A program made the position numbers and the translations under genes. A DNA stretch of 64,000 bases from Salipiger pentaromativorans (GTDB taxonomy: Bacteria > Pseudomonadota > Alphaproteobacteria > Rhodobacterales > Rhodobacteraceae). The notes beneath the pieces are model-generated. The model did no database searches. It was given only the letters and a program-made list of their open reading frames with translations, and was not told where the DNA came from. Positions 1 through 64,000 of the stretch are shown here, piece by piece. Numbering within the stretch: the stretch's first letter is position 1; every line of letters starts with the position of its first letter. Where the stretch lies: the NCBI RefSeq assembly GCF_024721115.1, contig NZ_JAMDHK010000001.1:494762-558761 (forward strand), in the 5' to 3' direction.

Positions 1-260
1 TCGAAATAGCTGCGGGTGCCGTCGACCGTCACTTCCTGCATCAGCCCGGCGTCGCAGAAGGCGCGCAGGGTGTTGTAGACGGTGGCCAGCGACACGCTTT
101 CGCCCTGGTCCTTGGCGGCGGCGAACAGGCTTTCGGCGGTGACGTGACGGTTGTTGCCGTCGCCCACCAGCAATGCGGCAAGCGCGACGCGCTGTCGCGT
201 CGGGCGCAGCCCGGCATGTCCCAGCCACTCTGTGCCTCTCTGAACGGCCTCTGAGGTCAT
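1..260 (-). CDS. irr: Irr, Fur-family iron/haem-responsive regulator (partial)
   Basis: Only the first 86 residues are present; the gene runs off the left edge. ATG is at 260 and the protein begins [21 protein letters not shown] Fur winged-helix domain is visible: [14 protein letters not shown] for the first helix, [13 protein letters not shown] for the recognition helix, then the wing [10 protein letters not shown]. Fur-family repressors of this kind control iron uptake, haem synthesis and iron storage. Irr rather than Fur/Mur is inferred from sequence pattern and from the adjacent divergent fabA-fabB-fabI, a common Rhodobacterales order. No Cys-Pro haem-regulatory motif appears in the visible part. 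The 178-bp gap to fabA (261-438) must hold both divergent promoters; it has an AT-rich stretch around 290-300, but I cannot define an operator. Confidence 0.88.
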
Positions 261-438
261 TGCATCTTCCGCCTGTTTCAAGGTGCCGACATATATAAAG
301 GAAGCCTGCCTGCAATTTCAAATGAAAAACCCGGCATCACATGCCAAGCGCCCAGGATTCGGCAGGCTTGCAAGCCGCGCTTTCACGGTGATAGAGGGGG
401 CGCGAACCGCAACCCAAGGAACGAAGGGCCCCGCGCAT

Positions 439-948
439 ATGGCCGACTACCCCACCAGCTTTGGCAAGGAAGACCTGTTGAAATGCGCCCGTGGCGAGCT
501 GTTCGGCCCCGGCAATGCGCAGCTTCCCGAACCGCCCATGCTGATGATGGACCGCATCACCGATATTTCGAGTGACGGCGGCGCCCATGGCAAGGGGCAT
601 GTGGTGGCCGAATTCGACATCACCCCCGATCTTTGGTTCTTTGCCTGCCACTTCCCCGGCAACCCGATCATGCCGGGCTGTCTCGGCCTTGACGGGCTCT
701 GGCAGCTCACCGGCTTCAATCTGGGCTGGCGCGGATGGCCCGGGCGCGGCTATGCTCTGGGTGTGGGCGAGGTCAAGCTCACCGGCATGGTGCGGCCCGA
801 CCGCAAGATGCTGACCTATTACGTGGATTTCACCAAGGCGGTTCAGACCCGCCGCCTGACCATGGGCGTGGCCGATGGCCGCGTGGAGGCGGATGGCGAG
901 GTCATCTATCAAGTCAAGGACATGAAGGTCGCCCTGTCCGAAAGCTGA
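439..948 (+). CDS. fabA: FabA, 3-hydroxydecanoyl-ACP dehydratase/isomerase
   Basis: A 169-residue cytoplasmic enzyme that dehydrates beta-hydroxydecanoyl-ACP and isomerises trans-2- to cis-3-decenoyl-ACP, the branch point to unsaturated fatty acids. The hot-dog-fold active-site block [15 protein letters not shown] is at residues 71-85, with His71 and Asp85 matching catalytic His70 and Asp84 of E. coli FabA. Length is normal (171 in E. coli). The ATG at 439 is chosen because [14 protein letters not shown] matches the family N terminus; an upstream in-frame extension to 283 lies in the irr-fabA promoter region and is not family-like. fabB follows after 15 bp, so the genes are probably one operon. 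Confidence 0.96.
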
Positions 949-963
949 ACCAGGAGAATGCCC

Positions 964-2193
964 ATGCGCCGCGTCGTCGTCACGGGACTGGGGATCGTAT
1001 CCTCCATCGGAAACAATGCCGAAGAAGTGCTGGCCTCGCTGAAAGCGGGCCGGTCGGGCATTACCGCAAACGAACAGATGAAAGAGCACGGCTTCCGCAG
1101 CCAGATCGCCGGAGCCGTGAATCTCGACGTGTCCGAACATGTCGACAAGCGTACCCTGCGCTTCATGGGACCGGGCGCTGCCTATGCCCATATCGCCATG
1201 AGCCAGGCCATCGCCGATAGCGGGCTCGAGGGGTCCGACGTCGTGAACCCGCGCACCGGGCTGGTGGCGGGCTCGGGCGGGCCGTCGACCTCGGCGCTGC
1301 TCACCGCGCATCAGACCGTGCTGACCACCGGCGCCACCAAGCGCGTCGGCCCCTTCGCGGTGCCCAAGGCGATGTGTTCGACGATCTCGGCGAACCTCTC
1401 GACCGCCTTCAAGATCAAGGGCATCAACTATTCCATCACCTCGGCCTGCTCGACCTCGCTGCATTGCATCGGCAATGCCGCCGAACAGATCATGATGGGC
1501 AAGCAGGACGTGATGTTCGCCGGTGGCGGCGAGGAGCTGGACTGGACCCTGTCCTGCCTCTTCGACGCGATGGGCGCCATGTCCTCGAAATACAACGACA
1601 CGCCCGCGACCGCCTCGCGCGCCTTCGACGCGGGCCGTGACGGGTTCGTGATCTCGGCCGGCGGCGGCATCGTCGTGCTGGAAGAGCTGGAACATGCCAA
1701 GGCGCGCGGCGCCAAGATCTATGCCGAGGTCACCGGTTATGCCGCCACCTCCGACGGGCACGACATGGTCGCCCCCTCCGGCGAGGGCGGCGAGCGCGCC
1801 ATGCGGCTGGCGCTCTCCACCCTGCCCGAAGACCGCAAGGTCGGCTATATCAACGCGCATGGCACCTCGACTCCGGTCGGCGACGTGGGCGAGATCGAAG
1901 CGGTGCGCCGGGTCTTTGGCGACGGCAGCACACCGCCGGTCAGCTCGACCAAGTCGATGACCGGCCACAGCCAGGGCGCCACTGGCGCGCAGGAGGCGAT
2001 CTACTGCCTGCTGGCGCTGAAAAACGATTTCATCATCCCCTCGATCAACGTGGAGACCCTCGATCCGGCGCTGAAGCCCGAAGAGATCGCCACCACGCTC
2101 GTGGAAAACGCCGAACTGGATACGGTCATGACCAATTCCTTCGGCTTCGGCGGCACCAACGGCTCCATGCTTCTGAGCCGTTACCGCGATTGA
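964..2193 (+). CDS. fabB: FabB, beta-ketoacyl-ACP synthase I
   Basis: A 409-residue condensing enzyme that extends cis-3-decenoyl-ACP and commits acyl chains to the unsaturated branch. The Cys-His-His triad is present: Cys162 in [12 protein letters not shown], His in [11 protein letters not shown], and His in [12 protein letters not shown]. The C-terminal glycine-rich loop [11 protein letters not shown] is intact. Two ATGs occur, at 958 and 964. The second is preferred because AGGAGA (952-957) is six bases before it and [14 protein letters not shown] matches the family start. It follows fabA by 15 bp and precedes fabI by 30 bp, giving a fabA-fabB-fabI operon. Confidence 0.96.
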
Positions 2194-2223
2194 TCAACAA
2201 TAAAAACAACGGGTTATAGGTAC

Positions 2224-3015
2224 ATGTCGGAGCTTCTGAAGGGCAAGCGCGGGCTGGTCATGGGCGTGGCCAATGACCGCTCCATCGCATGGGGCATCGC
2301 CAAGGCGCTGCACGAGGCGGGGGCCGAGCTGGCCTTCACCTATCAGGGCGAAGCCTTCGGCAAGCGCCTGGAACCCCTGGCCGCCTCGGTGGGCAGCGAT
2401 TTCATGGTCGATGTCGATGTGACCGACGACGCCTCGCTCGAAACGGCCTTTGCCGAGCTCGGGTCGCGCTGGCCCACGATCGACTTTCTGGTTCACGCCA
2501 TCGCGTTTTCCGACAAGTCCGAGCTGACCGGGCGGATCCTCAACACCAGCCGGGCGAACTTCAAGAACTCGCTCGACATCTCGTGCTACAGCTTCATCGA
2601 GGTCGCCCGCCGCGCGCATCCTCTGATGGTGGAGAACGGCGGCACATTGCTGACGCTGACCTATGAGGGCAGCCAGCGCGTGGTGCCGAACTACAACGTC
2701 ATGGGCGTGGCCAAGGCGGCGCTGGAATCGGCGACGCGCTATCTGGCCAACGACCTCGGCCCCGAGGGCATCCGCGTCAACGCGATCTCTCCCGGCCCGA
2801 TGAAGACGCTGGCCGGCGCGGCCATCGGCGGGGCGCGCAAGACCTACAAGCATACCGACCAGAACGCCCCGATGCGCGCCAACGCGACGCTCGACGCGGT
2901 GGGCGGCACGGCGGTCTATCTGGTCTCGGATGCCGGCGCCTGCACCACGGGCGAGATCCTGCATGTGGACGGTGGCTTCCATGTGCTCGGCATGCCGCAA
3001 TACGAAAACCTCTGA
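2224..3015 (+). CDS. fabI: FabI, enoyl-ACP reductase (NADH)
   Basis: A 263-residue short-chain dehydrogenase-fold enzyme for the last reduction of each fatty acid elongation cycle. Residues 1-30 carry the FabI-type cofactor-binding start (GKRGLVMGVANDRSIAWGIA). The catalytic residues Tyr147, Tyr157 and Lys164 lie in LTYEGSQRVVPNYNVMGVAK and correspond to Tyr146, Tyr156 and Lys163 of E. coli FabI. The C-terminal CTTGEILHVDGGFH is typical. It is the third gene of the fab operon, and hisH starts 63 bp after it on the same strand. Confidence 0.95.
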   Translation: MSELLKGKRGLVMGVANDRSIAWGIAKALHEAGAELAFTYQGEAFGKRLEPLAASVGSDFMVDVDVTDDASLETAFAELGSRWPTIDFLVHAIAFSDKSELTGRILNTSRANFKNSLDISCYSFIEVARRAHPLMVENGGTLLTLTYEGSQRVVPNYNVMGVAKAALESATRYLANDLGPEGIRVNAISPGPMKTLAGAAIGGARKTYKHTDQNAPMRANATLDAVGGTAVYLVSDAGACTTGEILHVDGGFHVLGMPQYENL

Positions 3016-3078
3016 GGCCGGCGCCGCCTTCCGGGCCGCCCGCCTCTTCCGGACGACATTGAAGACAGGAGCGCGGCG

Positions 3079-3714
3079 ATGCTGACGGCGATCATCGATT
3101 ACGAGAGCGGCAATCTGCACTCCGCCGAAAAGGCGTTCCAGCGCATGGCGCGGGAAACCGATGCCGGCGAGGTCGTGGTGACCACCGATCCCGAGACCGT
3201 GGCCAATGCCGACCGCATCGTGCTGCCCGGCGACGGCGCCTTTCCGGCCTGCGCCGCGGCGCTTTGGCGCTCGGGCTGCTTTCAGGCCATGGTCGAGGCG
3301 GTGGAGACGCGCGGCGTGCCCTTCCTCGGCATCTGCGTCGGCATGCAGTTGCTTGCCCGCAAGGGACATGAATACGAGGAAACCGACGGGCTCGGCTGGA
3401 TCGACGGCGAGGTCGAGCGGATCGTCCCCTCCGACCCGTCGCTGAAGGTGCCGCATATGGGCTGGAACGATCTGGTGATCGACATGCCCCACCCGGTGCT
3501 CGACGGCATCGCGACCGGCGATCACGCCTATTTCGTGCATTCCTATCAGATGCGCATGTCCGATCCCGCGCAGCGCCTCGCGCATGTGGAGTATGGCGGC
3601 GACGTCACCGCCATCGTCGGGCGCGACACGGTGCTCGGCTTGCAGTTCCACCCGGAGAAAAGCGCCGCCACCGGCCTGCGCATGATCGCCAATTTCCTGC
3701 GCTGGCGCCCGTGA
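3079..3714 (+). CDS. hisH: HisH, imidazole glycerol phosphate synthase glutaminase subunit
   Basis: A 211-residue class I glutamine amidotransferase that feeds ammonia to HisF in histidine biosynthesis. The nucleophile Cys86 lies in LGICVGMQLL, and His191 and Glu193 lie in LQFHPEKS, completing the triad. The N terminus IIDYESGNLHS is the HisH signature. An AGGAGCG ribosome-binding site precedes the ATG at 3079. hisA follows 203 bp downstream, but no hisF is found in the window. The 3715-3917 gap has no recognisable gene. Confidence 0.94.
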   Translation: MLTAIIDYESGNLHSAEKAFQRMARETDAGEVVVTTDPETVANADRIVLPGDGAFPACAAALWRSGCFQAMVEAVETRGVPFLGICVGMQLLARKGHEYEETDGLGWIDGEVERIVPSDPSLKVPHMGWNDLVIDMPHPVLDGIATGDHAYFVHSYQMRMSDPAQRLAHVEYGGDVTAIVGRDTVLGLQFHPEKSAATGLRMIANFLRWRP

Positions 3715-3917
3715 CCGGCGATGCCCGCGCAAGAGCTTTTTCGCGCCAAAGCCGCATGGAGGGCATGAAACGCAATCCAGAGGTGTGAAATCGCCGCATT
3801 TCTGCATCACCGGCGGGCGTCAAATGCCCGTTTCCATTCGGCAATGACCCAAGGTCGGATTGCATCGCCCCGCACGTCATGAAATTATCCACAAAAGACT
3901 GTATCGAGCAAAACGCC

Positions 3918-4640
3918 ATGATCCTGTACCCCGCCATCGACCTGAAAGACGGCAAGGCCGTGCGCCTGCTTCGCGGCGACATGGACAAAGCCACCGTGTT
4001 CAACGACGATCCCGCCGCGCAGGCGCTGGAATTCGTCGCCGCCGGCTGCGAATGGCTGCATCTGGTGGATCTCAACGGCGCCTTCGCCGGCGAGCCGGTC
4101 AATGCCGCTGCGGTCGAGGCGATCCTCAAGACCACCAACACCCCGGCGCAGCTTGGCGGCGGCATTCGCGACATGGCCACGATCGAGCGCTGGCTGGACA
4201 AGGGGCTCGCCCGCGTGATCCTGGGCACCGTGGCGGTGGAGAACCCCGCGCTGGTGCGCGAGGCGGCGGCCAAGTTCCCCGGCAAGATCGCCGTGGGGAT
4301 CGACGCCAAGGACGGGCGCGTCGCCACCAAGGGCTGGGCCGAGGTCACCGATGTCGACGCGGTGGATCTGGCCCGGAGCTTTGAGGACGCGGGCGTGGCC
4401 GCCATCATCTACACCGACATCAACCGCGACGGTGCGATGCAGGGGCCGAATGTCGAGGCCACGGCAGCGTTGGCCCGCGCGGTGACGATCCCGGTGATCG
4501 CCTCGGGCGGGGTATCCTCGCTGAAAGACCTGCGCGCCCTGCGCGATTGCGGTGCCTCGCTGAACGGCGCGATCTCGGGCCGGGCGCTCTATGACGGCGC
4601 CATCGACCTCAAGGATGCGCTGAAGCTGCTGCGCGACTGA
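3918..4640 (+). CDS. hisA: HisA, phosphoribosylformimino-5-aminoimidazole carboxamide ribotide isomerase
   Basis: A 240-residue (beta/alpha)8-barrel isomerase acting on ProFAR in histidine synthesis. The catalytic Asp8 is in [16 protein letters not shown] and the second acid, Asp129, is in [10 protein letters not shown]. The phosphate-binding loop [13 protein letters not shown] is near the C terminus. The ATG at 3918 gives the family N terminus MILYPAIDL; an upstream ATG at 3879 would add 13 residues not seen in the family. It lies downstream of hisH on the same strand and converges with the EEP gene at 4683. Confidence 0.95.
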
Positions 4641-4682
4641 GGCGGCGGCGCGTGCTGCCCGTCGCCTCAGGCCGGCGCGGCG

Positions 4683-5693
4683 CTAGATGTCGATGTCCAG
4701 CGTCACCGGGAAATGATCCGAGGCGGTCAGCAGCGCCTCGCGCAGTTCCGGCGTCTTCCAGCAGACCGGATCGTCGAACGGATGCCAGATTCGCCATTCC
4801 GGCGCGCGCGCCCGCAGATCCGGCGAGACCATGATGTAATCCAGCATCGCCTGCATATAGCGCTTTTCGGGCGCCAGATAGAATCGCGCCGTGGTCGGCT
4901 GCGGCCCGAGCCGCGGGTGCAGCGCCAGATAGGCATGCGGATCGAAAAGCCGCGGCCCGCCGTCGCCCAGCACGATCTCCACCGAGCTGCGCCCGAACAG
5001 ATCCTCGTATTCGTCGAGCCCGGGACCGTCGTTCAGATCGCCCAGCACGATCAGGCTGTCGCCCCCCGTCAGATGGGCATCGACCCGGCGGCGCAGCCAG
5101 ATCGCCTGGGCAAGCTGCTTGCGCCGATTGGCGATGGCCAGCCGCATGATCTGGTCGCGGGTCTGCGCCCCGTGCGGCGCCTTGGATTTCAGATGCGCCC
5201 CGATCAGCCGCAGCACATGGCCCTGCGCGGTCACCGCCTCCACCTCCAGCGGCGGCTTCGAGAACGTCACCTTGTCCTCGGTCGCGTCGATGTCCAGGTC
5301 GATCCGGAACACCCCGTCGAAGCGCGGGGCATCGCCGCTCCTGGGGTCCCCCTCGGGGGCATGGCGCACGGTCAGCACCGCCGGATCGTAAAGCAGCGCG
5401 ATCTCCTGCTGGGTGCCGTTCAGAAACCCGGTCAGCACCTCGCGAGTACGCAGATCGAAGGCTGCGGCAAAGCTCTTGAGCGCACGGGCGGTGTCGCGTC
5501 GGGAATTGCTGTCGGGCGCCTCGACTATCATCACCGCGTCGGCGTTCATCGCGGTAAAGACGATCCCCAGCGCCTCGGTCTGCTGCGCGCGGGTGATATC
5601 GTGCCGCGCCGACCAGCCGCCATCGGCCAGAAGCTGGCCGGCATCGTCGAACAGCGCGTCGAACCACTCGATATTATAGGTGGCCAGGCGCAT
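4683..5693 (-). CDS. Endonuclease/exonuclease/phosphatase (EEP) family hydrolase
   Basis: A 336-residue predicted metal-dependent phosphoesterase of the DNase I/exonuclease III fold. Motifs in order are TYNIEWF (metal-binding Asn and Glu), AVMIVEAPDSN, GAHLKSK, VLGDLNDGPG (catalytic Asp/Asn) and a C-terminal ASDHFPVTLDI with the paired Asp-His. There is no clear signal peptide, so it is probably cytoplasmic. The natural substrate (nucleic acid, phospholipid or inositol phosphate) cannot be told from sequence. It ends 42 bp from convergent hisA and starts 9 bp after the stop of the J-domain gene, so the two are probably cotranscribed. Confidence 0.85.
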   Translation of the reverse strand: MRLATYNIEWFDALFDDAGQLLADGGWSARHDITRAQQTEALGIVFTAMNADAVMIVEAPDSNSRRDTARALKSFAAAFDLRTREVLTGFLNGTQQEIALLYDPAVLTVRHAPEGDPRSGDAPRFDGVFRIDLDIDATEDKVTFSKPPLEVEAVTAQGHVLRLIGAHLKSKAPHGAQTRDQIMRLAIANRRKQLAQAIWLRRRVDAHLTGGDSLIVLGDLNDGPGLDEYEDLFGRSSVEIVLGDGGPRLFDPHAYLALHPRLGPQPTTARFYLAPEKRYMQAMLDYIMVSPDLRARAPEWRIWHPFDDPVCWKTPELREALLTASDHFPVTLDIDI

Positions 5694-5702
5694 CCCCCGC
5701 GC

Positions 5703-6386
5703 TCAGGCGTCCTGCCGCGCCGAGATCTCGGTCCAGGCGCGGTTGATGTCGATGAGCCGTTTTTCGGAGAGCTTCACCGCTTCCACGGGCACGCCGCGTG
5801 CCTGCATCACATCGGGATGGCTGTCGCGCACGAGCTGGCGCCAGTGGCGGCGGATCTCGTCCAGGGGCGCGTCCGGAGAGACGCCAAGCACCGCATAGGG
5901 ATCGGGCGGCGCGTCGGGCACGAAACGGGCCCGCAGCGCGCGGAATTCGGGATCGGGCAGACCGAAGATGGTCGCCACCCGCTCCAGAAACTGGTCCTCT
6001 CCGGGGTGGTAATGGCCGTCGGCCATGGCGATGTGAAACAGCCCTTCCATCAGATCGCAGATCGGCCCCTGGGTGTCGTCGAACATCTGCCGGATCCGGC
6101 GGGCGTATTCCTCGAACCCCGCCACGTCCTGACGCGCCAGGTTAAAGACCCGGGCCGCCGCCTTCTCGTCCTCGGGTGCGATTCGGAACACCTCGCGGAA
6201 GGCCGCGACCTCGTTGCGCGTCACACGGCCGTCGGCCTTGGCCATCTTCGCGGAAAGCGCGATCACCGCGATGGTAAAACCCACGCTGCGCTCGGGCGGC
6301 TGCCGCAGCCGTTCGAAAACGGCGGCGAGCCCCTCGCCATTGGCCAGCGCGGAAAGCGCTTCGGTGATGCGGGTCCAGATCGACAT
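5703..6386 (-). CDS. TerB- and J-domain protein (soluble DjlA-like co-chaperone)
   Basis: A 227-residue protein with two domains. Residues about 30-150 form a TerB/DjlA-type all-helical domain (SAKMAKADGRVTRNEV and later HIAMADGHYHPGEDQF, two acidic repeat halves). Residues about 160-225 form a J domain with the DnaK-stimulating HPD tripeptide in RDSHPDVM. E. coli DjlA has an N-terminal membrane anchor; none is seen here, so it is probably cytosolic. It would be expected to stimulate DnaK ATPase activity on an unknown client. It is followed closely by the EEP hydrolase gene. Confidence 0.87.
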   Translation of the reverse strand: MSIWTRITEALSALANGEGLAAVFERLRQPPERSVGFTIAVIALSAKMAKADGRVTRNEVAAFREVFRIAPEDEKAAARVFNLARQDVAGFEEYARRIRQMFDDTQGPICDLMEGLFHIAMADGHYHPGEDQFLERVATIFGLPDPEFRALRARFVPDAPPDPYAVLGVSPDAPLDEIRRHWRQLVRDSHPDVMQARGVPVEAVKLSEKRLIDINRAWTEISARQDA

Positions 6387-6427
6387 GGGGGAATCTTACG
6401 CGCTCTCTGCGGCGCTGTCAGGGCGGA

Positions 6428-6907
6428 TCAGAGAAATTTCTGCATCAGCACCAGATCCATCCAGCGCCCGAACTTGTAGCCGACCTGCGGCAGCCGCGCC
6501 GCCTCGCGGAACCCGATGGCGGCGTGGAATGCCACGCCGTCGGGATTTTCCGCCGAGACCCCTGCAAACAGCGAATGCACCCCCTGCCCCCGCGCCTCGG
6601 CCTCGATCGCCGTCATCAGCGCCCGACCGGCGCCGCGCCCGCGCGCCCGGGGCGACAGAATCACCGTGTGCTCCTTGGTCCGGGCATAGCCGGGCCCCGA
6701 GCGGAAGGGAAAGAAAGTGGCAAAGCCCAGAAGCTCTCCGGCCTCCTCGGCCACCTGAAAACCCGCCCCGCGCGCGGCAATATCGGCGGCCACCCCCGCT
6801 TCGGTCTTGAGCGCAGTCGAGAAGGTGATGGCGGTCTCCGCGATCCAGGGGTTCCACAGCGCCACCAGCGGGGCGGCATCCTCGGCCCGCGCCGGGCGGA
6901 CGATCAT
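6428..6907 (-). CDS. GNAT N-acetyltransferase, phosphinothricin-acetyltransferase-like
   Basis: A 159-residue single-domain GNAT protein. It starts MIVRPARAEDAAPLVALWNP and carries the acetyl-CoA pyrophosphate-binding motif in LSPRARGRGAGRALM at about residues 82-96, followed by GVSAENPDGVAFHAAIGF, typical of the Pat/MddA group (N-acetylation of methionine sulfoximine-like amino acids). The exact substrate is an inference. The ATG overlaps the stop of the VOC gene in an ATGA (6904-6907), so translation is probably coupled. Confidence 0.83.
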   Translation of the reverse strand: MIVRPARAEDAAPLVALWNPWIAETAITFSTALKTEAGVAADIAARGAGFQVAEEAGELLGFATFFPFRSGPGYARTKEHTVILSPRARGRGAGRALMTAIEAEARGQGVHSLFAGVSAENPDGVAFHAAIGFREAARLPQVGYKFGRWMDLVLMQKFL

Positions 6908-7521
6908 TGCAGCACCCTCAGATGGCCCTGCGCCGTGCGCAGCTCGGCGCGCAGCCCGGCGGGGCCGCTCTGGAAGGACACCAGCGGCGCGTCGAGCACG
7001 GGCGCCAGAAGCGCCTCCAGCGCGGCGGCCTCGGGGTGGACGACGGCCAGCCGCTCCAGCACCGTGCCCGAGGCCGAAAGGACCGCCCCGGCGGGCACCG
7101 GGCTCAGCCATTGGATCAGCGCCGGAAACACGCCGTCGAAGGGCAGCATACCGTCCTCGGGCACCGACATGATCCAGCGCAGCCGCCCGCGCGACAGCGT
7201 CACCGGCTTTCCGGCCATCGGCAGCAGCTTCAGCGCCGCCTCCATGTCGCTCACCCGGCAGATCCACTTGTCGAGCCGCGCCGGCCCCGCGAAACGGTCG
7301 AGCCCGAACCAGCGCGCGCCCTCGGGGGGCGGGGCCGCCGGGTCGATGGCCAGCGCTTCGAGATAAAGGCCGCGCCCCAGCCCCAGAAGCTGGTTATGCG
7401 TGCCGTAGCGCGGATGCGTGCCGCCCGGCAGCAGAGGCACTCCCGCCGCCGCCTCGGCATGGGCGACCGCTTCTTCCAGGCTCTCACCCAGCACCGCGAT
7501 GTGATCAAGCTGCAGCTTCAT
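6904..7521 (-). CDS. VOC-superfamily glyoxalase-like protein
   Basis: A 205-residue protein starting MKLQLDHIAVLGESLEEAV, the usual beta-alpha-beta opening of a glyoxalase_3-type vicinal-oxygen-chelate domain with the metal-ligand His in LDHIAV. A second metal-ligand candidate is the Glu in GLYLEALAIDP. It is longer than methylmalonyl-CoA epimerase (about 135 residues) and lacks its pattern, so despite lying beyond mcmA on the same strand it is probably not that enzyme. The ATG at 7521 is chosen because upstream in-frame residues do not look like protein. It overlaps the GNAT gene by four bases. Confidence 0.78.
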   Translation of the reverse strand: MKLQLDHIAVLGESLEEAVAHAEAAAGVPLLPGGTHPRYGTHNQLLGLGRGLYLEALAIDPAAPPPEGARWFGLDRFAGPARLDKWICRVSDMEAALKLLPMAGKPVTLSRGRLRWIMSVPEDGMLPFDGVFPALIQWLSPVPAGAVLSASGTVLERLAVVHPEAAALEALLAPVLDAPLVSFQSGPAGLRAELRTAQGHLRVLQ

Positions 7522-7657
7522 GTTCCGCCCGTTCCGTGACCGGTCCGGATTACGATAGGGTACGGTAATCGCTAAGCAAATGGCAAAAATGCGCCACGTC
7601 GCCCCAACCGGGCCCGCCACCGCGCGGATCCGCCCCGGAGCAGCGGCCCAGCACGGC

Positions 7658-7685
7658 AAAACGCCGGGCCCCAAAGGGCCCGGCG
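7658..7685 (-). terminator. Rho-independent terminator of mcmA
   Basis: A 10-bp GC stem (arms 7662-7671 and 7676-7685, CGCCGGGCCC against its complement) with a 4-nt loop. On the minus strand it is followed by TTTT (complement of 7658-7661). It lies 53 bp past the mcmA stop and separates mcmA from the VOC gene. Confidence 0.85.
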
Positions 7686-7737
7686 CTTGCAAAGATCCCG
7701 GCGCCGGATCCCAAGATCCGGACGCGCCGGACGCCGC

Positions 7738-9867
<2,130 letters not shown>

Positions 9868-10901
9868 CGGTTTGTCCTCTCTCTCTGGGAGCCGGCGGCC
9901 AGTTGATCCTGTCCTGCCCGGGCTCCGGGTCTTCTGTCAGTCGGGCCAGACCATCCGCCCCGGCACGCAGCCAGAACAGATCGTCGGCATAGCTCTCGCG
10001 CAGGCAGGCGGCCTGCTCGGCGGAAAACGGCATCCAGCGGCCCTCGCCCTCGGGCAGCACGCGCGGATCCTCGCCCCGGTCCGCCAGCAGTGCCCGCAGC
10101 CCCGCAAGATCGGGGCCGCGATGCGCCCAGATGCCGCCCGGCGGCATCGGCGGCGCAAAGCGCAGCGCCGCCGCCCGCCGCAGCAGCCGGTCCGGGCGCG
10201 AAACGAAGCGTTCGAAGGGCGTGACCAGCAGCTCGGTTCGCGGCAAGGCGCAGGCAATGTCTGCGATCACCTCGCGCCAGCCGCGCGTCTGCGCCGCCAG
10301 CGCCTTCAGCAGCGCGGCGTCGGGCAGCGCCCCGCCGCGCGCGACCAGATAGCCCAGCGCCGAGGCCCACCACATCTCGGGCGAGCGGATCTGCAGCACC
10401 GCGCGCCGCACACTGCCGAAGCCCCCCAACACCCGGGCCACCCGTGCGCCCGCGTCGGGATAGAGCCGCCGCGCCCGCAGGCAGCCGCGCGGACTGCCCA
10501 GCATGTTCTCGTCCGAGACCAGCAGCACCGCTAGCCCGCGCCGCGCCGAGGCCTCTGCCGCCAGACGGACCCGCCCCCTGGCGTGCCGCTCTGCCCCCGG
10601 GCGCAGCGCTGGTTCCATCAGCCCGTGAAGCAGCCCCTTGCGCGTGCGCCACGGCCCCCAGAAACCGATCCCCTGCCCCGCCAGCGGCACCTCGGCCCCG
10701 CGCAGGTAGGTCTGAAAGCTGGTCGAGCCCGCACGATGGGCCCCAAGGTGCAGGACAATGTCCATGGCGGACGCTCCTCATATGGGACAGACGCGGCATC
10801 ATGCGCGCCTCTCCATGAGAAAGCGGTTAAGAGCGGAAAAATTCGTCGCGGCCCGCGCGAAACGCTGTGCAGAGCCCGGTCGCGCCCCTATATCTGAGGG
10901 C

Positions 10902-11360
10902 ATGACCCGCTGGATCCCCCTTGTCGCGCTTGGATTTTTCACCCTGACGGCCAGTTTCGGCGCCGCCCAGAGCGCCGAGGCGCCCGAGGCCGGTGCGATC
11001 CGTCCCGCCGGCGAGGCGACGCTGGAAGAGTTCCTCTGGATCAACCGCCCGCTGGTGGTCTTCGCCGACAATCCCGCCGACCCCCGGTATGTGCAGCAGA
11101 TGCAGCTCGTCACAGAACGGCTGGATGCGCTGACCGAACGCGATGTGGTGGTGATCACCGACACCGATCCGGCGGCACGCTCGCCGATCCGCCAGGCGCT
11201 GCGGGCGCGCGGCTTCATGTTCGTGCTCATCGCCAAGGACGGCACGGTCATCCTGCGCAAGCCGGCTCCCTGGGATGTGCGGGAAATCTCGCGCTCGATC
11301 GACAAGCAGCCGCTGCGCCAGCAAGAGGTGCGCGACCGGCGCGACCAGCTCCGGCAGTAG
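10902..11360 (+). CDS. DUF4174 family secreted protein
   Basis: A 152-residue protein with a signal peptide (MTRWIPLVALGFFTLTASFG, cleavage probably after AAQSA). The mature part contains FLWINRPLVVFADNPADP and the thioredoxin-like region FMFVLIAKDGTVILRKPAPW, matching the DUF4174 pattern, a family of unknown function. It is the only plus-strand gene inside the pcc/mcm cluster. It faces pccA convergently over 96 bp holding a GC hairpin (11364-11380, 7-bp arms) without a T tract. The ATG at 10902 is chosen because it begins the signal peptide. Confidence 0.8.
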   Translation: MTRWIPLVALGFFTLTASFGAAQSAEAPEAGAIRPAGEATLEEFLWINRPLVVFADNPADPRYVQQMQLVTERLDALTERDVVVITDTDPAARSPIRQALRARGFMFVLIAKDGTVILRKPAPWDVREISRSIDKQPLRQQEVRDRRDQLRQ

Positions 11361-11456
11361 CGCGGCGCGGCTGCCGCGCCGGACGGGCGACAGCTCCGCC
11401 GCCGCCTGAACGGCGGCAGCGAAACAGCCCTATATCCCGGCACGGCCGTCATGGCG

Positions 11457-13457
<2,001 letters not shown>

Positions 13458-13520
13458 ACTCTGTCCCTTTCATTGCATCTTGCGGCCTGCGGACGCCCGG
13501 GCGCACGCGGCATGAACACG

Positions 13521-13555
13521 AAAACGGCCACCGGGGCGCATCGCCCCGGTGGCCG
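13521..13555 (-). terminator. Rho-independent terminator of the 67-residue lipoprotein gene
   Basis: A 14-bp perfect stem (13525-13538 with 13542-13555) closed by a 3-nt loop and followed on the minus strand by TTTT (complement of 13521-13524). It separates the small lipoprotein gene from pccA, so pccA should have its own promoter in 13458-13520. Confidence 0.88.
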
Positions 13556-13602
13556 GTTCAGAAAAATGCGCGCGGCACGCGGCCGCGCGATGGATCAGCG
13601 TC

Positions 13603-13806
13603 TCAGCAGCGCGACGGGTAGCGCTGGCAATAGGCGATGTTGCCGGCCGCGCCGACAACGGCGCCGGTCGCGAGGTCGCCATCGACGGCGACAGCGGTGG
13701 CCGCACCGGCCCCTGCGCCGATGAGCGCCTGTTCGCCCAGCGTGTCGCCGCAGGCCGAGAGCCCGGCCAGCGCCGCGCCGAGAGTGAGGAATTTGACGAT
13801 CTGCAT
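13603..13806 (-). CDS. Small glycine/alanine-rich lipoprotein
   Basis: A 67-residue protein with a lipoprotein signal: MQIVKFLTLGAALAGLSAC, lipobox LSAC with lipidated Cys19. The mature part has alternating Gly/Ala (ALIGAGAGAATAVAVDGDLA and GAVVGAAGNIAYC), resembling a glycine-zipper segment, and ends in two Cys (Cys59 and Cys67) that could form a disulfide. It is predicted to sit in the periplasm or outer membrane. The function is not known. A strong terminator follows it, so it is a short independent transcript. Confidence 0.78.
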   Translation of the reverse strand: MQIVKFLTLGAALAGLSACGDTLGEQALIGAGAGAATAVAVDGDLATGAVVGAAGNIAYCQRYPSRC

Positions 13807-14143
13807 TGTTCTCCGTCCCTAATGGATTTGACTGCCGATGCAGCCATAACCCACAGAACGACCCTCGGGTTCCAGCCCGATTTCCGCCACAGAGCGTGAT
13901 CGGCAAGCCTTTGCCGATCAAGGATTTTCCGGTCTGAAACGGGAAAAACGGACGACGGGCCAGGGGATGTACCACGTCGTCCGCAAGGGGAAGGGTAACG
14001 GTGAATGAAAGGTGCCCTACGGAGACACCGAACAACTCGCAACACGGTTAGATTGCCCGAGTCGCCCGACCCCGCATAGAAGAAGCTGGCCGCCGCAGAG
14101 ACATCGGCGCGGTTTCGCGCAAACTCGCCTTCCGGTGGCAAGA
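13807..14143. other. Gene-free interval with a 9-bp hairpin
   Basis: This 337-bp gap should contain the promoter of the small lipoprotein gene (minus strand). The only clear structure is a perfect inverted repeat GATCGGCAA/TTGCCGATC with a 4-nt loop at 13898-13919. It is followed on the plus strand by AAGGATTTTCC, but no plus-strand gene is upstream to need a terminator. I see no convincing reading frame or RNA gene. Confidence 0.5.
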
Positions 14144-14506
14144 TCACGCCCATTCCTCGCCCTCCTCGAACGCATCGGGAAAGGCCGCGCGGGCCGCCTG
14201 CTCGTCGATGATCAGCAGCGCGTCATAGCTTTCGGGATCGAACGGATCGTCATAGGGCAGCACTTCGCGCCCGAAGAGCCAGCTCAGCCGCCCGGCGTCG
14301 AGATTGCCGCGTTCAAAGGGTTCGGTGCCAAAATAGGCCCAGAGCGACGCCATGAAGGCAAGATCCGCGCGCTTGTCCACGGATTTGCGGTCGCGATAGC
14401 GCTCGCGCCGGACCAGCGGGGTGACCCCCTTGGGATTGGCCCGGCGAATGGTGAACTGGAAGTCGGTGCCGGGAAGGCGCCCGGGGAAACCGCGATGCTT
14501 CAGCAT
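14144..14506 (-). CDS. Conserved hypothetical protein, 120 residues
   Basis: I do not recognise the family. The protein starts MLKHRGFPGRLPGTDFQFTI, has a basic central part (RRERYRDRKSVDKRADLAF) and an acidic C terminus (AFPDAFEEGEEWA). There is no signal peptide or membrane segment, so it is probably cytoplasmic. It lies 69 bp after the stop of the Asn/Gln-rich lipoprotein gene on the same strand and may share its transcript. Codon use fits its neighbours. Confidence 0.7.
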   Translation of the reverse strand: MLKHRGFPGRLPGTDFQFTIRRANPKGVTPLVRRERYRDRKSVDKRADLAFMASLWAYFGTEPFERGNLDAGRLSWLFGREVLPYDDPFDPESYDALLIIDEQAARAAFPDAFEEGEEWA

Positions 14507-14575
14507 GACACGCTCTCCCCGGCCGGACCAAAGCCCCCGGCACCGCTGTGGGTGACCCCGTCAGGGAACCGGCGC

Positions 14576-14953
14576 TCAGCTCCCCTGAGACTGATTGTTG
14601 TTCTGGTTGTTATTCTGATTGTTGTTCTGGTTCTGGGTGTTTTCACGGTTCTGGTTCTGGTTGCCGGAGCCCGTGCCGGTGTCGGTATCGTCACCGCCGT
14701 CGTCACTGCCGCCACCGGCACCGCCCGATGTGCTGCCGTCGCCGCCGGCGGCCATTCCGGTTGCCGCGGGCGCATAGGCCACGGGAACGCAGACCTCGCC
14801 CTGCAGAACGTAATCGCCGGGGCAATAAAGCGCATTGCCGAATTTGTCGGCGATGGGCTCCGGCCCGACCGGCACCGGAACGGGCTCGCTTTGCGTACAG
14901 GCGAGCAGCCCGCCCGAGGCGAGCAATGTGAGAAGGATGTTACGTGCGTGCAT
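14576..14953 (-). CDS. Lipoprotein with Gly/Asp-rich linker and Asn/Gln-repeat tail
   Basis: A 125-residue protein. MHARNILLTLLASGGLLAC is a lipoprotein signal with lipobox LLAC and lipidated Cys19. Residues 20-60 form a small domain with two further Cys (ALYCPGDYVLQGEVCVPVAY), probably a disulfide loop. Residues about 68-97 are Gly/Ser/Asp-rich, and 98-125 are almost only Asn and Gln with three consecutive NNNQ units. Such tails are low-complexity and often disordered. I know no function. The gene lies between pccA and pccB on the same strand. Confidence 0.75.
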   Translation of the reverse strand: MHARNILLTLLASGGLLACTQSEPVPVPVGPEPIADKFGNALYCPGDYVLQGEVCVPVAYAPAATGMAAGGDGSTSGGAGGGSDDGGDDTDTGTGSGNQNQNRENTQNQNNNQNNNQNNNQSQGS

Positions 14954-15133
14954 GTCACTGTCCCCGCGACAATCGTGGATGAGAGCGATTCAGCGCATTC
15001 TGCGCAGGATCGGGGACCATGGTAACCGGGTCGTGAGAAAATGTCATGAAGTCCGTCTCTTACAGACGGAAAAACACGAGCTGAGGGGACGAAGACACGC
15101 CCAGCCCGCAGCGGCGCCACGGCGCCCGAAAGG

Positions 15134-15157
15134 GGGACGGGCCGAAGGGCCCGTCCC
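15134..15157 (-). terminator. UUCG-loop hairpin, probable terminator of the 47-residue lipoprotein gene
   Basis: A perfect 10-bp stem (GGGACGGGCC with its complement) closes a 4-nt loop that on the minus strand reads CTTC next to G, forming the stable C(UUCG)G arrangement. It begins 10 bp after the stop at 15167. The downstream T run is poor (CCTTTCGG), so termination strength is uncertain. Confidence 0.65.
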
Positions 15158-15166
15158 GAAGTCCGG

Positions 15167-15310
15167 TTACTTGTACTTACCGGTGTAGACGGGCTCGACG
15201 CTGATCGGCTCGGGATCGACCACGACGAACTCTTCTTCCTGCTGACCGCCGCAAGCGGTGAGGCCGAAGTAAAGGCCCAGCATGGCAAGAACTTTGATGC
15301 TCTTGGACAT
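15167..15310 (-). CDS. Very small lipoprotein, 47 residues
   Basis: The reading frame gives MSKSIKVLAMLGLYFGLTAC then GGQQEEEFVVVDPEPISVEP and ends VYTGKYK. The lipobox LTAC places the lipidated Cys at 20, leaving a 28-residue acidic mature peptide. An AGGAGAAAGAG ribosome-binding site (complement of 15311-15321) precedes the ATG. The gene has its own hairpin terminator. The lipoprotein signal, ribosome-binding site and terminator together make this a real gene despite its length. The function is unknown. Confidence 0.8.
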   Translation of the reverse strand: MSKSIKVLAMLGLYFGLTACGGQQEEEFVVVDPEPISVEPVYTGKYK

Positions 15311-15378
15311 CTCTTTCTCCTGTCAGGTTCAACGAAACCGACAGGACCTGTCGGCCCTGCCTGTCCTCGTTCCGAGGT

Positions 15379-15402
15379 AACGATTGCTTGGGTGCAATCG
15401 TT
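15379..15402. other. 9-bp inverted repeat in the 15311-15524 interval
   Basis: AACGATTGC and its complement GCAATCGTT are separated by 6 nt, followed on the plus strand by TT then CG. It lies 122 bp past the stop of the DUF6497 gene and 69 bp upstream of the 47-residue lipoprotein gene, both minus strand. It could be a weak terminator for the former or an operator for the latter; the sequence does not decide. Confidence 0.5.
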
Positions 15403-15524
15403 TTCGACCATATCCGAAACAGGGCGTGAAAGATATTGGGCCCGCACGCAGACGCCAACCTGTGACTCGAAAGCCGCATTCACTTGTCCACATGAGAAAC
15501 GGCTCGCAAGATGTTGTGGAAACA

Positions 15525-15941
15525 TCAGAAAGCCTCCCAGATGCAGAGACCGTCCCGAAGGCTGTAGGCCTCGAAATATTGCCGGACACTCGGCGAAGGA
15601 TCGCCGAATTCGACCGGCTCCGCCATGAGCGAGATCACGATCCGCGCGGCTGCGGGCGTGGCCTCGGCAAGCTCCGGCGCGGCGATGTCCTGGCAGAGAA
15701 AATCCATATCTGCCGCCACCTCCTCATATGGGCGCGGCTGCGCGCCGCCGATTTCAGGCGCGAGAAAGCGGAACCGGTAGATCGCCCCGCCGCCGGGATC
15801 GTCCCACAGCATCTCGTGAAAGGCGACCGGCATGCCCGAGGGCACGGTCACCGTCTCATCCAGCGCCAGCGCAGACGCAGGGCCAGCCAGGCAAAGCGCC
15901 AGCATCAGCGCCCTGGGCCCCTTCCCGACCCGCATCGTCAT
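15525..15941 (-). CDS. DUF6497-like secreted protein
   Basis: A 138-residue protein with a signal peptide (MTMRVGKGPRALMLALCLAG, cleavage near ASALA). The mature domain includes VPSGMPVAFHEMLWDDPGGG, YRFRFLAPEIGG and a C-terminal LRDGLCIWEAF; two Cys (DFLCQDIA and GLCIW) could pair. I assign it to DUF6497 by recall of the pattern; the function is unknown. The ATG at 15941 overlaps the stop of the upstream gene as ATGA, which favours it over the ATG at 15950 that adds only MGG. Confidence 0.7.
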   Translation of the reverse strand: MTMRVGKGPRALMLALCLAGPASALALDETVTVPSGMPVAFHEMLWDDPGGGAIYRFRFLAPEIGGAQPRPYEEVAADMDFLCQDIAAPELAEATPAAARIVISLMAEPVEFGDPSPSVRQYFEAYSLRDGLCIWEAF

Positions 15942-16276
15942 GCCGCCCACCCGATCCAGCGGGCGCGGTTGCCGCGATCTTCCAGCACCGCCGCGATGCG
16001 CGCTTCGGCCACCGCGCGCGGCGCGGCGCCGTCGAGCTGCCCGCCGGCGCGCAGTACGAGCCCCTCCGGTGTCTCGCGCAGCGACACGCAGGGCGAGAAC
16101 CCCCGCAGATCCTGCAACGCGCGCCAGAGATCCTGGCGCACCTGATGCGCCAGCCTCCCCTTGCGGGCGACACGCGGCAGCCGGGTCTCGACGCTCAGGT
16201 CGAAACGCGGCGGCCAGCGCCGGGCAAGGGTCAGCGCCTCGCCGTCCCGCTGCATATGCCAGCCCCTGTGGCCCAT
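15938..16276 (-). CDS. Conserved hypothetical protein downstream of pccB
   Basis: A 112-residue protein starting MGHRGWHMQRDGEALTLARR, with an internal ATG eight codons later as an alternative start. It is basic, has no signal peptide or membrane segment, and ends AVLEDRGNRARWIGWAA. I do not recognise the family. It begins 19 bp after the pccB stop and overlaps the DUF6497 gene by four bases, so pccB, this gene and the DUF6497 gene form a probable operon. Confidence 0.68.
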   Translation of the reverse strand: MGHRGWHMQRDGEALTLARRWPPRFDLSVETRLPRVARKGRLAHQVRQDLWRALQDLRGFSPCVSLRETPEGLVLRAGGQLDGAAPRAVAEARIAAVLEDRGNRARWIGWAA

Positions 16277-16295
16277 CACTCCTCCCCGGACCGGC

Positions 16296-17828
16296 TCAGA
16301 GCGGGATATTGTCGTGCTTCTTCCACGGATTGCTGAGCTTCTTGTTGCGCAGCATGGCAAAGGCACGGCTCACCCGGCGACGGGTCGAGCGCGGCTGGAT
16401 CACCTCGTCGATGAACCCGCGTTCGGCCGCCACGAAGGGGTTGGCGAAACGATCTTCGTAATCCTGCGTGTGCTTGGCGATCTTCTCGGCATCGCCCAGA
16501 TCGGCACGGTGGATGATCTCGGTCGCGCCCTTGGCGCCCATCACCGCGATCTCGGCCGTCGGCCAGGCATAGTTCACATCGCCGCGCAGATGTTTGGAGG
16601 CCATCACGTCATAAGCCCCGCCATAGGCCTTGCGGGTGATCACCGTCACCTTCGGCACCGTCGCCTCGCCATAGGCGAAGAGCAGCTTGGCACCGTGCTT
16701 GATGACGCCGCCGTATTCCTGGCCGGTGCCCGGCAGGAAGCCCGGCACGTCCACAAAGGTCAGGATCGGAATCTCGAAACAGTCGCAGAACCGCACGAAC
16801 CGCGCGGCCTTTTTCGAGCTGTCGATGTCGAGACAGCCCGCCAGCACCATCGGCTGGTTCGCCACCACGCCCACGGTCTGGCCTTCCAGGCGGATGAAGC
16901 CGGTGATGATGTTCTTGGCGTGCTCTTCCTGGATCTCGTAGAAATCGCCCTCGTCCGCGACCTTCAGGATCAGTTCCTTCATGTCATAGGGCTGGTTGGC
17001 GTTTTCCGGGATGATCGTGTCGAGCGAATTTTCCACCCGGTCCACATCGTCGAAGAAGGGTCGCACGGGCGGCTTTTCGCGATTGTTGAGCGGCAGGAAA
17101 TCGACCAGGCGCCGCACCTCGGCCAGCGCCTCGACATCGTTTTCGAAGGCGCCGTCGGCGACCGAGGATTTCTTGGTGTGGGTGGAGGCCCCGCCCAGCT
17201 CCTCGGCGGTCACCACCTCGTTGGTCACGGTCTTCACCACGTCGGGGCCGGTGACGAACATGTAAGAGGTGTCTTTCACCATGAAGATGAAATCGGTCAT
17301 GGCGGGCGAATAGACCGCGCCGCCGGCGCAGGGGCCCATGATGACCGAGATCTGCGGGATCACGCCCGAGGCCTCGATATTGCGCTGGAAGATCTCGGCA
17401 TAACCGGCCAGCGAGTCGACGCCCTCCTGGATCCGCGCACCGCCGGAATCGTTGAGACCGATCACCGGGGCGCCGTTCTGCACTGCCATATCCATGATCT
17501 TGCAGATCTTCATCGCATGGGTGGCCGAGACAGAGCCGCCCAGAACGGTGAAGTCCTGGCTGAAGACATAGACCATGCGGCCATTGATCGTGCCCCAGCC
17601 GGTGACCACGCCATCGCCATAGGGACGGTTCTTTTCCATGCCGAAATCGGTGCAGCGATGGGCGACGAACATGTCGTATTCTTCGAAACTGCCCTCGTCG
17701 AGCAAGAGCTCGATCCGTTCGCGCGCGGTCAGCTTGCCCTTGGCATGCTGCGCATCAATCCGCTTCTGGCCCCCTCCGAGCCGCGCCCCGCTGCGGCGCT
17801 CTTCCAGTTCGTGCAGAATGTCTTTCAT
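16296..17828 (-). CDS. pccB: PccB, propionyl-CoA carboxylase beta (carboxyltransferase) subunit
   Basis: A 510-residue crotonase-fold carboxyltransferase that moves CO2 from carboxybiotin on PccA to propionyl-CoA. The N-terminal half contains [20 protein letters not shown] and the oxyanion-hole region [16 protein letters not shown]. The C-terminal half contains [19 protein letters not shown] and [13 protein letters not shown]. Length matches PccB. The ATG at 17828 is chosen because [12 protein letters not shown] is the family start; an upstream in-frame extension would cross the operator region. The promoter region 17829-18002 contains TTTGCAAA-type sites, consistent with control by the PccR encoded at 19321. 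Confidence 0.97.
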
Positions 17829-17889
17829 GGCCGTCCCTTTCGTTTGGCAGGACCATACAGAGGCGGCATGGCCGCTCAAGTCAAATTCG

Positions 17890-17944
17890 GCAAATTTGCA
17901 AATTGTGGAAAGAGTCAAATTTGCGAAACGCAAAATCGCAAAAT
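17890..17944. promoter_or_regulatory. ScfR/PccR-type operator cluster between pccB and the MFS gene
   Basis: An AT-rich island in the 174-bp divergent promoter. GCAAATTTGC (17890-17899) overlaps the perfect palindrome AATTTGCAAATT (17893-17904), which contains TTTGCAAA at 17895-17902. TTTGCG-AAA-CGCAAA is at 17920-17934, and CGCAAAAT is tandemly repeated at 17929-17944. ScfR regulators (RamB, PccR) are known to use TTTGCAAA-like sites, and a pccR gene lies 1.3 kb away. The site is 62-116 bp from the pccB ATG and 59-113 bp from the divergent ATG. Confidence 0.8.
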
Positions 17945-18002
17945 CACCTCATCCGCGTGCGCCGAATGGACATTTCCCCGTTTCGGCCCTACCCCTTTCT
18001 CC

Positions 18003-19229
18003 ATGCAAACCGCGCCTCTGGTCCGTTTTCTGGACCGCACGACTCCGCCGCATATTGTCACACTTATCCTGCTGGCAGGTTTATCCGCGCTTGCGATGAA
18101 CGTCTTTTTGCCCTCGCTGCCCAACATGACGGCGCATTTCAACACCGAATATCGCCTGATGCAGCTTTCGGTCGCGATCTACCTGGGCGTGAACGCGGTT
18201 CTGCAGATCCTCATCGGACCCGTCTCCGACAAGTTCGGGCGCCGCCCGGTGATTCTCTGGGGGCTCGGGCTGTTCCTGGTGGCGACGCTGGGCTGCATCT
18301 TTGCCCCCAACGTGGCGGTTTTCCTCGCCTTCCGCATGTGTCAGGCGGTGATCGTCACCGCCATGGTGCTGTCGCGCGCGGTGGTGCGTGACATGGTTTC
18401 GCAGGATCAGGCCGCCTCGATGATCGGCTATGTCACCATGGGGGTCGCCGTGGTGCCGATGGTCGGCCCGGTTTTCGGCGGCGTGCTGGACCAGATGTTC
18501 GGGTGGCAGGCCAGCTTCTGGATGCTCTTCGTGCTTGGCGCCCTCATCCTCTGGCTGAGCTGGCGCGATCTGGGCGAGACCTCGCGCGCCAGCAGCCTGT
18601 CGCTCGCGCGGCAGTTCCGCGAATATCCCGAACTGCTGCGCAGCCCGCGGTTCTGGGGCTATGCGCTGACCGCCGCCTTCTGCTCGGGCGCCTTCTTCGC
18701 CTATCTCGGCGGCGCCCCTTTCGTCGGCTCGCAGGTGTTTGGCCTCGACCCCGCCACGCTGGGCTTTTTCTTCGGCGTGCCGGCGGTGGGCTATTTCACC
18801 GGCAACGGGCTGTCGGGGCGGTTCTCGGCCCGGGTCGGCATCAACCGGATGATTCTCTGGGGCTGCCTGATCAATGCCGGCGGGCTGGGGATGGCGCTGC
18901 TGGCCTTCGCTTTCGGCTTCCAGTCGGAATGGACCTTCTTCGGCTTCATGGCCTTTGTCGGGCTCGGCAACGGCATGACCATCCCCAACGCCACCTCCGG
19001 CTCGCTGTCGGTGCGTCCGCATCTGGCGGGCACCGCCTCGGGCCTCGGCGGCGCGATCATGATCGGCGGCGGCGCGGCGCTGTCGGCGCTCGCGGGCGCA
19101 CTGCTGAAACCCGGCACCGGCGCCTGGCCGCTGCTCTGGCTGATGTTCGCCACCGGCGCCGCCTCCATCGTCGCCATCCTCATGGTGATCCGCCGCGAAC
19201 GCCGGCTGCGGGGCCTGGGAACGCTCTGA
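18003..19229 (+). CDS. MFS efflux transporter, Bcr/CflA type
   Basis: A 408-residue integral inner-membrane protein with about 12 hydrophobic segments. The MFS loop 2-3 motif is GPVSDKFGRRPVILWG near residue 73. The first helix region HIVTLILLAGLSALAMNVFLPSLP and the spacing match Bcr/CflA drug-resistance exporters. The substrate is unknown; location next to pccB hints at organic acid or acyl export, but this is only an inference. The ATG at 18003 follows the operator region, so the gene may share PccR control. It is followed by pccR after 91 bp. Confidence 0.85.
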   Translation: MQTAPLVRFLDRTTPPHIVTLILLAGLSALAMNVFLPSLPNMTAHFNTEYRLMQLSVAIYLGVNAVLQILIGPVSDKFGRRPVILWGLGLFLVATLGCIFAPNVAVFLAFRMCQAVIVTAMVLSRAVVRDMVSQDQAASMIGYVTMGVAVVPMVGPVFGGVLDQMFGWQASFWMLFVLGALILWLSWRDLGETSRASSLSLARQFREYPELLRSPRFWGYALTAAFCSGAFFAYLGGAPFVGSQVFGLDPATLGFFFGVPAVGYFTGNGLSGRFSARVGINRMILWGCLINAGGLGMALLAFAFGFQSEWTFFGFMAFVGLGNGMTIPNATSGSLSVRPHLAGTASGLGGAIMIGGGAALSALAGALLKPGTGAWPLLWLMFATGAASIVAILMVIRRERRLRGLGTL

Positions 19230-19265
19230 CCTCCGCCACATGAGGGCTGGACCTCGCCCGCTGGA

Positions 19266-19303
19266 TTTGCAAAGTAGCTCCCCACCCGACGCTAATCTGC
19301 AAA
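19266..19303 (+). promoter_or_regulatory. Candidate PccR autoregulatory site
   Basis: TTTGCAAA at 19266-19273 and TCTGCAAA at 19296-19303, 30 bp apart start to start (about three helical turns). Both lie in the 91-bp gap before pccR, the second 17 bp before its ATG. The same 30-bp phasing is seen upstream of pyc. Confidence 0.65.
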
Positions 19304-19320
19304 CGGGCACGGAGGGGATC

Positions 19321-20712
19321 ATGGCCACACGCAAGCTCTATGCGGGCGCCAAGCTGCGCGACCTGCGCGGACGGCTCGGGCTGACGCAAAAGGATTTTGC
19401 CGCCAAGCTGGGGATTTCGCTGCCCTATCTGAACCAGATGGAGAACAACAACCGCCCGGTCTCGACCACGGTGGTGCTCGCACTGGCGCAGGAATTCGGC
19501 TTCGACGTGACCGAGCTGGGCCAGGGCGACAGCGAGCGGCTGGTCTCGGACATGCGCGAGGCGCTGGCAGACCCGGTCTTCGGCGAAACGCCGCCGCTGG
19601 CCGATCTGCGGCTCACCGCGTCAAACGCCCCGGCCCTCGCCCGCGCCTTCCTCGAACTGCACCGCGCCTATCGCCAGACCCACGAACGGCTGGCCTCGCT
19701 CGACGAGGCGCTGGGGCGCGAAGGCGCGCAGCTCCAGCCCTCGCCCTGGGAAGAGGTGCGCGATTTCTTTCACTATTGCGACAATTACATCGACGCGGTG
19801 GACCGTGCGGCCGAGCATTACGCGCAGCACCTCGCCGGCGATATGCGCGCCGCGGTGATCGCCCGCCTGCGCGAACGCGGCATCGCGGTCGAGATCACCC
19901 AGACCGCCACGCTGCGCGCCTACGATCCCGAGCGCCGGCAGCTCACGCTCTCCGGTCTGGTGCCGCCCGAGACCCAGACCTTTCAGCTTCTGGTACAGAT
20001 CGCTCTGCTGCGGCAGAACGACCTTCTGGAAGCGACGCTGGATCTGGCCCGGTTCCAGTCCGACGCCGCCCGCGCCATCGCCAAGCTGGGGCTGGCGAAT
20101 TACTTCGCCGGCGCCGCGCTGATGCCCTATGGCCGGTTTCTTGCCGCAGCCCAGGAGACGCGCCACGACCTGGAACTGCTCGCCGCGCGTTTCGGCGCCT
20201 CGATCGAGCAGGTGGCGCATAGGCTCTCGACGCTGCAGCGGCCCGGCGCCAAGGGCATCCCCTTCTTCTTCGCCCGGGTCGATCAGGCGGGCACGATCAC
20301 CAAGCGGCACTCGGCCACACGGCTGCAATTCGCCCGCTTCGGCGGCGCCTGCCCGCTGTGGAACGTGCACCGCGCCTTCGAGACGCCGGGCCGCTTCCTG
20401 CGCCAGCTCGCCGAGACGCCGGACGGGGTGCGCTATGTGCTGCTGGCCCGCGACGTCACCAAGCGCGGCGGCCATTTCGGCGCCCCCGTCCGGCGCTATG
20501 CCATGGCACTCGGATGCGAGGTGAAGCATGCGGGCGCGCTGGTCTATGCGGACGGGCTCGACCTGGGCCGCGACGGCGCCTTCGAACCCATCGGCATCTC
20601 CTGCCGGATCTGCGAGCGCACCGATTGCCACCAGCGCTCGGTGCCGCCGCTGGAAAAGCGGCTGTCGATCCATCCCGAACGGCGTGAAGTGGTGCCCTAC
20701 TCGCTGGAATAG
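19321..20712 (+). CDS. pccR: PccR, short-chain fatty acyl-CoA regulator (ScfR family)
   Basis: A 463-residue regulator. Residues about 8-65 are an XRE-type helix-turn-helix (LRDLRGRLGLTQKDFAAKLG then ISLPYLNQMENNNRP). Residues about 150-290 form the M78-like ScfR domain, and the C terminus carries the Cys-rich CRICERTDCHQRSVPP of the DUF2083-type domain. ScfR members sense acyl-CoAs; PccR controls propionyl-CoA carboxylase in Rhodobacter sphaeroides. The ATG at 19321 directly follows GGAGGGGATC. TTTGCAAA sites precede both this gene and pccB. Assignment as PccR rather than another ScfR paralogue rests on the pcc context. Confidence 0.9.
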   Translation: MATRKLYAGAKLRDLRGRLGLTQKDFAAKLGISLPYLNQMENNNRPVSTTVVLALAQEFGFDVTELGQGDSERLVSDMREALADPVFGETPPLADLRLTASNAPALARAFLELHRAYRQTHERLASLDEALGREGAQLQPSPWEEVRDFFHYCDNYIDAVDRAAEHYAQHLAGDMRAAVIARLRERGIAVEITQTATLRAYDPERRQLTLSGLVPPETQTFQLLVQIALLRQNDLLEATLDLARFQSDAARAIAKLGLANYFAGAALMPYGRFLAAAQETRHDLELLAARFGASIEQVAHRLSTLQRPGAKGIPFFFARVDQAGTITKRHSATRLQFARFGGACPLWNVHRAFETPGRFLRQLAETPDGVRYVLLARDVTKRGGHFGAPVRRYAMALGCEVKHAGALVYADGLDLGRDGAFEPIGISCRICERTDCHQRSVPPLEKRLSIHPERREVVPYSLE

Positions 20713-20727
20713 CCCGGTTTGCGACGC

Positions 20728-20750
20728 GGTGGGCAAATTGCCCACCCTAC
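20728..20750. repeat. Palindromic dispersed repeat, copy 1
   Basis: GGTGGGCA-AAT-TGCCCACC followed by CTAC, just after the pccR stop. It has 8-bp arms and a 3-nt centre. A second copy at 44934-44956 differs at two positions that change together (A/T here, G/C there), preserving pairing. It may also act as a terminator hairpin for pccR. Confidence 0.75.
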
Positions 20751-20780
20751 CTTGCCCGGCATGACAGGCGCCGTGCTTGC

Positions 20781-20850
20781 GGATGCCTCCGGCGGGCGTA
20801 TTGGGAAAGAGAAGAAGCACAAGGGTGCGCCCCTGCCCCTTCTTCTCTTT
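20781..20850 (+). repeat. Dispersed GGATGCCTCCGGCGGG repeat with long hairpin, copy A
   Basis: It begins GGATGCCTCCGGCGGGCGTA then TTGGGAAAGAG, shared in part with 33591-33630 and related to 24127-24160 and 51323-51347. It continues into a perfect 12-bp inverted repeat: AAAGAGAAGAAG at 20806-20817 and its complement at 20839-20850, with an inner 4-bp stem. It sits between pccR and gatC and could form a strong RNA hairpin. Confidence 0.7.
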
Positions 20851-20963
20851 GCAAATCCGCAAAAGAAACCTTGCGACACCGGCGCGGGACCGCCGGGCGC
20901 TTGCGACCACAGACATGGCGGAGTAAAGCGGGCGGGACGTATTCAGGACAACGGAGACCCCCG

Positions 20964-21251
20964 ATGTCGATCGACACCGATACCGCCGCCCGCGTGGCGA
21001 AACTTGCCCGGATCCGGGTGGAGGACGACCAGCTTCCCGCGCTGGCGCAGGAGTTTTCCAATATCCTCGATTTCATCGAACAGCTGAACGAGGTGGATGT
21101 GGAGGGCGTCGAGCCCATGGTCTCGGTCACGCCGATGCGGCTCAAGCGCCGTCAGGACGGGGTGACCGATGGTGGCATGCAGGACAAGATCCTGTCCAAC
21201 GCCCCCGATGCCCGCGAGGGCTTTTTTGCCGTGCCGAAGGTGGTGGAATGA
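20964..21251 (+). CDS. gatC: GatC, Asp-tRNA(Asn)/Glu-tRNA(Gln) amidotransferase subunit C
   Basis: A 95-residue subunit starting [19 protein letters not shown], with the typical [20 protein letters not shown] and the C-terminal [20 protein letters not shown] that wraps around GatA. It stabilises the GatCAB complex that amidates mischarged Glu-tRNA(Gln) or Asp-tRNA(Asn). The stop overlaps the gatA ATG as ATGA. gatB is not in the window. Confidence 0.95.
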
Positions 21252-22735
21252 GCGATCTGACGAAGCTGAAAGTGGCCGGGGCGCGCGACGCGCTGCGCGC
21301 CGGCGATGTGACCTCGGTCGAGCTGACCGAAGCCTGCCTTGCGGCCATCGAGGGCGCGGGCGCGCTCAACGCCTTTGTGCACAAGACCCCCGAGATCGCG
21401 CTGGAGCAGGCCAGGGCCGCCGATGCCCGCATCAAGGAAGGCGAGGCGCCGTCGATGTGCGGCATCCCCATGGGGATCAAGGATCTTTTCTGCACCAAGG
21501 GCGTGGCCAGCCAGGCGGCGAGCCGCATTCTCGAAGGTTTCCGGCCGGAATACGAATCCACCGTCACCACGCAGCTTTTCGACGCCGGCGCGGTCATGCT
21601 GGGCAAGCTCAACATGGACGAGTTCGCCATGGGGTCCTCGAACGAGACCTCGTGCTACGGCAACGCGGTGAACCCCTGGCGGCGCGGCAATGACGACACC
21701 GCCCTCACCCCCGGCGGCTCCTCGGGCGGCTCGGCGGCGGCGGTGGCGGCGGATCTCTGCCTCGCGGCGACCGGCACCGACACCGGCGGCTCGATCCGCC
21801 AGCCCGCCGCCTTCACCGGCATCACCGGCATCAAGCCGACCTACGGGCGCTGCTCGCGCTGGGGCATCGTGGCCTTTGCCTCCTCGCTCGACCAGGCGGG
21901 CCCGATGACCAAGGACGTGCGCGACGCGGCCATTCTGCTTCAGGCCATGTGCGGCCACGACGCCAAGGACAGCACCTCCGCCGACCTTCCGGTCCCGGAT
22001 TTCGAGGCGATGCTCACCGGCGACATCAAGGGCAAGACCATCGGCATCCCGCGCGAATACCGCATGGAGGGCATGCCCGAGGAGATCGAGGCGCTCTGGA
22101 CCAGAGGCCGCGAGATGCTGGCCGATGCGGGCGCGAAGATCGTCGATATCTCGCTGCCGCACACGAAATACGCGCTGCCCGCCTATTACGTGATCGCGCC
22201 CGCCGAAGCCTCGTCGAACCTCGCGCGCTATGACGGGGTGCGCTACGGCCATCGCGCCAGGCTCGCCTCGGGCGAGGGCATCAACGACATGTACGAAAAG
22301 ACCCGCGCCGAGGGCTTCGGCCACGAGGTGCAGCGCCGCGTGATGGTCGGCACCTATGTGCTGTCGGCGGGCTTCTACGACGCCTACTACAATCGCGCCC
22401 GCAAGGTCCGCACGCTGATCAAGAAGGACTTCGAGGAGGCCTTTGCCGCGGGCGTCGATGCGATCCTGACGCCTGCCACGCCCTCCGCCGCCTTCGGGCT
22501 CGGCGAGATGCAGGAGGCCGATCCGGTGCAGATGTATCTCAACGACGTGTTCACCGTCACCGTGAACCTCGCCGGGCTTCCGGGCGTCAGCGTTCCGGCG
22601 GGTCTGGACAAGCAGGGCCTGCCGCTGGGGCTGCAACTGATCGGACGCCCGTGGGAGGAAGGCGATCTGCTGAATACCGCCTACGCGCTGGAGCGCGCCG
22701 CCGGGTTTGTGGAAAAACCCGCGAAATGGTGGTAA
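21248..22735 (+). CDS. gatA: GatA, Asp-tRNA(Asn)/Glu-tRNA(Gln) amidotransferase subunit A
   Basis: A 495-residue amidase-signature glutaminase. The Ser-cisSer-Lys catalytic system is visible: Lys in [15 protein letters not shown] near residue 79, the glycine/serine loop [19 protein letters not shown], and the nucleophile Ser in [16 protein letters not shown]. It supplies ammonia to GatB for transamidation of mischarged tRNAs in the cytoplasm. It is cotranscribed with gatC (4-base overlap). The excalibur lipoprotein gene starts 37 bp later. Confidence 0.96.
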
Positions 22736-22772
22736 GACCGCTCAAAACAAGGGTGACGGGCAGAACAGAACA

Positions 22773-23465
22773 ATGAAAAACGTATTCCTTTGCGGTGTGG
22801 CAGCGCTGGCGCTGTCGGCATGTTCGCCCTCCGTGCCGGACAGCGGTACGGGGGTCGGGTTCGAAGACTACCGGACCTATTCGCAACGCCAGCTCGACGC
22901 GCAGCGCCAGGCCAGCAGTCAGATGACCGTGCAGCCGCCCACCGCGGTCGAAAGCCGGACACTCGACGATGCAGACACGCGCGCCGCAGCGACCGCCGCC
23001 GCGCAGAACTCCGGCGTGGCCCCGGTCGAGGCCTCGCCCTCGAACCCCGCGCCGCAGGTGGTGACCAATGCCGCGGGTATTTCGAACGAGAACAATTTCG
23101 AGGCGGTCTCGGCCGAACGCGACATTCAGGCCGACGCGGCGCTGATCGCGCAGAACCGCGCGCAGTACCAGCTCATCACCCCGACCGACCTGCCGCCGCG
23201 CCCGGACAGCGACGCGCCCAATATCGTGGAATACGCCCTGCGCACGACCAACCCGGTCGGCGTGACGCTCTACAAGCGCTCGGGCCGCTATGACGGCAAC
23301 CGCATCTCGCGGGCCTGCGGCGCCTACAACTCCTCCGATCTCGCGCAGGAGGCATTCCTCTCCATGGGCGGGCCCGACCGGGACCGCAAGGGGCTCGACC
23401 CCGATGGCGACGGCTTTGCCTGCGCCTGGGATCCCGCGCCGTTCCGCGCGGCGCGCGGCGGCTGA
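22773..23465 (+). CDS. Lipoprotein with C-terminal excalibur calcium-binding motif
   Basis: A 230-residue protein. MKNVFLCGVAALALSAC is a lipoprotein signal with Cys17 as lipidation site. Residues 30-150 are Gln/Ala/Ser-rich and probably extended. The C terminus, ISRACGAYNSSDLAQEAFLS then GLDPDGDGFACAWDP, is an excalibur domain: two Cys bracket the Ca-ligand loop DPDGDGFAC. It is predicted to be a periplasm-facing envelope protein. The stop overlaps the region from which the peptidoglycan amidase frame is open, which suggests a shared cell-wall role. Confidence 0.85.
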   Translation: MKNVFLCGVAALALSACSPSVPDSGTGVGFEDYRTYSQRQLDAQRQASSQMTVQPPTAVESRTLDDADTRAAATAAAQNSGVAPVEASPSNPAPQVVTNAAGISNENNFEAVSAERDIQADAALIAQNRAQYQLITPTDLPPRPDSDAPNIVEYALRTTNPVGVTLYKRSGRYDGNRISRACGAYNSSDLAQEAFLSMGGPDRDRKGLDPDGDGFACAWDPAPFRAARGG

Positions 23466-24121
23466 CCCCGCTCTGGCATCCCAGCGACAATTTCGGCCCG
23501 CGCCGGCTTGGCGTGCGGCCGGATCTGGTCGTGCTGCACTACACCGCCATGGAATGCGCCGAGGCGGCGCGCGACTGGCTCTGTGATCCTGCCTCCAACG
23601 TCTCTGCGCATTATGTCCTGGGCCGCCATGGCACCTGCTGGCAGCTCGTGCGCGAGGATATGCGCGCCTGGCATGCCGGGCTCGGCGCCTGGGGCAGCGT
23701 CGAGGAGGTCAACTCGCGCTCGATCGGGATCGAGATCGCCAATACCGGGTTCGAACCCTTTCCCGAACCGCAGATGGCCGCCCTGGAAACACTGCTCGCA
23801 GGCATCCTCGCTCGCTGGGGGATCCCGCCGGACCGGGTGATCGGCCATTCCGACATGGCCCTGGGACGCAAGATCGACCCCGGCCCGCGCTTCGACTGGG
23901 CGCGCCTCGCCCGCCGGGGCCTGGCGATCCGCCCACAAGCGGCAGCCCCCGGCGATTTCCACGCCGATGCGCGCCGCTTCGGCTATGTCTTCACCGAAGA
24001 CCAGCACCCGGCACTGCTGACCGCCTTCCGCGCCCGCTTCCGCCCCGGCGCCGACGGGCCGCTCGATACCGCCGACCGCGCAATCATGGCCGGGCTCGCC
24101 GCCCGCTCGCCGGCGGTCTGA
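23462..24121 (+). CDS. N-acetylmuramoyl-L-alanine amidase (amidase_2 family), unusual start
   Basis: A zinc amidase that cleaves the muramoyl-L-Ala bond of peptidoglycan. Zn-ligand candidates are His in LVVLHYTAM and His and Asp near VIGHSDMALGRKIDPGPRF; INSRSIGIEI-type sequence is present as VNSRSIGIEIANTG. There is no signal peptide. The first conventional start is GTG at 23513, but the frame upstream encodes LTPLWHPSDNFGPRRLG, which looks like the conserved N terminus of this family. No ATG, GTG or TTG precedes it, so a CTG at 23462 overlapping the stop of the lipoprotein gene is the best candidate start (219 residues; 202 from GTG). Confidence 0.82.
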   Translation: MTPLWHPSDNFGPRRLGVRPDLVVLHYTAMECAEAARDWLCDPASNVSAHYVLGRHGTCWQLVREDMRAWHAGLGAWGSVEEVNSRSIGIEIANTGFEPFPEPQMAALETLLAGILARWGIPPDRVIGHSDMALGRKIDPGPRFDWARLARRGLAIRPQAAAPGDFHADARRFGYVFTEDQHPALLTAFRARFRPGADGPLDTADRAIMAGLAARSPAV

Positions 24122-24126
24122 CGCTT

Positions 24127-24160
24127 CCCCTTTCATCTTTCCGCCAAATACTCCGGGGGG
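24127..24160 (-). repeat. Dispersed GAGTATTT...AAAGATGAAAGG repeat, copy C
   Basis: On the minus strand it reads CCCCCCGGAGTATTTGGC then GGAAAGATGAAAGGGG. It starts 6 bp after the amidase stop and is followed by GC-rich hairpin-forming sequence (24161-24195). It shares GAGTATTT and GAAAGATGAAAGG with the copy at 51323-51347 and partly with 33591-33630. Confidence 0.7.
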
Positions 24161-24255
24161 CCGCGCGCCCCGGCGCGCGCGGGGCAGCGCCCCCTTTACC
24201 CCGCCCGAGGACGCGCTACCGTCGCCCCGGACATCAACACCCGGAGGATTCCCCC

Positions 24256-24948
24256 ATGAAGATCATCTGGCTCGGCCACGGCTCCTTTCGCATCGAGATC
24301 GCGGATCAGGTGCTGCTCATCGACCCCTGGCTCGACGGCAACCCGATGATGCCCGAGGACCGTCACGACGAGGCGCTCGCCGGCGCGACGCAGATTCTCG
24401 TCACCCATGGCCATTTCGACCACACCAAGGACATCGTCGCGCTCTCGCAAAAGACCGACCTGCCGGTTTCGGGCATCTTCGAACTGGCCGGGCTGCTGAC
24501 CGCACAGGGCGCCAAGGCGGGCCATGCCTTCAACAAGGGCGGCACCGTCAGCTTCGGCGACGTTTCGGTCACGATGGTCCCCGCCTCGCACAGCTCGTCC
24601 ATGCAGGTGGACGGGCTGACCACCTATACCGGCATGGAAACCGGCTTCATGATCCGCGGCGAGGGCAAGACGCTCTATTTCTCCGGCGACACCACGATCA
24701 TGGCGGACATGGCCTGGATGGGGGAATATTTCAAACCCGACATCGGCATCCTCTCCGCCGGTGGCTATTACACCATGGATATGGAGATGGCCGCCTGGGC
24801 GGCGAAAACCTATTTCGACTTCAAGACGGTGATCCCCGGCCATTACCGCACCTTCCCGGCGCTGGCGCAATCGGCCGAGGCGCTGGCCGCCGGGCTGCCC
24901 GGGGTCGATGTGATCGAACCGCAGGTGCTGTCGCCCATCGTCCTCTGA
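24256..24948 (+). CDS. UPF0173-type metallo-beta-lactamase-fold hydrolase
   Basis: A 230-residue protein starting MKIIWLGHGSFRIEI. The metal site motif THGHFDHTKD (HxHxDH form) is near residue 51, a further His is in VPASHSSSM, an Asp ligand is in LYFSGDTTIMADM, and the last His is in VIPGHYRTFP. This order is typical of the UPF0173 hydrolase family; the substrate is not known. The ATG is preceded by GGAGGA (24243-24248). No signal peptide is present. Confidence 0.9.
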   Translation: MKIIWLGHGSFRIEIADQVLLIDPWLDGNPMMPEDRHDEALAGATQILVTHGHFDHTKDIVALSQKTDLPVSGIFELAGLLTAQGAKAGHAFNKGGTVSFGDVSVTMVPASHSSSMQVDGLTTYTGMETGFMIRGEGKTLYFSGDTTIMADMAWMGEYFKPDIGILSAGGYYTMDMEMAAWAAKTYFDFKTVIPGHYRTFPALAQSAEALAAGLPGVDVIEPQVLSPIVL

Positions 24949-25026
24949 CCGCCGCGCCCGCGCCTTTCCCGGCTTCCGGAGCCGCGCCCGCCCGCCTATA
25001 CTGCTGCCAAAAGCGCAGAGGCGAGC

Positions 25027-26028
25027 ATGACAGACAAGGCGCGGGCGCACCCGCTCAACGTGATGATCGTCGGTCAGGCCGGGCGGCTGCAATACGAGGC
25101 GATCCTCTTCGCGGTCTCGCTGGCGGCCACCACGCCGAAGAGCCGGGTGCAGCTCTATGTCGCCGAGCCGCAACCGGGCCCGCGCTGGCAGAGCGATCCG
25201 CGCATCCGGGACGACGAGCTCCGCGCATTGCTGGAAGCGCAGGGGGTGCGGTTCCTGCCCTTCGAAAGCCGGCATTTCGGTGGGGATTACCCCTATGGCA
25301 ACAAGATCGAGGCGCTGCTGGAACTGCCCGAGGGCGCGCCCTTCGTGTTCTTCGACACCGACACGCTGGTGCTGGACGATCTGAGCGCGGTGCCCTTCGA
25401 TTTCGCACGCCCCTCCGCCTCGATGAAACGCGAAGGCACCTGGCCGCAGATCGAGCTTTACGGCCCCGGCTACACCCGGACCTGGAAGGCGCTTTACGAC
25501 CGTTTCGGGCTCGATTTCGAAAGCTCGCTCGATCTCTCCTGGCCGGATGAATACTGGCAGCGCTATCTCTATTTCAACGCCGGGTTCTTCTATTACGAAT
25601 GCCCGCGCAAGTTCGGCCGGCGGTTCCTCGATTACGCGCTGGAGATCCGCGACGACCCGCCCCCCGAGTTGATCTGCCAAAGCCTCGACCCCTGGCTCGA
25701 CCAGATCGCCCTGCCGCTGGTGATCCATTCCTTCGGCGGCGGGCGCCACACGCTGCCCGAAGGGCTGCTGGACGGCCGGGTCACCTGCCATTACCGCACC
25801 CTGCCGCTGCTTTACGCGCGCGAGCCCGACGCGGTGGTGGCGTTTCTCGAAGAGATCGCGGCGCCCAACAAGATCAAGAAACTGCTCAAGCAATACGAGC
25901 CGATCAAGCGCATGCTCTATCAGGGCCGCGGCCACAAGGCGCGCGCGCTTTTCGATCGCGACGACCTGCCGCGCCGCGAACAGGCGATCCGCAATGCGTT
26001 GAAACGCGAGGGGTTCTGGATGCGCTGA
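25027..26028 (+). CDS. Glycosyltransferase-like protein with DxD motif
   Basis: A 333-residue protein of a family I know only as conserved in Rhodobacterales. Features resemble GT-A glycosyltransferases: an N-terminal Rossmann-like strand (NVMIVGQAGRLQYEAILFAV), a DTD metal-binding motif in PFVFFDTDTLVLDDL near residues 116-121, and QRYLYFNAGFFYYECPR, similar to the acceptor-side region of family 8 enzymes. A basic C-terminal tail (NKIKKLLKQYEPIKRMLYQG) could bind membrane or nucleic acid. No membrane helix is seen. Donor and acceptor are unknown. Confidence 0.7.
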   Translation: MTDKARAHPLNVMIVGQAGRLQYEAILFAVSLAATTPKSRVQLYVAEPQPGPRWQSDPRIRDDELRALLEAQGVRFLPFESRHFGGDYPYGNKIEALLELPEGAPFVFFDTDTLVLDDLSAVPFDFARPSASMKREGTWPQIELYGPGYTRTWKALYDRFGLDFESSLDLSWPDEYWQRYLYFNAGFFYYECPRKFGRRFLDYALEIRDDPPPELICQSLDPWLDQIALPLVIHSFGGGRHTLPEGLLDGRVTCHYRTLPLLYAREPDAVVAFLEEIAAPNKIKKLLKQYEPIKRMLYQGRGHKARALFDRDDLPRREQAIRNALKREGFWMR

Positions 26029-26035
26029 GCGCCGC

Positions 26036-26722
26036 TCAGTCGCGCCGGAACTTCCCTAGCAGCCGGGTCCAGCCGCCGGGCACCAGCACCAGCGCCAGCG
26101 CGAAGCCGGTGGCGAAGCCGCCCAGATCGGCCACCCAGTCCTGGCTGCCCCCGAAAATCAGGCCAAAGACAAGCTGGATGAACAGCAGCATTCCGATCAG
26201 CGAAAACGCCCGGATCTGCTGCGCTCCCATCTGCCCGAGCCGCAGCCAGAGCAGATAGGTGAAGGCCCCGATCAGCCCGTAGACCGGCGGAAACGCCCCG
26301 ATCAGCGGCATGCGTGTCTCGAGCAGCAGCCCATACGCCAGCGCGCCGCCCAGCGTCGCGGCGAAAAAGATCGCCAGCGTGCGCAGCGCGCCCAGCGCCT
26401 CCGCCACCATCTTGCCCATGGCCAGCAGCATCACCCCGGCAAAGAGCGCATGGGTGAAATTGCCGTGCACGAACGGGTAGCTGAACAGCCGGATCACATG
26501 CTGCACCGGAAACTGCCCGGTCTGGATCATCCATTGCAGCACCGGCGCGGAAAAGGCGAAGCGCTCCATCGCGTCGATGCGCCATCCCACGGCGCCCGGC
26601 CCGCCGACAAAGCCGTAGGCGCCCAGCGACAACACCGCCTCCGCGCCCACGATGACGATGAAAAGCGCCATCACCACGGGCGGCATCGGGTTCAGGGGCG
26701 GTTCGTTATGCGGATGCACCAT
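26036..26722 (-). CDS. Rhomboid-fold membrane protein lacking catalytic residues
   Basis: A 228-residue protein with six hydrophobic segments and rhomboid architecture. In active rhomboids the Ser is in a GxS motif and the His in TM6. Here the equivalent loop is [12 protein letters not shown] (142-153), aligning with GLSGVVYALMGY of E. coli GlpG, so Phe144 replaces the nucleophile. [12 protein letters not shown] (195-206) has no His. The [11 protein letters not shown] segment (86-96) keeps the TM2 His pattern but not the oxyanion Asn. It is therefore probably a pseudoprotease. It diverges from trpS with 76 bp between starts. Confidence 0.82.
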
Positions 26723-26798
26723 GGCGGGCTCTTTCTTGACGGCATGTCGGGGCATGGGTAAGCCAGCGCCACCCGAATATCCAGACGGAGTATGGCCC

Positions 26799-27839
26799 AT
26801 GTCCGAGGCGGCCCAGAACAATCCCGCCTTCACCCCGCGCGTGTTTTCCGGCATCCAGCCATCCGGAGGCCTGACGCTCGGCAACTACCTCGGCGCGATC
26901 AAGCGCTTCGTGGACATGCAGGACAGCGGAATCGAGACGATCTATTGCGTCGTCGATCTGCACGCGATCACCGTCTGGCAGGACCCCGAGGCGTTGACCC
27001 GGCAGACCCGCGAACTGACCGCGGGCTACCTTGCCGCCGGGCTCGACCCCGCGAAATCCATTCTTTTCAATCAGTCCCAGGTGGCCGAGCACGCGCAGCT
27101 TGCCTGGATCTTCAACTGCGTCGCCCGCATGGGCTGGATGAACCGGATGACGCAGTGGAAGGACAAGGCGGGCAAACATGCCGAGAAAGCCTCACTGGGG
27201 CTCTTTGCCTATCCCGCGCTGATGGCCGCCGACATCCTGATCTACCACGCCACCCATGTGCCGGTGGGCGAGGACCAGAAACAGCATGTGGAACTGACGC
27301 GCGACATCGCGATCAAGTTCAACCACGATTTCAAGACCGAGTTCTTCCCCATCACCGAGCCGGTGATCGAGGGGGCTGCGACGCGGGTCATGTCGCTGCG
27401 CGACGGCTCTAAGAAGATGTCGAAATCCGACCCGTCGGACGCCTCGCGCATCAACATGACCGACGATGCGGATGCCATCGCCAAGAAGATCCGCAAGGCC
27501 AAGACCGACCCGGAGCCCCTGCCCTCCGATCTCGACGGGCTGGAGGGGCGGCCCGAGGCGCGCAACCTCGTCAATATCTACGCAGCCCTGGCCGAAATGC
27601 CCGCCGCGCAGGTCATGACCGAGATGGGCGGCAAGCCGTTTTCCGAGTTCAAGCCGCTGCTCGCCGATCTGGCGGTGGCCAAGCTGGCGCCGATCTCGTC
27701 GGAGATGGCGCGCTATATGGAAGATCCGGCGGAGATCGACCGCATCCTGAAAGACGGCTCCGACCGCGCCCGCGCGATTGCCGCGCCGATCCTCAAGAAG
27801 ACCTACGAGATCGTCGGCATGGTGGGCGCGGGGGCCTGA
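26799..27839 (+). CDS. trpS: TrpS, tryptophanyl-tRNA synthetase
   Basis: A 346-residue class I aminoacyl-tRNA synthetase. The HIGH-equivalent is in [17 protein letters not shown] near residues 18-34, and the KMSKS loop is [15 protein letters not shown]. DHFDxT-like and dimer-interface parts are intact, for instance [22 protein letters not shown]. The ATG at 26799 is chosen because [18 protein letters not shown] is the natural N terminus; upstream in-frame sequence crosses the rhomboid start. It converges with the carboxypeptidase gene with a 9-bp gap. Confidence 0.96.
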
Positions 27840-27848
27840 CCCCGGCGC

Positions 27849-28805
27849 CTAGCGCAAGGCAAACACACCGACCGAGCCCGCCCGCCGTGGCGGGCTCTGC
27901 CCTTTCACGGCGTCGGTTGCGGCGGCGGTGAAAAGCGGCGCCCGGTCTGCCAGCAACGGGCGTAGCGCGGGGCGCGGCGGCACCGGGGTGACCCGCTCGG
28001 GCGCTTTGGCAAAACCCATATCCATCAGTTGCGTCACATGCGCGGTACGTTCCACCGAGGAACCCGCCCCCATCACCGTCACGATCAGCCATCTGTCACC
28101 GCGCCGGGCCGAGGCGGTCAGGTTGTAGCCCGCCGCGCTTGTGTAGCCGGTTTTGATCCCGTCGGCGCCCTCATAGGCCCCCAGAAAGCGCCGGTTGGTG
28201 TGCAGGATCTCGCGCCCCGCCGCCTGTGCCTGTTGCTGGCGGAAAAGATCGAAGAACTGCGGGAAATCGAGGGCGAGCTGCCGCCCGAGCAGGCTCATAT
28301 CGCGCGCGGTGGAATAGTGCCCTTCCGCCGTCAGCCCGTGGGCATTGCGAAACCGCGTGTTGCGCAGGCCCATCCTCCGCGCCGCCTCGTTCATCCGCGC
28401 GACGAAATCCGTCTCGCTGCCCGCCACCGCCTCGGCCAGCGCCGTGGCCGCGTCATTGGCCGACCGCACCGCCGTCGCGGTGATGAGATCGCGCACCGTC
28501 ACCCGTTCGCCCGCGCGCAGCCCGAGGCGCGAGCCCGGCTCCAGCGCCGCCCTGGCCGAGATGCGCACCACATCCTCCATCGCCAGCGCACCCCGCTCCA
28601 CCGCCGAAAAGGCCAGATAGAGCGTCATCATCTTGGTGAGCGAGGCCGGATGCCGCCGCGCATCGGCGTTGTCCGCCGCGTAGACCTGCCCGGTACGGGC
28701 ATCCATGACAAAGCTCGCTTCGGGCGCCGCCCAAGCGCCCCCGGCTGCAAGCGCCAGCCACAGCGCCCAAGCGCAAACCCAGATCCTGTTCCCAAATCGC
28801 CCCAT
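27849..28805 (-). CDS. D-alanyl-D-alanine carboxypeptidase (penicillin-binding protein, S11)
   Basis: A 318-residue secreted serine peptidase trimming the terminal D-Ala of peptidoglycan pentapeptides. MGRFGNRIWVCAWALWLALA is the signal peptide (cleavage near GAWAA). The three PBP motifs are in order: SLTK (ASLTKMMTLYLAF), SAN (AVRSANDAATALAEAV) and KTG (GADGIKTGYTSAAGYN). A C-terminal amphipathic helix is not obvious; the tail is Pro/Arg-rich. The ATG at 28805 gives a standard signal peptide; ATG at 28829 and GTG at 28844 are alternatives. Confidence 0.9.
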   Translation of the reverse strand: MGRFGNRIWVCAWALWLALAAGGAWAAPEASFVMDARTGQVYAADNADARRHPASLTKMMTLYLAFSAVERGALAMEDVVRISARAALEPGSRLGLRAGERVTVRDLITATAVRSANDAATALAEAVAGSETDFVARMNEAARRMGLRNTRFRNAHGLTAEGHYSTARDMSLLGRQLALDFPQFFDLFRQQQAQAAGREILHTNRRFLGAYEGADGIKTGYTSAAGYNLTASARRGDRWLIVTVMGAGSSVERTAHVTQLMDMGFAKAPERVTPVPPRPALRPLLADRAPLFTAAATDAVKGQSPPRRAGSVGVFALR

Positions 28806-28880
28806 GAGGCCGCCGGTTTCTCCTGCCATCGCATTCTGCGACACCAGCTTTAGCCCGGCGGGCCTTTCAAAAGCGTGAAC

Positions 28881-29507
28881 TCAGGCGCCCTGCCCGGCCC
28901 GTGCCGCGAGCCGCAGCGCGTGGCTCGGATCCTGCGCCAGCGCCGGCATCACCGGATCATAGGCCGCGCGCAGCACCCCGGCGATGTCCGGGCGCAGCAC
29001 CACGCGCCCGTCCTCCAGTCGCCCCAGCGGCGAGCGTTCGGCAAAGGCCCCTTCGGACCAGACCAGCATCACCTGCACCACCTGCGACAGCGCCAGCTCT
29101 TCGGCGGGTTGCGCCGCCAGTGCCTTGTCCATCCGCAGGAAGACGAACGCCGCCTTGATCGCGCCCTCCCGGTCGAAACGGAAAACGCGGTACTGATTGG
29201 CCCCGCCCGCCTGCAAACGCGCCACAATCTCGTCGAGCCCGTCGATCATGCGGCCGAGATCGGGCAGCTCCAGAAGCTCGGCCCAGTCACGGAAGAAGAA
29301 GACCATGACATTGGCGCCGAATTCCGGGTCGGTCTCGGCCATCTTGTGGCCCGAGAGCGCGCAGATCGCCTCGAAGGCGCCTTTAACCACGCTCAGCGTG
29401 GCGTCCTCGACCCCGCAGACGATGGGCACGAGGGGCCGCCCCCAGCGGGCGCAGAAATAGCTGCCGTCCCTGCGGGTGAACAGCGGCTCGACATCCTGAG
29501 GCTGCAT
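28881..29507 (-). CDS. Conserved hypothetical protein, 208 residues
   Basis: I do not recognise the family. It starts MQPQDVEPLFTRRDGSYFCA, contains RWGRPLVPIVCGVEDATL and a central FGANVMVFFFRDWAELLELP, and ends in a helical Ala/Leu-rich part. There is no signal peptide and no membrane segment long enough to be convincing, so it is probably cytoplasmic. A ribosome-binding site GGAGCACCC precedes the ATG. Its neighbours give no clue: D,D-carboxypeptidase downstream and an EamA transporter upstream, all on the minus strand. Confidence 0.72.
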   Translation of the reverse strand: MQPQDVEPLFTRRDGSYFCARWGRPLVPIVCGVEDATLSVVKGAFEAICALSGHKMAETDPEFGANVMVFFFRDWAELLELPDLGRMIDGLDEIVARLQAGGANQYRVFRFDREGAIKAAFVFLRMDKALAAQPAEELALSQVVQVMLVWSEGAFAERSPLGRLEDGRVVLRPDIAGVLRAAYDPVMPALAQDPSHALRLAARAGQGA

Positions 29508-29584
29508 GGGTGCTCCTTCGCTTGCGACGGGGGCGCTTATAACGGGCGCTCACGGACGGATTGAAGCGGAAATTGCACCGCCGC

Positions 29585-30559
29585 TCAGCGCCGTCCCCAG
29601 AGCCGCCGCCGTCCGGGGGCGAGGCTGTCCTTCTGCCGCTCGCGCAGGAAGACGAAGAGCCCGGCGCCCACGATCAGCGCGCAGCCGGTCCAGACGCTGG
29701 CGCCCGGCCATTCGCCGAAGATCAGCCAGCCCCAGAGAATCGCCAGCGGCAGGCCGATATATTCGAACGGCGCAATCACCGCCGCCGCCGCCAGCCGGTA
29801 GGCGGCGCTCAGCGCATAGCCGACAAAGCCCGAGAGCGTGCCCAGCGCCAGGAACACCAGCACATCGCGCCCCTCGGGCCAGACCCAGGGACGCAGCAGA
29901 AAGCGCAGCGCCTCGCTCTCGACGCGGTCGGCATAGCGGCCATCGCCCGCCACCAGCCAGAAGCCGAAGGCCACCACCAGAAAGGTCGCCTGAAGATAGA
30001 CCGCCAGCGCCGAGGCCCGCGTCGTCAGCCCTAGCCGCCGGGTCAGCACCTGCAACAGAGCATAGAAAAACGCGGCAATCACCGGCAGAAACAGCACGAT
30101 GCGCGAGGTTTCGAGCGAGGCTTTCCACGGCTGCTGCATGATCAGCACGCCGGCAAAGCCCACCACCACCGCACCGAGGCGCAGCGGACCGACCTTTTCG
30201 CCCAGAAACGGGATCGACAGCAGCGTGATAAAAAGCGGCGCAACGAAGAACAGCGCCGTCACCTGCGCCAGCGGCAGCACGGAAAAGGCGGCGTAAAAGG
30301 TCATATTGGCGAGCACCACCAGCAGCCCGCGCGCGATGTGCAGAAACGGCGTGCTGGTGCGCAAAAGCCGCCAGCCGCCTTCCAGCTGCAAGAGGCTCAG
30401 CGTGATGATCAGGCCAAGGCCCGCGCGCACCGCCACCAGCTCGTGCAGCGGGTAGCCGCCCGAGAGCAGCTTGATCAGCATGTCGTTCACCGAGATCGCG
30501 GCGACGCCAAGACAGATGAACAGGATGCCCAGCGCCGGGCGGTCGGAGATCGTTGTCAT
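29585..30559 (-). CDS. DMT-superfamily (EamA) transporter
   Basis: A 324-residue inner-membrane protein with ten hydrophobic segments in two EamA repeats (about residues 8-140 and 155-300). Typical features are ISVNDMLIKLLSGGYPLHEL in TM1-2 and FEYIGLPLAILWGWLIFGEWP at the end of repeat two. It probably exports or takes up a small metabolite; the substrate cannot be inferred. The C terminus is basic (SLAPGRRRLWGRR), cytoplasmic by the positive-inside rule. It lies 47 bp from the YeeE gene stop on the same strand. Confidence 0.88.
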   Translation of the reverse strand: MTTISDRPALGILFICLGVAAISVNDMLIKLLSGGYPLHELVAVRAGLGLIITLSLLQLEGGWRLLRTSTPFLHIARGLLVVLANMTFYAAFSVLPLAQVTALFFVAPLFITLLSIPFLGEKVGPLRLGAVVVGFAGVLIMQQPWKASLETSRIVLFLPVIAAFFYALLQVLTRRLGLTTRASALAVYLQATFLVVAFGFWLVAGDGRYADRVESEALRFLLRPWVWPEGRDVLVFLALGTLSGFVGYALSAAYRLAAAAVIAPFEYIGLPLAILWGWLIFGEWPGASVWTGCALIVGAGLFVFLRERQKDSLAPGRRRLWGRR

Positions 30560-30606
30560 GCAAACGGCTTAGCCCGCCGCGTCGGCCCGCGCCATGGGCA
30601 AAACGC

Positions 30607-31668
30607 TCAGGCCGTGGCGCATTGCCTCCGGCCGCCCATGAGCACATCCATGGTCATGCCGCCGATCCACATGCAGAAAAGCGCCAGCCAGGCGGTGCCG
30701 GCGAAGATCGAGCCGCCGGTCACCCCCGCGCCGATGGCGCAGCCGCCCGCCAGCATGCCGCCGAACCCCATGAGCGCGGCGCCGATCATCGCGTTGCGCA
30801 GCGGCGTCGGGCCGTCGAAGCCCTGGAATTTCAGCTCCCGCCCCCAGGCCGCGGCCAGGAAGGCGCCGACGAAAACGCCCGGCACCAGACCCACGTCGAA
30901 CTCCAGCACCGCGTTGCGGTCGAGGAAGAACATCAGCGTATGGGCGGAGGGGCCGGTGAAGGTGGCGCTTTCGATCTGCACCGGGTCGAACGCCACGTTC
31001 GCCAGCGCATAGGTCAGCCCCCAGCCAAGCGCCACGGCAAAGCCCACGCCGGACGCAAAGATCAGCCGGGAAAAGCCGATGCGGTTGCGCCGCGACAGCT
31101 CCAGCGCGATGGCGGCGATGATCAGGCCGATCACCAGCCCCGCCTCGCGCGGCAGATGCGCCGCCGCCAGCAGATCCATGTTGCGCCCGCCCGAGGTGAC
31201 CCAGATCGCCGCCAGCTTGTCGCGCCATGGCGAGAGGATGCCCGAGAGGCTCATCTGTGCCACCACGGCGAAGATAAGCCCCGAGATCACCGAGCGCAGG
31301 TTGCCCGTCGCCGCCATGACCAGAAGCCGTCCGGAGCAGCCATTGGCCAGCACCATGCCCGCACCGAACAGCAGCCCGCCGATGATCGCCCCCGACCAGC
31401 TGCCCGGCACTGCCATCATCCTTGCGTTGGCGGAATCGAAGAACCCCAGCAGCTGCGCGCCCTGCACCCAGACCAGCGCGGTTGAGAAGGTCAGCAGCCA
31501 GACCGCCACCTTGTCCTTCATTGCACCGCGGGCGAATTCCACCGTCGCCGCGCGCAGGCAAAACCGCGACCGCTGCGCCGCGATGCCAAAGACCGTGCCG
31601 GTGATCAGGCCGAAGAGCGCGGCGGTCGGGTTTTCTCCGAGTCGTTCGACGAGGGCGATAAGATCCAT
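30607..31668 (-). CDS. YeeE/YedE family sulfur-compound transporter
   Basis: A 353-residue polytopic membrane protein made of two repeats. Each repeat keeps the conserved Cys used in YeeE/TsuA for thiosulfate passage: Cys111 in LANGCSGRLL and Cys310 in LAGGCAIGAGVTGGS. A further Cys37 is in RSRFCLRA, also typical. Substrate as thiosulfate or a related sulfur compound is inferred from the family. No TsuB/TusA-like partner is adjacent; a cupin gene is divergent at 31832. Confidence 0.85.
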   Translation of the reverse strand: MDLIALVERLGENPTAALFGLITGTVFGIAAQRSRFCLRAATVEFARGAMKDKVAVWLLTFSTALVWVQGAQLLGFFDSANARMMAVPGSWSGAIIGGLLFGAGMVLANGCSGRLLVMAATGNLRSVISGLIFAVVAQMSLSGILSPWRDKLAAIWVTSGGRNMDLLAAAHLPREAGLVIGLIIAAIALELSRRNRIGFSRLIFASGVGFAVALGWGLTYALANVAFDPVQIESATFTGPSAHTLMFFLDRNAVLEFDVGLVPGVFVGAFLAAAWGRELKFQGFDGPTPLRNAMIGAALMGFGGMLAGGCAIGAGVTGGSIFAGTAWLALFCMWIGGMTMDVLMGGRRQCATA

Positions 31669-31831
31669 GGCGGGGGCTCCTTTTGGCGCGGACTCATGCC
31701 TGCATGCGAATATGTGCGCCTTGATTCAGATCATGGGCGCCGCTTCGCGACATCGAGGTCGGAATTCGGCGCGACGCGGGGCCGATGTCAGCGCATGGCT
31801 GTCGGAACCACAGGCCGGGGAGAGGACCGCC

Positions 31832-32266
31832 ATGTCGCAGCCGGAGATCGACGCCGCCACCATGCCGCCGCTGGCCGCGCTGATGTCGCTTGCGGTGATG
31901 GCGGATGCCGCGCAGACCCCGCTCGAGGGGGGCGAAGACCCGGCTTTTGGCAGCGTGCTCTGGCGGACGCTCTTCTGCGCCGACCGCACCCCCACCAAGG
32001 GCATGGTTCTGGGCATTGCGGAATTCGGCCCCATGGGCACGCTGCTGCCGCATCGCCACGGCCCGGCGGAGATCTATTTCGGCCTGTCGGGCTCGGGCGT
32101 GGTGACCATCGACGGCGTGCCGCATCCGCTGGGCCCCGAGATCGCGCTTTATATCCCCGACGATGCGGAACACGGCACGGTCGCCGGGCCCGAGGGGTTG
32201 CGCTTTCTCTATATCTTCCCGCGCGACCGCTTTGCGGATGTGGAATACCGCTTTTCGCAAGCCTGA
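31832..32266 (+). CDS. Cupin-domain protein
   Basis: A 144-residue protein. The N-terminal 50 residues are helical; the cupin barrel follows with motif 1 LLPHRHGPAEIYFGLSGSG (metal-ligand His, His and Glu) and motif 2 PDDAEHGTVAGPEG with a further His. This layout and size are like small metal cupins, including DMSP lyases such as DddW (about 150 residues), but I see nothing decisive for that activity. The ATG at 31832 is favoured by GGGGAGAGGA just upstream. It diverges from the YeeE gene with 163 bp between. Confidence 0.75.
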   Translation: MSQPEIDAATMPPLAALMSLAVMADAAQTPLEGGEDPAFGSVLWRTLFCADRTPTKGMVLGIAEFGPMGTLLPHRHGPAEIYFGLSGSGVVTIDGVPHPLGPEIALYIPDDAEHGTVAGPEGLRFLYIFPRDRFADVEYRFSQA

Positions 32267-32338
32267 CGAAGAGCTCTGCGCGCAGGCGCACAGAGTATCG
32301 GCTCGCCTCAGGGTAATTTCCGGCGTAAAGCACAGAAC

Positions 32339-33574
32339 ATGACTCGTATCGTGCCCCTTGCCGCCGCGCGGTCCCTGCCGATCTGGCGGCGCCCCGTGAC
32401 CCTGCTGTTCCTGATGGCCATCGCCATGCCGCTCAGCTTCTCGACCTGGTCGGCGCTGCTGAACAATTTCGTCATCGAGGCGGCGCAGTTCGATGGGTCG
32501 GATATCGGCTGGCTGCACACGGTGCGCGAGATCCCGGGGTTTCTCGCCATCGGCGTGATCCTGATCCTGCTGGTGATGCGCGAACAGGTTCTGGCGCTTG
32601 CGGCGCTGACCCTGCTGGGCGTAGCCACGGCGGTCACCGCCTGGTTCCCCTCCATGGCCGGGCTGCTGATCGTCACGATGCTCAGCTCCATCGGGTTTCA
32701 CTACTATGAGACGGTGAACCAGAGCCTCCAACTGCAATGGCTGCCCAAGGACCGCGCGCCGCAGATGCTGGGCTGGCTGCTCTCGGCGGCGAGCGCCGCG
32801 ACCTTCGTCGCCTATGTGGCCATCGTGATGACCTGGGAGTCGCTGGGCCTGTCCTACAACACGGTCTATCTCGCCTCCGGCGGGCTGACCTTGGTGATCG
32901 TGGCCTATTGCGCGCTGGCCTTTCCGCAGTTCGAAAGCCCCAACCCGCAGCGCAAGAGCTTTGTCCTGCGCAAGCGCTACTGGCTGTACTATGCGCTGCA
33001 ATTCATGGCGGGCGCGCGGCGGCAGATCTTTATCGTCTTCGCGGGGTTCATGATGGTCGAGCGCTTCGGCTTTTCGGTGCATGAGGTGACGGGGCTGTTC
33101 CTGATCAACCTCGTGGTGAGCCTTGTCGCCGCGCCGCTGCTGGGCAAGGCCGTGCACCGCTATGGCGAGCGCCCGATGCTGATCTTCGAATATCTCGGGC
33201 TGACGGTGGTCTTTGTCCTTTACGGCGGAATCTACTGGTTCGGCTGGGGTGTGGTGCTGGCCTCGGTGCTTTACGTGATCGACCATGTCTTCTTTGCACT
33301 GCGCATGGCGCTGAAGACCTATTTCCAGAAGATCGCCGATCCCGGCGACATGGCGCCCACCGCCGCCGTGGCCTTTACCATCAACCATATCGCGGCGGTC
33401 TTCCTGCCGTTTCTGCTGGGCTATCTCTGGCTGGTCTCGCCCGGCGCGGTCTTTGGCCTCGCCGCGCTGATGGCGCTGGCCTCGCTGGGGTTGGCGCTGA
33501 TGATCCCGCGCCACCCCGAACCGGGCAACGAGACGGTCTTTTCGCAATTCGTCGCGGCGGCCCCCGCGGAATAG
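32339..33574 (+). CDS. Major facilitator superfamily transporter
   Basis: A 411-residue membrane protein with about 12 hydrophobic segments. It lacks a sharp loop 2-3 GRR motif, but two six-helix halves are evident, separated near residues 195-220 by the charged FPQFESPNPQRKSFVLRKRY. Distinctive patches are SIGFHYYETVNQSLQLQWLP in TM4 and IDHVFFALRMALKTYFQKIA in the second half. The substrate is unknown. It follows the cupin gene after 72 bp on the same strand and ends just before a dispersed repeat. Confidence 0.8.
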   Translation: MTRIVPLAAARSLPIWRRPVTLLFLMAIAMPLSFSTWSALLNNFVIEAAQFDGSDIGWLHTVREIPGFLAIGVILILLVMREQVLALAALTLLGVATAVTAWFPSMAGLLIVTMLSSIGFHYYETVNQSLQLQWLPKDRAPQMLGWLLSAASAATFVAYVAIVMTWESLGLSYNTVYLASGGLTLVIVAYCALAFPQFESPNPQRKSFVLRKRYWLYYALQFMAGARRQIFIVFAGFMMVERFGFSVHEVTGLFLINLVVSLVAAPLLGKAVHRYGERPMLIFEYLGLTVVFVLYGGIYWFGWGVVLASVLYVIDHVFFALRMALKTYFQKIADPGDMAPTAAVAFTINHIAAVFLPFLLGYLWLVSPGAVFGLAALMALASLGLALMIPRHPEPGNETVFSQFVAAAPAE

Positions 33575-33587
33575 CGCCCGGCCACAA

Positions 33588-33630
33588 GGTTGGATGCCTC
33601 CGGCGGGAGTGTATCGGGAAAGATGAAAGG
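33588..33630 (+). repeat. Dispersed GGATGCCTCCGGCGGG repeat, copy B
   Basis: GGTTGGATGCCTCCGGCGGG then AGTGTATCGGGAAAGATGAAAG, located 14 bp after the MFS stop. It shares the first 16 bases of its core with 20781 and the AAAGATGAAAGG tail with copies C and D. It is followed by a GGGC-TTCG-GCCC hairpin (33633-33644). Confidence 0.7.
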
Positions 33631-33704
33631 CCGGGCTTCGGCCCCGCCCCTTCCCAAGCCGCGCCAAACACGCTATCGGGCCGCGACCCTGCCGGAGATT
33701 TTCC

Positions 33705-34580
33705 ATGCCCAAGACCTGGACCGCCTTCACCAAACTTTCCGCAAAAGACTCCGCCGAGGCGCTTGGCGAGGCGATGGAAGAGCTCGATCCGATGCCCACC
33801 GGCGTCGGCGTCTTCGAGATCGAGGACGGCTCTGGCACCTGGGAAGTGGGCGGCTATTTCACCGAAGAGCCCGACGGGATCGAGCTGGCGCTGCTCGCCG
33901 CCGCTTTCGGCGCGCAGGATTTCGTGGTCTCCGAAGTGCCCGATACCGACTGGGTCGACAAGGTGCGGCGCGAGCTGACCCCGGTCGAGGCCGGGCGGTT
34001 CTTTGTCTATGGCAGCCATGACGCCGACAAGATCCCCGAGGGCGCCGAGCCGCTGCTGATCGAGGCCGCCATGGCCTTTGGCACCGGCCATCACGGCACC
34101 ACGCTGGGCTGCCTGCGGGCGCTCGACCGGCTGGCGAACGAAGGCTTCATCGGCAAGAGCGTCGCCGATGTGGGATGCGGCACCGCCGTTCTGGCCATGG
34201 GCGCGGCGCGCATCTGGCCCGATCCGGTGATCGCCTCGGACATCGACGAGGTGGCGGTCGAGGTGGCCGAGGCCAATGTCCGCGCCAACGGGCTGGAGGG
34301 CAAGGTGACCTGCGTCGAGGCGGCGGGGTTCGACAACCCCGAGATCGCCGCGCGGGCGCCTTTCGATCTGGTCTTCGCCAATATCCTCAAGCAGCCGCTG
34401 ATCGACCTCGCCCCTTCGATGGCGGAGAATCTTGGCGCTGGCGGCTACGCGATTCTGTCCGGCATTCTCACCCGCCAGGCCGATGAGGTCGTCGAGGTTT
34501 ATGCACGCAACGGCATCAATCTCGCCCACCGAGAAGAGATTGGTGACTGGGTGACGCTCACCCTCCAGAAATCCGCGTGA
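33705..34580 (+). CDS. prmA: PrmA, ribosomal protein L11 methyltransferase
   Basis: A 291-residue SAM-dependent methyltransferase that trimethylates L11. The N-terminal 100 residues form the L11-binding domain. The linker and catalytic domain carry MAFGTGHHGTTLGCL near residue 125, SAM motif I VADVGCGTAVLAMGAA, motif II VIASDIDEVAVEVAEANVRA, and motif IV DLVFANILKQPL, all diagnostic of PrmA. Length is typical. The gene starts 75 bp after repeat copy B. Confidence 0.94.
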   Translation: MPKTWTAFTKLSAKDSAEALGEAMEELDPMPTGVGVFEIEDGSGTWEVGGYFTEEPDGIELALLAAAFGAQDFVVSEVPDTDWVDKVRRELTPVEAGRFFVYGSHDADKIPEGAEPLLIEAAMAFGTGHHGTTLGCLRALDRLANEGFIGKSVADVGCGTAVLAMGAARIWPDPVIASDIDEVAVEVAEANVRANGLEGKVTCVEAAGFDNPEIAARAPFDLVFANILKQPLIDLAPSMAENLGAGGYAILSGILTRQADEVVEVYARNGINLAHREEIGDWVTLTLQKSA

Positions 34581-34685
34581 GACCCATCGGGTTTGAGGAG
34601 AACCCAAGGCAATTGCCTCAAATTTGCCGCAATTTTCGCGCATAGCTGGCGCCATCCGGTGGGGGCCGGGTAACACGAGGCTGCC

Positions 34686-35030
34686 ATGGATAGTGCGATC
34701 CACGACTTCGACAAACGCCAACGTGCCGTGACCGCGAAACATCGCAAGCTGGCGCAGGGCTATACGACGAAGCTCAACCGCAACGGCACGATCGAGCACA
34801 AGCCGATCCGGCGGGTCCGGTTTCTGTCGATGAAGGGTCTGCTGCTGGCGGTTGCCGGGGTCTTCGCCTTCAAGGGCTACCTGCTGGCCAGCCTCGGAAC
34901 CGAGGGCTATGCCGCCCGCATCGGCCATCTCTCCGACGGCACCGCCATCGAGCGCATCGGCGCCTGGCTGATGGGCGCAGATCCGGCGACTCTCTGGGTC
35001 GCCCTGCAATTGCAGCCCTACCTCTCCTGA
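34686..35030 (+). CDS. Single-pass membrane protein, unknown function
   Basis: A 114-residue protein. Residues 1-48 are highly charged and basic (MDSAIHDFDKRQRAVTAKHR). Residues 50-69 (MKGLLLAVAGVFAFKGYLLA) form one hydrophobic segment, predicted inner-membrane with the basic end inside. The C-terminal 45 residues would be periplasmic. I do not recognise it. It has a strong terminator at 35105. Confidence 0.72.
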   Translation: MDSAIHDFDKRQRAVTAKHRKLAQGYTTKLNRNGTIEHKPIRRVRFLSMKGLLLAVAGVFAFKGYLLASLGTEGYAARIGHLSDGTAIERIGAWLMGADPATLWVALQLQPYLS

Positions 35031-35104
35031 GTTTTCATGCCGGGTCTCGGCCCGGCCGCTATCTCTCTCCGACTATCTCCGTAGCCGGTGTGCGTAAAAA
35101 GTAA

Positions 35105-35140
35105 GGCCGCGTCTTTCAGTGAAAAGACGCGGCCCTTTTT
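35105..35140 (+). terminator. Rho-independent terminator after the membrane protein gene
   Basis: A perfect 12-bp stem GGCCGCGTCTTT (35105-35116) with its complement at 35123-35134, 6-nt loop, followed by C and TTTTT (35136-35140). It lies 75 bp past the stop at 35030, between convergent genes. Confidence 0.93.
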
Positions 35141-35188
35141 CTGGCCCGGCGGCGCCCTGCGGACGCTCCGGATCTGTCTCGCGGCACC

Positions 35189-35476
35189 TCAGCGGGCACG
35201 GGAGACATAGGAGATATCGGCGCGGGTCAGGCCGATGTCATCGAGTTCGCGGTCGGTCAGCGCCTCAAGGCTCTTGCGAGTCAGACGTGCGTCGTTCCAA
35301 TCGGCGATCGCATCGGCGATGGACGAAACGAAACGGCTGATCTGCGCCGCGATGGCGACGGAAGCGGAAGCGCTGCGCTCGGGCGCCGCGCCGAAACCGG
35401 TAACGAAGACGGACCCGATGCGACCGGCCAGGCCGGCGGCGCCGTCTTGCGAGCGGGTGGTGTCATATGCCGACAT
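35189..35476 (-). CDS. DUF1127 (YjiS-like) small protein
   Basis: A 95-residue protein. The C-terminal half (ADAIADWNDARLTRKSLEAL, TDRELDDIGLTRADI) is the DUF1127 domain, an Arg-rich helical module that in other alphaproteobacteria is linked to RNA, phosphate or stress physiology. The N-terminal 45 residues are variable and Ala/Gly/Ser-rich. It is probably cytoplasmic. It converges with the preceding membrane protein gene. Confidence 0.85.
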   Translation of the reverse strand: MSAYDTTRSQDGAAGLAGRIGSVFVTGFGAAPERSASASVAIAAQISRFVSSIADAIADWNDARLTRKSLEALTDRELDDIGLTRADISYVSRAR

Positions 35477-35795
35477 AGGTCAGTGTCCTTGTCCTGAAGT
35501 TTTCAGATTGCACAATTTATACGCGGCAAATAGCCACCCATGCTCATCCTGACAACACCGCGAAAACGCAATGGCCGTATGCAGCGGGGACATAGCTCGC
35601 CACCGGCTTAAGTGTATGTAAAAGAATTACAAAACCTCACGTTCTGCTGTCGCTGACAGACGGATTCGTGTCGGTTTCCGCTATTTCCCCCGCGATTTCC
35701 CGCAAACCGAGCCATATTGCCCCGTTGCCGGGGCTTGGCGGATGTTCGCGTTTCGTGCTAATTCGAGGTATAAAAGCAACATAAAGGCGGGCAGT
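35477..35795. other. Divergent promoter interval between the DUF1127 gene and ruvC
   Basis: This 319-bp gene-free stretch serves the DUF1127 gene (minus) and ruvC (plus). It is more AT-rich than its surroundings at 35505-35545 and 35610-35640 (AAGTGTATGTAAAAGAATTAC), plausible promoter regions, but no -35/-10 pair or operator is convincing. No SOS box of the alphaproteobacterial GTTC-N7-GTTC form was seen before ruvC. Confidence 0.45.
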
Positions 35796-36284
35796 ATGAG
35801 GGTTCTCGGCGTCGATCCGGGTCTGCGGCATCTCGGCTGGGGGGTGATCGAGGCCGAAGGCAGCCGCCTTCGCCACATTGCCAACGGCATCTGCGAATCG
35901 GGCACCGGCCCGCTGGCGCTGCGGCTGTTGACGCTGCACGAACAGCTCACCCGGGTGATCACGCTCTGGCAGCCGCAGATCGCGGCGGTGGAACAGACCT
36001 TCGTCAACCGCGACGGGGCCGGCACGCTGAAACTGGGTCAGGCACGCGGCATCGCGCTGCTGGTGCCGGCGCAGTTCGGGCTGGAGGTGGGCGAATACGC
36101 CCCCAACACGGTCAAGAAGACCGTGGTCGGGGTCGGCCACGCGGACAAGCGGCAGGTGGATCACATGGTCAAGATGCAACTGCCCGGCGTGCAGATCGCC
36201 GGGCCCGATGCCGCCGACGCTCTGGCCATCGCGATCTGCCACGCGCATCATCTGGGCGGACAGCGACTGAAGGTGCGGGCATGA
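35796..36284 (+). CDS. ruvC: RuvC, Holliday junction resolvase
   Basis: A 162-residue endonuclease resolving Holliday junctions with RuvAB. The acidic catalytic residues are Asp7 in [14 protein letters not shown], Glu in [11 protein letters not shown], and the C-terminal pair in [20 protein letters not shown]. The ATG at 35796 gives the family start [10 protein letters not shown]; upstream in-frame sequence is promoter-like. It overlaps ruvA by four bases (ATGA), giving a ruvC-ruvA-ruvB operon. Confidence 0.95.
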
Positions 36285-36949
36285 TCGGGCGGATCGCGGG
36301 GCGGATCGAATACAAGGGCGAGGATCACGTGCTGATCGACGTGCGCGGCGTGGGCTATGTGGTCTATTGCTCCGACCGTGTGCTGGCCGCGCTGCCGGGC
36401 CCCGGCGAGGCGGCGGCGCTTTATACCGATCTGCTGGTGCGCGAGGATCTTTTGCAGCTCTTCGGCTTTCCCACGCTGGTGGAAAAGGAATGGCACCGGC
36501 TGCTGATGTCGGTGCAGGGCGTCGGCGCCAAGGCATCGCTGGCGATCCTCGGCACGCTGGGGCCTGACGGCGTCAGCCGCGCCATCGCGCTTGGCGACGC
36601 GACCGCGATCAAGGCCGCGCGGGGCATCGGCCCCAAGACCGCACAGCGCGTGGTCAACGAGCTGAAGGACAAGGCGCCCGCGGTGATGGCGATGGGCGCC
36701 GGACCGGTGGCCAGCCCCGGCCCCGAGGTGATCGACGACGCTCAACCGACCCCGGCGGCATCCCCCGCCCCGGCGCGCGCGCCCCGCGCGGCCCCGGCCC
36801 AAGCCGAGGCGCTTTCGGCGCTCGGCAATCTCGGCTATGCCCCGGGCGAAGCGGCGGCGGCGGTGGCACAGGCGGCGGGCGAAACGCCCGATGCGGGCAC
36901 CGCGGATCTGATCCGCGCCGCGCTGAAACTGCTGGCCCCCAAGGGATGA
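36281..36949 (+). CDS. ruvA: RuvA, Holliday junction-binding subunit
   Basis: A 222-residue protein that holds the four-way junction for RuvB. Domain I (1-65) starts [20 protein letters not shown]. Domain II has helix-hairpin-helix motifs [17 protein letters not shown] and [18 protein letters not shown] Pro/Ala-rich linker (about 150-175) leads to domain III, which contacts RuvB ([20 protein letters not shown]). Translation is probably coupled to ruvC; ruvB follows after 17 bp. Confidence 0.95.
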
Positions 36950-36966
36950 CGCGAGAAGGCTGAGCC

Positions 36967-37992
36967 ATGACCGGACCCGACCCGACCCTGCGCCCCGAGC
37001 CGCTGCCCGAGGATCGCGACCGCGCACTGCGCCCGCAGATGCTCGACGATTTCGTCGGGCAGGCGGAGGCGCGCGCGAACCTGCGGGTCTTCATCCAGTC
37101 CGCCCGGTCGCGCGGCGAGGCGATGGATCACACGCTGTTCCACGGCCCGCCGGGGCTCGGCAAGACGACGCTGGCGCAGATCATGGCGCGCGAGCTGGGG
37201 GTCGGCTTTCGCATGACCTCCGGTCCGGTGCTGGCCAAGGCCGGCGATCTGGCGGCGATCCTGACCAATCTGGAATCCCGCGACGTGCTCTTCATCGACG
37301 AGATCCACCGGCTGAACCCGGCGGTGGAAGAGGTGCTGTACCCGGCGATGGAGGATTACGAGCTCGATCTGGTGATCGGCGAAGGCCCCGCCGCGCGCAC
37401 CGTGCGGATCGAGTTGCAGCCCTTCACGCTGGTCGGCGCCACCACGCGGCTCGGGCTGCTGACCACACCGCTGCGCGACCGGTTCGGCATCCCCACAAGA
37501 TTGCAATTCTACACCGTGGACGAGCTGAACAGCATCGTCACCCGCAATGCCGAAAAGCTGGGCGTGCGCGCCGAACCCGACGGCGCGCGCGAAATCGCGC
37601 GCCGGTCGCGCGGCACGCCGCGGATCGCCGGACGGCTGCTGCGCCGGGTGGTGGATTTCGCCGTGGTCGAGGGCAATGGCGTGGTCACCCGCGCGCTGGC
37701 CGACGGGGCGCTGACGCGGCTGGGGGTGGACGGGCTCGGGCTCGACGGCGCCGACCGGCGCTATCTTCAGCTCATCGCCGAGCATTATTCCGGCGGCCCC
37801 GTCGGGATCGAGACGCTCTCGGCGGCGCTCAGCGAAAGCCGCGACGCGCTGGAAGAAGTGATCGAACCCTATCTGCTGCAACAGGGGCTGATCCAGCGGA
37901 CCCCGCGCGGGCGCATGCTCGCACAGCGCGCCTGGACCCATCTCGGCCTGCCCGCGCCAAAGGCCCCCGGCCAGGCAACGCTGTTCGACTGA
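36967..37992 (+). CDS. ruvB: RuvB, Holliday junction branch-migration ATPase
   Basis: A 341-residue AAA+ motor. Walker A is [13 protein letters not shown] near residue 60, Walker B is [11 protein letters not shown], sensor 1 and the beta hairpin contain [20 protein letters not shown], and the arginine-finger region is [16 protein letters not shown]. The C-terminal winged helix binds DNA ([20 protein letters not shown]). It drives branch migration with RuvA. Confidence 0.96.
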
Positions 37993-38068
37993 CCGGCGCC
38001 TCAAAATGGCGCTTTGGCGACTCTCTCCGGCATGATACGTTAACATCAACGTATTTGGGAGCACGCAT

Positions 38069-39211
38069 ATGTCTTTGCCCGCCCGTCTGCTTGTCGGCAC
38101 CACCAAGGGTGCGTTTCTGATCACCTGCGACGGCTGGTCCGTCAGCGGCCCCTTCTGCGACGGCTGGCCGATCAACCACATGACCGGCGATCCGGTCACG
38201 GGGCAGCTCTGGGCGGCGGGCGGCAGCGACTGGCACGGCGCGGGCGTCTGGCGCAGCGCCGACGGGCAGGACTGGCAACTGGCCAAGCTCTCAAACGGAG
38301 AATTCGACCGCTGGATCGAGAACGATCCCGGCATGGCCGAGCAGTTCGGCCTCTCGCCCGCACCGCCGGCGCCTTTCACCGGCAAGGCCGATGCGCTCTG
38401 GTCGATCCGCCACACGCCGCAGGCGCTTTATGCCGGCGCCAAACCCGCGCGGCTCCTGCGCAGCGCCGACGGCGGCGAAACCTGGGAGGAGGTCACCGGG
38501 CTGAGCGAGCACCCCTCCTCGGACAGCTGGCAGCCGGGCGCCGCCGGGCTGACGTTGCACAGCATCGTCACGGCACCGGACGCGCCAGAAAAGCTCTGGG
38601 TCGGGATTTCGGCGGCCGGGGTCTTTGCCAGCGAGGATGGCGGTCAGAGCTGGGAGCGGCGCAACCGCCGCTCGAACGCGCCAGCGACGCCCTGCGCGCA
38701 TCCGGCGGCGGGCGACGGGGTCGAGACCGGGCATTGCGTGCACAACATGCAGCGCGCGCCGGGCGACGGCGATCTGCTATATCAGCAGAACCACCACGGG
38801 GTGTATCGCTCGCGCGATGGCGGGCGAAGCTGGGACGACATCACCGAGGGGCTGCCCTCGACCTTCGGCTTCCCCATCGCGGTGCATCCGCACGACCCGC
38901 AGACGATCTGGACGCTGCCACTGAACGGCGACATGGCGGGGCGCTATCCGCCGGAGGCCCGCGCCGCGGTCTGGCGCTCGCGCGATGGCGGCGAGAGCTG
39001 GGAGGAGTGCCGCAACGGGCTGCCGCAGGAGAGCTGTTATTTCACCGTGCTGCGCCATGCGATGGCGACCGACCGGCGGGATCCGGCCGGGGTCTATTTC
39101 GGCACCAATTCCGGCTCGGTCTTCGCCAGCGCCGACGAGGGCGAGAGCTGGCGCGAGGTTGCCCGGCACCTGCCGACGATCCTCTGCGTGGAAGTGCTGG
39201 AGCCCGCCTGA
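38069..39211 (+). CDS. Asp-box (BNR) repeat beta-propeller protein
   Basis: A 380-residue protein with six Asp-box motifs: SADGQDW (63-69), SADGGETW (132-139), SEDGGQSW (188-195), SRDGGRSW (248-255), SRDGGESW (304-311) and SADEGESW (354-361), spaced by about 50-70 residues. This indicates a six-bladed or larger propeller of the sialidase/sortilin VPS10 type. It has no signal peptide and no sialidase arginine triad that I can identify, so it is probably not a sialidase. The function is unknown. It follows ruvB after 76 bp. Confidence 0.78.
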   Translation: MSLPARLLVGTTKGAFLITCDGWSVSGPFCDGWPINHMTGDPVTGQLWAAGGSDWHGAGVWRSADGQDWQLAKLSNGEFDRWIENDPGMAEQFGLSPAPPAPFTGKADALWSIRHTPQALYAGAKPARLLRSADGGETWEEVTGLSEHPSSDSWQPGAAGLTLHSIVTAPDAPEKLWVGISAAGVFASEDGGQSWERRNRRSNAPATPCAHPAAGDGVETGHCVHNMQRAPGDGDLLYQQNHHGVYRSRDGGRSWDDITEGLPSTFGFPIAVHPHDPQTIWTLPLNGDMAGRYPPEARAAVWRSRDGGESWEECRNGLPQESCYFTVLRHAMATDRRDPAGVYFGTNSGSVFASADEGESWREVARHLPTILCVEVLEPA

Positions 39212-39379
39212 GCGCGCGCCCCTCCCCCGCGCATGGCGGCGCCCCCGCGCGGCGGTTTCGCCGGCCCGCCGCGCATACATTCCACGATCCGAACCTGTCG
39301 CGCGCCCGCGCCCTGCCTGTTGTGAGCGCTCGCGCAATGACATACCCCTATGGCCAATTGCACGAACAGGGAGGATCCC

Positions 39380-40657
39380 ATGACACACGGCTTTGACACA
39401 TTGCAGGTGCACGCCGGCGCCCGGCCCGATCCGGCCACCGGCGCGCGGCAGGTGCCGATCTACCAGACCACCGCCTATGTCTTCCGCGACGCCGATCATG
39501 CCGCCGCGCTCTTCAACCTCCAGGAAGTGGGCTATATCTATTCCCGCCTGACCAACCCCACCGTCGCCGCGCTGCAAGAGCGGGTGGCGACGCTCGAGGG
39601 CGGCGCGGGCGCGGTCTGCTGTTCCTCGGGCCATGCGGCGCAAATCATGGCGCTGTTCCCGCTGATGGCACCGGGGCGCAATATCGTCGCCTCGACGCGG
39701 CTTTACGGCGGCACGATCACCCAGTTCAGCCAGACGATCAAACGCTTCGGCTGGTCCTGCACCTTTGTCGATTTCGACGATCTGGACGCCGTCGAGGCCG
39801 CCATCGACGACGACACCCGCGCGGTGTTCTGCGAAAGCATCGCCAACCCGGGCGGCTATGTGACCGATCTCGACGCCATCGCGGCGATCTCCGACAAGGC
39901 CGGCATCCCGCTCATCGTCGATAACACCTCGGCCACGCCCTATCTCTGCAAGCCCATCGAGCATGGCGCCACGCTGGTGGTGCATTCGCTGACCAAATAC
40001 ATGACCGGCAACGGCACGGTGACCGGCGGCTGCGTGGTGGATTCGGGCAAGTTCGACTGGTCGGCTTCGGATAAGTTCCCGTCGCTCTCGGCGCCCGAGC
40101 CCGCCTATCATGGGCTGAAGTTCCACGAGACCTTCGGCGCGCTCGCCTTCACCTTCCACGGCATCGCCATCGGTCTGCGCGATCTCGGCATGACGATGAA
40201 CCCGCAGGCGGCGCATTACACGCTGATGGGCATCGAGACCCTGTCGCTGCGGATGCAGAAACACGTGGAGAACGCCATGCGCGTGGCCTCGTGGCTGGAA
40301 AATCACCCGGCGGTCGCGCAGGTGACCTATGCCGGCCTGCCCTCGTCGCCCTACAATGACCGGGTCGCCAAGATCTGCCCCAACGGCGCTGGCGGGCTGT
40401 TCACCGTCGCGCTCAAGGGCGGCTACGAGAGCTGCGTGAAATTCGTCGGCGCGCTGGAGATCTTCAGCCATGTGGCCAATCTCGGCGACACCCGCAGCCT
40501 GGTGATCCATTCCGCCTCGACCACCCACCGCCAGCTCTCCGAAGAGCAGCAGATCGCGGCGGGTGCGGCGCCCAACGTGGTGCGGATCTCGATCGGGATC
40601 GAGGATCCCGAAGACCTGATCGCCGATCTGGACCAGGCGCTGTCCAAGGCCGGCTGA
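39380..40657 (+). CDS. metY: MetY, O-acetylhomoserine aminocarboxypropyltransferase
   Basis: A 425-residue PLP enzyme making homocysteine from O-acetylhomoserine and sulfide. The start MTHGFDTLQVHAGARPDPAT and QVPIYQTTAYVFRDADHAA are typical. The PLP Lys lies in VVHSLTKYMTGNGTVTGG. Other Cys/Met-metabolism family regions are CESIANPGGYVTD, IVDNTSATPYLCKP and GDTRSLVIHSASTTH. The length favours MetY over MetB/MetZ (about 390). AGGGAGGA precedes the ATG at 39380. The 168-bp leader shows no SAM-II or SAH riboswitch pattern that I can recognise. Confidence 0.93.
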   Translation: MTHGFDTLQVHAGARPDPATGARQVPIYQTTAYVFRDADHAAALFNLQEVGYIYSRLTNPTVAALQERVATLEGGAGAVCCSSGHAAQIMALFPLMAPGRNIVASTRLYGGTITQFSQTIKRFGWSCTFVDFDDLDAVEAAIDDDTRAVFCESIANPGGYVTDLDAIAAISDKAGIPLIVDNTSATPYLCKPIEHGATLVVHSLTKYMTGNGTVTGGCVVDSGKFDWSASDKFPSLSAPEPAYHGLKFHETFGALAFTFHGIAIGLRDLGMTMNPQAAHYTLMGIETLSLRMQKHVENAMRVASWLENHPAVAQVTYAGLPSSPYNDRVAKICPNGAGGLFTVALKGGYESCVKFVGALEIFSHVANLGDTRSLVIHSASTTHRQLSEEQQIAAGAAPNVVRISIGIEDPEDLIADLDQALSKAG

Positions 40658-40733
40658 ACGCCCCGCGACGGGAGGCGCGCGGCCCGCCGCGCGCCATCCC
40701 CCTCCATGCCGCGCATCGGGCCGCGCTCCCCCG

Positions 40734-41270
40734 TCAGACCCGTTCCAGCGGCAGATGCGGCGCCGCCGGCAGATGCACCGAAATCGCATCGCCCGGCGAG
40801 ACCGCCCCGCCCTGCGTCACCACCGCCATGATCCCCGCCCGGCGGACCAGCGTTCCGTCCGGCCCACGCCGCAGCACCTCGGACAAAAGCCCCGGGCGGA
40901 ACCCCGAGATCTGCGCGCAGGGATTGCGCAGCCCGGTCACCTCGAGCCGCGCCTCGCCGATCCCGAGCACTGTCCCGCGCGGCAGCCCCAGCAGGTCGAG
41001 CCCCCGCGTGGTGATGTTCTCGCCCATATCGCCCGGCCGGACCTCGTAACCCTTCTCCGCCAGCTCGTCGAAAAGCTCGGCAGAGAGCAGATGCACCTGC
41101 CGCAGATTCGGCTGGGTCGGATCCTGCGCCACGCGCGACCGGTGCTGCACCGTCACGCCGCGATGGGCATCGCCCTCGACCCCCTCTCCCGCAATCAGCA
41201 CGATCGCGGGACAGGGGGTCTTGCTAAAGCGGTGCGCCGCGTCGCGCGCCACGGCGACCACCTCGGCCAT
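40734..41270 (-). CDS. MOSC-domain protein
   Basis: A 178-residue MOSC domain (molybdenum cofactor sulfurase C-terminal fold). Landmarks are EGVEGDAHRG, RQVHLLSAELFDEL, GDMGENITTRGLDL and the conserved-Cys loop LRNPCAQI, expected to carry or bind sulfur or Moco. It probably handles sulfur transfer or detoxification; the exact role is not inferable. ATG at 41270 is chosen over the GTG at 41279 because GGAGGA lies 8 bases upstream. It follows the SIMPL gene and is probably cotranscribed. Confidence 0.87.
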   Translation of the reverse strand: MAEVVAVARDAAHRFSKTPCPAIVLIAGEGVEGDAHRGVTVQHRSRVAQDPTQPNLRQVHLLSAELFDELAEKGYEVRPGDMGENITTRGLDLLGLPRGTVLGIGEARLEVTGLRNPCAQISGFRPGLLSEVLRRGPDGTLVRRAGIMAVVTQGGAVSPGDAISVHLPAAPHLPLERV

Positions 41271-41275
41271 CGCGC

Positions 41276-41962
41276 TCACTCCTCCAGCGCGAAGACCATC
41301 GTCACCCGCGCGGTCAGCACCGATTCCCCGGCAGCCACCGGCACCGAGGACACCCGGGCCATCTCCATCATCGGCTCCGGCGCATAACCGCCGCCCGCCT
41401 CGGAGATCGACAGGACGGCGCCAAGCCCGACCCCGGCCGCCTCGGCCAGAACCCGCGCCTGCGCCATGGCGTCGGCCACCGCGTCGCGTCGCGCATCGTC
41501 CATCACCGGCCCCGGCTCCTGCAAGCCGAAGCTCAGCCCGGACAGGCGGTTGGCGCCATCCTCGGTCACCGCGCCCAGAACCTCGCCCAGCCGCGCCAGA
41601 TCGCGGACCCGAACCGTCAGGCGGTTGTTCGCCACATAGCCGGTGATCTCGCGCGCGCGGTTGCTGTTGTAATCGGTCCAGACCGGCTGCAAGCCGATGT
41701 CCGAGGTCTGGCGGTCGCGCGCGGCGATCCCCAGCGCGTCGAGCCGAGCGAGAATCGCCCCCGCCACCCGGCTGGCCTCGTTCATCGCGGCGCCGGGCTC
41801 CTTGTGCTCGGCGGTCACCCCCAGCGTCACGGTCGCCATGTCGGGCACAGCGGCGGCCCGGCCATCACCGGTAACGGTCAGTTTCGGGACCAGATCCTCG
41901 GCCAGCGCGGCGACAGGGGTCACCATCAGGGCACAGGCGGCGGCAAGGACGAGACGGCGCAT
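41276..41962 (-). CDS. SIMPL-domain (DUF541) secreted protein
   Basis: A 228-residue protein with a signal peptide (MRRLVLAAACALMVTPVAAL, cleavage after ALA). The SIMPL domain starts LTVTGDGRAAAVPDMATVTL and includes ITGYVANNRLTVRVRDLARL, characteristic of this periplasmic or outer-membrane-associated family. The molecular role is poorly known; some members are tied to oxidative stress. The stop lies just before the MOSC gene on the same strand. Confidence 0.87.
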   Translation of the reverse strand: MRRLVLAAACALMVTPVAALAEDLVPKLTVTGDGRAAAVPDMATVTLGVTAEHKEPGAAMNEASRVAGAILARLDALGIAARDRQTSDIGLQPVWTDYNSNRAREITGYVANNRLTVRVRDLARLGEVLGAVTEDGANRLSGLSFGLQEPGPVMDDARRDAVADAMAQARVLAEAAGVGLGAVLSISEAGGGYAPEPMMEMARVSSVPVAAGESVLTARVTMVFALEE

Positions 41963-42130
41963 GGAGGGCCTCCTTTTTCATGCGGTTCCGGGCGCTAACA
42001 TCCCTCGCCAGCTCCCGTCCCGCAAGACCCTGCGGCCAAAGGCTTCTTTCGCTGAGCGGAGAGCTGCTGTAGACTGGGCTCCCGCGTCTTGGGACTCCCA
42101 TAGGCGCCCGAGCAGTGATAGAGACCGCGC

Positions 42131-44899
42131 ATGGCACCGAATTTCGCGCTATCCCTTTCTTTCGATGGCATCGCCCTGCTGCGCCGTGCCGTCACCGGCT
42201 GGATGCGGCTCGACGCGGTGGCGCTGGACAGCGACGACCTCGACGGCGCGTTGCAGGCGCTGCGCGATCGCGCGCTGGAACTGGCGCCGGACGGGGCGCA
42301 GGTTCTGCTGGTCCTGCCCAACGAGCAGATTCGCTATCTCGACCTGCCCGACCCCGGCGGCGACCGCGCAGAGCGCGAGACCGCCGTCCGCGCCGCGCTC
42401 GACGGCGCCACCCCCTATGCGGTGGAAGAGCTGGTCTTCGACTGGTCGCAAAGCGGCGACCGCCTGCTCGCCGCCGCCGTGGCACGCGAGACGCTGGAAG
42501 AGGCTGACGGGTTCATCCGGGCGCATGGCTTCGATCCGGTGAGCTTTACCGCGCTCCCGCCGGAGGAGGCGTTCGAGGGCCCGCTGTTCCTCGGCGCCGC
42601 CCCCGGCTGGACCGGCGCCGCGCCGGACCGGCTGCCGCAGCCGCTGCGGATCGTCGAGGGCACGCCGGATCTGCCCTGGTCGCGCCCGCGCGCCGAGCCG
42701 CAGCAGCCCCCGGCCGCAGACGCGCCGCCCCAACCGGAACCAGTGGCCGTTCCGCCGGCCCCGCCCCCGGGCCCGGCGCCGAAGCCGACCCCCACGCCGG
42801 TCGCCCCTCCGCCGTCCGAACCCGCCCGCGTTGCGCCGCCGACGGCTCCTGCCGCGCCAACCGCGCCCGTGGCGCCCGAGCCACCCGCGCGGGTCAGCTT
42901 TGGCGAGGGCATGTTCGGCCCCGGCGGCAACGCCCGCGCCGACACGATCCCCGCCCCGCAGCAGGAAACGCCGGTGCTGCGCCCGGTCAAGGCCCCCGCA
43001 CGCACGGCCAGTGGCGCCCCGGCAGTGCCGCTCTCGGGCGCCGACACGACAGCGCCCGGCCCGGCCCCCAGTTTCTCCAGCATCCGCGCCACCCGCGATC
43101 TGCCGGCGACACCGGCAGCCCCGGCGCCGGCCTCCGTCAGCGACGCGCCCAGAACCGCCCCGAGGCTGCAAGGCCCCGAGCTGCCCGCCCAACCGGCCCG
43201 CGACGCGACCCCGGCCACACCGGCGGCTCCCGCTCCGGACCGCGACAGCATGGCCAGCCGCGCGCTGTCGGCATTGTCGCGCCGCCGGCGCAGCGAGAGC
43301 GCCGCGCCCGACCCCGAACCGGCCCCCTCCGCAGATAGCACCCCGCACCCCGAGCCGGCCCCCAGGAAAACCCGCGCGCCGGCCAGGAAGGCAAGTTCCA
43401 AGGCCGCCGCCATGCTGAAATCGCCGGGCAAGGCCGCGGCGCAGATCGCCGCCATGCGCCGCGACCCGGCGCCCACTCCCACGCCGCCCCCGACAATGGC
43501 GCCCGCTGCCGCCGGCGCCGCCGTCCTCGACCCCGATGAGGAACGCCGCCGCATGACCGTCTTCGGCGCGCGGCGCGAAGAGCAGATCGGCGGCAAGCCG
43601 CGCTATCTTGGGCTGATGCTCACCGCCGTGCTGCTGCTGTTCCTCGCCGGCGTCGCTGCCTGGGCCTCGGTCTTCCTCGACGAAGGGCTGTCGCGCTTCT
43701 TCGGCCCGAAAGATCCCGCGGAAGAGGCGATTGCCGCCGCGCTGCCGGACGAGGCCCTGCCGCTGCCGCCCCCGGCCACCGAGGCCGAGGAAGAGGCGGA
43801 AGACACCGAGATGGCCGCGCTCGATCCGGCCCCGGTGCAGACCGATGCCGCCACATCGGCGCTGAGCCAGCCCATCCTGCCCCAGGCGCTGACCCCGGAA
43901 GAGGCCGCCGCGCGCTACGCCGCGACCGGCATCTGGCAACGCGCGCCGACCGCACCGCTGGAACCGGCGCAAAGCGGGGTGGACGATCTCTATATCGCCT
44001 CGGTCGATCCCCAGGTGGGCCAGTTCGATGCCGTGGCACTGCCGCGGACCGCCATCGACCATGACGATCTTGCGCCTCAGCCGGTGGCGCTGCCGCCCGG
44101 CCCGGACGTGCGGTTCGATCTCGATGACAAGGGTTTGGTGCGCGCGACGCCCGAGGGCGCCGTCTCGCCCGACGGGGTACGCGTGTTTGCCGGCCTGCCG
44201 CCGCAGGTGCCGCCGCTGCGCGGTGTCGCCGAGACGCCGGCGGCTCCGGAGCAGGAGGCCGCCCCGCAGGCCGCGCCCGCGGCCGATCCGGCACAGGACC
44301 AGCTTCGCCAGCTCCGCCCGCAGCCCCGGCCCGACGATCTGGTGGAGCAGACCGAACGCGCGAATCTCGGCGGGATCTCGATCGCCGAGCTGGCGGGCAA
44401 GCGCCCCGCGATGCGCCCGCCCAGTGCGCAGGAGCAGGCGGCAGAGGCGCAGCAGGACGCCCCTCAGCAAGAGCCCACCGCCGAAGCCCCCGCCCCCGCG
44501 ACACCGCCGGCCACGGCGCTGGCGGTTGCGACCTCGCTGCAACCGCAGACACGGCCGCGCAACATGGACACCATCGTCCAGCGCGCCGATCGCGAGACCG
44601 TGCAGACCGCCTCTGCCGGGCCGATCCGGATCCAGCCCGGCCCCAAGGTGCCGCAGAACGCGAATGTGGCCAAGGAGGCCACGGTCCGGAACCAGATCAA
44701 CCTGCGCGAGATGAACCTGATCGGCGTCTTCGGCAAACCCTCGAGCCGCCGCGCCCTGGTACGCCTGTCGAACGGACGGCTACAGAACGTCAAGGTCGGC
44801 GACCGGCTCGACGGCGGGCGCGTTGCCGCCATCGGCGAATCCGAGCTTCAGCTTACCAAGGGCGGACGGAACATCGTTCTGAGGATGCCGAGGGGCTAA
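42131..44899 (+). CDS. GspL/PilM-like and GspC/PilP-like fusion membrane protein
   Basis: A 922-residue protein in four parts. Residues 1-150 resemble the actin-like cytoplasmic domain of GspL/PilM (LLVLPNEQIRYLDLPDPG, AALDGATPYAVEELVFDWSQ). Residues about 165-490 are Pro/Ala-rich and probably disordered. A single transmembrane helix is at about 493-515 (LMLTAVLLLFLAGVAAWASV). Another long acidic Pro/Ala-rich stretch leads to residues 856-922 (NLREMNLIGVFGKPSSRRAL then VRLSNGRLQNVKVGDRLDGG), like the periplasmic GspC/PilP homology domain. These domains normally belong to separate secretion or pilus proteins. No other such genes are nearby. Confidence 0.72.
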   Translation: MAPNFALSLSFDGIALLRRAVTGWMRLDAVALDSDDLDGALQALRDRALELAPDGAQVLLVLPNEQIRYLDLPDPGGDRAERETAVRAALDGATPYAVEELVFDWSQSGDRLLAAAVARETLEEADGFIRAHGFDPVSFTALPPEEAFEGPLFLGAAPGWTGAAPDRLPQPLRIVEGTPDLPWSRPRAEPQQPPAADAPPQPEPVAVPPAPPPGPAPKPTPTPVAPPPSEPARVAPPTAPAAPTAPVAPEPPARVSFGEGMFGPGGNARADTIPAPQQETPVLRPVKAPARTASGAPAVPLSGADTTAPGPAPSFSSIRATRDLPATPAAPAPASVSDAPRTAPRLQGPELPAQPARDATPATPAAPAPDRDSMASRALSALSRRRRSESAAPDPEPAPSADSTPHPEPAPRKTRAPARKASSKAAAMLKSPGKAAAQIAAMRRDPAPTPTPPPTMAPAAAGAAVLDPDEERRRMTVFGARREEQIGGKPRYLGLMLTAVLLLFLAGVAAWASVFLDEGLSRFFGPKDPAEEAIAAALPDEALPLPPPATEAEEEAEDTEMAALDPAPVQTDAATSALSQPILPQALTPEEAAARYAATGIWQRAPTAPLEPAQSGVDDLYIASVDPQVGQFDAVALPRTAIDHDDLAPQPVALPPGPDVRFDLDDKGLVRATPEGAVSPDGVRVFAGLPPQVPPLRGVAETPAAPEQEAAPQAAPAADPAQDQLRQLRPQPRPDDLVEQTERANLGGISIAELAGKRPAMRPPSAQEQAAEAQQDAPQQEPTAEAPAPATPPATALAVATSLQPQTRPRNMDTIVQRADRETVQTASAGPIRIQPGPKVPQNANVAKEATVRNQINLREMNLIGVFGKPSSRRALVRLSNGRLQNVKVGDRLDGGRVAAIGESELQLTKGGRNIVLRMPRG

Positions 44900-45211
44900 G
44901 CTTGTCGCCGTAGCGGACATGCCAGACAGGCATGGTGGGCGAATCGCCCACCCTACGATTGCATGAAAATCGCAACGGTTAAGCCCCTTGCCGAGTGCCT
45001 CCCATGCAATGTTTGCCGGGCCGGCGTTGGCCCGTGGGGTGCCGCCCAGACGGGCTGTAACCCCTGACTGATCCCGGCCACATCCGAACAACCTCGAAAC
45101 GAGGCGTTTACGCCACAACAGCGGCAGCCCGCCCCGGCGGGCTACGCCATTGAGTCCGGACCAAGGCGCGGGGATTGAGGACCGCGGAAGGCGATCAGGT
45201 CGCGTAAGCCC
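44900..45211. other. Gene-free interval between the fusion protein and uvrD-like genes
   Basis: A 312-bp convergent interval. It holds palindromic repeat copy 2 (44934-44956) and, at 45126-45143, an inverted repeat AGCCCGCC/GGCGGGCT with a 2-nt centre that could stop transcription from either side. The rest shows no reading frame or RNA gene that I can support. Confidence 0.45.
44934..44956. repeat. Palindromic dispersed repeat, copy 2
   Basis: GGTGGGCG-AAT-CGCCCACC followed by CTAC, 34 bp after the fusion-protein stop. It matches the copy at 20728-20750 except for one position in each arm, where a G/C pair replaces A/T. Both copies lie directly downstream of a gene stop. Confidence 0.75.
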
Positions 45212-47566
45212 CTAAAACGGCACGTCATCCTCGGCATGCACGAAGCGCGAGACGACCTTCTTGAGCCCCGCCTTCTCGAAGGCGATCTCCAGCTTGTCGC
45301 CCTCGATCCCCACGATCTCGCCATAGCCGAACTTCTGGTGGAAAACCCGCTGCCCGGTCTCGAAGGCCGAGACCGCCTCGAGGTCGATCACCGTGTTGCG
45401 GCTTTCGCGCGGCTGGCTCACCGGGCGCTGCGAAGAGCGCTCCTGTAGCCGCTTCCAGCCCGGCGAATTGTAGACATTGGCCTCCGCCGCGCGCGCCTCG
45501 ACCCCGGAGGACATGCCGCCATAGGCCGCCGCCGCGCCGAAGCCGCCGCCATAAAGCCCCGGCGGGGTCAGCACCTCCACATGCGCCTCGGGCAGTTCGT
45601 CGATGAAGCGCGAGGGCAGCGCCGATTGCCACTGGCCGAACACCCGGCGGTTGCCGGCAAAGGAGATCGTGCACAGCTCCTCGGCCCGCGTGATGCCGAC
45701 ATAGGCCAGCCGCCGCTCTTCCTCCAGCCCCTTCAACCCGCTCTCGTCCATCGAGCGTTGCGAGGGGAAGAGCCCGTCCTCCCAGCCCGGCAGGAACACG
45801 CAGGGAAACTCCAGCCCCTTGGCGGCGTGCAGCGTCATGATCGAGACCTTCGCCCCCGCCTCTTCGCTTTCGTTGTCCATGATCAGCGCGACGTGTTCGA
45901 GGAACCCTTGCAGGTTCTCGAACTGCTCCAGCGCCTTGACCAGTTCCTTGAGGTTTTCCAGCCGCCCCGGCGCCTCGGGCGTCTTGTCGGCCTGCCACAT
46001 GCCCGTATAGCCGGACTCATCCAGAATGATCTCGGCCAGCTCCATATGGGTCATGTCGCGGTCGCCGGTCAGCCGGCCCCAGCGCGCGAGATTTTCGCAC
46101 AAGAGCCGCAGTTGCCCGCCGCCCTTGCCCTTGATGCGCTCCTCGTCCACGGCGATCCGCGCGCCCTCGACCAGCGACACGCCAAACTCCCGCGCCGTCG
46201 CCTGAATGATCTGCTGCGCCTTGTCGCCAAGACCGCGCTTGGGCGTGTTGACGATGCGCTCGAAGGCCAGATCGTCTTCGGGCGAGACCACCAGCCGGAA
46301 ATAGGCCATGGCATCGCGGATCTCCATCCGCTCGTAAAAGCGCGGGCCGCCGATCACCCGGTAAGGCAGACCGATGGTGAGGAAGCGGTCCTCGAAGGCG
46401 CGCATCTGGTGCGAGGCGCGGACAAGGATGGCCATATCGTCGAGCGAATAAGGTTTCAGCCCGCGCGTGCCCTTTTGCAGCGACTCGATCTCCTCGCCGA
46501 TCCAGCGCGCCTCTTCCTCGCCGTCCCAATGGCCGATGAGCCGAACCTTCTCGCCGCCCTCGGCCTCGGTCCAGAGCTCCTTGCCAAGCCGGCCCTCATT
46601 GCCGCGGATCACGCCGGACGCAGCGGCGAGGATATGCGGAGTGGAACGGTAATTCTGTTCCAGCCGAACGACATGGGCGCCGGGGAAATCCTTTTCGAAC
46701 CGCAGGATATTGCCGACCTCGGCGCCGCGCCAGCCATAGATCGACTGGTCGTCGTCCCCCACGCAGCAGATGTTCTTATGCGCGCCCGCCAGCAGCCGCA
46801 GCCAGAGATATTGCGCGACGTTGGTGTCCTGATACTCGTCCACGAGGATGTAGCGGAACCAGCGCTGGTACTGCTCCAGCACATCCGCATGCGCCTGAAA
46901 GATCGTCACCATATGCAGCAGCAGGTCGCCGAAATCGCAGGCGTTCAGCTCGCGCAGCCGGGTCTGGTATTGCTCGTAAAGCTCGGTGCCACGGTGGTTA
47001 TAGGCCGACGCCTCGGCGGCGGGCACCTTGGCGGGCACCCAGGCGCGGTTCTTCCAGTGGTCGATGAGACCCGCAAGCTGCCGCGCGGGCCAGCGCTTTT
47101 CGTCGATGTTGCTGGCGGCGATGAGCTGTTTCAGCAGGCGGATCTGGTCGTCGGTATCCAGAATGGTGAAGTTGCTCTTGAGCCCCACCAGCTCCGCATG
47201 GCGGCGCAGCAGTTTGACGCAGATCGAGTGGAAGGTGCCGAGCCAGGGCATGCCCTCGATCTGCTGGCCGAGCATCCGCCCCACCCGCTGCTTCATCTCG
47301 CGCGCGGCCTTGTTGGTGAAGGTCACCGCGAGGATCTCGTTCGGGCGCGCCTTGCCGGACATCAGCAGATGCACGATGCGCGCGGTCAGCGCCTTGGTCT
47401 TGCCGGTGCCCGCGCCGGCCAGCATCAGCACCGGCCCGTCCATCTGCAACACCGCCTCGCGCTGCGCCGGGTTCAGGTCGTCGAGATAGGGCGCGGGCCG
47501 CGCCGCCATGGCACGGGCCGACAGCGACGCGCCTTCGAAGGCGTCCATGTCATCGAAACTGCTCAT
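45212..47566 (-). CDS. uvrD: UvrD/PcrA-type ATP-dependent DNA helicase
   Basis: A 784-residue superfamily 1A 3'-5' helicase used in excision and mismatch repair. Motifs in order are Q-motif/I LNPAQREAVLQMDGP with Walker A AGAGTGKTKAL, Ia TFTNKAAREMKQR, II VDEYQDTNVAQYLW, III CVGDDDQSIYGWRGAE, IV LEQNYRSTPHI, V VSIMTLHAAKGLEFPCVFLP and VI ERRLAYVGITRAEE. The C-terminal GQRVFHQKFGYGEIVGIEGD is the Tudor-like RNA-polymerase-binding end. A start at ATG 47566 gives MSSFDDMDAFEG. UvrD and PcrA cannot be separated by sequence alone here. Confidence 0.94.
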   Translation of the reverse strand: MSSFDDMDAFEGASLSARAMAARPAPYLDDLNPAQREAVLQMDGPVLMLAGAGTGKTKALTARIVHLLMSGKARPNEILAVTFTNKAAREMKQRVGRMLGQQIEGMPWLGTFHSICVKLLRRHAELVGLKSNFTILDTDDQIRLLKQLIAASNIDEKRWPARQLAGLIDHWKNRAWVPAKVPAAEASAYNHRGTELYEQYQTRLRELNACDFGDLLLHMVTIFQAHADVLEQYQRWFRYILVDEYQDTNVAQYLWLRLLAGAHKNICCVGDDDQSIYGWRGAEVGNILRFEKDFPGAHVVRLEQNYRSTPHILAAASGVIRGNEGRLGKELWTEAEGGEKVRLIGHWDGEEEARWIGEEIESLQKGTRGLKPYSLDDMAILVRASHQMRAFEDRFLTIGLPYRVIGGPRFYERMEIRDAMAYFRLVVSPEDDLAFERIVNTPKRGLGDKAQQIIQATAREFGVSLVEGARIAVDEERIKGKGGGQLRLLCENLARWGRLTGDRDMTHMELAEIILDESGYTGMWQADKTPEAPGRLENLKELVKALEQFENLQGFLEHVALIMDNESEEAGAKVSIMTLHAAKGLEFPCVFLPGWEDGLFPSQRSMDESGLKGLEEERRLAYVGITRAEELCTISFAGNRRVFGQWQSALPSRFIDELPEAHVEVLTPPGLYGGGFGAAAAYGGMSSGVEARAAEANVYNSPGWKRLQERSSQRPVSQPRESRNTVIDLEAVSAFETGQRVFHQKFGYGEIVGIEGDKLEIAFEKAGLKKVVSRFVHAEDDVPF

Positions 47567-47707
47567 ATGCCCAATCTAGCCGCAGACGCGACCAAAGAAA
47601 AGCGGCGTTCACGCAATGTTCCACAGCTTTCGCAGGGGGCCGCTTGCACGCGCTGTTGCAGCTTGAAACAATAAAATCCGCTAACGGCAAATTCTGTTAC
47701 AGCGAGA

Positions 47708-47745
47708 TTTGCAAAACGCCTGAAAATCCAGGCTAACTTTGCAAA
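47708..47745 (+). promoter_or_regulatory. Paired TTTGCAAA sites upstream of pyc
   Basis: Perfect TTTGCAAA at 47708-47715 and again at 47738-47745, spaced 30 bp start to start, 113 and 76 bp before the pyc ATG. The second is preceded by CTAAC, giving AACTTTGCAAAG, close to the published RamB (ScfR) target of actinobacteria. The 30-bp phasing equals that before pccR. Confidence 0.68.
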
Positions 47746-47820
47746 GCAATCTTGCGCCGCATCGCGGCATCGCGTTCACTCCCCGCCACGGTCAGGAACG
47801 GCCCAAGACGGAGGAAAATA

Positions 47821-50800
47821 ATGTCCGAGTTCCAGAAGATTCTCATCGCCAACCGGGGTGAGATCGCGATCCGCATCATGCGGGCGGCGAACGAGATGGG
47901 GAAGAAGACGGTTGCCGTCTTTGCCGAGGAAGATAAGCTTGGGCTCCACCGTTTCAAGGCCGACGAAGCCTATCGCATCGGCGAGGGGCTGGGGCCGGTC
48001 GCGGCCTATCTGTCGATTCCCGAAATCATCCGCGTGGCCAAGGAATCGGGCGCCGACGCGATCCATCCGGGCTATGGGCTGCTCTCTGAAAACCCCGATT
48101 TCGTCGATGCTTGCGTCGAGGCCGGCATCACCTTCATCGGCCCCAAGGCCGAGACCATGCGCGCGCTTGGCGACAAGGCCTCCGCCCGCAAGGTGGCCAT
48201 CGCCGCCGGGGTGCCGGTGATCCCCGCCACCGAGGTTCTGGGCGACGATTTCGAGGCCATCGCCAAGGAAGCCGAAGAGATCGGCTATCCGCTGATGCTC
48301 AAGGCCAGCTGGGGCGGCGGCGGGCGCGGCATGCGCCCGATCACCGAGCCCAAGGAACTGAAGGAAAAGGTGCTGGAAGGCCGCCGCGAGGCCGAGGCCG
48401 CCTTTGGCAATGGCGAGGGCTATCTGGAAAAGATGATCCTTCGCGCCCGCCACGTCGAGGTGCAGATCCTCGGCGACCAGCAGGGCAATATCTACCACCT
48501 TTATGAACGCGACTGCTCGGTGCAGCGCCGCAACCAGAAAGTGGTCGAGCGCGCGCCCGCCCCTTATCTGAGCGAAGCGCAGCGCGAGGAGCTCTGCGAG
48601 CTGGGCCGCAAGATCTGCGCCCATGTGAATTACGAATGCGCGGGCACGGTCGAGTTCCTGATGGATATGGACTCGGGCAAGTTCTACTTCATCGAGGTCA
48701 ACCCGCGCGTGCAGGTCGAGCATACGGTGACCGAAGAGGTCACCGGCATCGACATCGTGCAGGCGCAGATCATGATCGCCGAGGGCAAGTCGCTGGCCGA
48801 GGCCACCGGCAAGGCCAGCCAGTACGACATCAAGCTGACCGGCCACGCGCTTCAGACCCGGATCACCACCGAAGACCCCACCAACAACTTCATCCCCGAT
48901 TACGGCCGCATCACCGCCTACCGCTCGGCCACCGGCATGGGCATCCGTCTCGACGGCGGCACGGCTTACGCGGGCGGGGTGATCACCCGCTATTACGATT
49001 CGCTGCTGGTGAAGGTGACCGCCAAGGCGCCGACGCCGGAAAAGGCCATCAAGCGGATGGACCGGGCGCTGCGTGAATTCCGCATCCGCGGGGTGAGCAC
49101 GAATATCGACTTCGTGATCAACCTGCTGAAACACCCGGTGTTCCTGAACAACCAGTACACCACCAAGTTCATCGACACGACGCCCGAGCTTTTCGATTTC
49201 AAGAAGCGCCGCGACCGGGGCACCAAGGTGCTGACCTATATCGCCGACATCACGGTGAACGGTCACCCCGAGGTGCAGGGCCGTCCCATGCCGCATGCGG
49301 AGCTAAAACCGGCGCGCACGCCCAAGCTGCGCACCGAAACCCCGCCGCCCGGCACCCGCACGCTGCTGGAAGAGAAAGGCGCCCAGGCGGTGGCCGACTG
49401 GATGGCGGCGCAGAAACAGCTGCTGATCACCGACACCACCATGCGCGACGGCCACCAGTCGCTGCTCGCCACCCGCATGCGCTCGCTCGACATGATCAAG
49501 GCGGCGCCCGCCTATGCGCATAATATGCCGGGGCTCTTCTCGGTGGAATGCTGGGGCGGCGCGACCTTCGATGTGGCCTATCGCTTCCTTCAGGAATGCC
49601 CCTGGCAGCGGCTGCGCGACATCCGCGCCAAGATGCCCAACATCATGACGCAGATGCTGCTGCGCGCCTCGAACGGGGTGGGCTATACCAACTATCCCGA
49701 CAACGTGGTGCAGAGTTTTGTCGCCCAGGCGGCGGCCTCGGGTGTCGACGTGTTCCGCGTCTTCGATTCGCTGAACTGGGTCGAGAACATGCGCGTCGCC
49801 ATGGATGCGGTGATCGAGAGCGGCAAGATCTGCGAGGGCACGGTCTGCTATACCGGGGATATCCTCGATCCCGCGCGGGCCAAATACGACCTGAAATACT
49901 ATGTCGCGATGGGCAAGGAGCTGAAGGCGGCGGGCGCGCATGTGCTGGGCCTGAAGGACATGGCCGGCCTGCTGAAACCCTCCGCTGCGGGCATGCTGGT
50001 CAAGGCGCTGAAGGAAGAGGTGGGCCTGCCCATCCACTTCCACACCCATGACACCTCCGGGGCCGCCATCGCCACGATCATGGAGGCGTCGAAGGCGGGG
50101 GTCGATGCGGTGGACGCGGCGATGGACGCGCTTTCGGGCAACACCTCGCAGCCGACGCTGGGCTCCATCGTCGAGGCGCTGCGCCACACCGAGCGCGACA
50201 CCGGGCTGGATGTGGACGTGATCCGCGAGGTCTCGAACTACTGGGAGGCGGTGCGCGGGCAATACGCGGCCTTCGAATCGGGCATGCAGGCCCCCGCCTC
50301 CGAGGTCTATCTGCACGAGATGCCGGGCGGCCAGTTCACCAACCTCAAGGCGCAGGCGCGTTCACTGGGGCTGGAAGAGCGCTGGCACGAGGTCGCCAAG
50401 ACCTATGCCGACGTGAACATGATGTTCGGCGACATCGTCAAGGTGACCCCGTCGTCGAAGGTGGTCGGCGACATGGCGCTGATGATGGTCAGCCAGGGCC
50501 TGACCCGCGCTCAGGTCGAGGATCCGAAGACCGAGGTGAGTTTCCCCGATTCGGTCATCGACATGATGCGCGGCAATCTCGGCCAGCCGCCGGGCGGCTT
50601 CCCCAAGGGGATCGTCAAGAAGGTGCTGAAGAGCGAAAAGCCCAACACCGACCGCCCCGGCGCGCATCTGGCGCCCGCCGATTTCGACGCGCTGCGCAAG
50701 GAGCTTCAGGCGAAATTCGAGGATGTCGAATTCGACGACGAGGATTTCAACGGCTACCTGATGTATCCCAAGGTCTTCACCGATTACGTCGCCCGGCACG

Positions 50801-51264
50801 AGGATTACGGCCCCGTGCGGGTGCTGCCGACGCTGACCTATTTCTACGGCATGGAGCCCGGCGCCGAGATCACCGCCGAGATCGACCCCGGCAAGACGCT
50901 GGAGATTCGCCTGATCGCCGTGGGCGAGACGCAGGACGATGGCGAGGTGCGGGTGTTCTTCGAACTGAACGGCCAGCCCCGCACCATCCGCGTGCCCGAC
51001 CGCAAGGCCAAGGCCAGCTCGGCGGCGCGGCCCAAGGCCGAGACCGGCAATCCCAACCACATCGGCGCGCCGATGCCGGGTGTGGTGGCAAGCGTGGCCG
51101 TGAGCGCCGGTCAGGCGGTCAAGGAAGGCGATCTGCTGCTGACCATCGAGGCGATGAAGATGGAGACCGGCCTGCACGCCGAGCGCGACGCGGTGGTGAA
51201 GGCGGTGCATGTGCTGCCCGGCGGCCAGATCGACGCCAAGGACCTGCTGATCGAACTGGAATGA
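47821..51264 (+). CDS. pyc: Pyruvate carboxylase
   Basis: A 1147-residue single-chain enzyme making oxaloacetate from pyruvate and bicarbonate. The biotin carboxylase domain (1-460) contains LKASWGGGGRGMRPI and FIEVNPRVQVEHTVTEE. The carboxyltransferase barrel (about 530-830) has the metal and catalytic segments ITDTTMRDGHQSLLATRM and HFHTHDTSGAAIATIMEA. The allosteric/linker part follows, and the biotinyl domain ends with EAMKMET, biotin on Lys1113. The ATG at 47821 follows GGAGG at 47811-47815; upstream in-frame sequence overlaps the TTTGCAAA promoter region. Confidence 0.97.
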   Translation: MSEFQKILIANRGEIAIRIMRAANEMGKKTVAVFAEEDKLGLHRFKADEAYRIGEGLGPVAAYLSIPEIIRVAKESGADAIHPGYGLLSENPDFVDACVEAGITFIGPKAETMRALGDKASARKVAIAAGVPVIPATEVLGDDFEAIAKEAEEIGYPLMLKASWGGGGRGMRPITEPKELKEKVLEGRREAEAAFGNGEGYLEKMILRARHVEVQILGDQQGNIYHLYERDCSVQRRNQKVVERAPAPYLSEAQREELCELGRKICAHVNYECAGTVEFLMDMDSGKFYFIEVNPRVQVEHTVTEEVTGIDIVQAQIMIAEGKSLAEATGKASQYDIKLTGHALQTRITTEDPTNNFIPDYGRITAYRSATGMGIRLDGGTAYAGGVITRYYDSLLVKVTAKAPTPEKAIKRMDRALREFRIRGVSTNIDFVINLLKHPVFLNNQYTTKFIDTTPELFDFKKRRDRGTKVLTYIADITVNGHPEVQGRPMPHAELKPARTPKLRTETPPPGTRTLLEEKGAQAVADWMAAQKQLLITDTTMRDGHQSLLATRMRSLDMIKAAPAYAHNMPGLFSVECWGGATFDVAYRFLQECPWQRLRDIRAKMPNIMTQMLLRASNGVGYTNYPDNVVQSFVAQAAASGVDVFRVFDSLNWVENMRVAMDAVIESGKICEGTVCYTGDILDPARAKYDLKYYVAMGKELKAAGAHVLGLKDMAGLLKPSAAGMLVKALKEEVGLPIHFHTHDTSGAAIATIMEASKAGVDAVDAAMDALSGNTSQPTLGSIVEALRHTERDTGLDVDVIREVSNYWEAVRGQYAAFESGMQAPASEVYLHEMPGGQFTNLKAQARSLGLEERWHEVAKTYADVNMMFGDIVKVTPSSKVVGDMALMMVSQGLTRAQVEDPKTEVSFPDSVIDMMRGNLGQPPGGFPKGIVKKVLKSEKPNTDRPGAHLAPADFDALRKELQAKFEDVEFDDEDFNGYLMYPKVFTDYVARHEDYGPVRVLPTLTYFYGMEPGAEITAEIDPGKTLEIRLIAVGETQDDGEVRVFFELNGQPRTIRVPDRKAKASSAARPKAETGNPNHIGAPMPGVVASVAVSAGQAVKEGDLLLTIEAMKMETGLHAERDAVVKAVHVLPGGQIDAKDLLIELE

Positions 51265-51270
51265 GCGGTT

Positions 51271-51309
51271 GCGGGGCGGGGGAATGCCTCCCCTGCCCCG
51301 CGCCTTTTT
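51271..51309 (+). terminator. Rho-independent terminator of pyc
   Basis: A 13-bp GC-rich stem (51271-51283 with 51289-51301, one G-T pair), 5-nt loop, then GCC and TTTTT (51305-51309), starting 7 bp after the pyc stop. Confidence 0.9.
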
Positions 51310-51322
51310 GAGATGTTTTTTT

Positions 51323-51347
51323 GAGTATTTCTAGAAAGATGAAAGGG
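51323..51347 (+). repeat. Dispersed GAGTATTT...AAAGATGAAAGG repeat, copy D
   Basis: GAGTATTTCTAGAAAGATGA continues AAGGG, in the 109-bp gap between pyc and the rhodanese gene. It matches copy C (24127-24160, minus) over GAGTATTT and GAAAGATGAAAGGG. Confidence 0.7.
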
Positions 51348-51373
51348 CTTTCGGGGTCCTGGGAGGAGAAGCC

Positions 51374-51775
51374 ATGGCGCTGAAGATCACGGCGGCGAAG
51401 ATGGTGGCGGAGGCGCGGGCGCGCATCCCCGAAGTAGAGACCGCCGACGCCATCGCGCAGCTTGGCGACCCGGATCTGGTCATCGTCGATATTCGCGACG
51501 TGCGCGAACGTCAGCGCACCGGATCCATTCCAGGCTCGGTGCACGCGCCGCGCGGGATGATCGAATTCTGGGTCGATCCCGCCAGCCCCTACCACAAGGA
51601 GGTGTTCGCCCAGGAGGGCAAGCGCTATCTCTTTCACTGCGCCAGCGGCTGGCGCTCGGCGCTGACCGTGGCGATGCTGCAGGAGATGGGCTTTGATGCG
51701 GCCCATCTGAAAGACGGGTTCAGCGACTGGGTGAAACAGGGCGGGCCGGTGGAAAACCCCGAGCCCCGGAACTGA
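51374..51775 (+). CDS. Rhodanese-like domain protein
   Basis: A 133-residue single rhodanese domain. VIVDIRDVRERQRTGSIPGS is the CH2A region, and the active-site loop FHCASGWRSALT carries the persulfide Cys at about residue 92 in a six-residue loop, the size typical of sulfurtransferases rather than Cdc25 phosphatases. It has no signal peptide. AGGAGAAGCC precedes the ATG. The partner is unknown. Confidence 0.88.
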   Translation: MALKITAAKMVAEARARIPEVETADAIAQLGDPDLVIVDIRDVRERQRTGSIPGSVHAPRGMIEFWVDPASPYHKEVFAQEGKRYLFHCASGWRSALTVAMLQEMGFDAAHLKDGFSDWVKQGGPVENPEPRN

Positions 51776-51878
51776 AGGACCGCCCCGCGCGGCCCGTCGC
51801 GGATTTCCGCGGACTCCGTGCAAATTTCCTCTTGCGGAGCGGCGCGCAAGCCTCTACATCGCCTCCACCATCGGGAAC

Positions 51879-51953
51879 GCGGGCGTAGCTCAGGGGTAGA
51901 GCATTACCTTGCCAAGGTAAGGGTCGTGAGTTCGAATCTCATCGCCCGCTCCA
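51879..51953 (+). tRNA. tRNA-Gly(GCC), copy 1
   Basis: The acceptor stem GCGGGCG pairs with CGCCCGC at the 3' end. The anticodon stem-loop TTACC-TTGCCAA-GGTAA places anticodon GCC at 51911-51913. The T arm has GTTCGAATC. The 3' CCA is encoded. It is identical over 75 nt to the copy at 51991. Confidence 0.97.
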
Positions 51954-51990
51954 GATGGACCCTTCGGCAGCATGGCTGTCGTAAACGGAT

Positions 51991-52065
51991 GCGGGCGTAG
52001 CTCAGGGGTAGAGCATTACCTTGCCAAGGTAAGGGTCGTGAGTTCGAATCTCATCGCCCGCTCCA
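51991..52065 (+). tRNA. tRNA-Gly(GCC), copy 2
   Basis: The same 75-nt sequence as the copy at 51879, with anticodon GCC at 52023-52025 and encoded CCA at 52063-52065. The 37-bp spacer between the copies contains a short TTCGGCAGCATGGCTGTCG segment. Tandem identical copies are probably cotranscribed and serve the frequent GGC/GGT codons. Confidence 0.97.
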
Positions 52066-52192
52066 AACACTCACACTGAGATACGGAATTTGAGCGAAAC
52101 CGCCGCGGCGGGCCGCCAGAGCCGGGCCTTGCGATCCTCCGACCGAGCGTCTTTAGTGCCGATGCAGGCCATGATCATCTGAGAGAACAGAT

Positions 52193-52642
52193 ATGGCGGA
52201 TCCCCGTGTTCGCGCGGCGGCGCAAGACGATCTGACCGCCGTTCTGGCGCTCTATCGTCAACTCCATCCAGCCGATCCCGTACTCGATAGAGCCCAAGCC
52301 GAGGCCACTTGGTCCAGGTTGCTGTCCTGCGGCGTGACCACCGTCTTCGTCATCGAGCAAGACGATCTCCTTGTCGCGTCCTGCACGCTCGCCATCGTAC
52401 CGAACCTGTCGCGGGGCGGACAGCCCTACGGCGTCATCGAGAATGTGGTGACCGATGGGGCGCACCGCCGTCGCGGCCTCGGCCGCGCGGTGCTGTCCGC
52501 AGCACTACGCAAGGCCTGGGACGCGCAGTGCTACAAGGTTGTGCTGGCGACGGGCTCGGCGCGGGAATCGACCCTGAGGTTCTATGAAGGCGCCGGCTTC
52601 CAGAGAAACGCGAAGACCTATTTCGAAATCCGCAGGCCGTAA
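52193..52642 (+). CDS. GNAT-family acetyltransferase
   Basis: A 149-residue GNAT protein. The central strand is VFVIEQDDLLVASCTLAIVP; the acetyl-CoA loop is in GAHRRRGLGRAVLSAALRKA near residues 90-100; and SARESTLRFYEGAGFQRN is the usual C-terminal strand-helix. The acceptor is unknown. It sits just downstream of tandem tRNA-Gly genes and its codon use is slightly less GC-biased than its neighbours, so it may be a later arrival; this is weak. Confidence 0.85.
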   Translation: MADPRVRAAAQDDLTAVLALYRQLHPADPVLDRAQAEATWSRLLSCGVTTVFVIEQDDLLVASCTLAIVPNLSRGGQPYGVIENVVTDGAHRRRGLGRAVLSAALRKAWDAQCYKVVLATGSARESTLRFYEGAGFQRNAKTYFEIRRP

Positions 52643-52699
52643 CCTCCATGGCCCCTGCCCCGAGGCACCGCCAGACCGGTCACGGGCTTGCGCCAATAA

Positions 52700-52719
52700 A
52701 GTTGATTAACTTAATAAGG
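52700..52719 (+). promoter_or_regulatory. AT-rich candidate iron-responsive operator of the TonB operon
   Basis: AGTTGATTAACTTAATAAGG, 117 bp before the first gene of the exb/tonB operon, within an abrupt AT-rich stretch. Its left part forms the inverted repeat AAGTT-GATT-AACTT (52699-52712). It agrees with AGTTGAYTNNNTTARTNNG, also present on the minus strand before the haem receptor gene at 62181-62199. Confidence 0.55.
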
Positions 52720-52835
52720 TATTGAAATTTGCCTCCGGCTGTGGTGACTCTCGGCGCAATCACAACAGCCAGCACCCTGCCATCCGGGGCAACGCCAGCG
52801 AACCGTGTACCTGACCACGTTTCAAGGAGTTGCCG

Positions 52836-53267
52836 GTGTTCCGTGCCATCCCTTCCGCCTGCCGTCGCGCCCTGGCGCCCCTTGCCGCCGGACTACTGCT
52901 GCCCACGGCCCTCGCCGCGCAGGAGGGCGCGCTGGCGCTGGAACTGAATGCGCAGGAGCAGACCGAGACCGGCTGCAAGCTCAGCTTTCTCGCCCGCAAC
53001 AGCCATGACAGCGACATTGCCGGCGCGGTGTTCGAGACGGTGCTGTTCGACACCGGCGGCCAGGTCGAGCGGCTGACGCTGTTCGATTTCGGCGCGCTGC
53101 CGGCGGGCAAGCCCCGGCTGCGGCAATTCGTGGTGCCCGGGCTGCAATGCGAGGCGCTGGGACAGATCCTGATCAACGGCGCCACGCGCTGCGAGGCCGG
53201 CACACCGGGCGCCTGCACCCAGGGGCTGCGCCTGACCAGCCGCACCGATGTGGAGATGATGGGATGA
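52836..53267 (+). CDS. Secreted protein leading the exbB-exbD-tonB operon
   Basis: A 143-residue protein with a signal peptide (MFRAIPSACRRALAPLAAGL, cleavage after ALA). The mature part is a predicted beta-rich periplasmic domain (TETGCKLSFLARNSHDSDIA, AVFETVLFDTGGQVERLTLF) with three further Cys that may pair. I know it only as a frequent companion of Rhodobacterales exb/tonB genes. GTG at 52836 is chosen because AAGGAG (52824-52829) is six bases upstream; a TTG at 52830 abuts that site. Its stop overlaps exbB as ATGA. Confidence 0.75.
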   Translation: MFRAIPSACRRALAPLAAGLLLPTALAAQEGALALELNAQEQTETGCKLSFLARNSHDSDIAGAVFETVLFDTGGQVERLTLFDFGALPAGKPRLRQFVVPGLQCEALGQILINGATRCEAGTPGACTQGLRLTSRTDVEMMG

Positions 53268-53920
53268 TCGAAATGCTGATCGACATGCTGGTCCGGGTGG
53301 CCGATCTCGGCGGGCCGGTGGTGCTGTTGCTGATCGCGCTGTCGGTGCTGACCCTGGCGGTGATGCTCTATAAGATCTGGCAGTTCCGCGCGGCGGGCGT
53401 GGGGCGGCACCGGGCGCTGAAACACGCGGTCGCCGCCTGGGATGCCGGCGATCACGGCACCGCCCGCGACGCGCTGGCGCGGTCCTCCAGCTATCTGAAA
53501 CCGGTGATTACCATGGCCTTCGCCGGGCGCTGCGATGCGGCGCGGCTCGACGCCGAGGCCGAGACCCGCTTTGCCCGGCTCGAGCGCGGCTTCCGCTTTC
53601 TCGATTCGGTGGCACAGCTTTCGCCGCTGCTGGGGCTCTTCGGCACGGTGCTGGGGATGATCTCGGCCTTCCAGGCGCTTCAGGACGCGGGCGCGCAGGT
53701 CGATCCCTCGATTCTTGCGGGCGGCATCTGGGTGGCGCTGCTCACCACCGCCGTGGGGCTGGCCGTCGCGATGCCCACGGCGCTGGTGCTGAGCTGGTTC
53801 GAAACCCGCATGGAGGCCGAGCGCGTGCTGGCCGAACAGGCGCTGCGCAGCGTGTTGTCGCCCGCCGGCAGCACGCAGGCGGCCGAGACGGTGGCGATCG
53901 GGGCGCCCGCCCATGCGTAG
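53264..53920 (+). CDS. exbB: ExbB/TolQ/MotA-family proton channel protein
   Basis: A 218-residue inner-membrane protein with three hydrophobic segments: GGPVVLLLIALSVLTLAVML near the N terminus, and two in the C-terminal half (LSPLLGLFGTVLGMISAFQ and ILAGGIWVALLTTAVGLAVA), the conserved ExbB pore helices. With ExbD it couples the proton gradient to TonB. It starts at ATG 53264 in an ATGA overlap with the preceding gene and overlaps exbD by 8 bases. The energy goes to outer-membrane receptors such as the one at 60023. Confidence 0.92.
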   Translation: MIEMLIDMLVRVADLGGPVVLLLIALSVLTLAVMLYKIWQFRAAGVGRHRALKHAVAAWDAGDHGTARDALARSSSYLKPVITMAFAGRCDAARLDAEAETRFARLERGFRFLDSVAQLSPLLGLFGTVLGMISAFQALQDAGAQVDPSILAGGIWVALLTTAVGLAVAMPTALVLSWFETRMEAERVLAEQALRSVLSPAGSTQAAETVAIGAPAHA

Positions 53921-54299
53921 CGCAAAGCGCAGACGCAGGCTCTCGATGACCTCGCTCATCGACGTGATCTTTCTGCTGCTGCTGTTCTTCATGCTGACCT
54001 CGACCTTCACCCGCTTTTCCGAGGTCGAACTGGCCGCCGCCGGCAGCGGCGCGGCGCCGGCACCCTCGGAGCGCCCGCTGTTCCTGCAACTCGGGCCCGA
54101 AACCGCGCGGCTCAACAGTGCCGAGGTGGCGCTGGAGGGGCTTGCCGACGCGCTCGCCGCACAGCGGGGCGACGGGGCGGCGGTGCGGCGGCTGCTGGTC
54201 GCGCTGCAACCGGGGGTCAGCGCGCAACGGCTGACCGACCTGCTTGTGGTACTGCGTGGCCTGCCGGGGCTGGCGCCGGTCGTGCTGGGAGCCTCGTGA
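53913..54299 (+). CDS. exbD: ExbD/TolR-family protein, first copy
   Basis: A 128-residue protein with one transmembrane helix near the N terminus (SMTSLIDVIFLLLLFFMLTS). The Asp in LIDVIFLLL is the conserved proton-carrying residue of ExbD/TolR. The periplasmic domain follows (residues 40-128). It overlaps exbB by 8 bases and the second ExbD gene by one base (TGATG). Two ExbD-like proteins in tandem suggest a mixed ExbD assembly. Confidence 0.9.
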   Translation: MRSAKRRRRLSMTSLIDVIFLLLLFFMLTSTFTRFSEVELAAAGSGAAPAPSERPLFLQLGPETARLNSAEVALEGLADALAAQRGDGAAVRRLLVALQPGVSAQRLTDLLVVLRGLPGLAPVVLGAS

Positions 54300-54688
54300 T
54301 GCGCCCGCGCCGTCCCCGCCCGCAGAGCGAGCCGACCATCGCGCTGATCAACATCGTCTTCCTGATGCTGATCTTCTTCCTCGTGGCCGGCACGCTGGCG
54401 CAGCCGCTGGACCCGGCGTTGCGGCTGGTCAGCACCCGCGATCTCGACGGCAGCCCGCCGCCGCCCGACGCGCTGGTGGTGCATCCGGACGGCGCGCTGA
54501 GCCACAAGGGGCAGGTCGTGGACACGCCCGAAACCTTCCTTGCGGCGCTCGCCCCCGAGGCACGCGCGACCGTGCGGCTGGTGCCCGACCGCGACCTGCC
54601 CGCCGCCGATCTGGTGGCGGTGGCGCGGGCGTTGCGCGCGGGCGGGGCCGAAAGGGTTTTGATCGTCAGCGAAAGGGTGCTGCAATGA
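54299..54688 (+). CDS. exbD: ExbD/TolR-family protein, second copy
   Basis: A 129-residue protein of the same layout: basic N terminus (MRPRRPRPQSEPTIALINIV), one hydrophobic helix (FLMLIFFLVAGTLAQPLDPA) and a periplasmic domain. At the position of the catalytic Asp of ExbD this copy reads ALINIVFLMLIFF, with Asn in place of Asp, so it probably cannot carry protons itself. It starts at ATG 54299, one base inside the previous stop, and overlaps tonB by four bases. Confidence 0.88.
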   Translation: MRPRRPRPQSEPTIALINIVFLMLIFFLVAGTLAQPLDPALRLVSTRDLDGSPPPPDALVVHPDGALSHKGQVVDTPETFLAALAPEARATVRLVPDRDLPAADLVAVARALRAGGAERVLIVSERVLQ

Positions 54689-55680
54689 TCGCGAATTCCC
54701 GCCTTCTGAAAGCGGTGGCACTGCTGCTGGCCAGCAGCGCCCATGGCGCGCTGGCGCTGGCGCTGCTGCCCGACAACCCACCGGTCGAGATCGAAGGCTC
54801 GGACGGCGCGCCCGAGGCACGGGTCGGATCCAGCTTTGCCGACATGGCAACGGGCACGCTCAGCGCCGAGCCATCCCCCGAGCCGGTCGCGCCGCAGCCG
54901 GTGCAGGAGGCGGCGCTGACCCCGCTCACACCGCCCGAACCGCAACCGCCCATCGCGGCGGAGCCCGCGCCCCGGCCCCCCGTCCCCGAGGCGCAGTCTG
55001 CCGAAGCGCCGCCCGTGGCCGAGCACGTCCAGCCCGCCGCGCCGGCACAAACGAGCGCCCCGCTGCCCGCGCCCGACGCCGTGGCCGCACTGCGCCCCGA
55101 AACGCCCGAGGCGGCCCGCCCGGCGGTCCCCGCCGAAACCCTCGAGGCCGAAGAGAAGGACGTGCCGCCCAACGCGCTGGCGCGGTCGCTTCGGCCCATC
55201 GAGCGCCCCGAGACCCTGCGCAAACCCGCGCCCGCGCCGGCCCCGAAAGCCGCCGCGCGCCCGAAGACGCAGACCAAGACCGCCAAGGCGCAGCCCAAGG
55301 CCGCCCCCGCGCCCAGAGGCAATGCAGACCGCAATGCCAAGGCCGGTCAGGAGCAGGGCAGCCAGAGCGCCAAGGCAACCCGGAGCGGCGCCGGCGGCAA
55401 GGCCAAGCAATCGGGCAATGCGGCGGCCAGCAACTATCCCGGTCAGGTGATGCGGAAGCTCTCGCGCGTGCCGCGCCCGCGCATGAATGTGCGCGGCGCC
55501 ACCGTTGTGGCCTTCCGGATCTCGGGCACCGGCGGGCTGGCCGGGGTCTCGGTCGCCCGCAGCTCGGGCTCGTCGGCACTGGACAGCGCAGCGCTGAAGG
55601 TCGTGCAGCGGGCGGCGCCCTTCCCGGCGCCGCCCGCCGGCGCGCAGCGCAGCTTTTCCGTGCAGATCAAGGGCCGCTGA
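54685..55680 (+). CDS. tonB: TonB-family energy transducer
   Basis: A 331-residue protein. MIANSRLLKAVALLLASSAH begins the N-terminal membrane anchor with the conserved Ser/His (SSAHGALALALL). Residues about 60-245 are Pro/Ala/Glu-rich, spanning the periplasm. The C-terminal TonB domain starts near residue 250 (NYPGQVMRKLSRVPRPRMNV) and ends VVQRAAPFPAPPAGAQRSF. It transmits proton-motive energy from ExbBD to outer-membrane receptors. ATG at 54685 overlaps the exbD stop as ATGA. It is the last gene of the operon. Confidence 0.9.
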   Translation: MIANSRLLKAVALLLASSAHGALALALLPDNPPVEIEGSDGAPEARVGSSFADMATGTLSAEPSPEPVAPQPVQEAALTPLTPPEPQPPIAAEPAPRPPVPEAQSAEAPPVAEHVQPAAPAQTSAPLPAPDAVAALRPETPEAARPAVPAETLEAEEKDVPPNALARSLRPIERPETLRKPAPAPAPKAAARPKTQTKTAKAQPKAAPAPRGNADRNAKAGQEQGSQSAKATRSGAGGKAKQSGNAAASNYPGQVMRKLSRVPRPRMNVRGATVVAFRISGTGGLAGVSVARSSGSSALDSAALKVVQRAAPFPAPPAGAQRSFSVQIKGR

Positions 55681-55698
55681 GCGGTCGGCGGCGGCGGT

Positions 55699-55992
55699 CT
55701 ATTCCGCCGCCATCAGACGCTGCGACCGCTCGGGATTGGCCTCGATGAACACCAGGCAGGCGCAGCGCAGCAGCGAGGTGAAATTCTCCGGCTCGCCGCG
55801 CAGTTCCAGAACTTCCGAATGCAGCTTGGACAGGAAGGCCGGGGTCGTGCGCCCCTCTTTCTCGGCGATCTCGTCGAGGATCGCCCAGAACGAATTTTCC
55901 AGCCGGATGCTGGTGCTTTGACCGTTGAGCCGCAGCCGGCGCGTGGTCGAAGCGTAGCGCTGCGGCTCCTGCCCCGCAAAAACCTGGCACAT
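55699..55992 (-). CDS. Ribbon-helix-helix domain protein
   Basis: A 97-residue protein. The centre, RLRLNGQSTSIRLENSFWAI then LDEIAEKEGRTTPAFLSKLH, fits an RHH_4-type DNA-binding fold: a short strand (TSIRLE) followed by two helices. It is usually annotated as a conserved RHH protein of unknown target. The ATG at 55992 gives MCQVFAGQEPQRYAS; earlier in-frame sequence is Pro/Gly-rich and unlikely to be translated. It converges with tonB at an 18-bp gap. Confidence 0.8.
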   Translation of the reverse strand: MCQVFAGQEPQRYASTTRRLRLNGQSTSIRLENSFWAILDEIAEKEGRTTPAFLSKLHSEVLELRGEPENFTSLLRCACLVFIEANPERSQRLMAAE

Positions 55993-56099
55993 GCGTCTGT
56001 TCCCTCCTCTTCCGGCCGTTCCGGCCCCGTCCTCCCGGGGTCCGGCTCCGGCGCTCCCTCCCGGCACATCACTCTAGGAAGGAAATCCGCCCCTGTCCA

Positions 56100-57050
56100 T
56101 CAGACGGAAGGCGCGGGTGCCGCCTTGGCCGCGGCGGGCAGCGGCACCGCCCCGGCCACGAGGTCCAGACCGCAATCCCGCACCGCCTCCGAAATCTCGT
56201 GCAGCCGGTCGGCCAGCGGCGACCCGTTGCGCCAGATCATCCCCACGGTGCGCGCCGGCTGCGCCCCCACGAAATGCGAGACCGCGACCGGCGTGGCACG
56301 GGTCTCGACCGGCACCGCCATTTCGGGAATGAGCGTGACCCCGATGCCGGCGGCCACCATCTGCACCAGCGTGGACAGCGAACTGCCGTCCAGCATCTCA
56401 CGCGGGAGCGCCGATTGCACCTTGCAGAAGGACAGCGCCTGATCGCGAAAGCAATGCCCCTCTTCCAGCAGCAGCAGCCGCATCTCGCGCAGCGTCTCGC
56501 GCGAGGGAACCGGGGTGCCTTCGTCCTCGCCCGGACGGATCAGGACGAAATTCTCGGAAAACAGCGCCACCTCGGTCAGCGAGGGTTCGGACACCGGCAG
56601 CGCCACGATCGCCGCGTCGAGCCGCCCCTCGGACAGCTCGGAAATCAGCCGGCTGGTCACCGTCTCGCGCATTTGCAGGTCGAGCCCCGGATAGCTCTGA
56701 TTGAGGCGGCGGATCAGCGAGGGCAGCAGATAGGGTGCGATGGTCGGGATCACCCCGATCCGCAGCCGCCCCACGAAGCGCTCCTTCGAGGCGCGGGCCA
56801 GATCGCCCAGCTCGTCCAGCGCGCGCAGGATCTCGCGCGCACGGGGGGCGAATTCCTCGCCCACATGGGTCAGCCGGACCTGACGCGGCCCGCGTTCGAA
56901 CAGCGCCACCCCCAGTTCCGCCTCCAGCTCCTTGATCTGTAGCGACAGCGCCGGCTGGGTGATCGAACAGGCCGAGGCCGCCCGCCCGAAATGCTTGTGC
57001 AGCGCCAGCGCGTCGAAATAGCGAAGCTGCTTGAGCGTGAGGTTGGCCAT
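56100..57050 (-). CDS. oxyR: OxyR, hydrogen-peroxide-sensing LysR regulator
   Basis: A 316-residue LysR-type regulator. The HTH covers residues 1-60 (LTLKQLRYFDALALHKHFGR, AASACSITQPALSLQIKELE). The redox pair is intact: Cys200 and Cys209 in LEEGHCFRDQALSFCK match Cys199 and Cys208 of E. coli OxyR. It is expected to activate catalase and other peroxide defences on disulfide formation. No katG or katE is adjacent in the window. The divergent partner begins at 57353. Confidence 0.93.
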   Translation of the reverse strand: MANLTLKQLRYFDALALHKHFGRAASACSITQPALSLQIKELEAELGVALFERGPRQVRLTHVGEEFAPRAREILRALDELGDLARASKERFVGRLRIGVIPTIAPYLLPSLIRRLNQSYPGLDLQMRETVTSRLISELSEGRLDAAIVALPVSEPSLTEVALFSENFVLIRPGEDEGTPVPSRETLREMRLLLLEEGHCFRDQALSFCKVQSALPREMLDGSSLSTLVQMVAAGIGVTLIPEMAVPVETRATPVAVSHFVGAQPARTVGMIWRNGSPLADRLHEISEAVRDCGLDLVAGAVPLPAAAKAAPAPSV

Positions 57051-57352
57051 TTGAGAACCTTATCGCAAAGATCAGATCATTAAATTTAGACATATCGCAG
57101 GACTTTGCTAGGCTCGACCCGACAATTTGCGCCAAAGGCTCCGCGACGGTCGCACGACAGGCCGCTTTCCGCGTTGCCCGGCGCCTTTTGTCCGTGAGTT
57201 CCCCGCCGGCCACGTACCCGGCAGAGCTGCAAAAAACGCGTTTTCTGCAAGGCAGAAAGGCGTTTCGCGCGATGGCGCGCCGGATCGGCGCGCAAAATCA
57301 CGTAGGCAAAAGGTTTGTCATCTGTTAATCTTTTAAGCAGGGAGGACTAAAA
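57051..57352. promoter_or_regulatory. Divergent interval oxyR/57353 with a 22-bp imperfect palindrome
   Basis: This 302-bp interval is AT-rich next to oxyR (57060-57100, plausible OxyR autoregulatory region; no site assigned). At 57228-57249 an inverted repeat has arms TGCA-A-AAAACG and CGTTTT-C-TGCA with one mismatched pair, containing the perfect 12-bp core AAAACGCGTTTT. It lies 104 bp before the TTG start at 57353. No sigma-54 -24/-12 pair was found. Confidence 0.55.
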
Positions 57353-57826
57353 TTGGACATTTTCTCGAAACGCGATGGGCCGCGCGCAGAAGACGTGCGC
57401 GCCAAACGCATGATTTCCGAAAACGCGCCTGTCATTCGCAAGCTCGCCGACCAGATCAGCGGCGGCGGCTATACCGCGATGCAACAGGCCAAGGCCAAAA
57501 AACCTCCGCAACCCAAGGGCTTGATCATCCACGATCTCGGCAGCGCCCGCAGCGCCGCCGAGCCGGAGCCCTATGTCAAGATCAGCCTCAACAACCGCGT
57601 GGTTCTGGCCGACAAGAACAGTGGCCGGCAACTTCACATGCTGGGGGAGATTCGCAGCGGCTATCCGGCGCGCTTCGTGCCCGCCACCGCCGAGAACGGC
57701 TTCTTCTCGCCGCTGCCCGAGGATGTCTATGCCGCGATCCGGCATCTCGAAGAGCAGCCGATCACCCGGGAGTTCGGCGAAAAGCAGCTTGCCGCCGCTC
57801 TGGAGGAAAGCCTCGGTCTGACCTGA
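57353..57826 (+). CDS. Conserved hypothetical protein with TTG start, upstream of a sigma-54 activator
   Basis: A 157-residue protein I do not recognise. It starts MDIFSKRDGPRAEDVRAKRM (TTG, with GGAGGAC at 57341-57347 at good spacing). The N-terminal half is basic and helical (PVIRKLADQISGGGYTAMQQ, AKAKKPPQPKG). The C-terminal half is mixed alpha/beta (PYVKISLNNRVVLADKNSG, HMLGEIRSGYPARFVPATAE). There is no signal peptide or membrane helix. It ends 54 bp before the activator gene on the same strand and probably shares its transcript. Confidence 0.72.
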   Translation: MDIFSKRDGPRAEDVRAKRMISENAPVIRKLADQISGGGYTAMQQAKAKKPPQPKGLIIHDLGSARSAAEPEPYVKISLNNRVVLADKNSGRQLHMLGEIRSGYPARFVPATAENGFFSPLPEDVYAAIRHLEEQPITREFGEKQLAAALEESLGLT

Positions 57827-57880
57827 CCACGCCCCTTGCGGGGGCCCAGCGGGGCCTCCGCCTCTGAAACACAGCAAGGC

Positions 57881-59926
<2,046 letters not shown>

Positions 59927-59958
59927 GCCGGCTCGGGCGCCTCTGCCCCGGAAACGGA

Positions 59959-59988
59959 AAACGCCCTCCGGAAATCCGGAGGGCGTTT
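59959..59988. terminator. Bidirectional hairpin terminator between the activator and haem receptor genes
   Basis: A perfect 13-bp stem (59959-59971 with 59976-59988) and 4-nt loop lies between convergent genes. The arms end in AAA/TTT, so a short T tract exists on either strand. Confidence 0.82.
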
Positions 59989-60022
59989 CCACCCTGTCCG
60001 CCGAGAGGGAACCGCGGCGGGA

Positions 60023-62065
60023 TCAGAAGAGTTTGGTGAGGCTGACCTTGAAGGTCCGGCCTGGCGCCTTGCGCGACGACAGATTCCCCGTGTAGTCGAG
60101 ATCAAAGGCATTCTCTATGCCAAAACGGATCTCGGTCCCTTCAAACGCCCCGGTCTGCGGCTTGTAGGTCGCGCGCAGATTGTGGACCGTGTAGTCGGAC
60201 AGATCGTTCAATGTGGCGTCGCGGGCATCCGCCGTATGCCGCACCTCCCAGCTCAGATCCAGCGTGTCGTTCCAGCGCTTGCCCAGCGTCAGCCCCAGTG
60301 TGGTCGCGGGCTGGTTCCGCCAATCCTCATCGGCGAAGCCATCGGCATATTCCGTGCCCTGCCCGGTGGCGCCGTGGAAATCCACATAGACCCCGTTCTC
60401 AAGCCCGTAAGAGGCTTCCAGCTCGAACCCCTCGGTCTCGACCCGGTCGAGATTGACCGAGGTCGAGCCAGAGGCGGTGTAGCTGGTGATGTCCCAGAGC
60501 TCGGTCCGGTAGATGTTCCCCCGGATCGAGAAATTGTCGCCCGGCGTGAACAGATCCGTGCCCGCGTAAGACGCCCCCAGTTCGAAGGTGTGGGATTTCT
60601 CGGAGGTGGTCATGCGCCACTCGTTGGCGGCGCTGCCGCCCAGATCGTCGATGATCGGCAGACCTTCGGTATAGGCGGCGCTGCCGAAGACCGACAGCCC
60701 GTTGCCGAAATCATAGGCCACCGCCAGACCGCCCATCAGCGCGTCGTTCTCATAGCTTCCGTAGCTGGCCGCGCTCTCGACCTTGGATTTCTCGTAGCGC
60801 AGCGCCGGGGTGATGGTGAACCCGCCCGCGCGCATCTCGTCGATCAGGAACAGCGCCAGACGGTTGTCCTCGCCCCCCGGCGCGCTGCCCGCCTCGTTGT
60901 CGGCGCGCACCCGGCGCGAGACCTCGACGCCGCTGCGCAGCTGGTGGTCCACCACGCCGGTCTGGAACAGCGCCACGTTCTTCACCGTGAACTTGGTGGT
61001 CTCATAGCGCTGCTCGGCGTTCACCGTGGGTTCGAGGAAGGGCCAGGTCGGCGTGCCCTCCAGCGGCGAGGAGCCCGGCACATAGCTGTAGTCGATCTGC
61101 TGATCGGCGTAAGACAGGGTCGCGGTCAGATCGACCAGATCGCTGACCGGATTGTAATTGTATTCCAGCGTGGTCTGGCTCGTGTCGGTTTCGCGGTCGA
61201 CATTGCCGAAGGTGCCGCCGGTGGTGTCGAACGTGTCATAGGGCACGTCCTTGTCGTCGGCGAGCGTGCGCGAATAGGAGAAGGTCAGGCTGTGGTCGTC
61301 GTCCTGACCGAAGGTGAACTTGCCCTTGAAAAGCCCCGAGGGCGTCTCGAACCCGCTGTTGCCGATGACATTGCCGTCGCCATCGACCTGATCGTCCTGC
61401 TGCCGCCAGGTGTAGTTCAGCAGGAACTCCGCCCGCTCGGTCGGCTGCCAGGCCAGCGTGGTGGAGCTGACCGCCCCCGCCGTGTTCGAGCTGAATTCCA
61501 GCGTCTGCCCGACCCGGAACCCCGGCACCCCGCCGGTGAAATCCGAGGCGTTCTTGGTTTCGAGCTTCACCACCCCGCCGACGATGCCGGACCCATATTC
61601 GAAACTGCCCATGGTGCCGCGCAGCACCTCGACCTGACGATAGAGCAGCGGATCGGTGAAAAGCTGGGTGCCGATGCGGTACAGCTCTTCCGAGCCCACC
61701 GATGCCCCGTCCACAAGGATCGCGATCTTCTGGTCGTTGCCATAGGTGCTGTTGGCGCCGTAGCCGCGAATATTGATGCCCGAGCCCTGCGGGGTGGAAC
61801 CGTTGATCAGCGTCACGCCGGGCACGGAATCGATCAGTTCGGCGACGGTGCCCGCCTGCCGGTCCTCGATCTCCTCCCCGTCGATGGTGGTGGTCGATAC
61901 CGCGCCGCCCAGGCTCAGGTCGCGTTTGCCCGGCGTCAGGTAGAGCGTGCCGAGAAAGCCGCTCACCGTGGACAGGTCGGTGCCGGTGTCCTGCGCCAGA
62001 GCCGGCGCCGGACAAAGAGAAAGAAGAACAAGCGCGGTGCTGCCGCGCAATATGCTGCGTGTCAT
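60023..62065 (-). CDS. TonB-dependent outer-membrane receptor, probably for haem
   Basis: A 680-residue protein. MTRSILRGSTALVLLSLCPA is the signal peptide (cleavage after ALA). The plug domain (about 45-160) has GTVAELIDSVPGVTLINGST, GINIRGYGANSTYGNDQKIA and VEVLRGTMGSFEYGSGIVGG. A 22-strand-type barrel follows and ends in Phe (RTFKVSLTKLF), the outer-membrane sorting signal. Haem as ligand is inferred from divergent hmuS and hmuT. I do not identify the FRAP/NPNL haem box with confidence. An iron-type motif is in the promoter (62181-62199). Confidence 0.88.
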   Translation of the reverse strand: MTRSILRGSTALVLLSLCPAPALAQDTGTDLSTVSGFLGTLYLTPGKRDLSLGGAVSTTTIDGEEIEDRQAGTVAELIDSVPGVTLINGSTPQGSGINIRGYGANSTYGNDQKIAILVDGASVGSEELYRIGTQLFTDPLLYRQVEVLRGTMGSFEYGSGIVGGVVKLETKNASDFTGGVPGFRVGQTLEFSSNTAGAVSSTTLAWQPTERAEFLLNYTWRQQDDQVDGDGNVIGNSGFETPSGLFKGKFTFGQDDDHSLTFSYSRTLADDKDVPYDTFDTTGGTFGNVDRETDTSQTTLEYNYNPVSDLVDLTATLSYADQQIDYSYVPGSSPLEGTPTWPFLEPTVNAEQRYETTKFTVKNVALFQTGVVDHQLRSGVEVSRRVRADNEAGSAPGGEDNRLALFLIDEMRAGGFTITPALRYEKSKVESAASYGSYENDALMGGLAVAYDFGNGLSVFGSAAYTEGLPIIDDLGGSAANEWRMTTSEKSHTFELGASYAGTDLFTPGDNFSIRGNIYRTELWDITSYTASGSTSVNLDRVETEGFELEASYGLENGVYVDFHGATGQGTEYADGFADEDWRNQPATTLGLTLGKRWNDTLDLSWEVRHTADARDATLNDLSDYTVHNLRATYKPQTGAFEGTEIRFGIENAFDLDYTGNLSSRKAPGRTFKVSLTKLF

Positions 62066-62180
62066 GAGATCAGCCTTCGTCAGCGAGTGGTTTATCGGGT
62101 CGCTGGCACGGGGCTGGCTTCGGCGGATCCGCGCAAATTTCGATCACGGATCCGTTTGTTCCTTGCAGCGGCTAACGTAT

Positions 62181-62199
62181 CCAACTAAAACAGTCAACT
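62181..62199 (-). promoter_or_regulatory. AT-rich candidate iron-responsive operator of the hmu genes
   Basis: On the minus strand AGTTGACTGTTTTAGTTGG, 116 bp upstream of the receptor ATG at 62065 and 87 bp before the hmuS ATG at 62286, so it could serve both. It fits AGTTGAYTNNNTTARTNNG shared with 52700-52719 in front of the TonB operon. Confidence 0.55.
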
Positions 62200-62285
62200 A
62201 AGAACCCGCCAGCCTCGACCCCGCTTTTCCGCGTCGTGCCAGCCCATGTGAGCTTTTGACACGCAACGACCGGACAGGACCCCCG

Positions 62286-63353
62286 ATGGCCGATACCCAG
62301 ACCGCTGCCCCGCAGCCCCTCTCCGCGGAGGCGATTCGCGCCGCGCTCGACTACAATCCCAAGATGCGCGCCCGCGATCTCGCCAGTCAGCTCGGCCTCC
62401 CGGAAGCGGCGCTTCTGGCCGCGCGGACCGGCCAGGGCGTCACCCGCATCAACGCCCATCCCGACGCGGTAATGCCGGCGGTCGAGACGCTGGGCGAGGT
62501 CATGGCGCTGACCCGCGTCGAGGCGGCGGTGCATGAGAAAGTCGGGATCTATGCCAATTACCACCCCGGCCCGCATGCCGCGATGGTGCTGGCCGACGAG
62601 ATCGACCTGCGCATCTTCCCGAGCCACTGGCAACACGGCTTCCTCGTCGAGCAGGAGAGCGACGGCGGCGTGAAACGCAGCCTGCAGATCTTCGACGCGG
62701 CGGGCGACGCCATCCACAAGGTGCATCTGCGCGAAGGCTCGGACCTGAGCGGCTGGGCCGCTCTGAAACAGGCGCTCGCCACCGGCGAGACGGGCGACAC
62801 GCTGGAGCTGGCCCCGCGCCAGACCACCGAGGCGGCAAAGTCCGATCCCGCCAAGCGCGACATTCTGCGCAAGGAATGGGCGCGGCTCACCGACACGCAT
62901 CAGTTCCTGCGGCTCTGCTCCAAGCTCAAGATGAACCGGCTCGGCGCCTATCGCATCGCTGGCGCCCCCTTCGTGCGCCCGCTCGATCCCGCCGCCATAG
63001 ATCCGATGCTGGAGGCGGTGCGCGACCGCGAGACCCAGATCATGCTCTTCGTGGGCAATCGCGGCTGCATCCAGATCCACTCCGGCCCGGTGCGCAATCT
63101 GCACCCGATGGGGCCGTGGCAGAACATCATGGACCCCGGCTTCAACCTGCATCTGCGCCGCGACAAGGTGGCCGAGCTCTGGGCCGTGGAGAAACCCACC
63201 CAGCGCGGCCCGGCGCTCTCGGTCGAGGCTTTCGACGCCGAGGGCGGGCTGATCTTCCAGTGCTTCGGCGTCGGCAAGCAGGGCAACGACCACCGCCCGG
63301 CCTGGAAAGACATCGTCGGGGGGCTCGCCAGCCGCGAGGAGGTGAGCGCATGA
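62286..63353 (+). CDS. hmuS: HmuS/HemS-type haemin-degrading factor
   Basis: A 355-residue cytoplasmic haem-handling protein of two tandem HemS/ChuX-like halves (about 30-175 and 210-350). Recognisable segments are RARDLASQLGLPEAALLAAR, TLGEVMALTRVEAAVHEKVG, WARLTDTHQFLRLCSKLKMN and GPWQNIMDPGFNLHLRRDKV. The conserved axial His region is probably DTHQF. It accepts imported haem and frees iron or passes haem on. It overlaps hmuT by four bases (ATGA) and diverges from the receptor gene. Confidence 0.93.
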   Translation: MADTQTAAPQPLSAEAIRAALDYNPKMRARDLASQLGLPEAALLAARTGQGVTRINAHPDAVMPAVETLGEVMALTRVEAAVHEKVGIYANYHPGPHAAMVLADEIDLRIFPSHWQHGFLVEQESDGGVKRSLQIFDAAGDAIHKVHLREGSDLSGWAALKQALATGETGDTLELAPRQTTEAAKSDPAKRDILRKEWARLTDTHQFLRLCSKLKMNRLGAYRIAGAPFVRPLDPAAIDPMLEAVRDRETQIMLFVGNRGCIQIHSGPVRNLHPMGPWQNIMDPGFNLHLRRDKVAELWAVEKPTQRGPALSVEAFDAEGGLIFQCFGVGKQGNDHRPAWKDIVGGLASREEVSA

Positions 63354-64000
63354 GACGCCGCGCCTTCCACACGCTTGCGCTGTCCACCGCCGCCACTCTC
63401 GTGCTTGGCGGGCTCGGCGCCGCTGTCCTGCCCGCCGAGGCGGCGCGGGGCGAGGCCGACACGCTGTCGATCGGCGGATCGGTCACCGAGATCGTCTATG
63501 CGCTGGGGCAGGAGCACCGTCTTCTGGCCCGCGACACCACCTCGACCTACCCGCCCGAGGCCGAGGCGCTGCCCGATGTGGGCTATATGCGCGCGCTCTC
63601 GCCCGAGGGCGTGCTGTCGGTCGGACCCGACCTGATCCTCTCCGAAGAGGGCGCGGGCCCGCCCGAGACGCTGGAGGTGCTGGAAGAGGCGCAGATCCCC
63701 TTCATCACCGTGCCGGGCGGGCTGGATGCCGAAGGCGTCGCCGCCAAGATCCGCGCGGTGGGCGCGGCCCTCGGTGTGCCGGAGAAGGCCGAGGCGCTGG
63801 CCGCCGAGGTCACCGCCGAGATCGCCGCCGCCAGCGCCCGTGCGCAAGGCGCCGCAGGCGCGCCCAAGCGCGTGCTCTTCGTTCTCTCCGCGCAGGGCGG
63901 ACGGCTGATGGGCGCGGGCGAGAACACCGGCGCGGCGGCGATCATCGCGCTTGCCGGCGGGGTGAACGCGCTGGAGGGCGTCGAGGGCTACAAGCCGCTC
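63350..64000 (+). CDS. hmuT: HmuT, periplasmic haem-binding protein of an ABC transporter (partial)
   Basis: The first 217 residues are present; the gene runs off the right edge. A signal peptide is evident (MRRRAFHTLALSTAATLVLG, with a twin-Arg-like MRRR; cleavage near AEA). The class III binding-protein fold shows LSIGGSVTEIVYALGQEHRL, DTTSTYPPEAEALPDVGYMR with the Tyr that ligates haem, and RALSPEGVLSVGPDLILSEE. Tyr at the DVGYMRALSPE position is the known HmuT/PhuT ligand. It should deliver haem to HmuUV encoded beyond the window. Confidence 0.93.
   Translation, partial: MRRRAFHTLALSTAATLVLGGLGAAVLPAEAARGEADTLSIGGSVTEIVYALGQEHRLLARDTTSTYPPEAEALPDVGYMRALSPEGVLSVGPDLILSEEGAGPPETLEVLEEAQIPFITVPGGLDAEGVAAKIRAVGAALGVPEKAEALAAEVTAEIAAASARAQGAAGAPKRVLFVLSAQGGRLMGAGENTGAAAIIALAGGVNALEGVEGYKPL

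Follow-up and report, generated by a model that had tools for sequence, protein, structure and literature searches.

A widespread Rhodobacteraceae protein with predicted GspL/PilM-like and GspC/PilP-like ends

What does a protein do that carries parts of a secretion or pilus platform at both ends, with no such machine encoded around it? This question is raised by a stretch of 64,000 nucleotides from Salipiger pentaromativorans (hereafter, the window). An earlier note on this DNA had described a single 922-residue protein with a GspL-like cytoplasmic start, long proline- and alanine-rich stretches, one transmembrane helix and a GspC/PilP-like periplasmic end, and had suggested that it could be an orphan cross-envelope adaptor.

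Two platform-type ends in one protein

Open reading frame analysis bore out the single protein. It is encoded by an ATG-initiated frame of 922 residues (Table 1), whose start codon agrees with that of its relatives (MKPxFAL in most, MAPNFAL in the window copy). The 13 named relatives come from Rhodobacteraceae or their MAGs, including Gemmobacter, Tabrizicola, Roseinatronobacter, Rhodovulum and Defluviimonas, some of which we take to belong to this family. As the note had proposed, there is one candidate membrane helix, which is the sole hydrophobic segment (residues 493–511), and proline/alanine-rich stretches are present on both sides of it. The charge around the helix suggests that the N-terminus lies inside the cell. 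The whole protein had no match among PDB sequences up to an E-value of 1, and scans with family models found no signalling domain in it.

An AlphaFold model of residues 1–165, based on a 13-sequence alignment, had a mean pLDDT of 90.4 and a pTM of 0.84. When this model was compared with the PDB by Foldseek, the best 15 rows were all GspL/EpsL or PilM (E-values of 2.1e-9 to 1.7e-6; row 13 was assigned to PilM by its chain name), and FtsA came next. The VIA comparison gave Z-scores of 11.8 for GspL (148 residues, 3.6 Å), 10.8 for PilM (150 residues, 3.2 Å) and 8.5 for FtsA. The predicted fold thus agreed with the GspL-like start, but covered no more than half of a GspL/PilM domain. The folded part has about 159 residues, of which 148–150 were aligned out of the 226–352 in GspL/PilM structures. 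The PilM chains 5eoy_B, 5eox_A and 5eq6_B aligned only over residues 10–173 of about 350; for the other chains the alignment ended at 213–365, with the last strand or helix also matched, yet 150 residues at most were matched. Following the subdomain names of the actin fold as we apply them here, subdomains 1A and 1C were present, whereas subdomain 2, which serves nucleotide binding in PilM, was absent. As modeled, the N-terminal domain is half of a PilM/GspL domain, with 1A/1C kept and subdomain 2 missing, and because of this loss it would presumably no longer bind ATP.

The T2SSL and PilM family models did not match the window's own N-terminal domain, and matched 3 and 1 of the 13 family members, respectively, each time weakly. 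Outside the family, the N-terminal profile matched a 385-residue protein in genome G316 (E-value of 1.6e-5, calculated per genome among 385). This protein has a PilN domain and adjoins a T2SSM_b gene, and on these grounds it appears to be a genuine GspL. Aligned with it by hhalign, the N-terminal domain gave 90.3% and an E-value of 1.5e-6 over 126 columns. A profile search of PDB sequences also returned consensus TPR proteins, up to 4.7e-14. We rejected this match as an artefact, because single repeats scored only 0.7–7.9 bits and the total came from adding them up, and because the model shows a fold other than TPR. A weak Pfam match to TPR_CcmH_CycH was likewise rejected as an artefact.

The model of residues 826–922, based on an 11-sequence alignment, reached a pLDDT of 72.2 and a pTM of 0.53; its residues 1–31 were mostly below 50 and its blocks 41–90 at 85–90. 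Foldseek ranks 1–6 were PilP or GspC (E-values of 7e-4 to 0.05, only the first below 0.001). By VIA, the HR domain of ETEC GspC had a Z-score of 9.8 (60 residues, 1.6 Å), followed by PilP (9.0), a Dot/Icm chain (7.3) and GspB (6.2). The C-terminal profile matched GspC (0.02) and PilP (0.033) weakly among PDB sequences. On the window protein itself, PilP (8e-4; 19.8 bits versus a cut-off of 25.6), pilP_fam (6.5e-5; 23.9 versus 34.65), GspC_delta (8e-4; 19.2 versus 150) and SctD (2.1e-3) all stayed below their curated cut-offs. Across the family, the Pfam PilP model matched 11 of 11 members (best E-value, 3.8e-6) and T2SSC matched 4 of 11. The C-terminal domain is thus predicted, in a model of middling confidence, to have the beta fold of GspC-HR/PilP, in line with the periplasmic end read from the sequence before. 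These scores do not tell a T2SS from a T4P origin for either end.

Table 1. Features of the 922-residue protein, neighbouring genes of the window and stand-alone C-domain frames. Positions are those of the window unless a contig or locus is named.
Feature	Position	Strand	Basis or remark
Whole 922-residue protein, stop codon included	42131..44899	+	Open reading frame; relatives found
Residues 1–159, half actin-like GspL/PilM domain, predicted cytoplasmic	42131..42607	+	Model, structure comparison, hhalign
Residues 160–492, proline/alanine-rich linker, predicted cytoplasmic	42608..43606	+	Sequence; 11–628 residues in 45 relatives
Residues 493–511, predicted transmembrane helix	43607..43663	+	Hydropathy and charge only
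Residues 512–843, proline/alanine-rich linker, predicted periplasmic	43664..44659	+	Part before the C-domain profile match, 275–691 residues in 45 relatives
Residues 729–734, RPQPRP, first RPxxRP motif	44315..44332	+	Sequence
Residues 758–763, RPAMRP, second RPxxRP motif	44402..44419	+	Sequence
Residues 844–853, short VAxxAT helix ahead of the C-domain	44660..44689	+	Low model confidence; also in stand-alone copies
Residues 857–922, predicted GspC-HR/PilP-type beta-domain	44699..44896	+	Model, structure comparison, family profiles
SIMPL-domain gene	41276–41962	-	Divergent from the 922-residue protein gene
TonB-type gene	54244–55680	+	
TonB-dependent receptor gene	60023–62065	-	
Small stand-alone C-domain proteins	Own genome, contig C7 122015–122254 (L120, L130); L064 7985–8362; L065 7588–8025; L117–L128		
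486-residue frame with weak C-domain match, genome G012	L129 298–1755		

Conservation of the layout and distribution of the family

We compared 52 loci: the window, L001–L013, and 38 loci (L066–L103) hand-picked from 196 genomes, outliers included; the count leaves aside L064 and L065, which were retrieved because of the small stand-alone protein. Both end domains lay in one open frame in 45 loci. In four loci (L003, L007, L010 and L084) the sequence was interrupted by the end of a contig or by unreadable bases, and in three (L071, L083 and L097) the two ends were in different overlapping frames, through either assembly error or a real frameshift. Between the two ends, the 19-residue stretch of highest hydrophobicity scored above 1.6 in 42 of the 45 proteins (1.54 in L011, 1.48 in L077 and 1.27 in L078), and in 44 the net charge was more positive on the N-terminal side of the helix than on the C-terminal side. 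Median lengths were 279 residues for the inner linker and 362 for the outer linker; over the ranges given in Table 1, the outer one never fell below 275.

The outer linkers contained 97 copies of RP-x(1-3)-RP, whereas 500 shuffles gave 3.8 on average and never more than 12; given the kinship of the 45 proteins, this comparison overstates independence and does not count independent events. The motif was present in the outer linkers of 40 proteins, with at least two copies in 34, most commonly as LA[S/G]LRPxxRP. By contrast, the inner linkers had 3 copies against 3.9 expected.

The N-terminal domain was present in all 196 sampled Rhodobacterales genomes: in 194 by profile search and in two (G110 and G141) through the ORF set. 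The apparent absence from these two was not true, as the domain sits in the frame of the C-terminal domain (E-values of 5e-8 and 7e-8). The C-terminal domain was found in 195 genomes, G185 having the N-terminal domain and no C-terminal match. The sample spans 87 genera carrying the protein, all from one family, so that order and family are not separable. Identity to the window copy was 41–50% for the N-terminal and 47–64% for the C-terminal domain. Among 385 genomes sampled across the class, there were seven N-terminal matches: five in family members, and two others, both weak, in the remaining 380 alphaproteobacterial genomes. The idea of an orphan therefore held for T2SS and T4P genes among the window ORFs scanned, and was too narrow, given that the protein occurs across the sampled family.

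Gene neighbourhood, secretins and stand-alone C-domains

Scans of 30 other window ORFs, a part of all window ORFs that includes shadow frames, found no T2SS or pilus family (limits of E 0.01, 1e-5 and 1e-5), so the earlier remark that such genes are missing nearby stands for these frames. As to partner genes elsewhere, PilN had no match anywhere in the genome. One secretin match was found, inside a Tad pilus cluster with TadA-, TadB/C-, CpaE- and CpaB-type genes; the genome does encode one type IV filament system in this pilus. The cluster lies on contig C7 and the gene of the 922-residue protein on contig C11, indicating that the gene is not in or near it.

Immediately beside the protein's gene, the window carries a divergent SIMPL-domain gene (Table 1). 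A SIMPL gene was found in the opposite orientation near the protein in 33 of 51 loci, upstream in 30 and labelled downstream in three, a label probably due to stop-to-stop frames that extend far upstream. A Cys/Met PLP-enzyme gene was upstream in 37 of the 51. The downstream neighbours were not conserved (UvrD and carboxylase in 1 of 51), and many loci end before that place. A TonB-dependent receptor gene also lies in the window.

A secretin match was present in 188 of the 196 genomes. The eight without one (G022, G054, G055, G139, G163, G168, G172 and G185) all kept the N-terminal domain, and all but G185 kept the C-terminal domain, with both ends in one frame in six (L068–L070 and L072–L074) and in two frames in G054. 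We therefore rejected a secretin as sole partner, and the retention of the N-terminal domain in all eight genomes lacking a secretin match speaks against a secretin being all that the protein serves. Seven of the eight also lacked TadB_TadC_N, an imperfect marker that matched none of 14 control genomes (Caulobacter included) and misses G006, which has a secretin. The eighth, G172, has TadB_TadC_N, and its lack of a secretin is perhaps an assembly gap. Five of the eight, and five of the seven also without the marker, belong to one genus. Rhodobacterales lacking tad genes are reported in passages of PMC8383342. The argument is less firm against Tad than against secretin, and leaves room for contact with either where it is present. 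Weaker C-domain scores in genus g7 occurred both with and without a secretin, and therefore do not follow secretin loss.

A second C-domain match was detected in 98 of the 196 genomes, and a third in G077. We inspected 15 second matches, from 13 genomes picked for having two, plus G055 and G139. Fourteen were frames of 84–146 residues with no visible signal peptide. In 12 cases these small frames have both purF and an SDR gene as neighbours, and in the other two only one of these genes; at L122 the identity of the purF match is only 43%. The fifteenth, from G012, was a frame of 486 residues; it has a hydrophobic stretch at the N-terminus, its end matched the C-domain weakly, and PilP reached only 0.043. 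The stand-alone copy in the window's own genome matched Pfam T2SSC at 3.9e-4, below the cut-off.

A candidate cross-envelope adaptor

The protein shares the subdomain 1A/1C fold with the cytoplasmic domain of GspL (T2SS) and PilM (T4aP), a sequence link to a GspL, and, with GspL, a bitopic layout. It differs from both in having no subdomain 2 and hence no expected ATP site, in a genome without a PilN-type domain, and in a gene that, judging from the ORFs scanned, lies outside any T2SS or T4P operon. With GspC HR and PilP it shares the beta fold and the family-wide PilP matches; unlike them, its C-terminal domain closes a fusion that also includes a cytoplasmic domain, scores below the Pfam cut-off in the window copy, and persists in genomes lacking a secretin match. 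We also see in it a likeness to TonB, which likewise has a single transmembrane helix followed by a proline-rich periplasmic extension with a small domain at its end. The C-terminal fold of TonB is different, however, our protein has a large cytoplasmic part, and the TonB-type gene of the window is a separate one. The nearest relatives in kind, as far as the cited passages describe them, are the bitopic PilO2/BfpC proteins and the PilO-PilP fusions. The pilus proteins PilO2 (R64-type pili) and BfpC are also bitopic, joining an actin-like N-terminal domain in the cytoplasm to one transmembrane helix (PMC3984277), but their helix directly follows the domain and their genes are in pilus operons. 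This likeness is one of description only; PilO2/BfpC structures were absent from the Foldseek and VIA rows shown for the N-terminal domain, and PF06864 was absent from the Pfam matches. In the PilO-PilP fusions of T4P (Pseudomonas putida; a passage of PMC3169554), a PilP domain is likewise fused to another platform subunit, but the partner is PilO rather than PilM/GspL, and the fusions serve T4P.

We infer that the protein is a cross-envelope adaptor derived from the inner-membrane platform of T2SS or T4P, with a putative outer partner, working outside T2SS/T4aP and not on a secretin alone; we give this reading a probability of about one half. The N-terminal domain would dock a protein of the cytoplasm or the inner membrane and, since subdomain 2 is missing, would do so without ATP. 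The single helix, with positive charge on its N-terminal side, would place the HR domain in the periplasm, and the long proline-rich outer linker with its RPxxRP motifs would reach outward and set the reach. The HR domain might then bind a partner in the periplasm or the outer membrane, possibly through strand addition in the manner of GspC with GspD (PMC3169554). Several observations weigh against the adaptor reading: secretins are so frequent in the sample that a link to them is common even if not universal; the small stand-alone C-domains without a visible signal peptide fit poorly with a purely periplasmic role of the fold; and the C-domain was modelled with intermediate confidence, with family-model matches below cut-offs. 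A more specific version can be offered only tentatively. Here the protein would be a core cross-envelope tether of Rhodobacteraceae, made of fused T2SS/T4P platform ends and acting without secretin or filament, that contacts a new outer-envelope partner through the HR domain and the RPxxRP repeats; it would form a separate envelope system, which the stand-alone HR protein might regulate.

That the protein instead serves the Tad pilus seems rather unlikely, though it has points in its favour. The only secretin found in the genome lies in the Tad cluster, secretins occur in nearly all sampled genomes of the order, and GspC-HR binds the N0 domain of secretins (according to a passage of PMC3169554). 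The location of gene and cluster on different contigs argues against it, as do the secretin-less genomes, which all keep the N-terminal domain and, but for one, lack the imperfect Tad marker as well. An envelope sensor or regulator, whose outer domain reads the envelope state and whose inner domain relays it, with the stand-alone C-domain as cytoplasmic competitor or partner, would make use of the long flexible linkers on either side of the helix and of the small second proteins; the protein has no recognized signalling domain and half of the genomes have no second match, and we consider this role improbable. Least credible is that a lost T2SS or T4P left the protein behind as a functionless relic. 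The descent of both ends from platform subunits, the free variation of the linkers and the three of 52 loci with ends in different frames would fit this view; presence across 87 genera with conserved ends, and enrichment of the motif in the outer linkers alone, speak against it.

No description or function of a PilM/GspL–PilP/GspC fusion, or of this protein family, was found in searches of an open-access library, a scope outside which most subscription papers fall. Passages of an essential-gene study of Rhodobacter sphaeroides (PMC5513736) and of a CenKR paper (PMC9275681) showed no match to the protein. A list of 29 signature proteins of Rhodobacterales, mostly 'hypothetical', is given in a passage of PMC2241609, and the 922-residue protein may be among them.

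Taken together, these findings show parts of a secretion or pilus platform apparently outside any such machine, in a protein found in all 196 sampled genomes of its order, and the family can therefore be used to test what such domains do alone. The length limit of the outer linker and the repeated RPxxRP motif provide two short handles on the protein, which, as a putative adaptor, probably joins the inside of the cell to the outer envelope by a link of a new kind.
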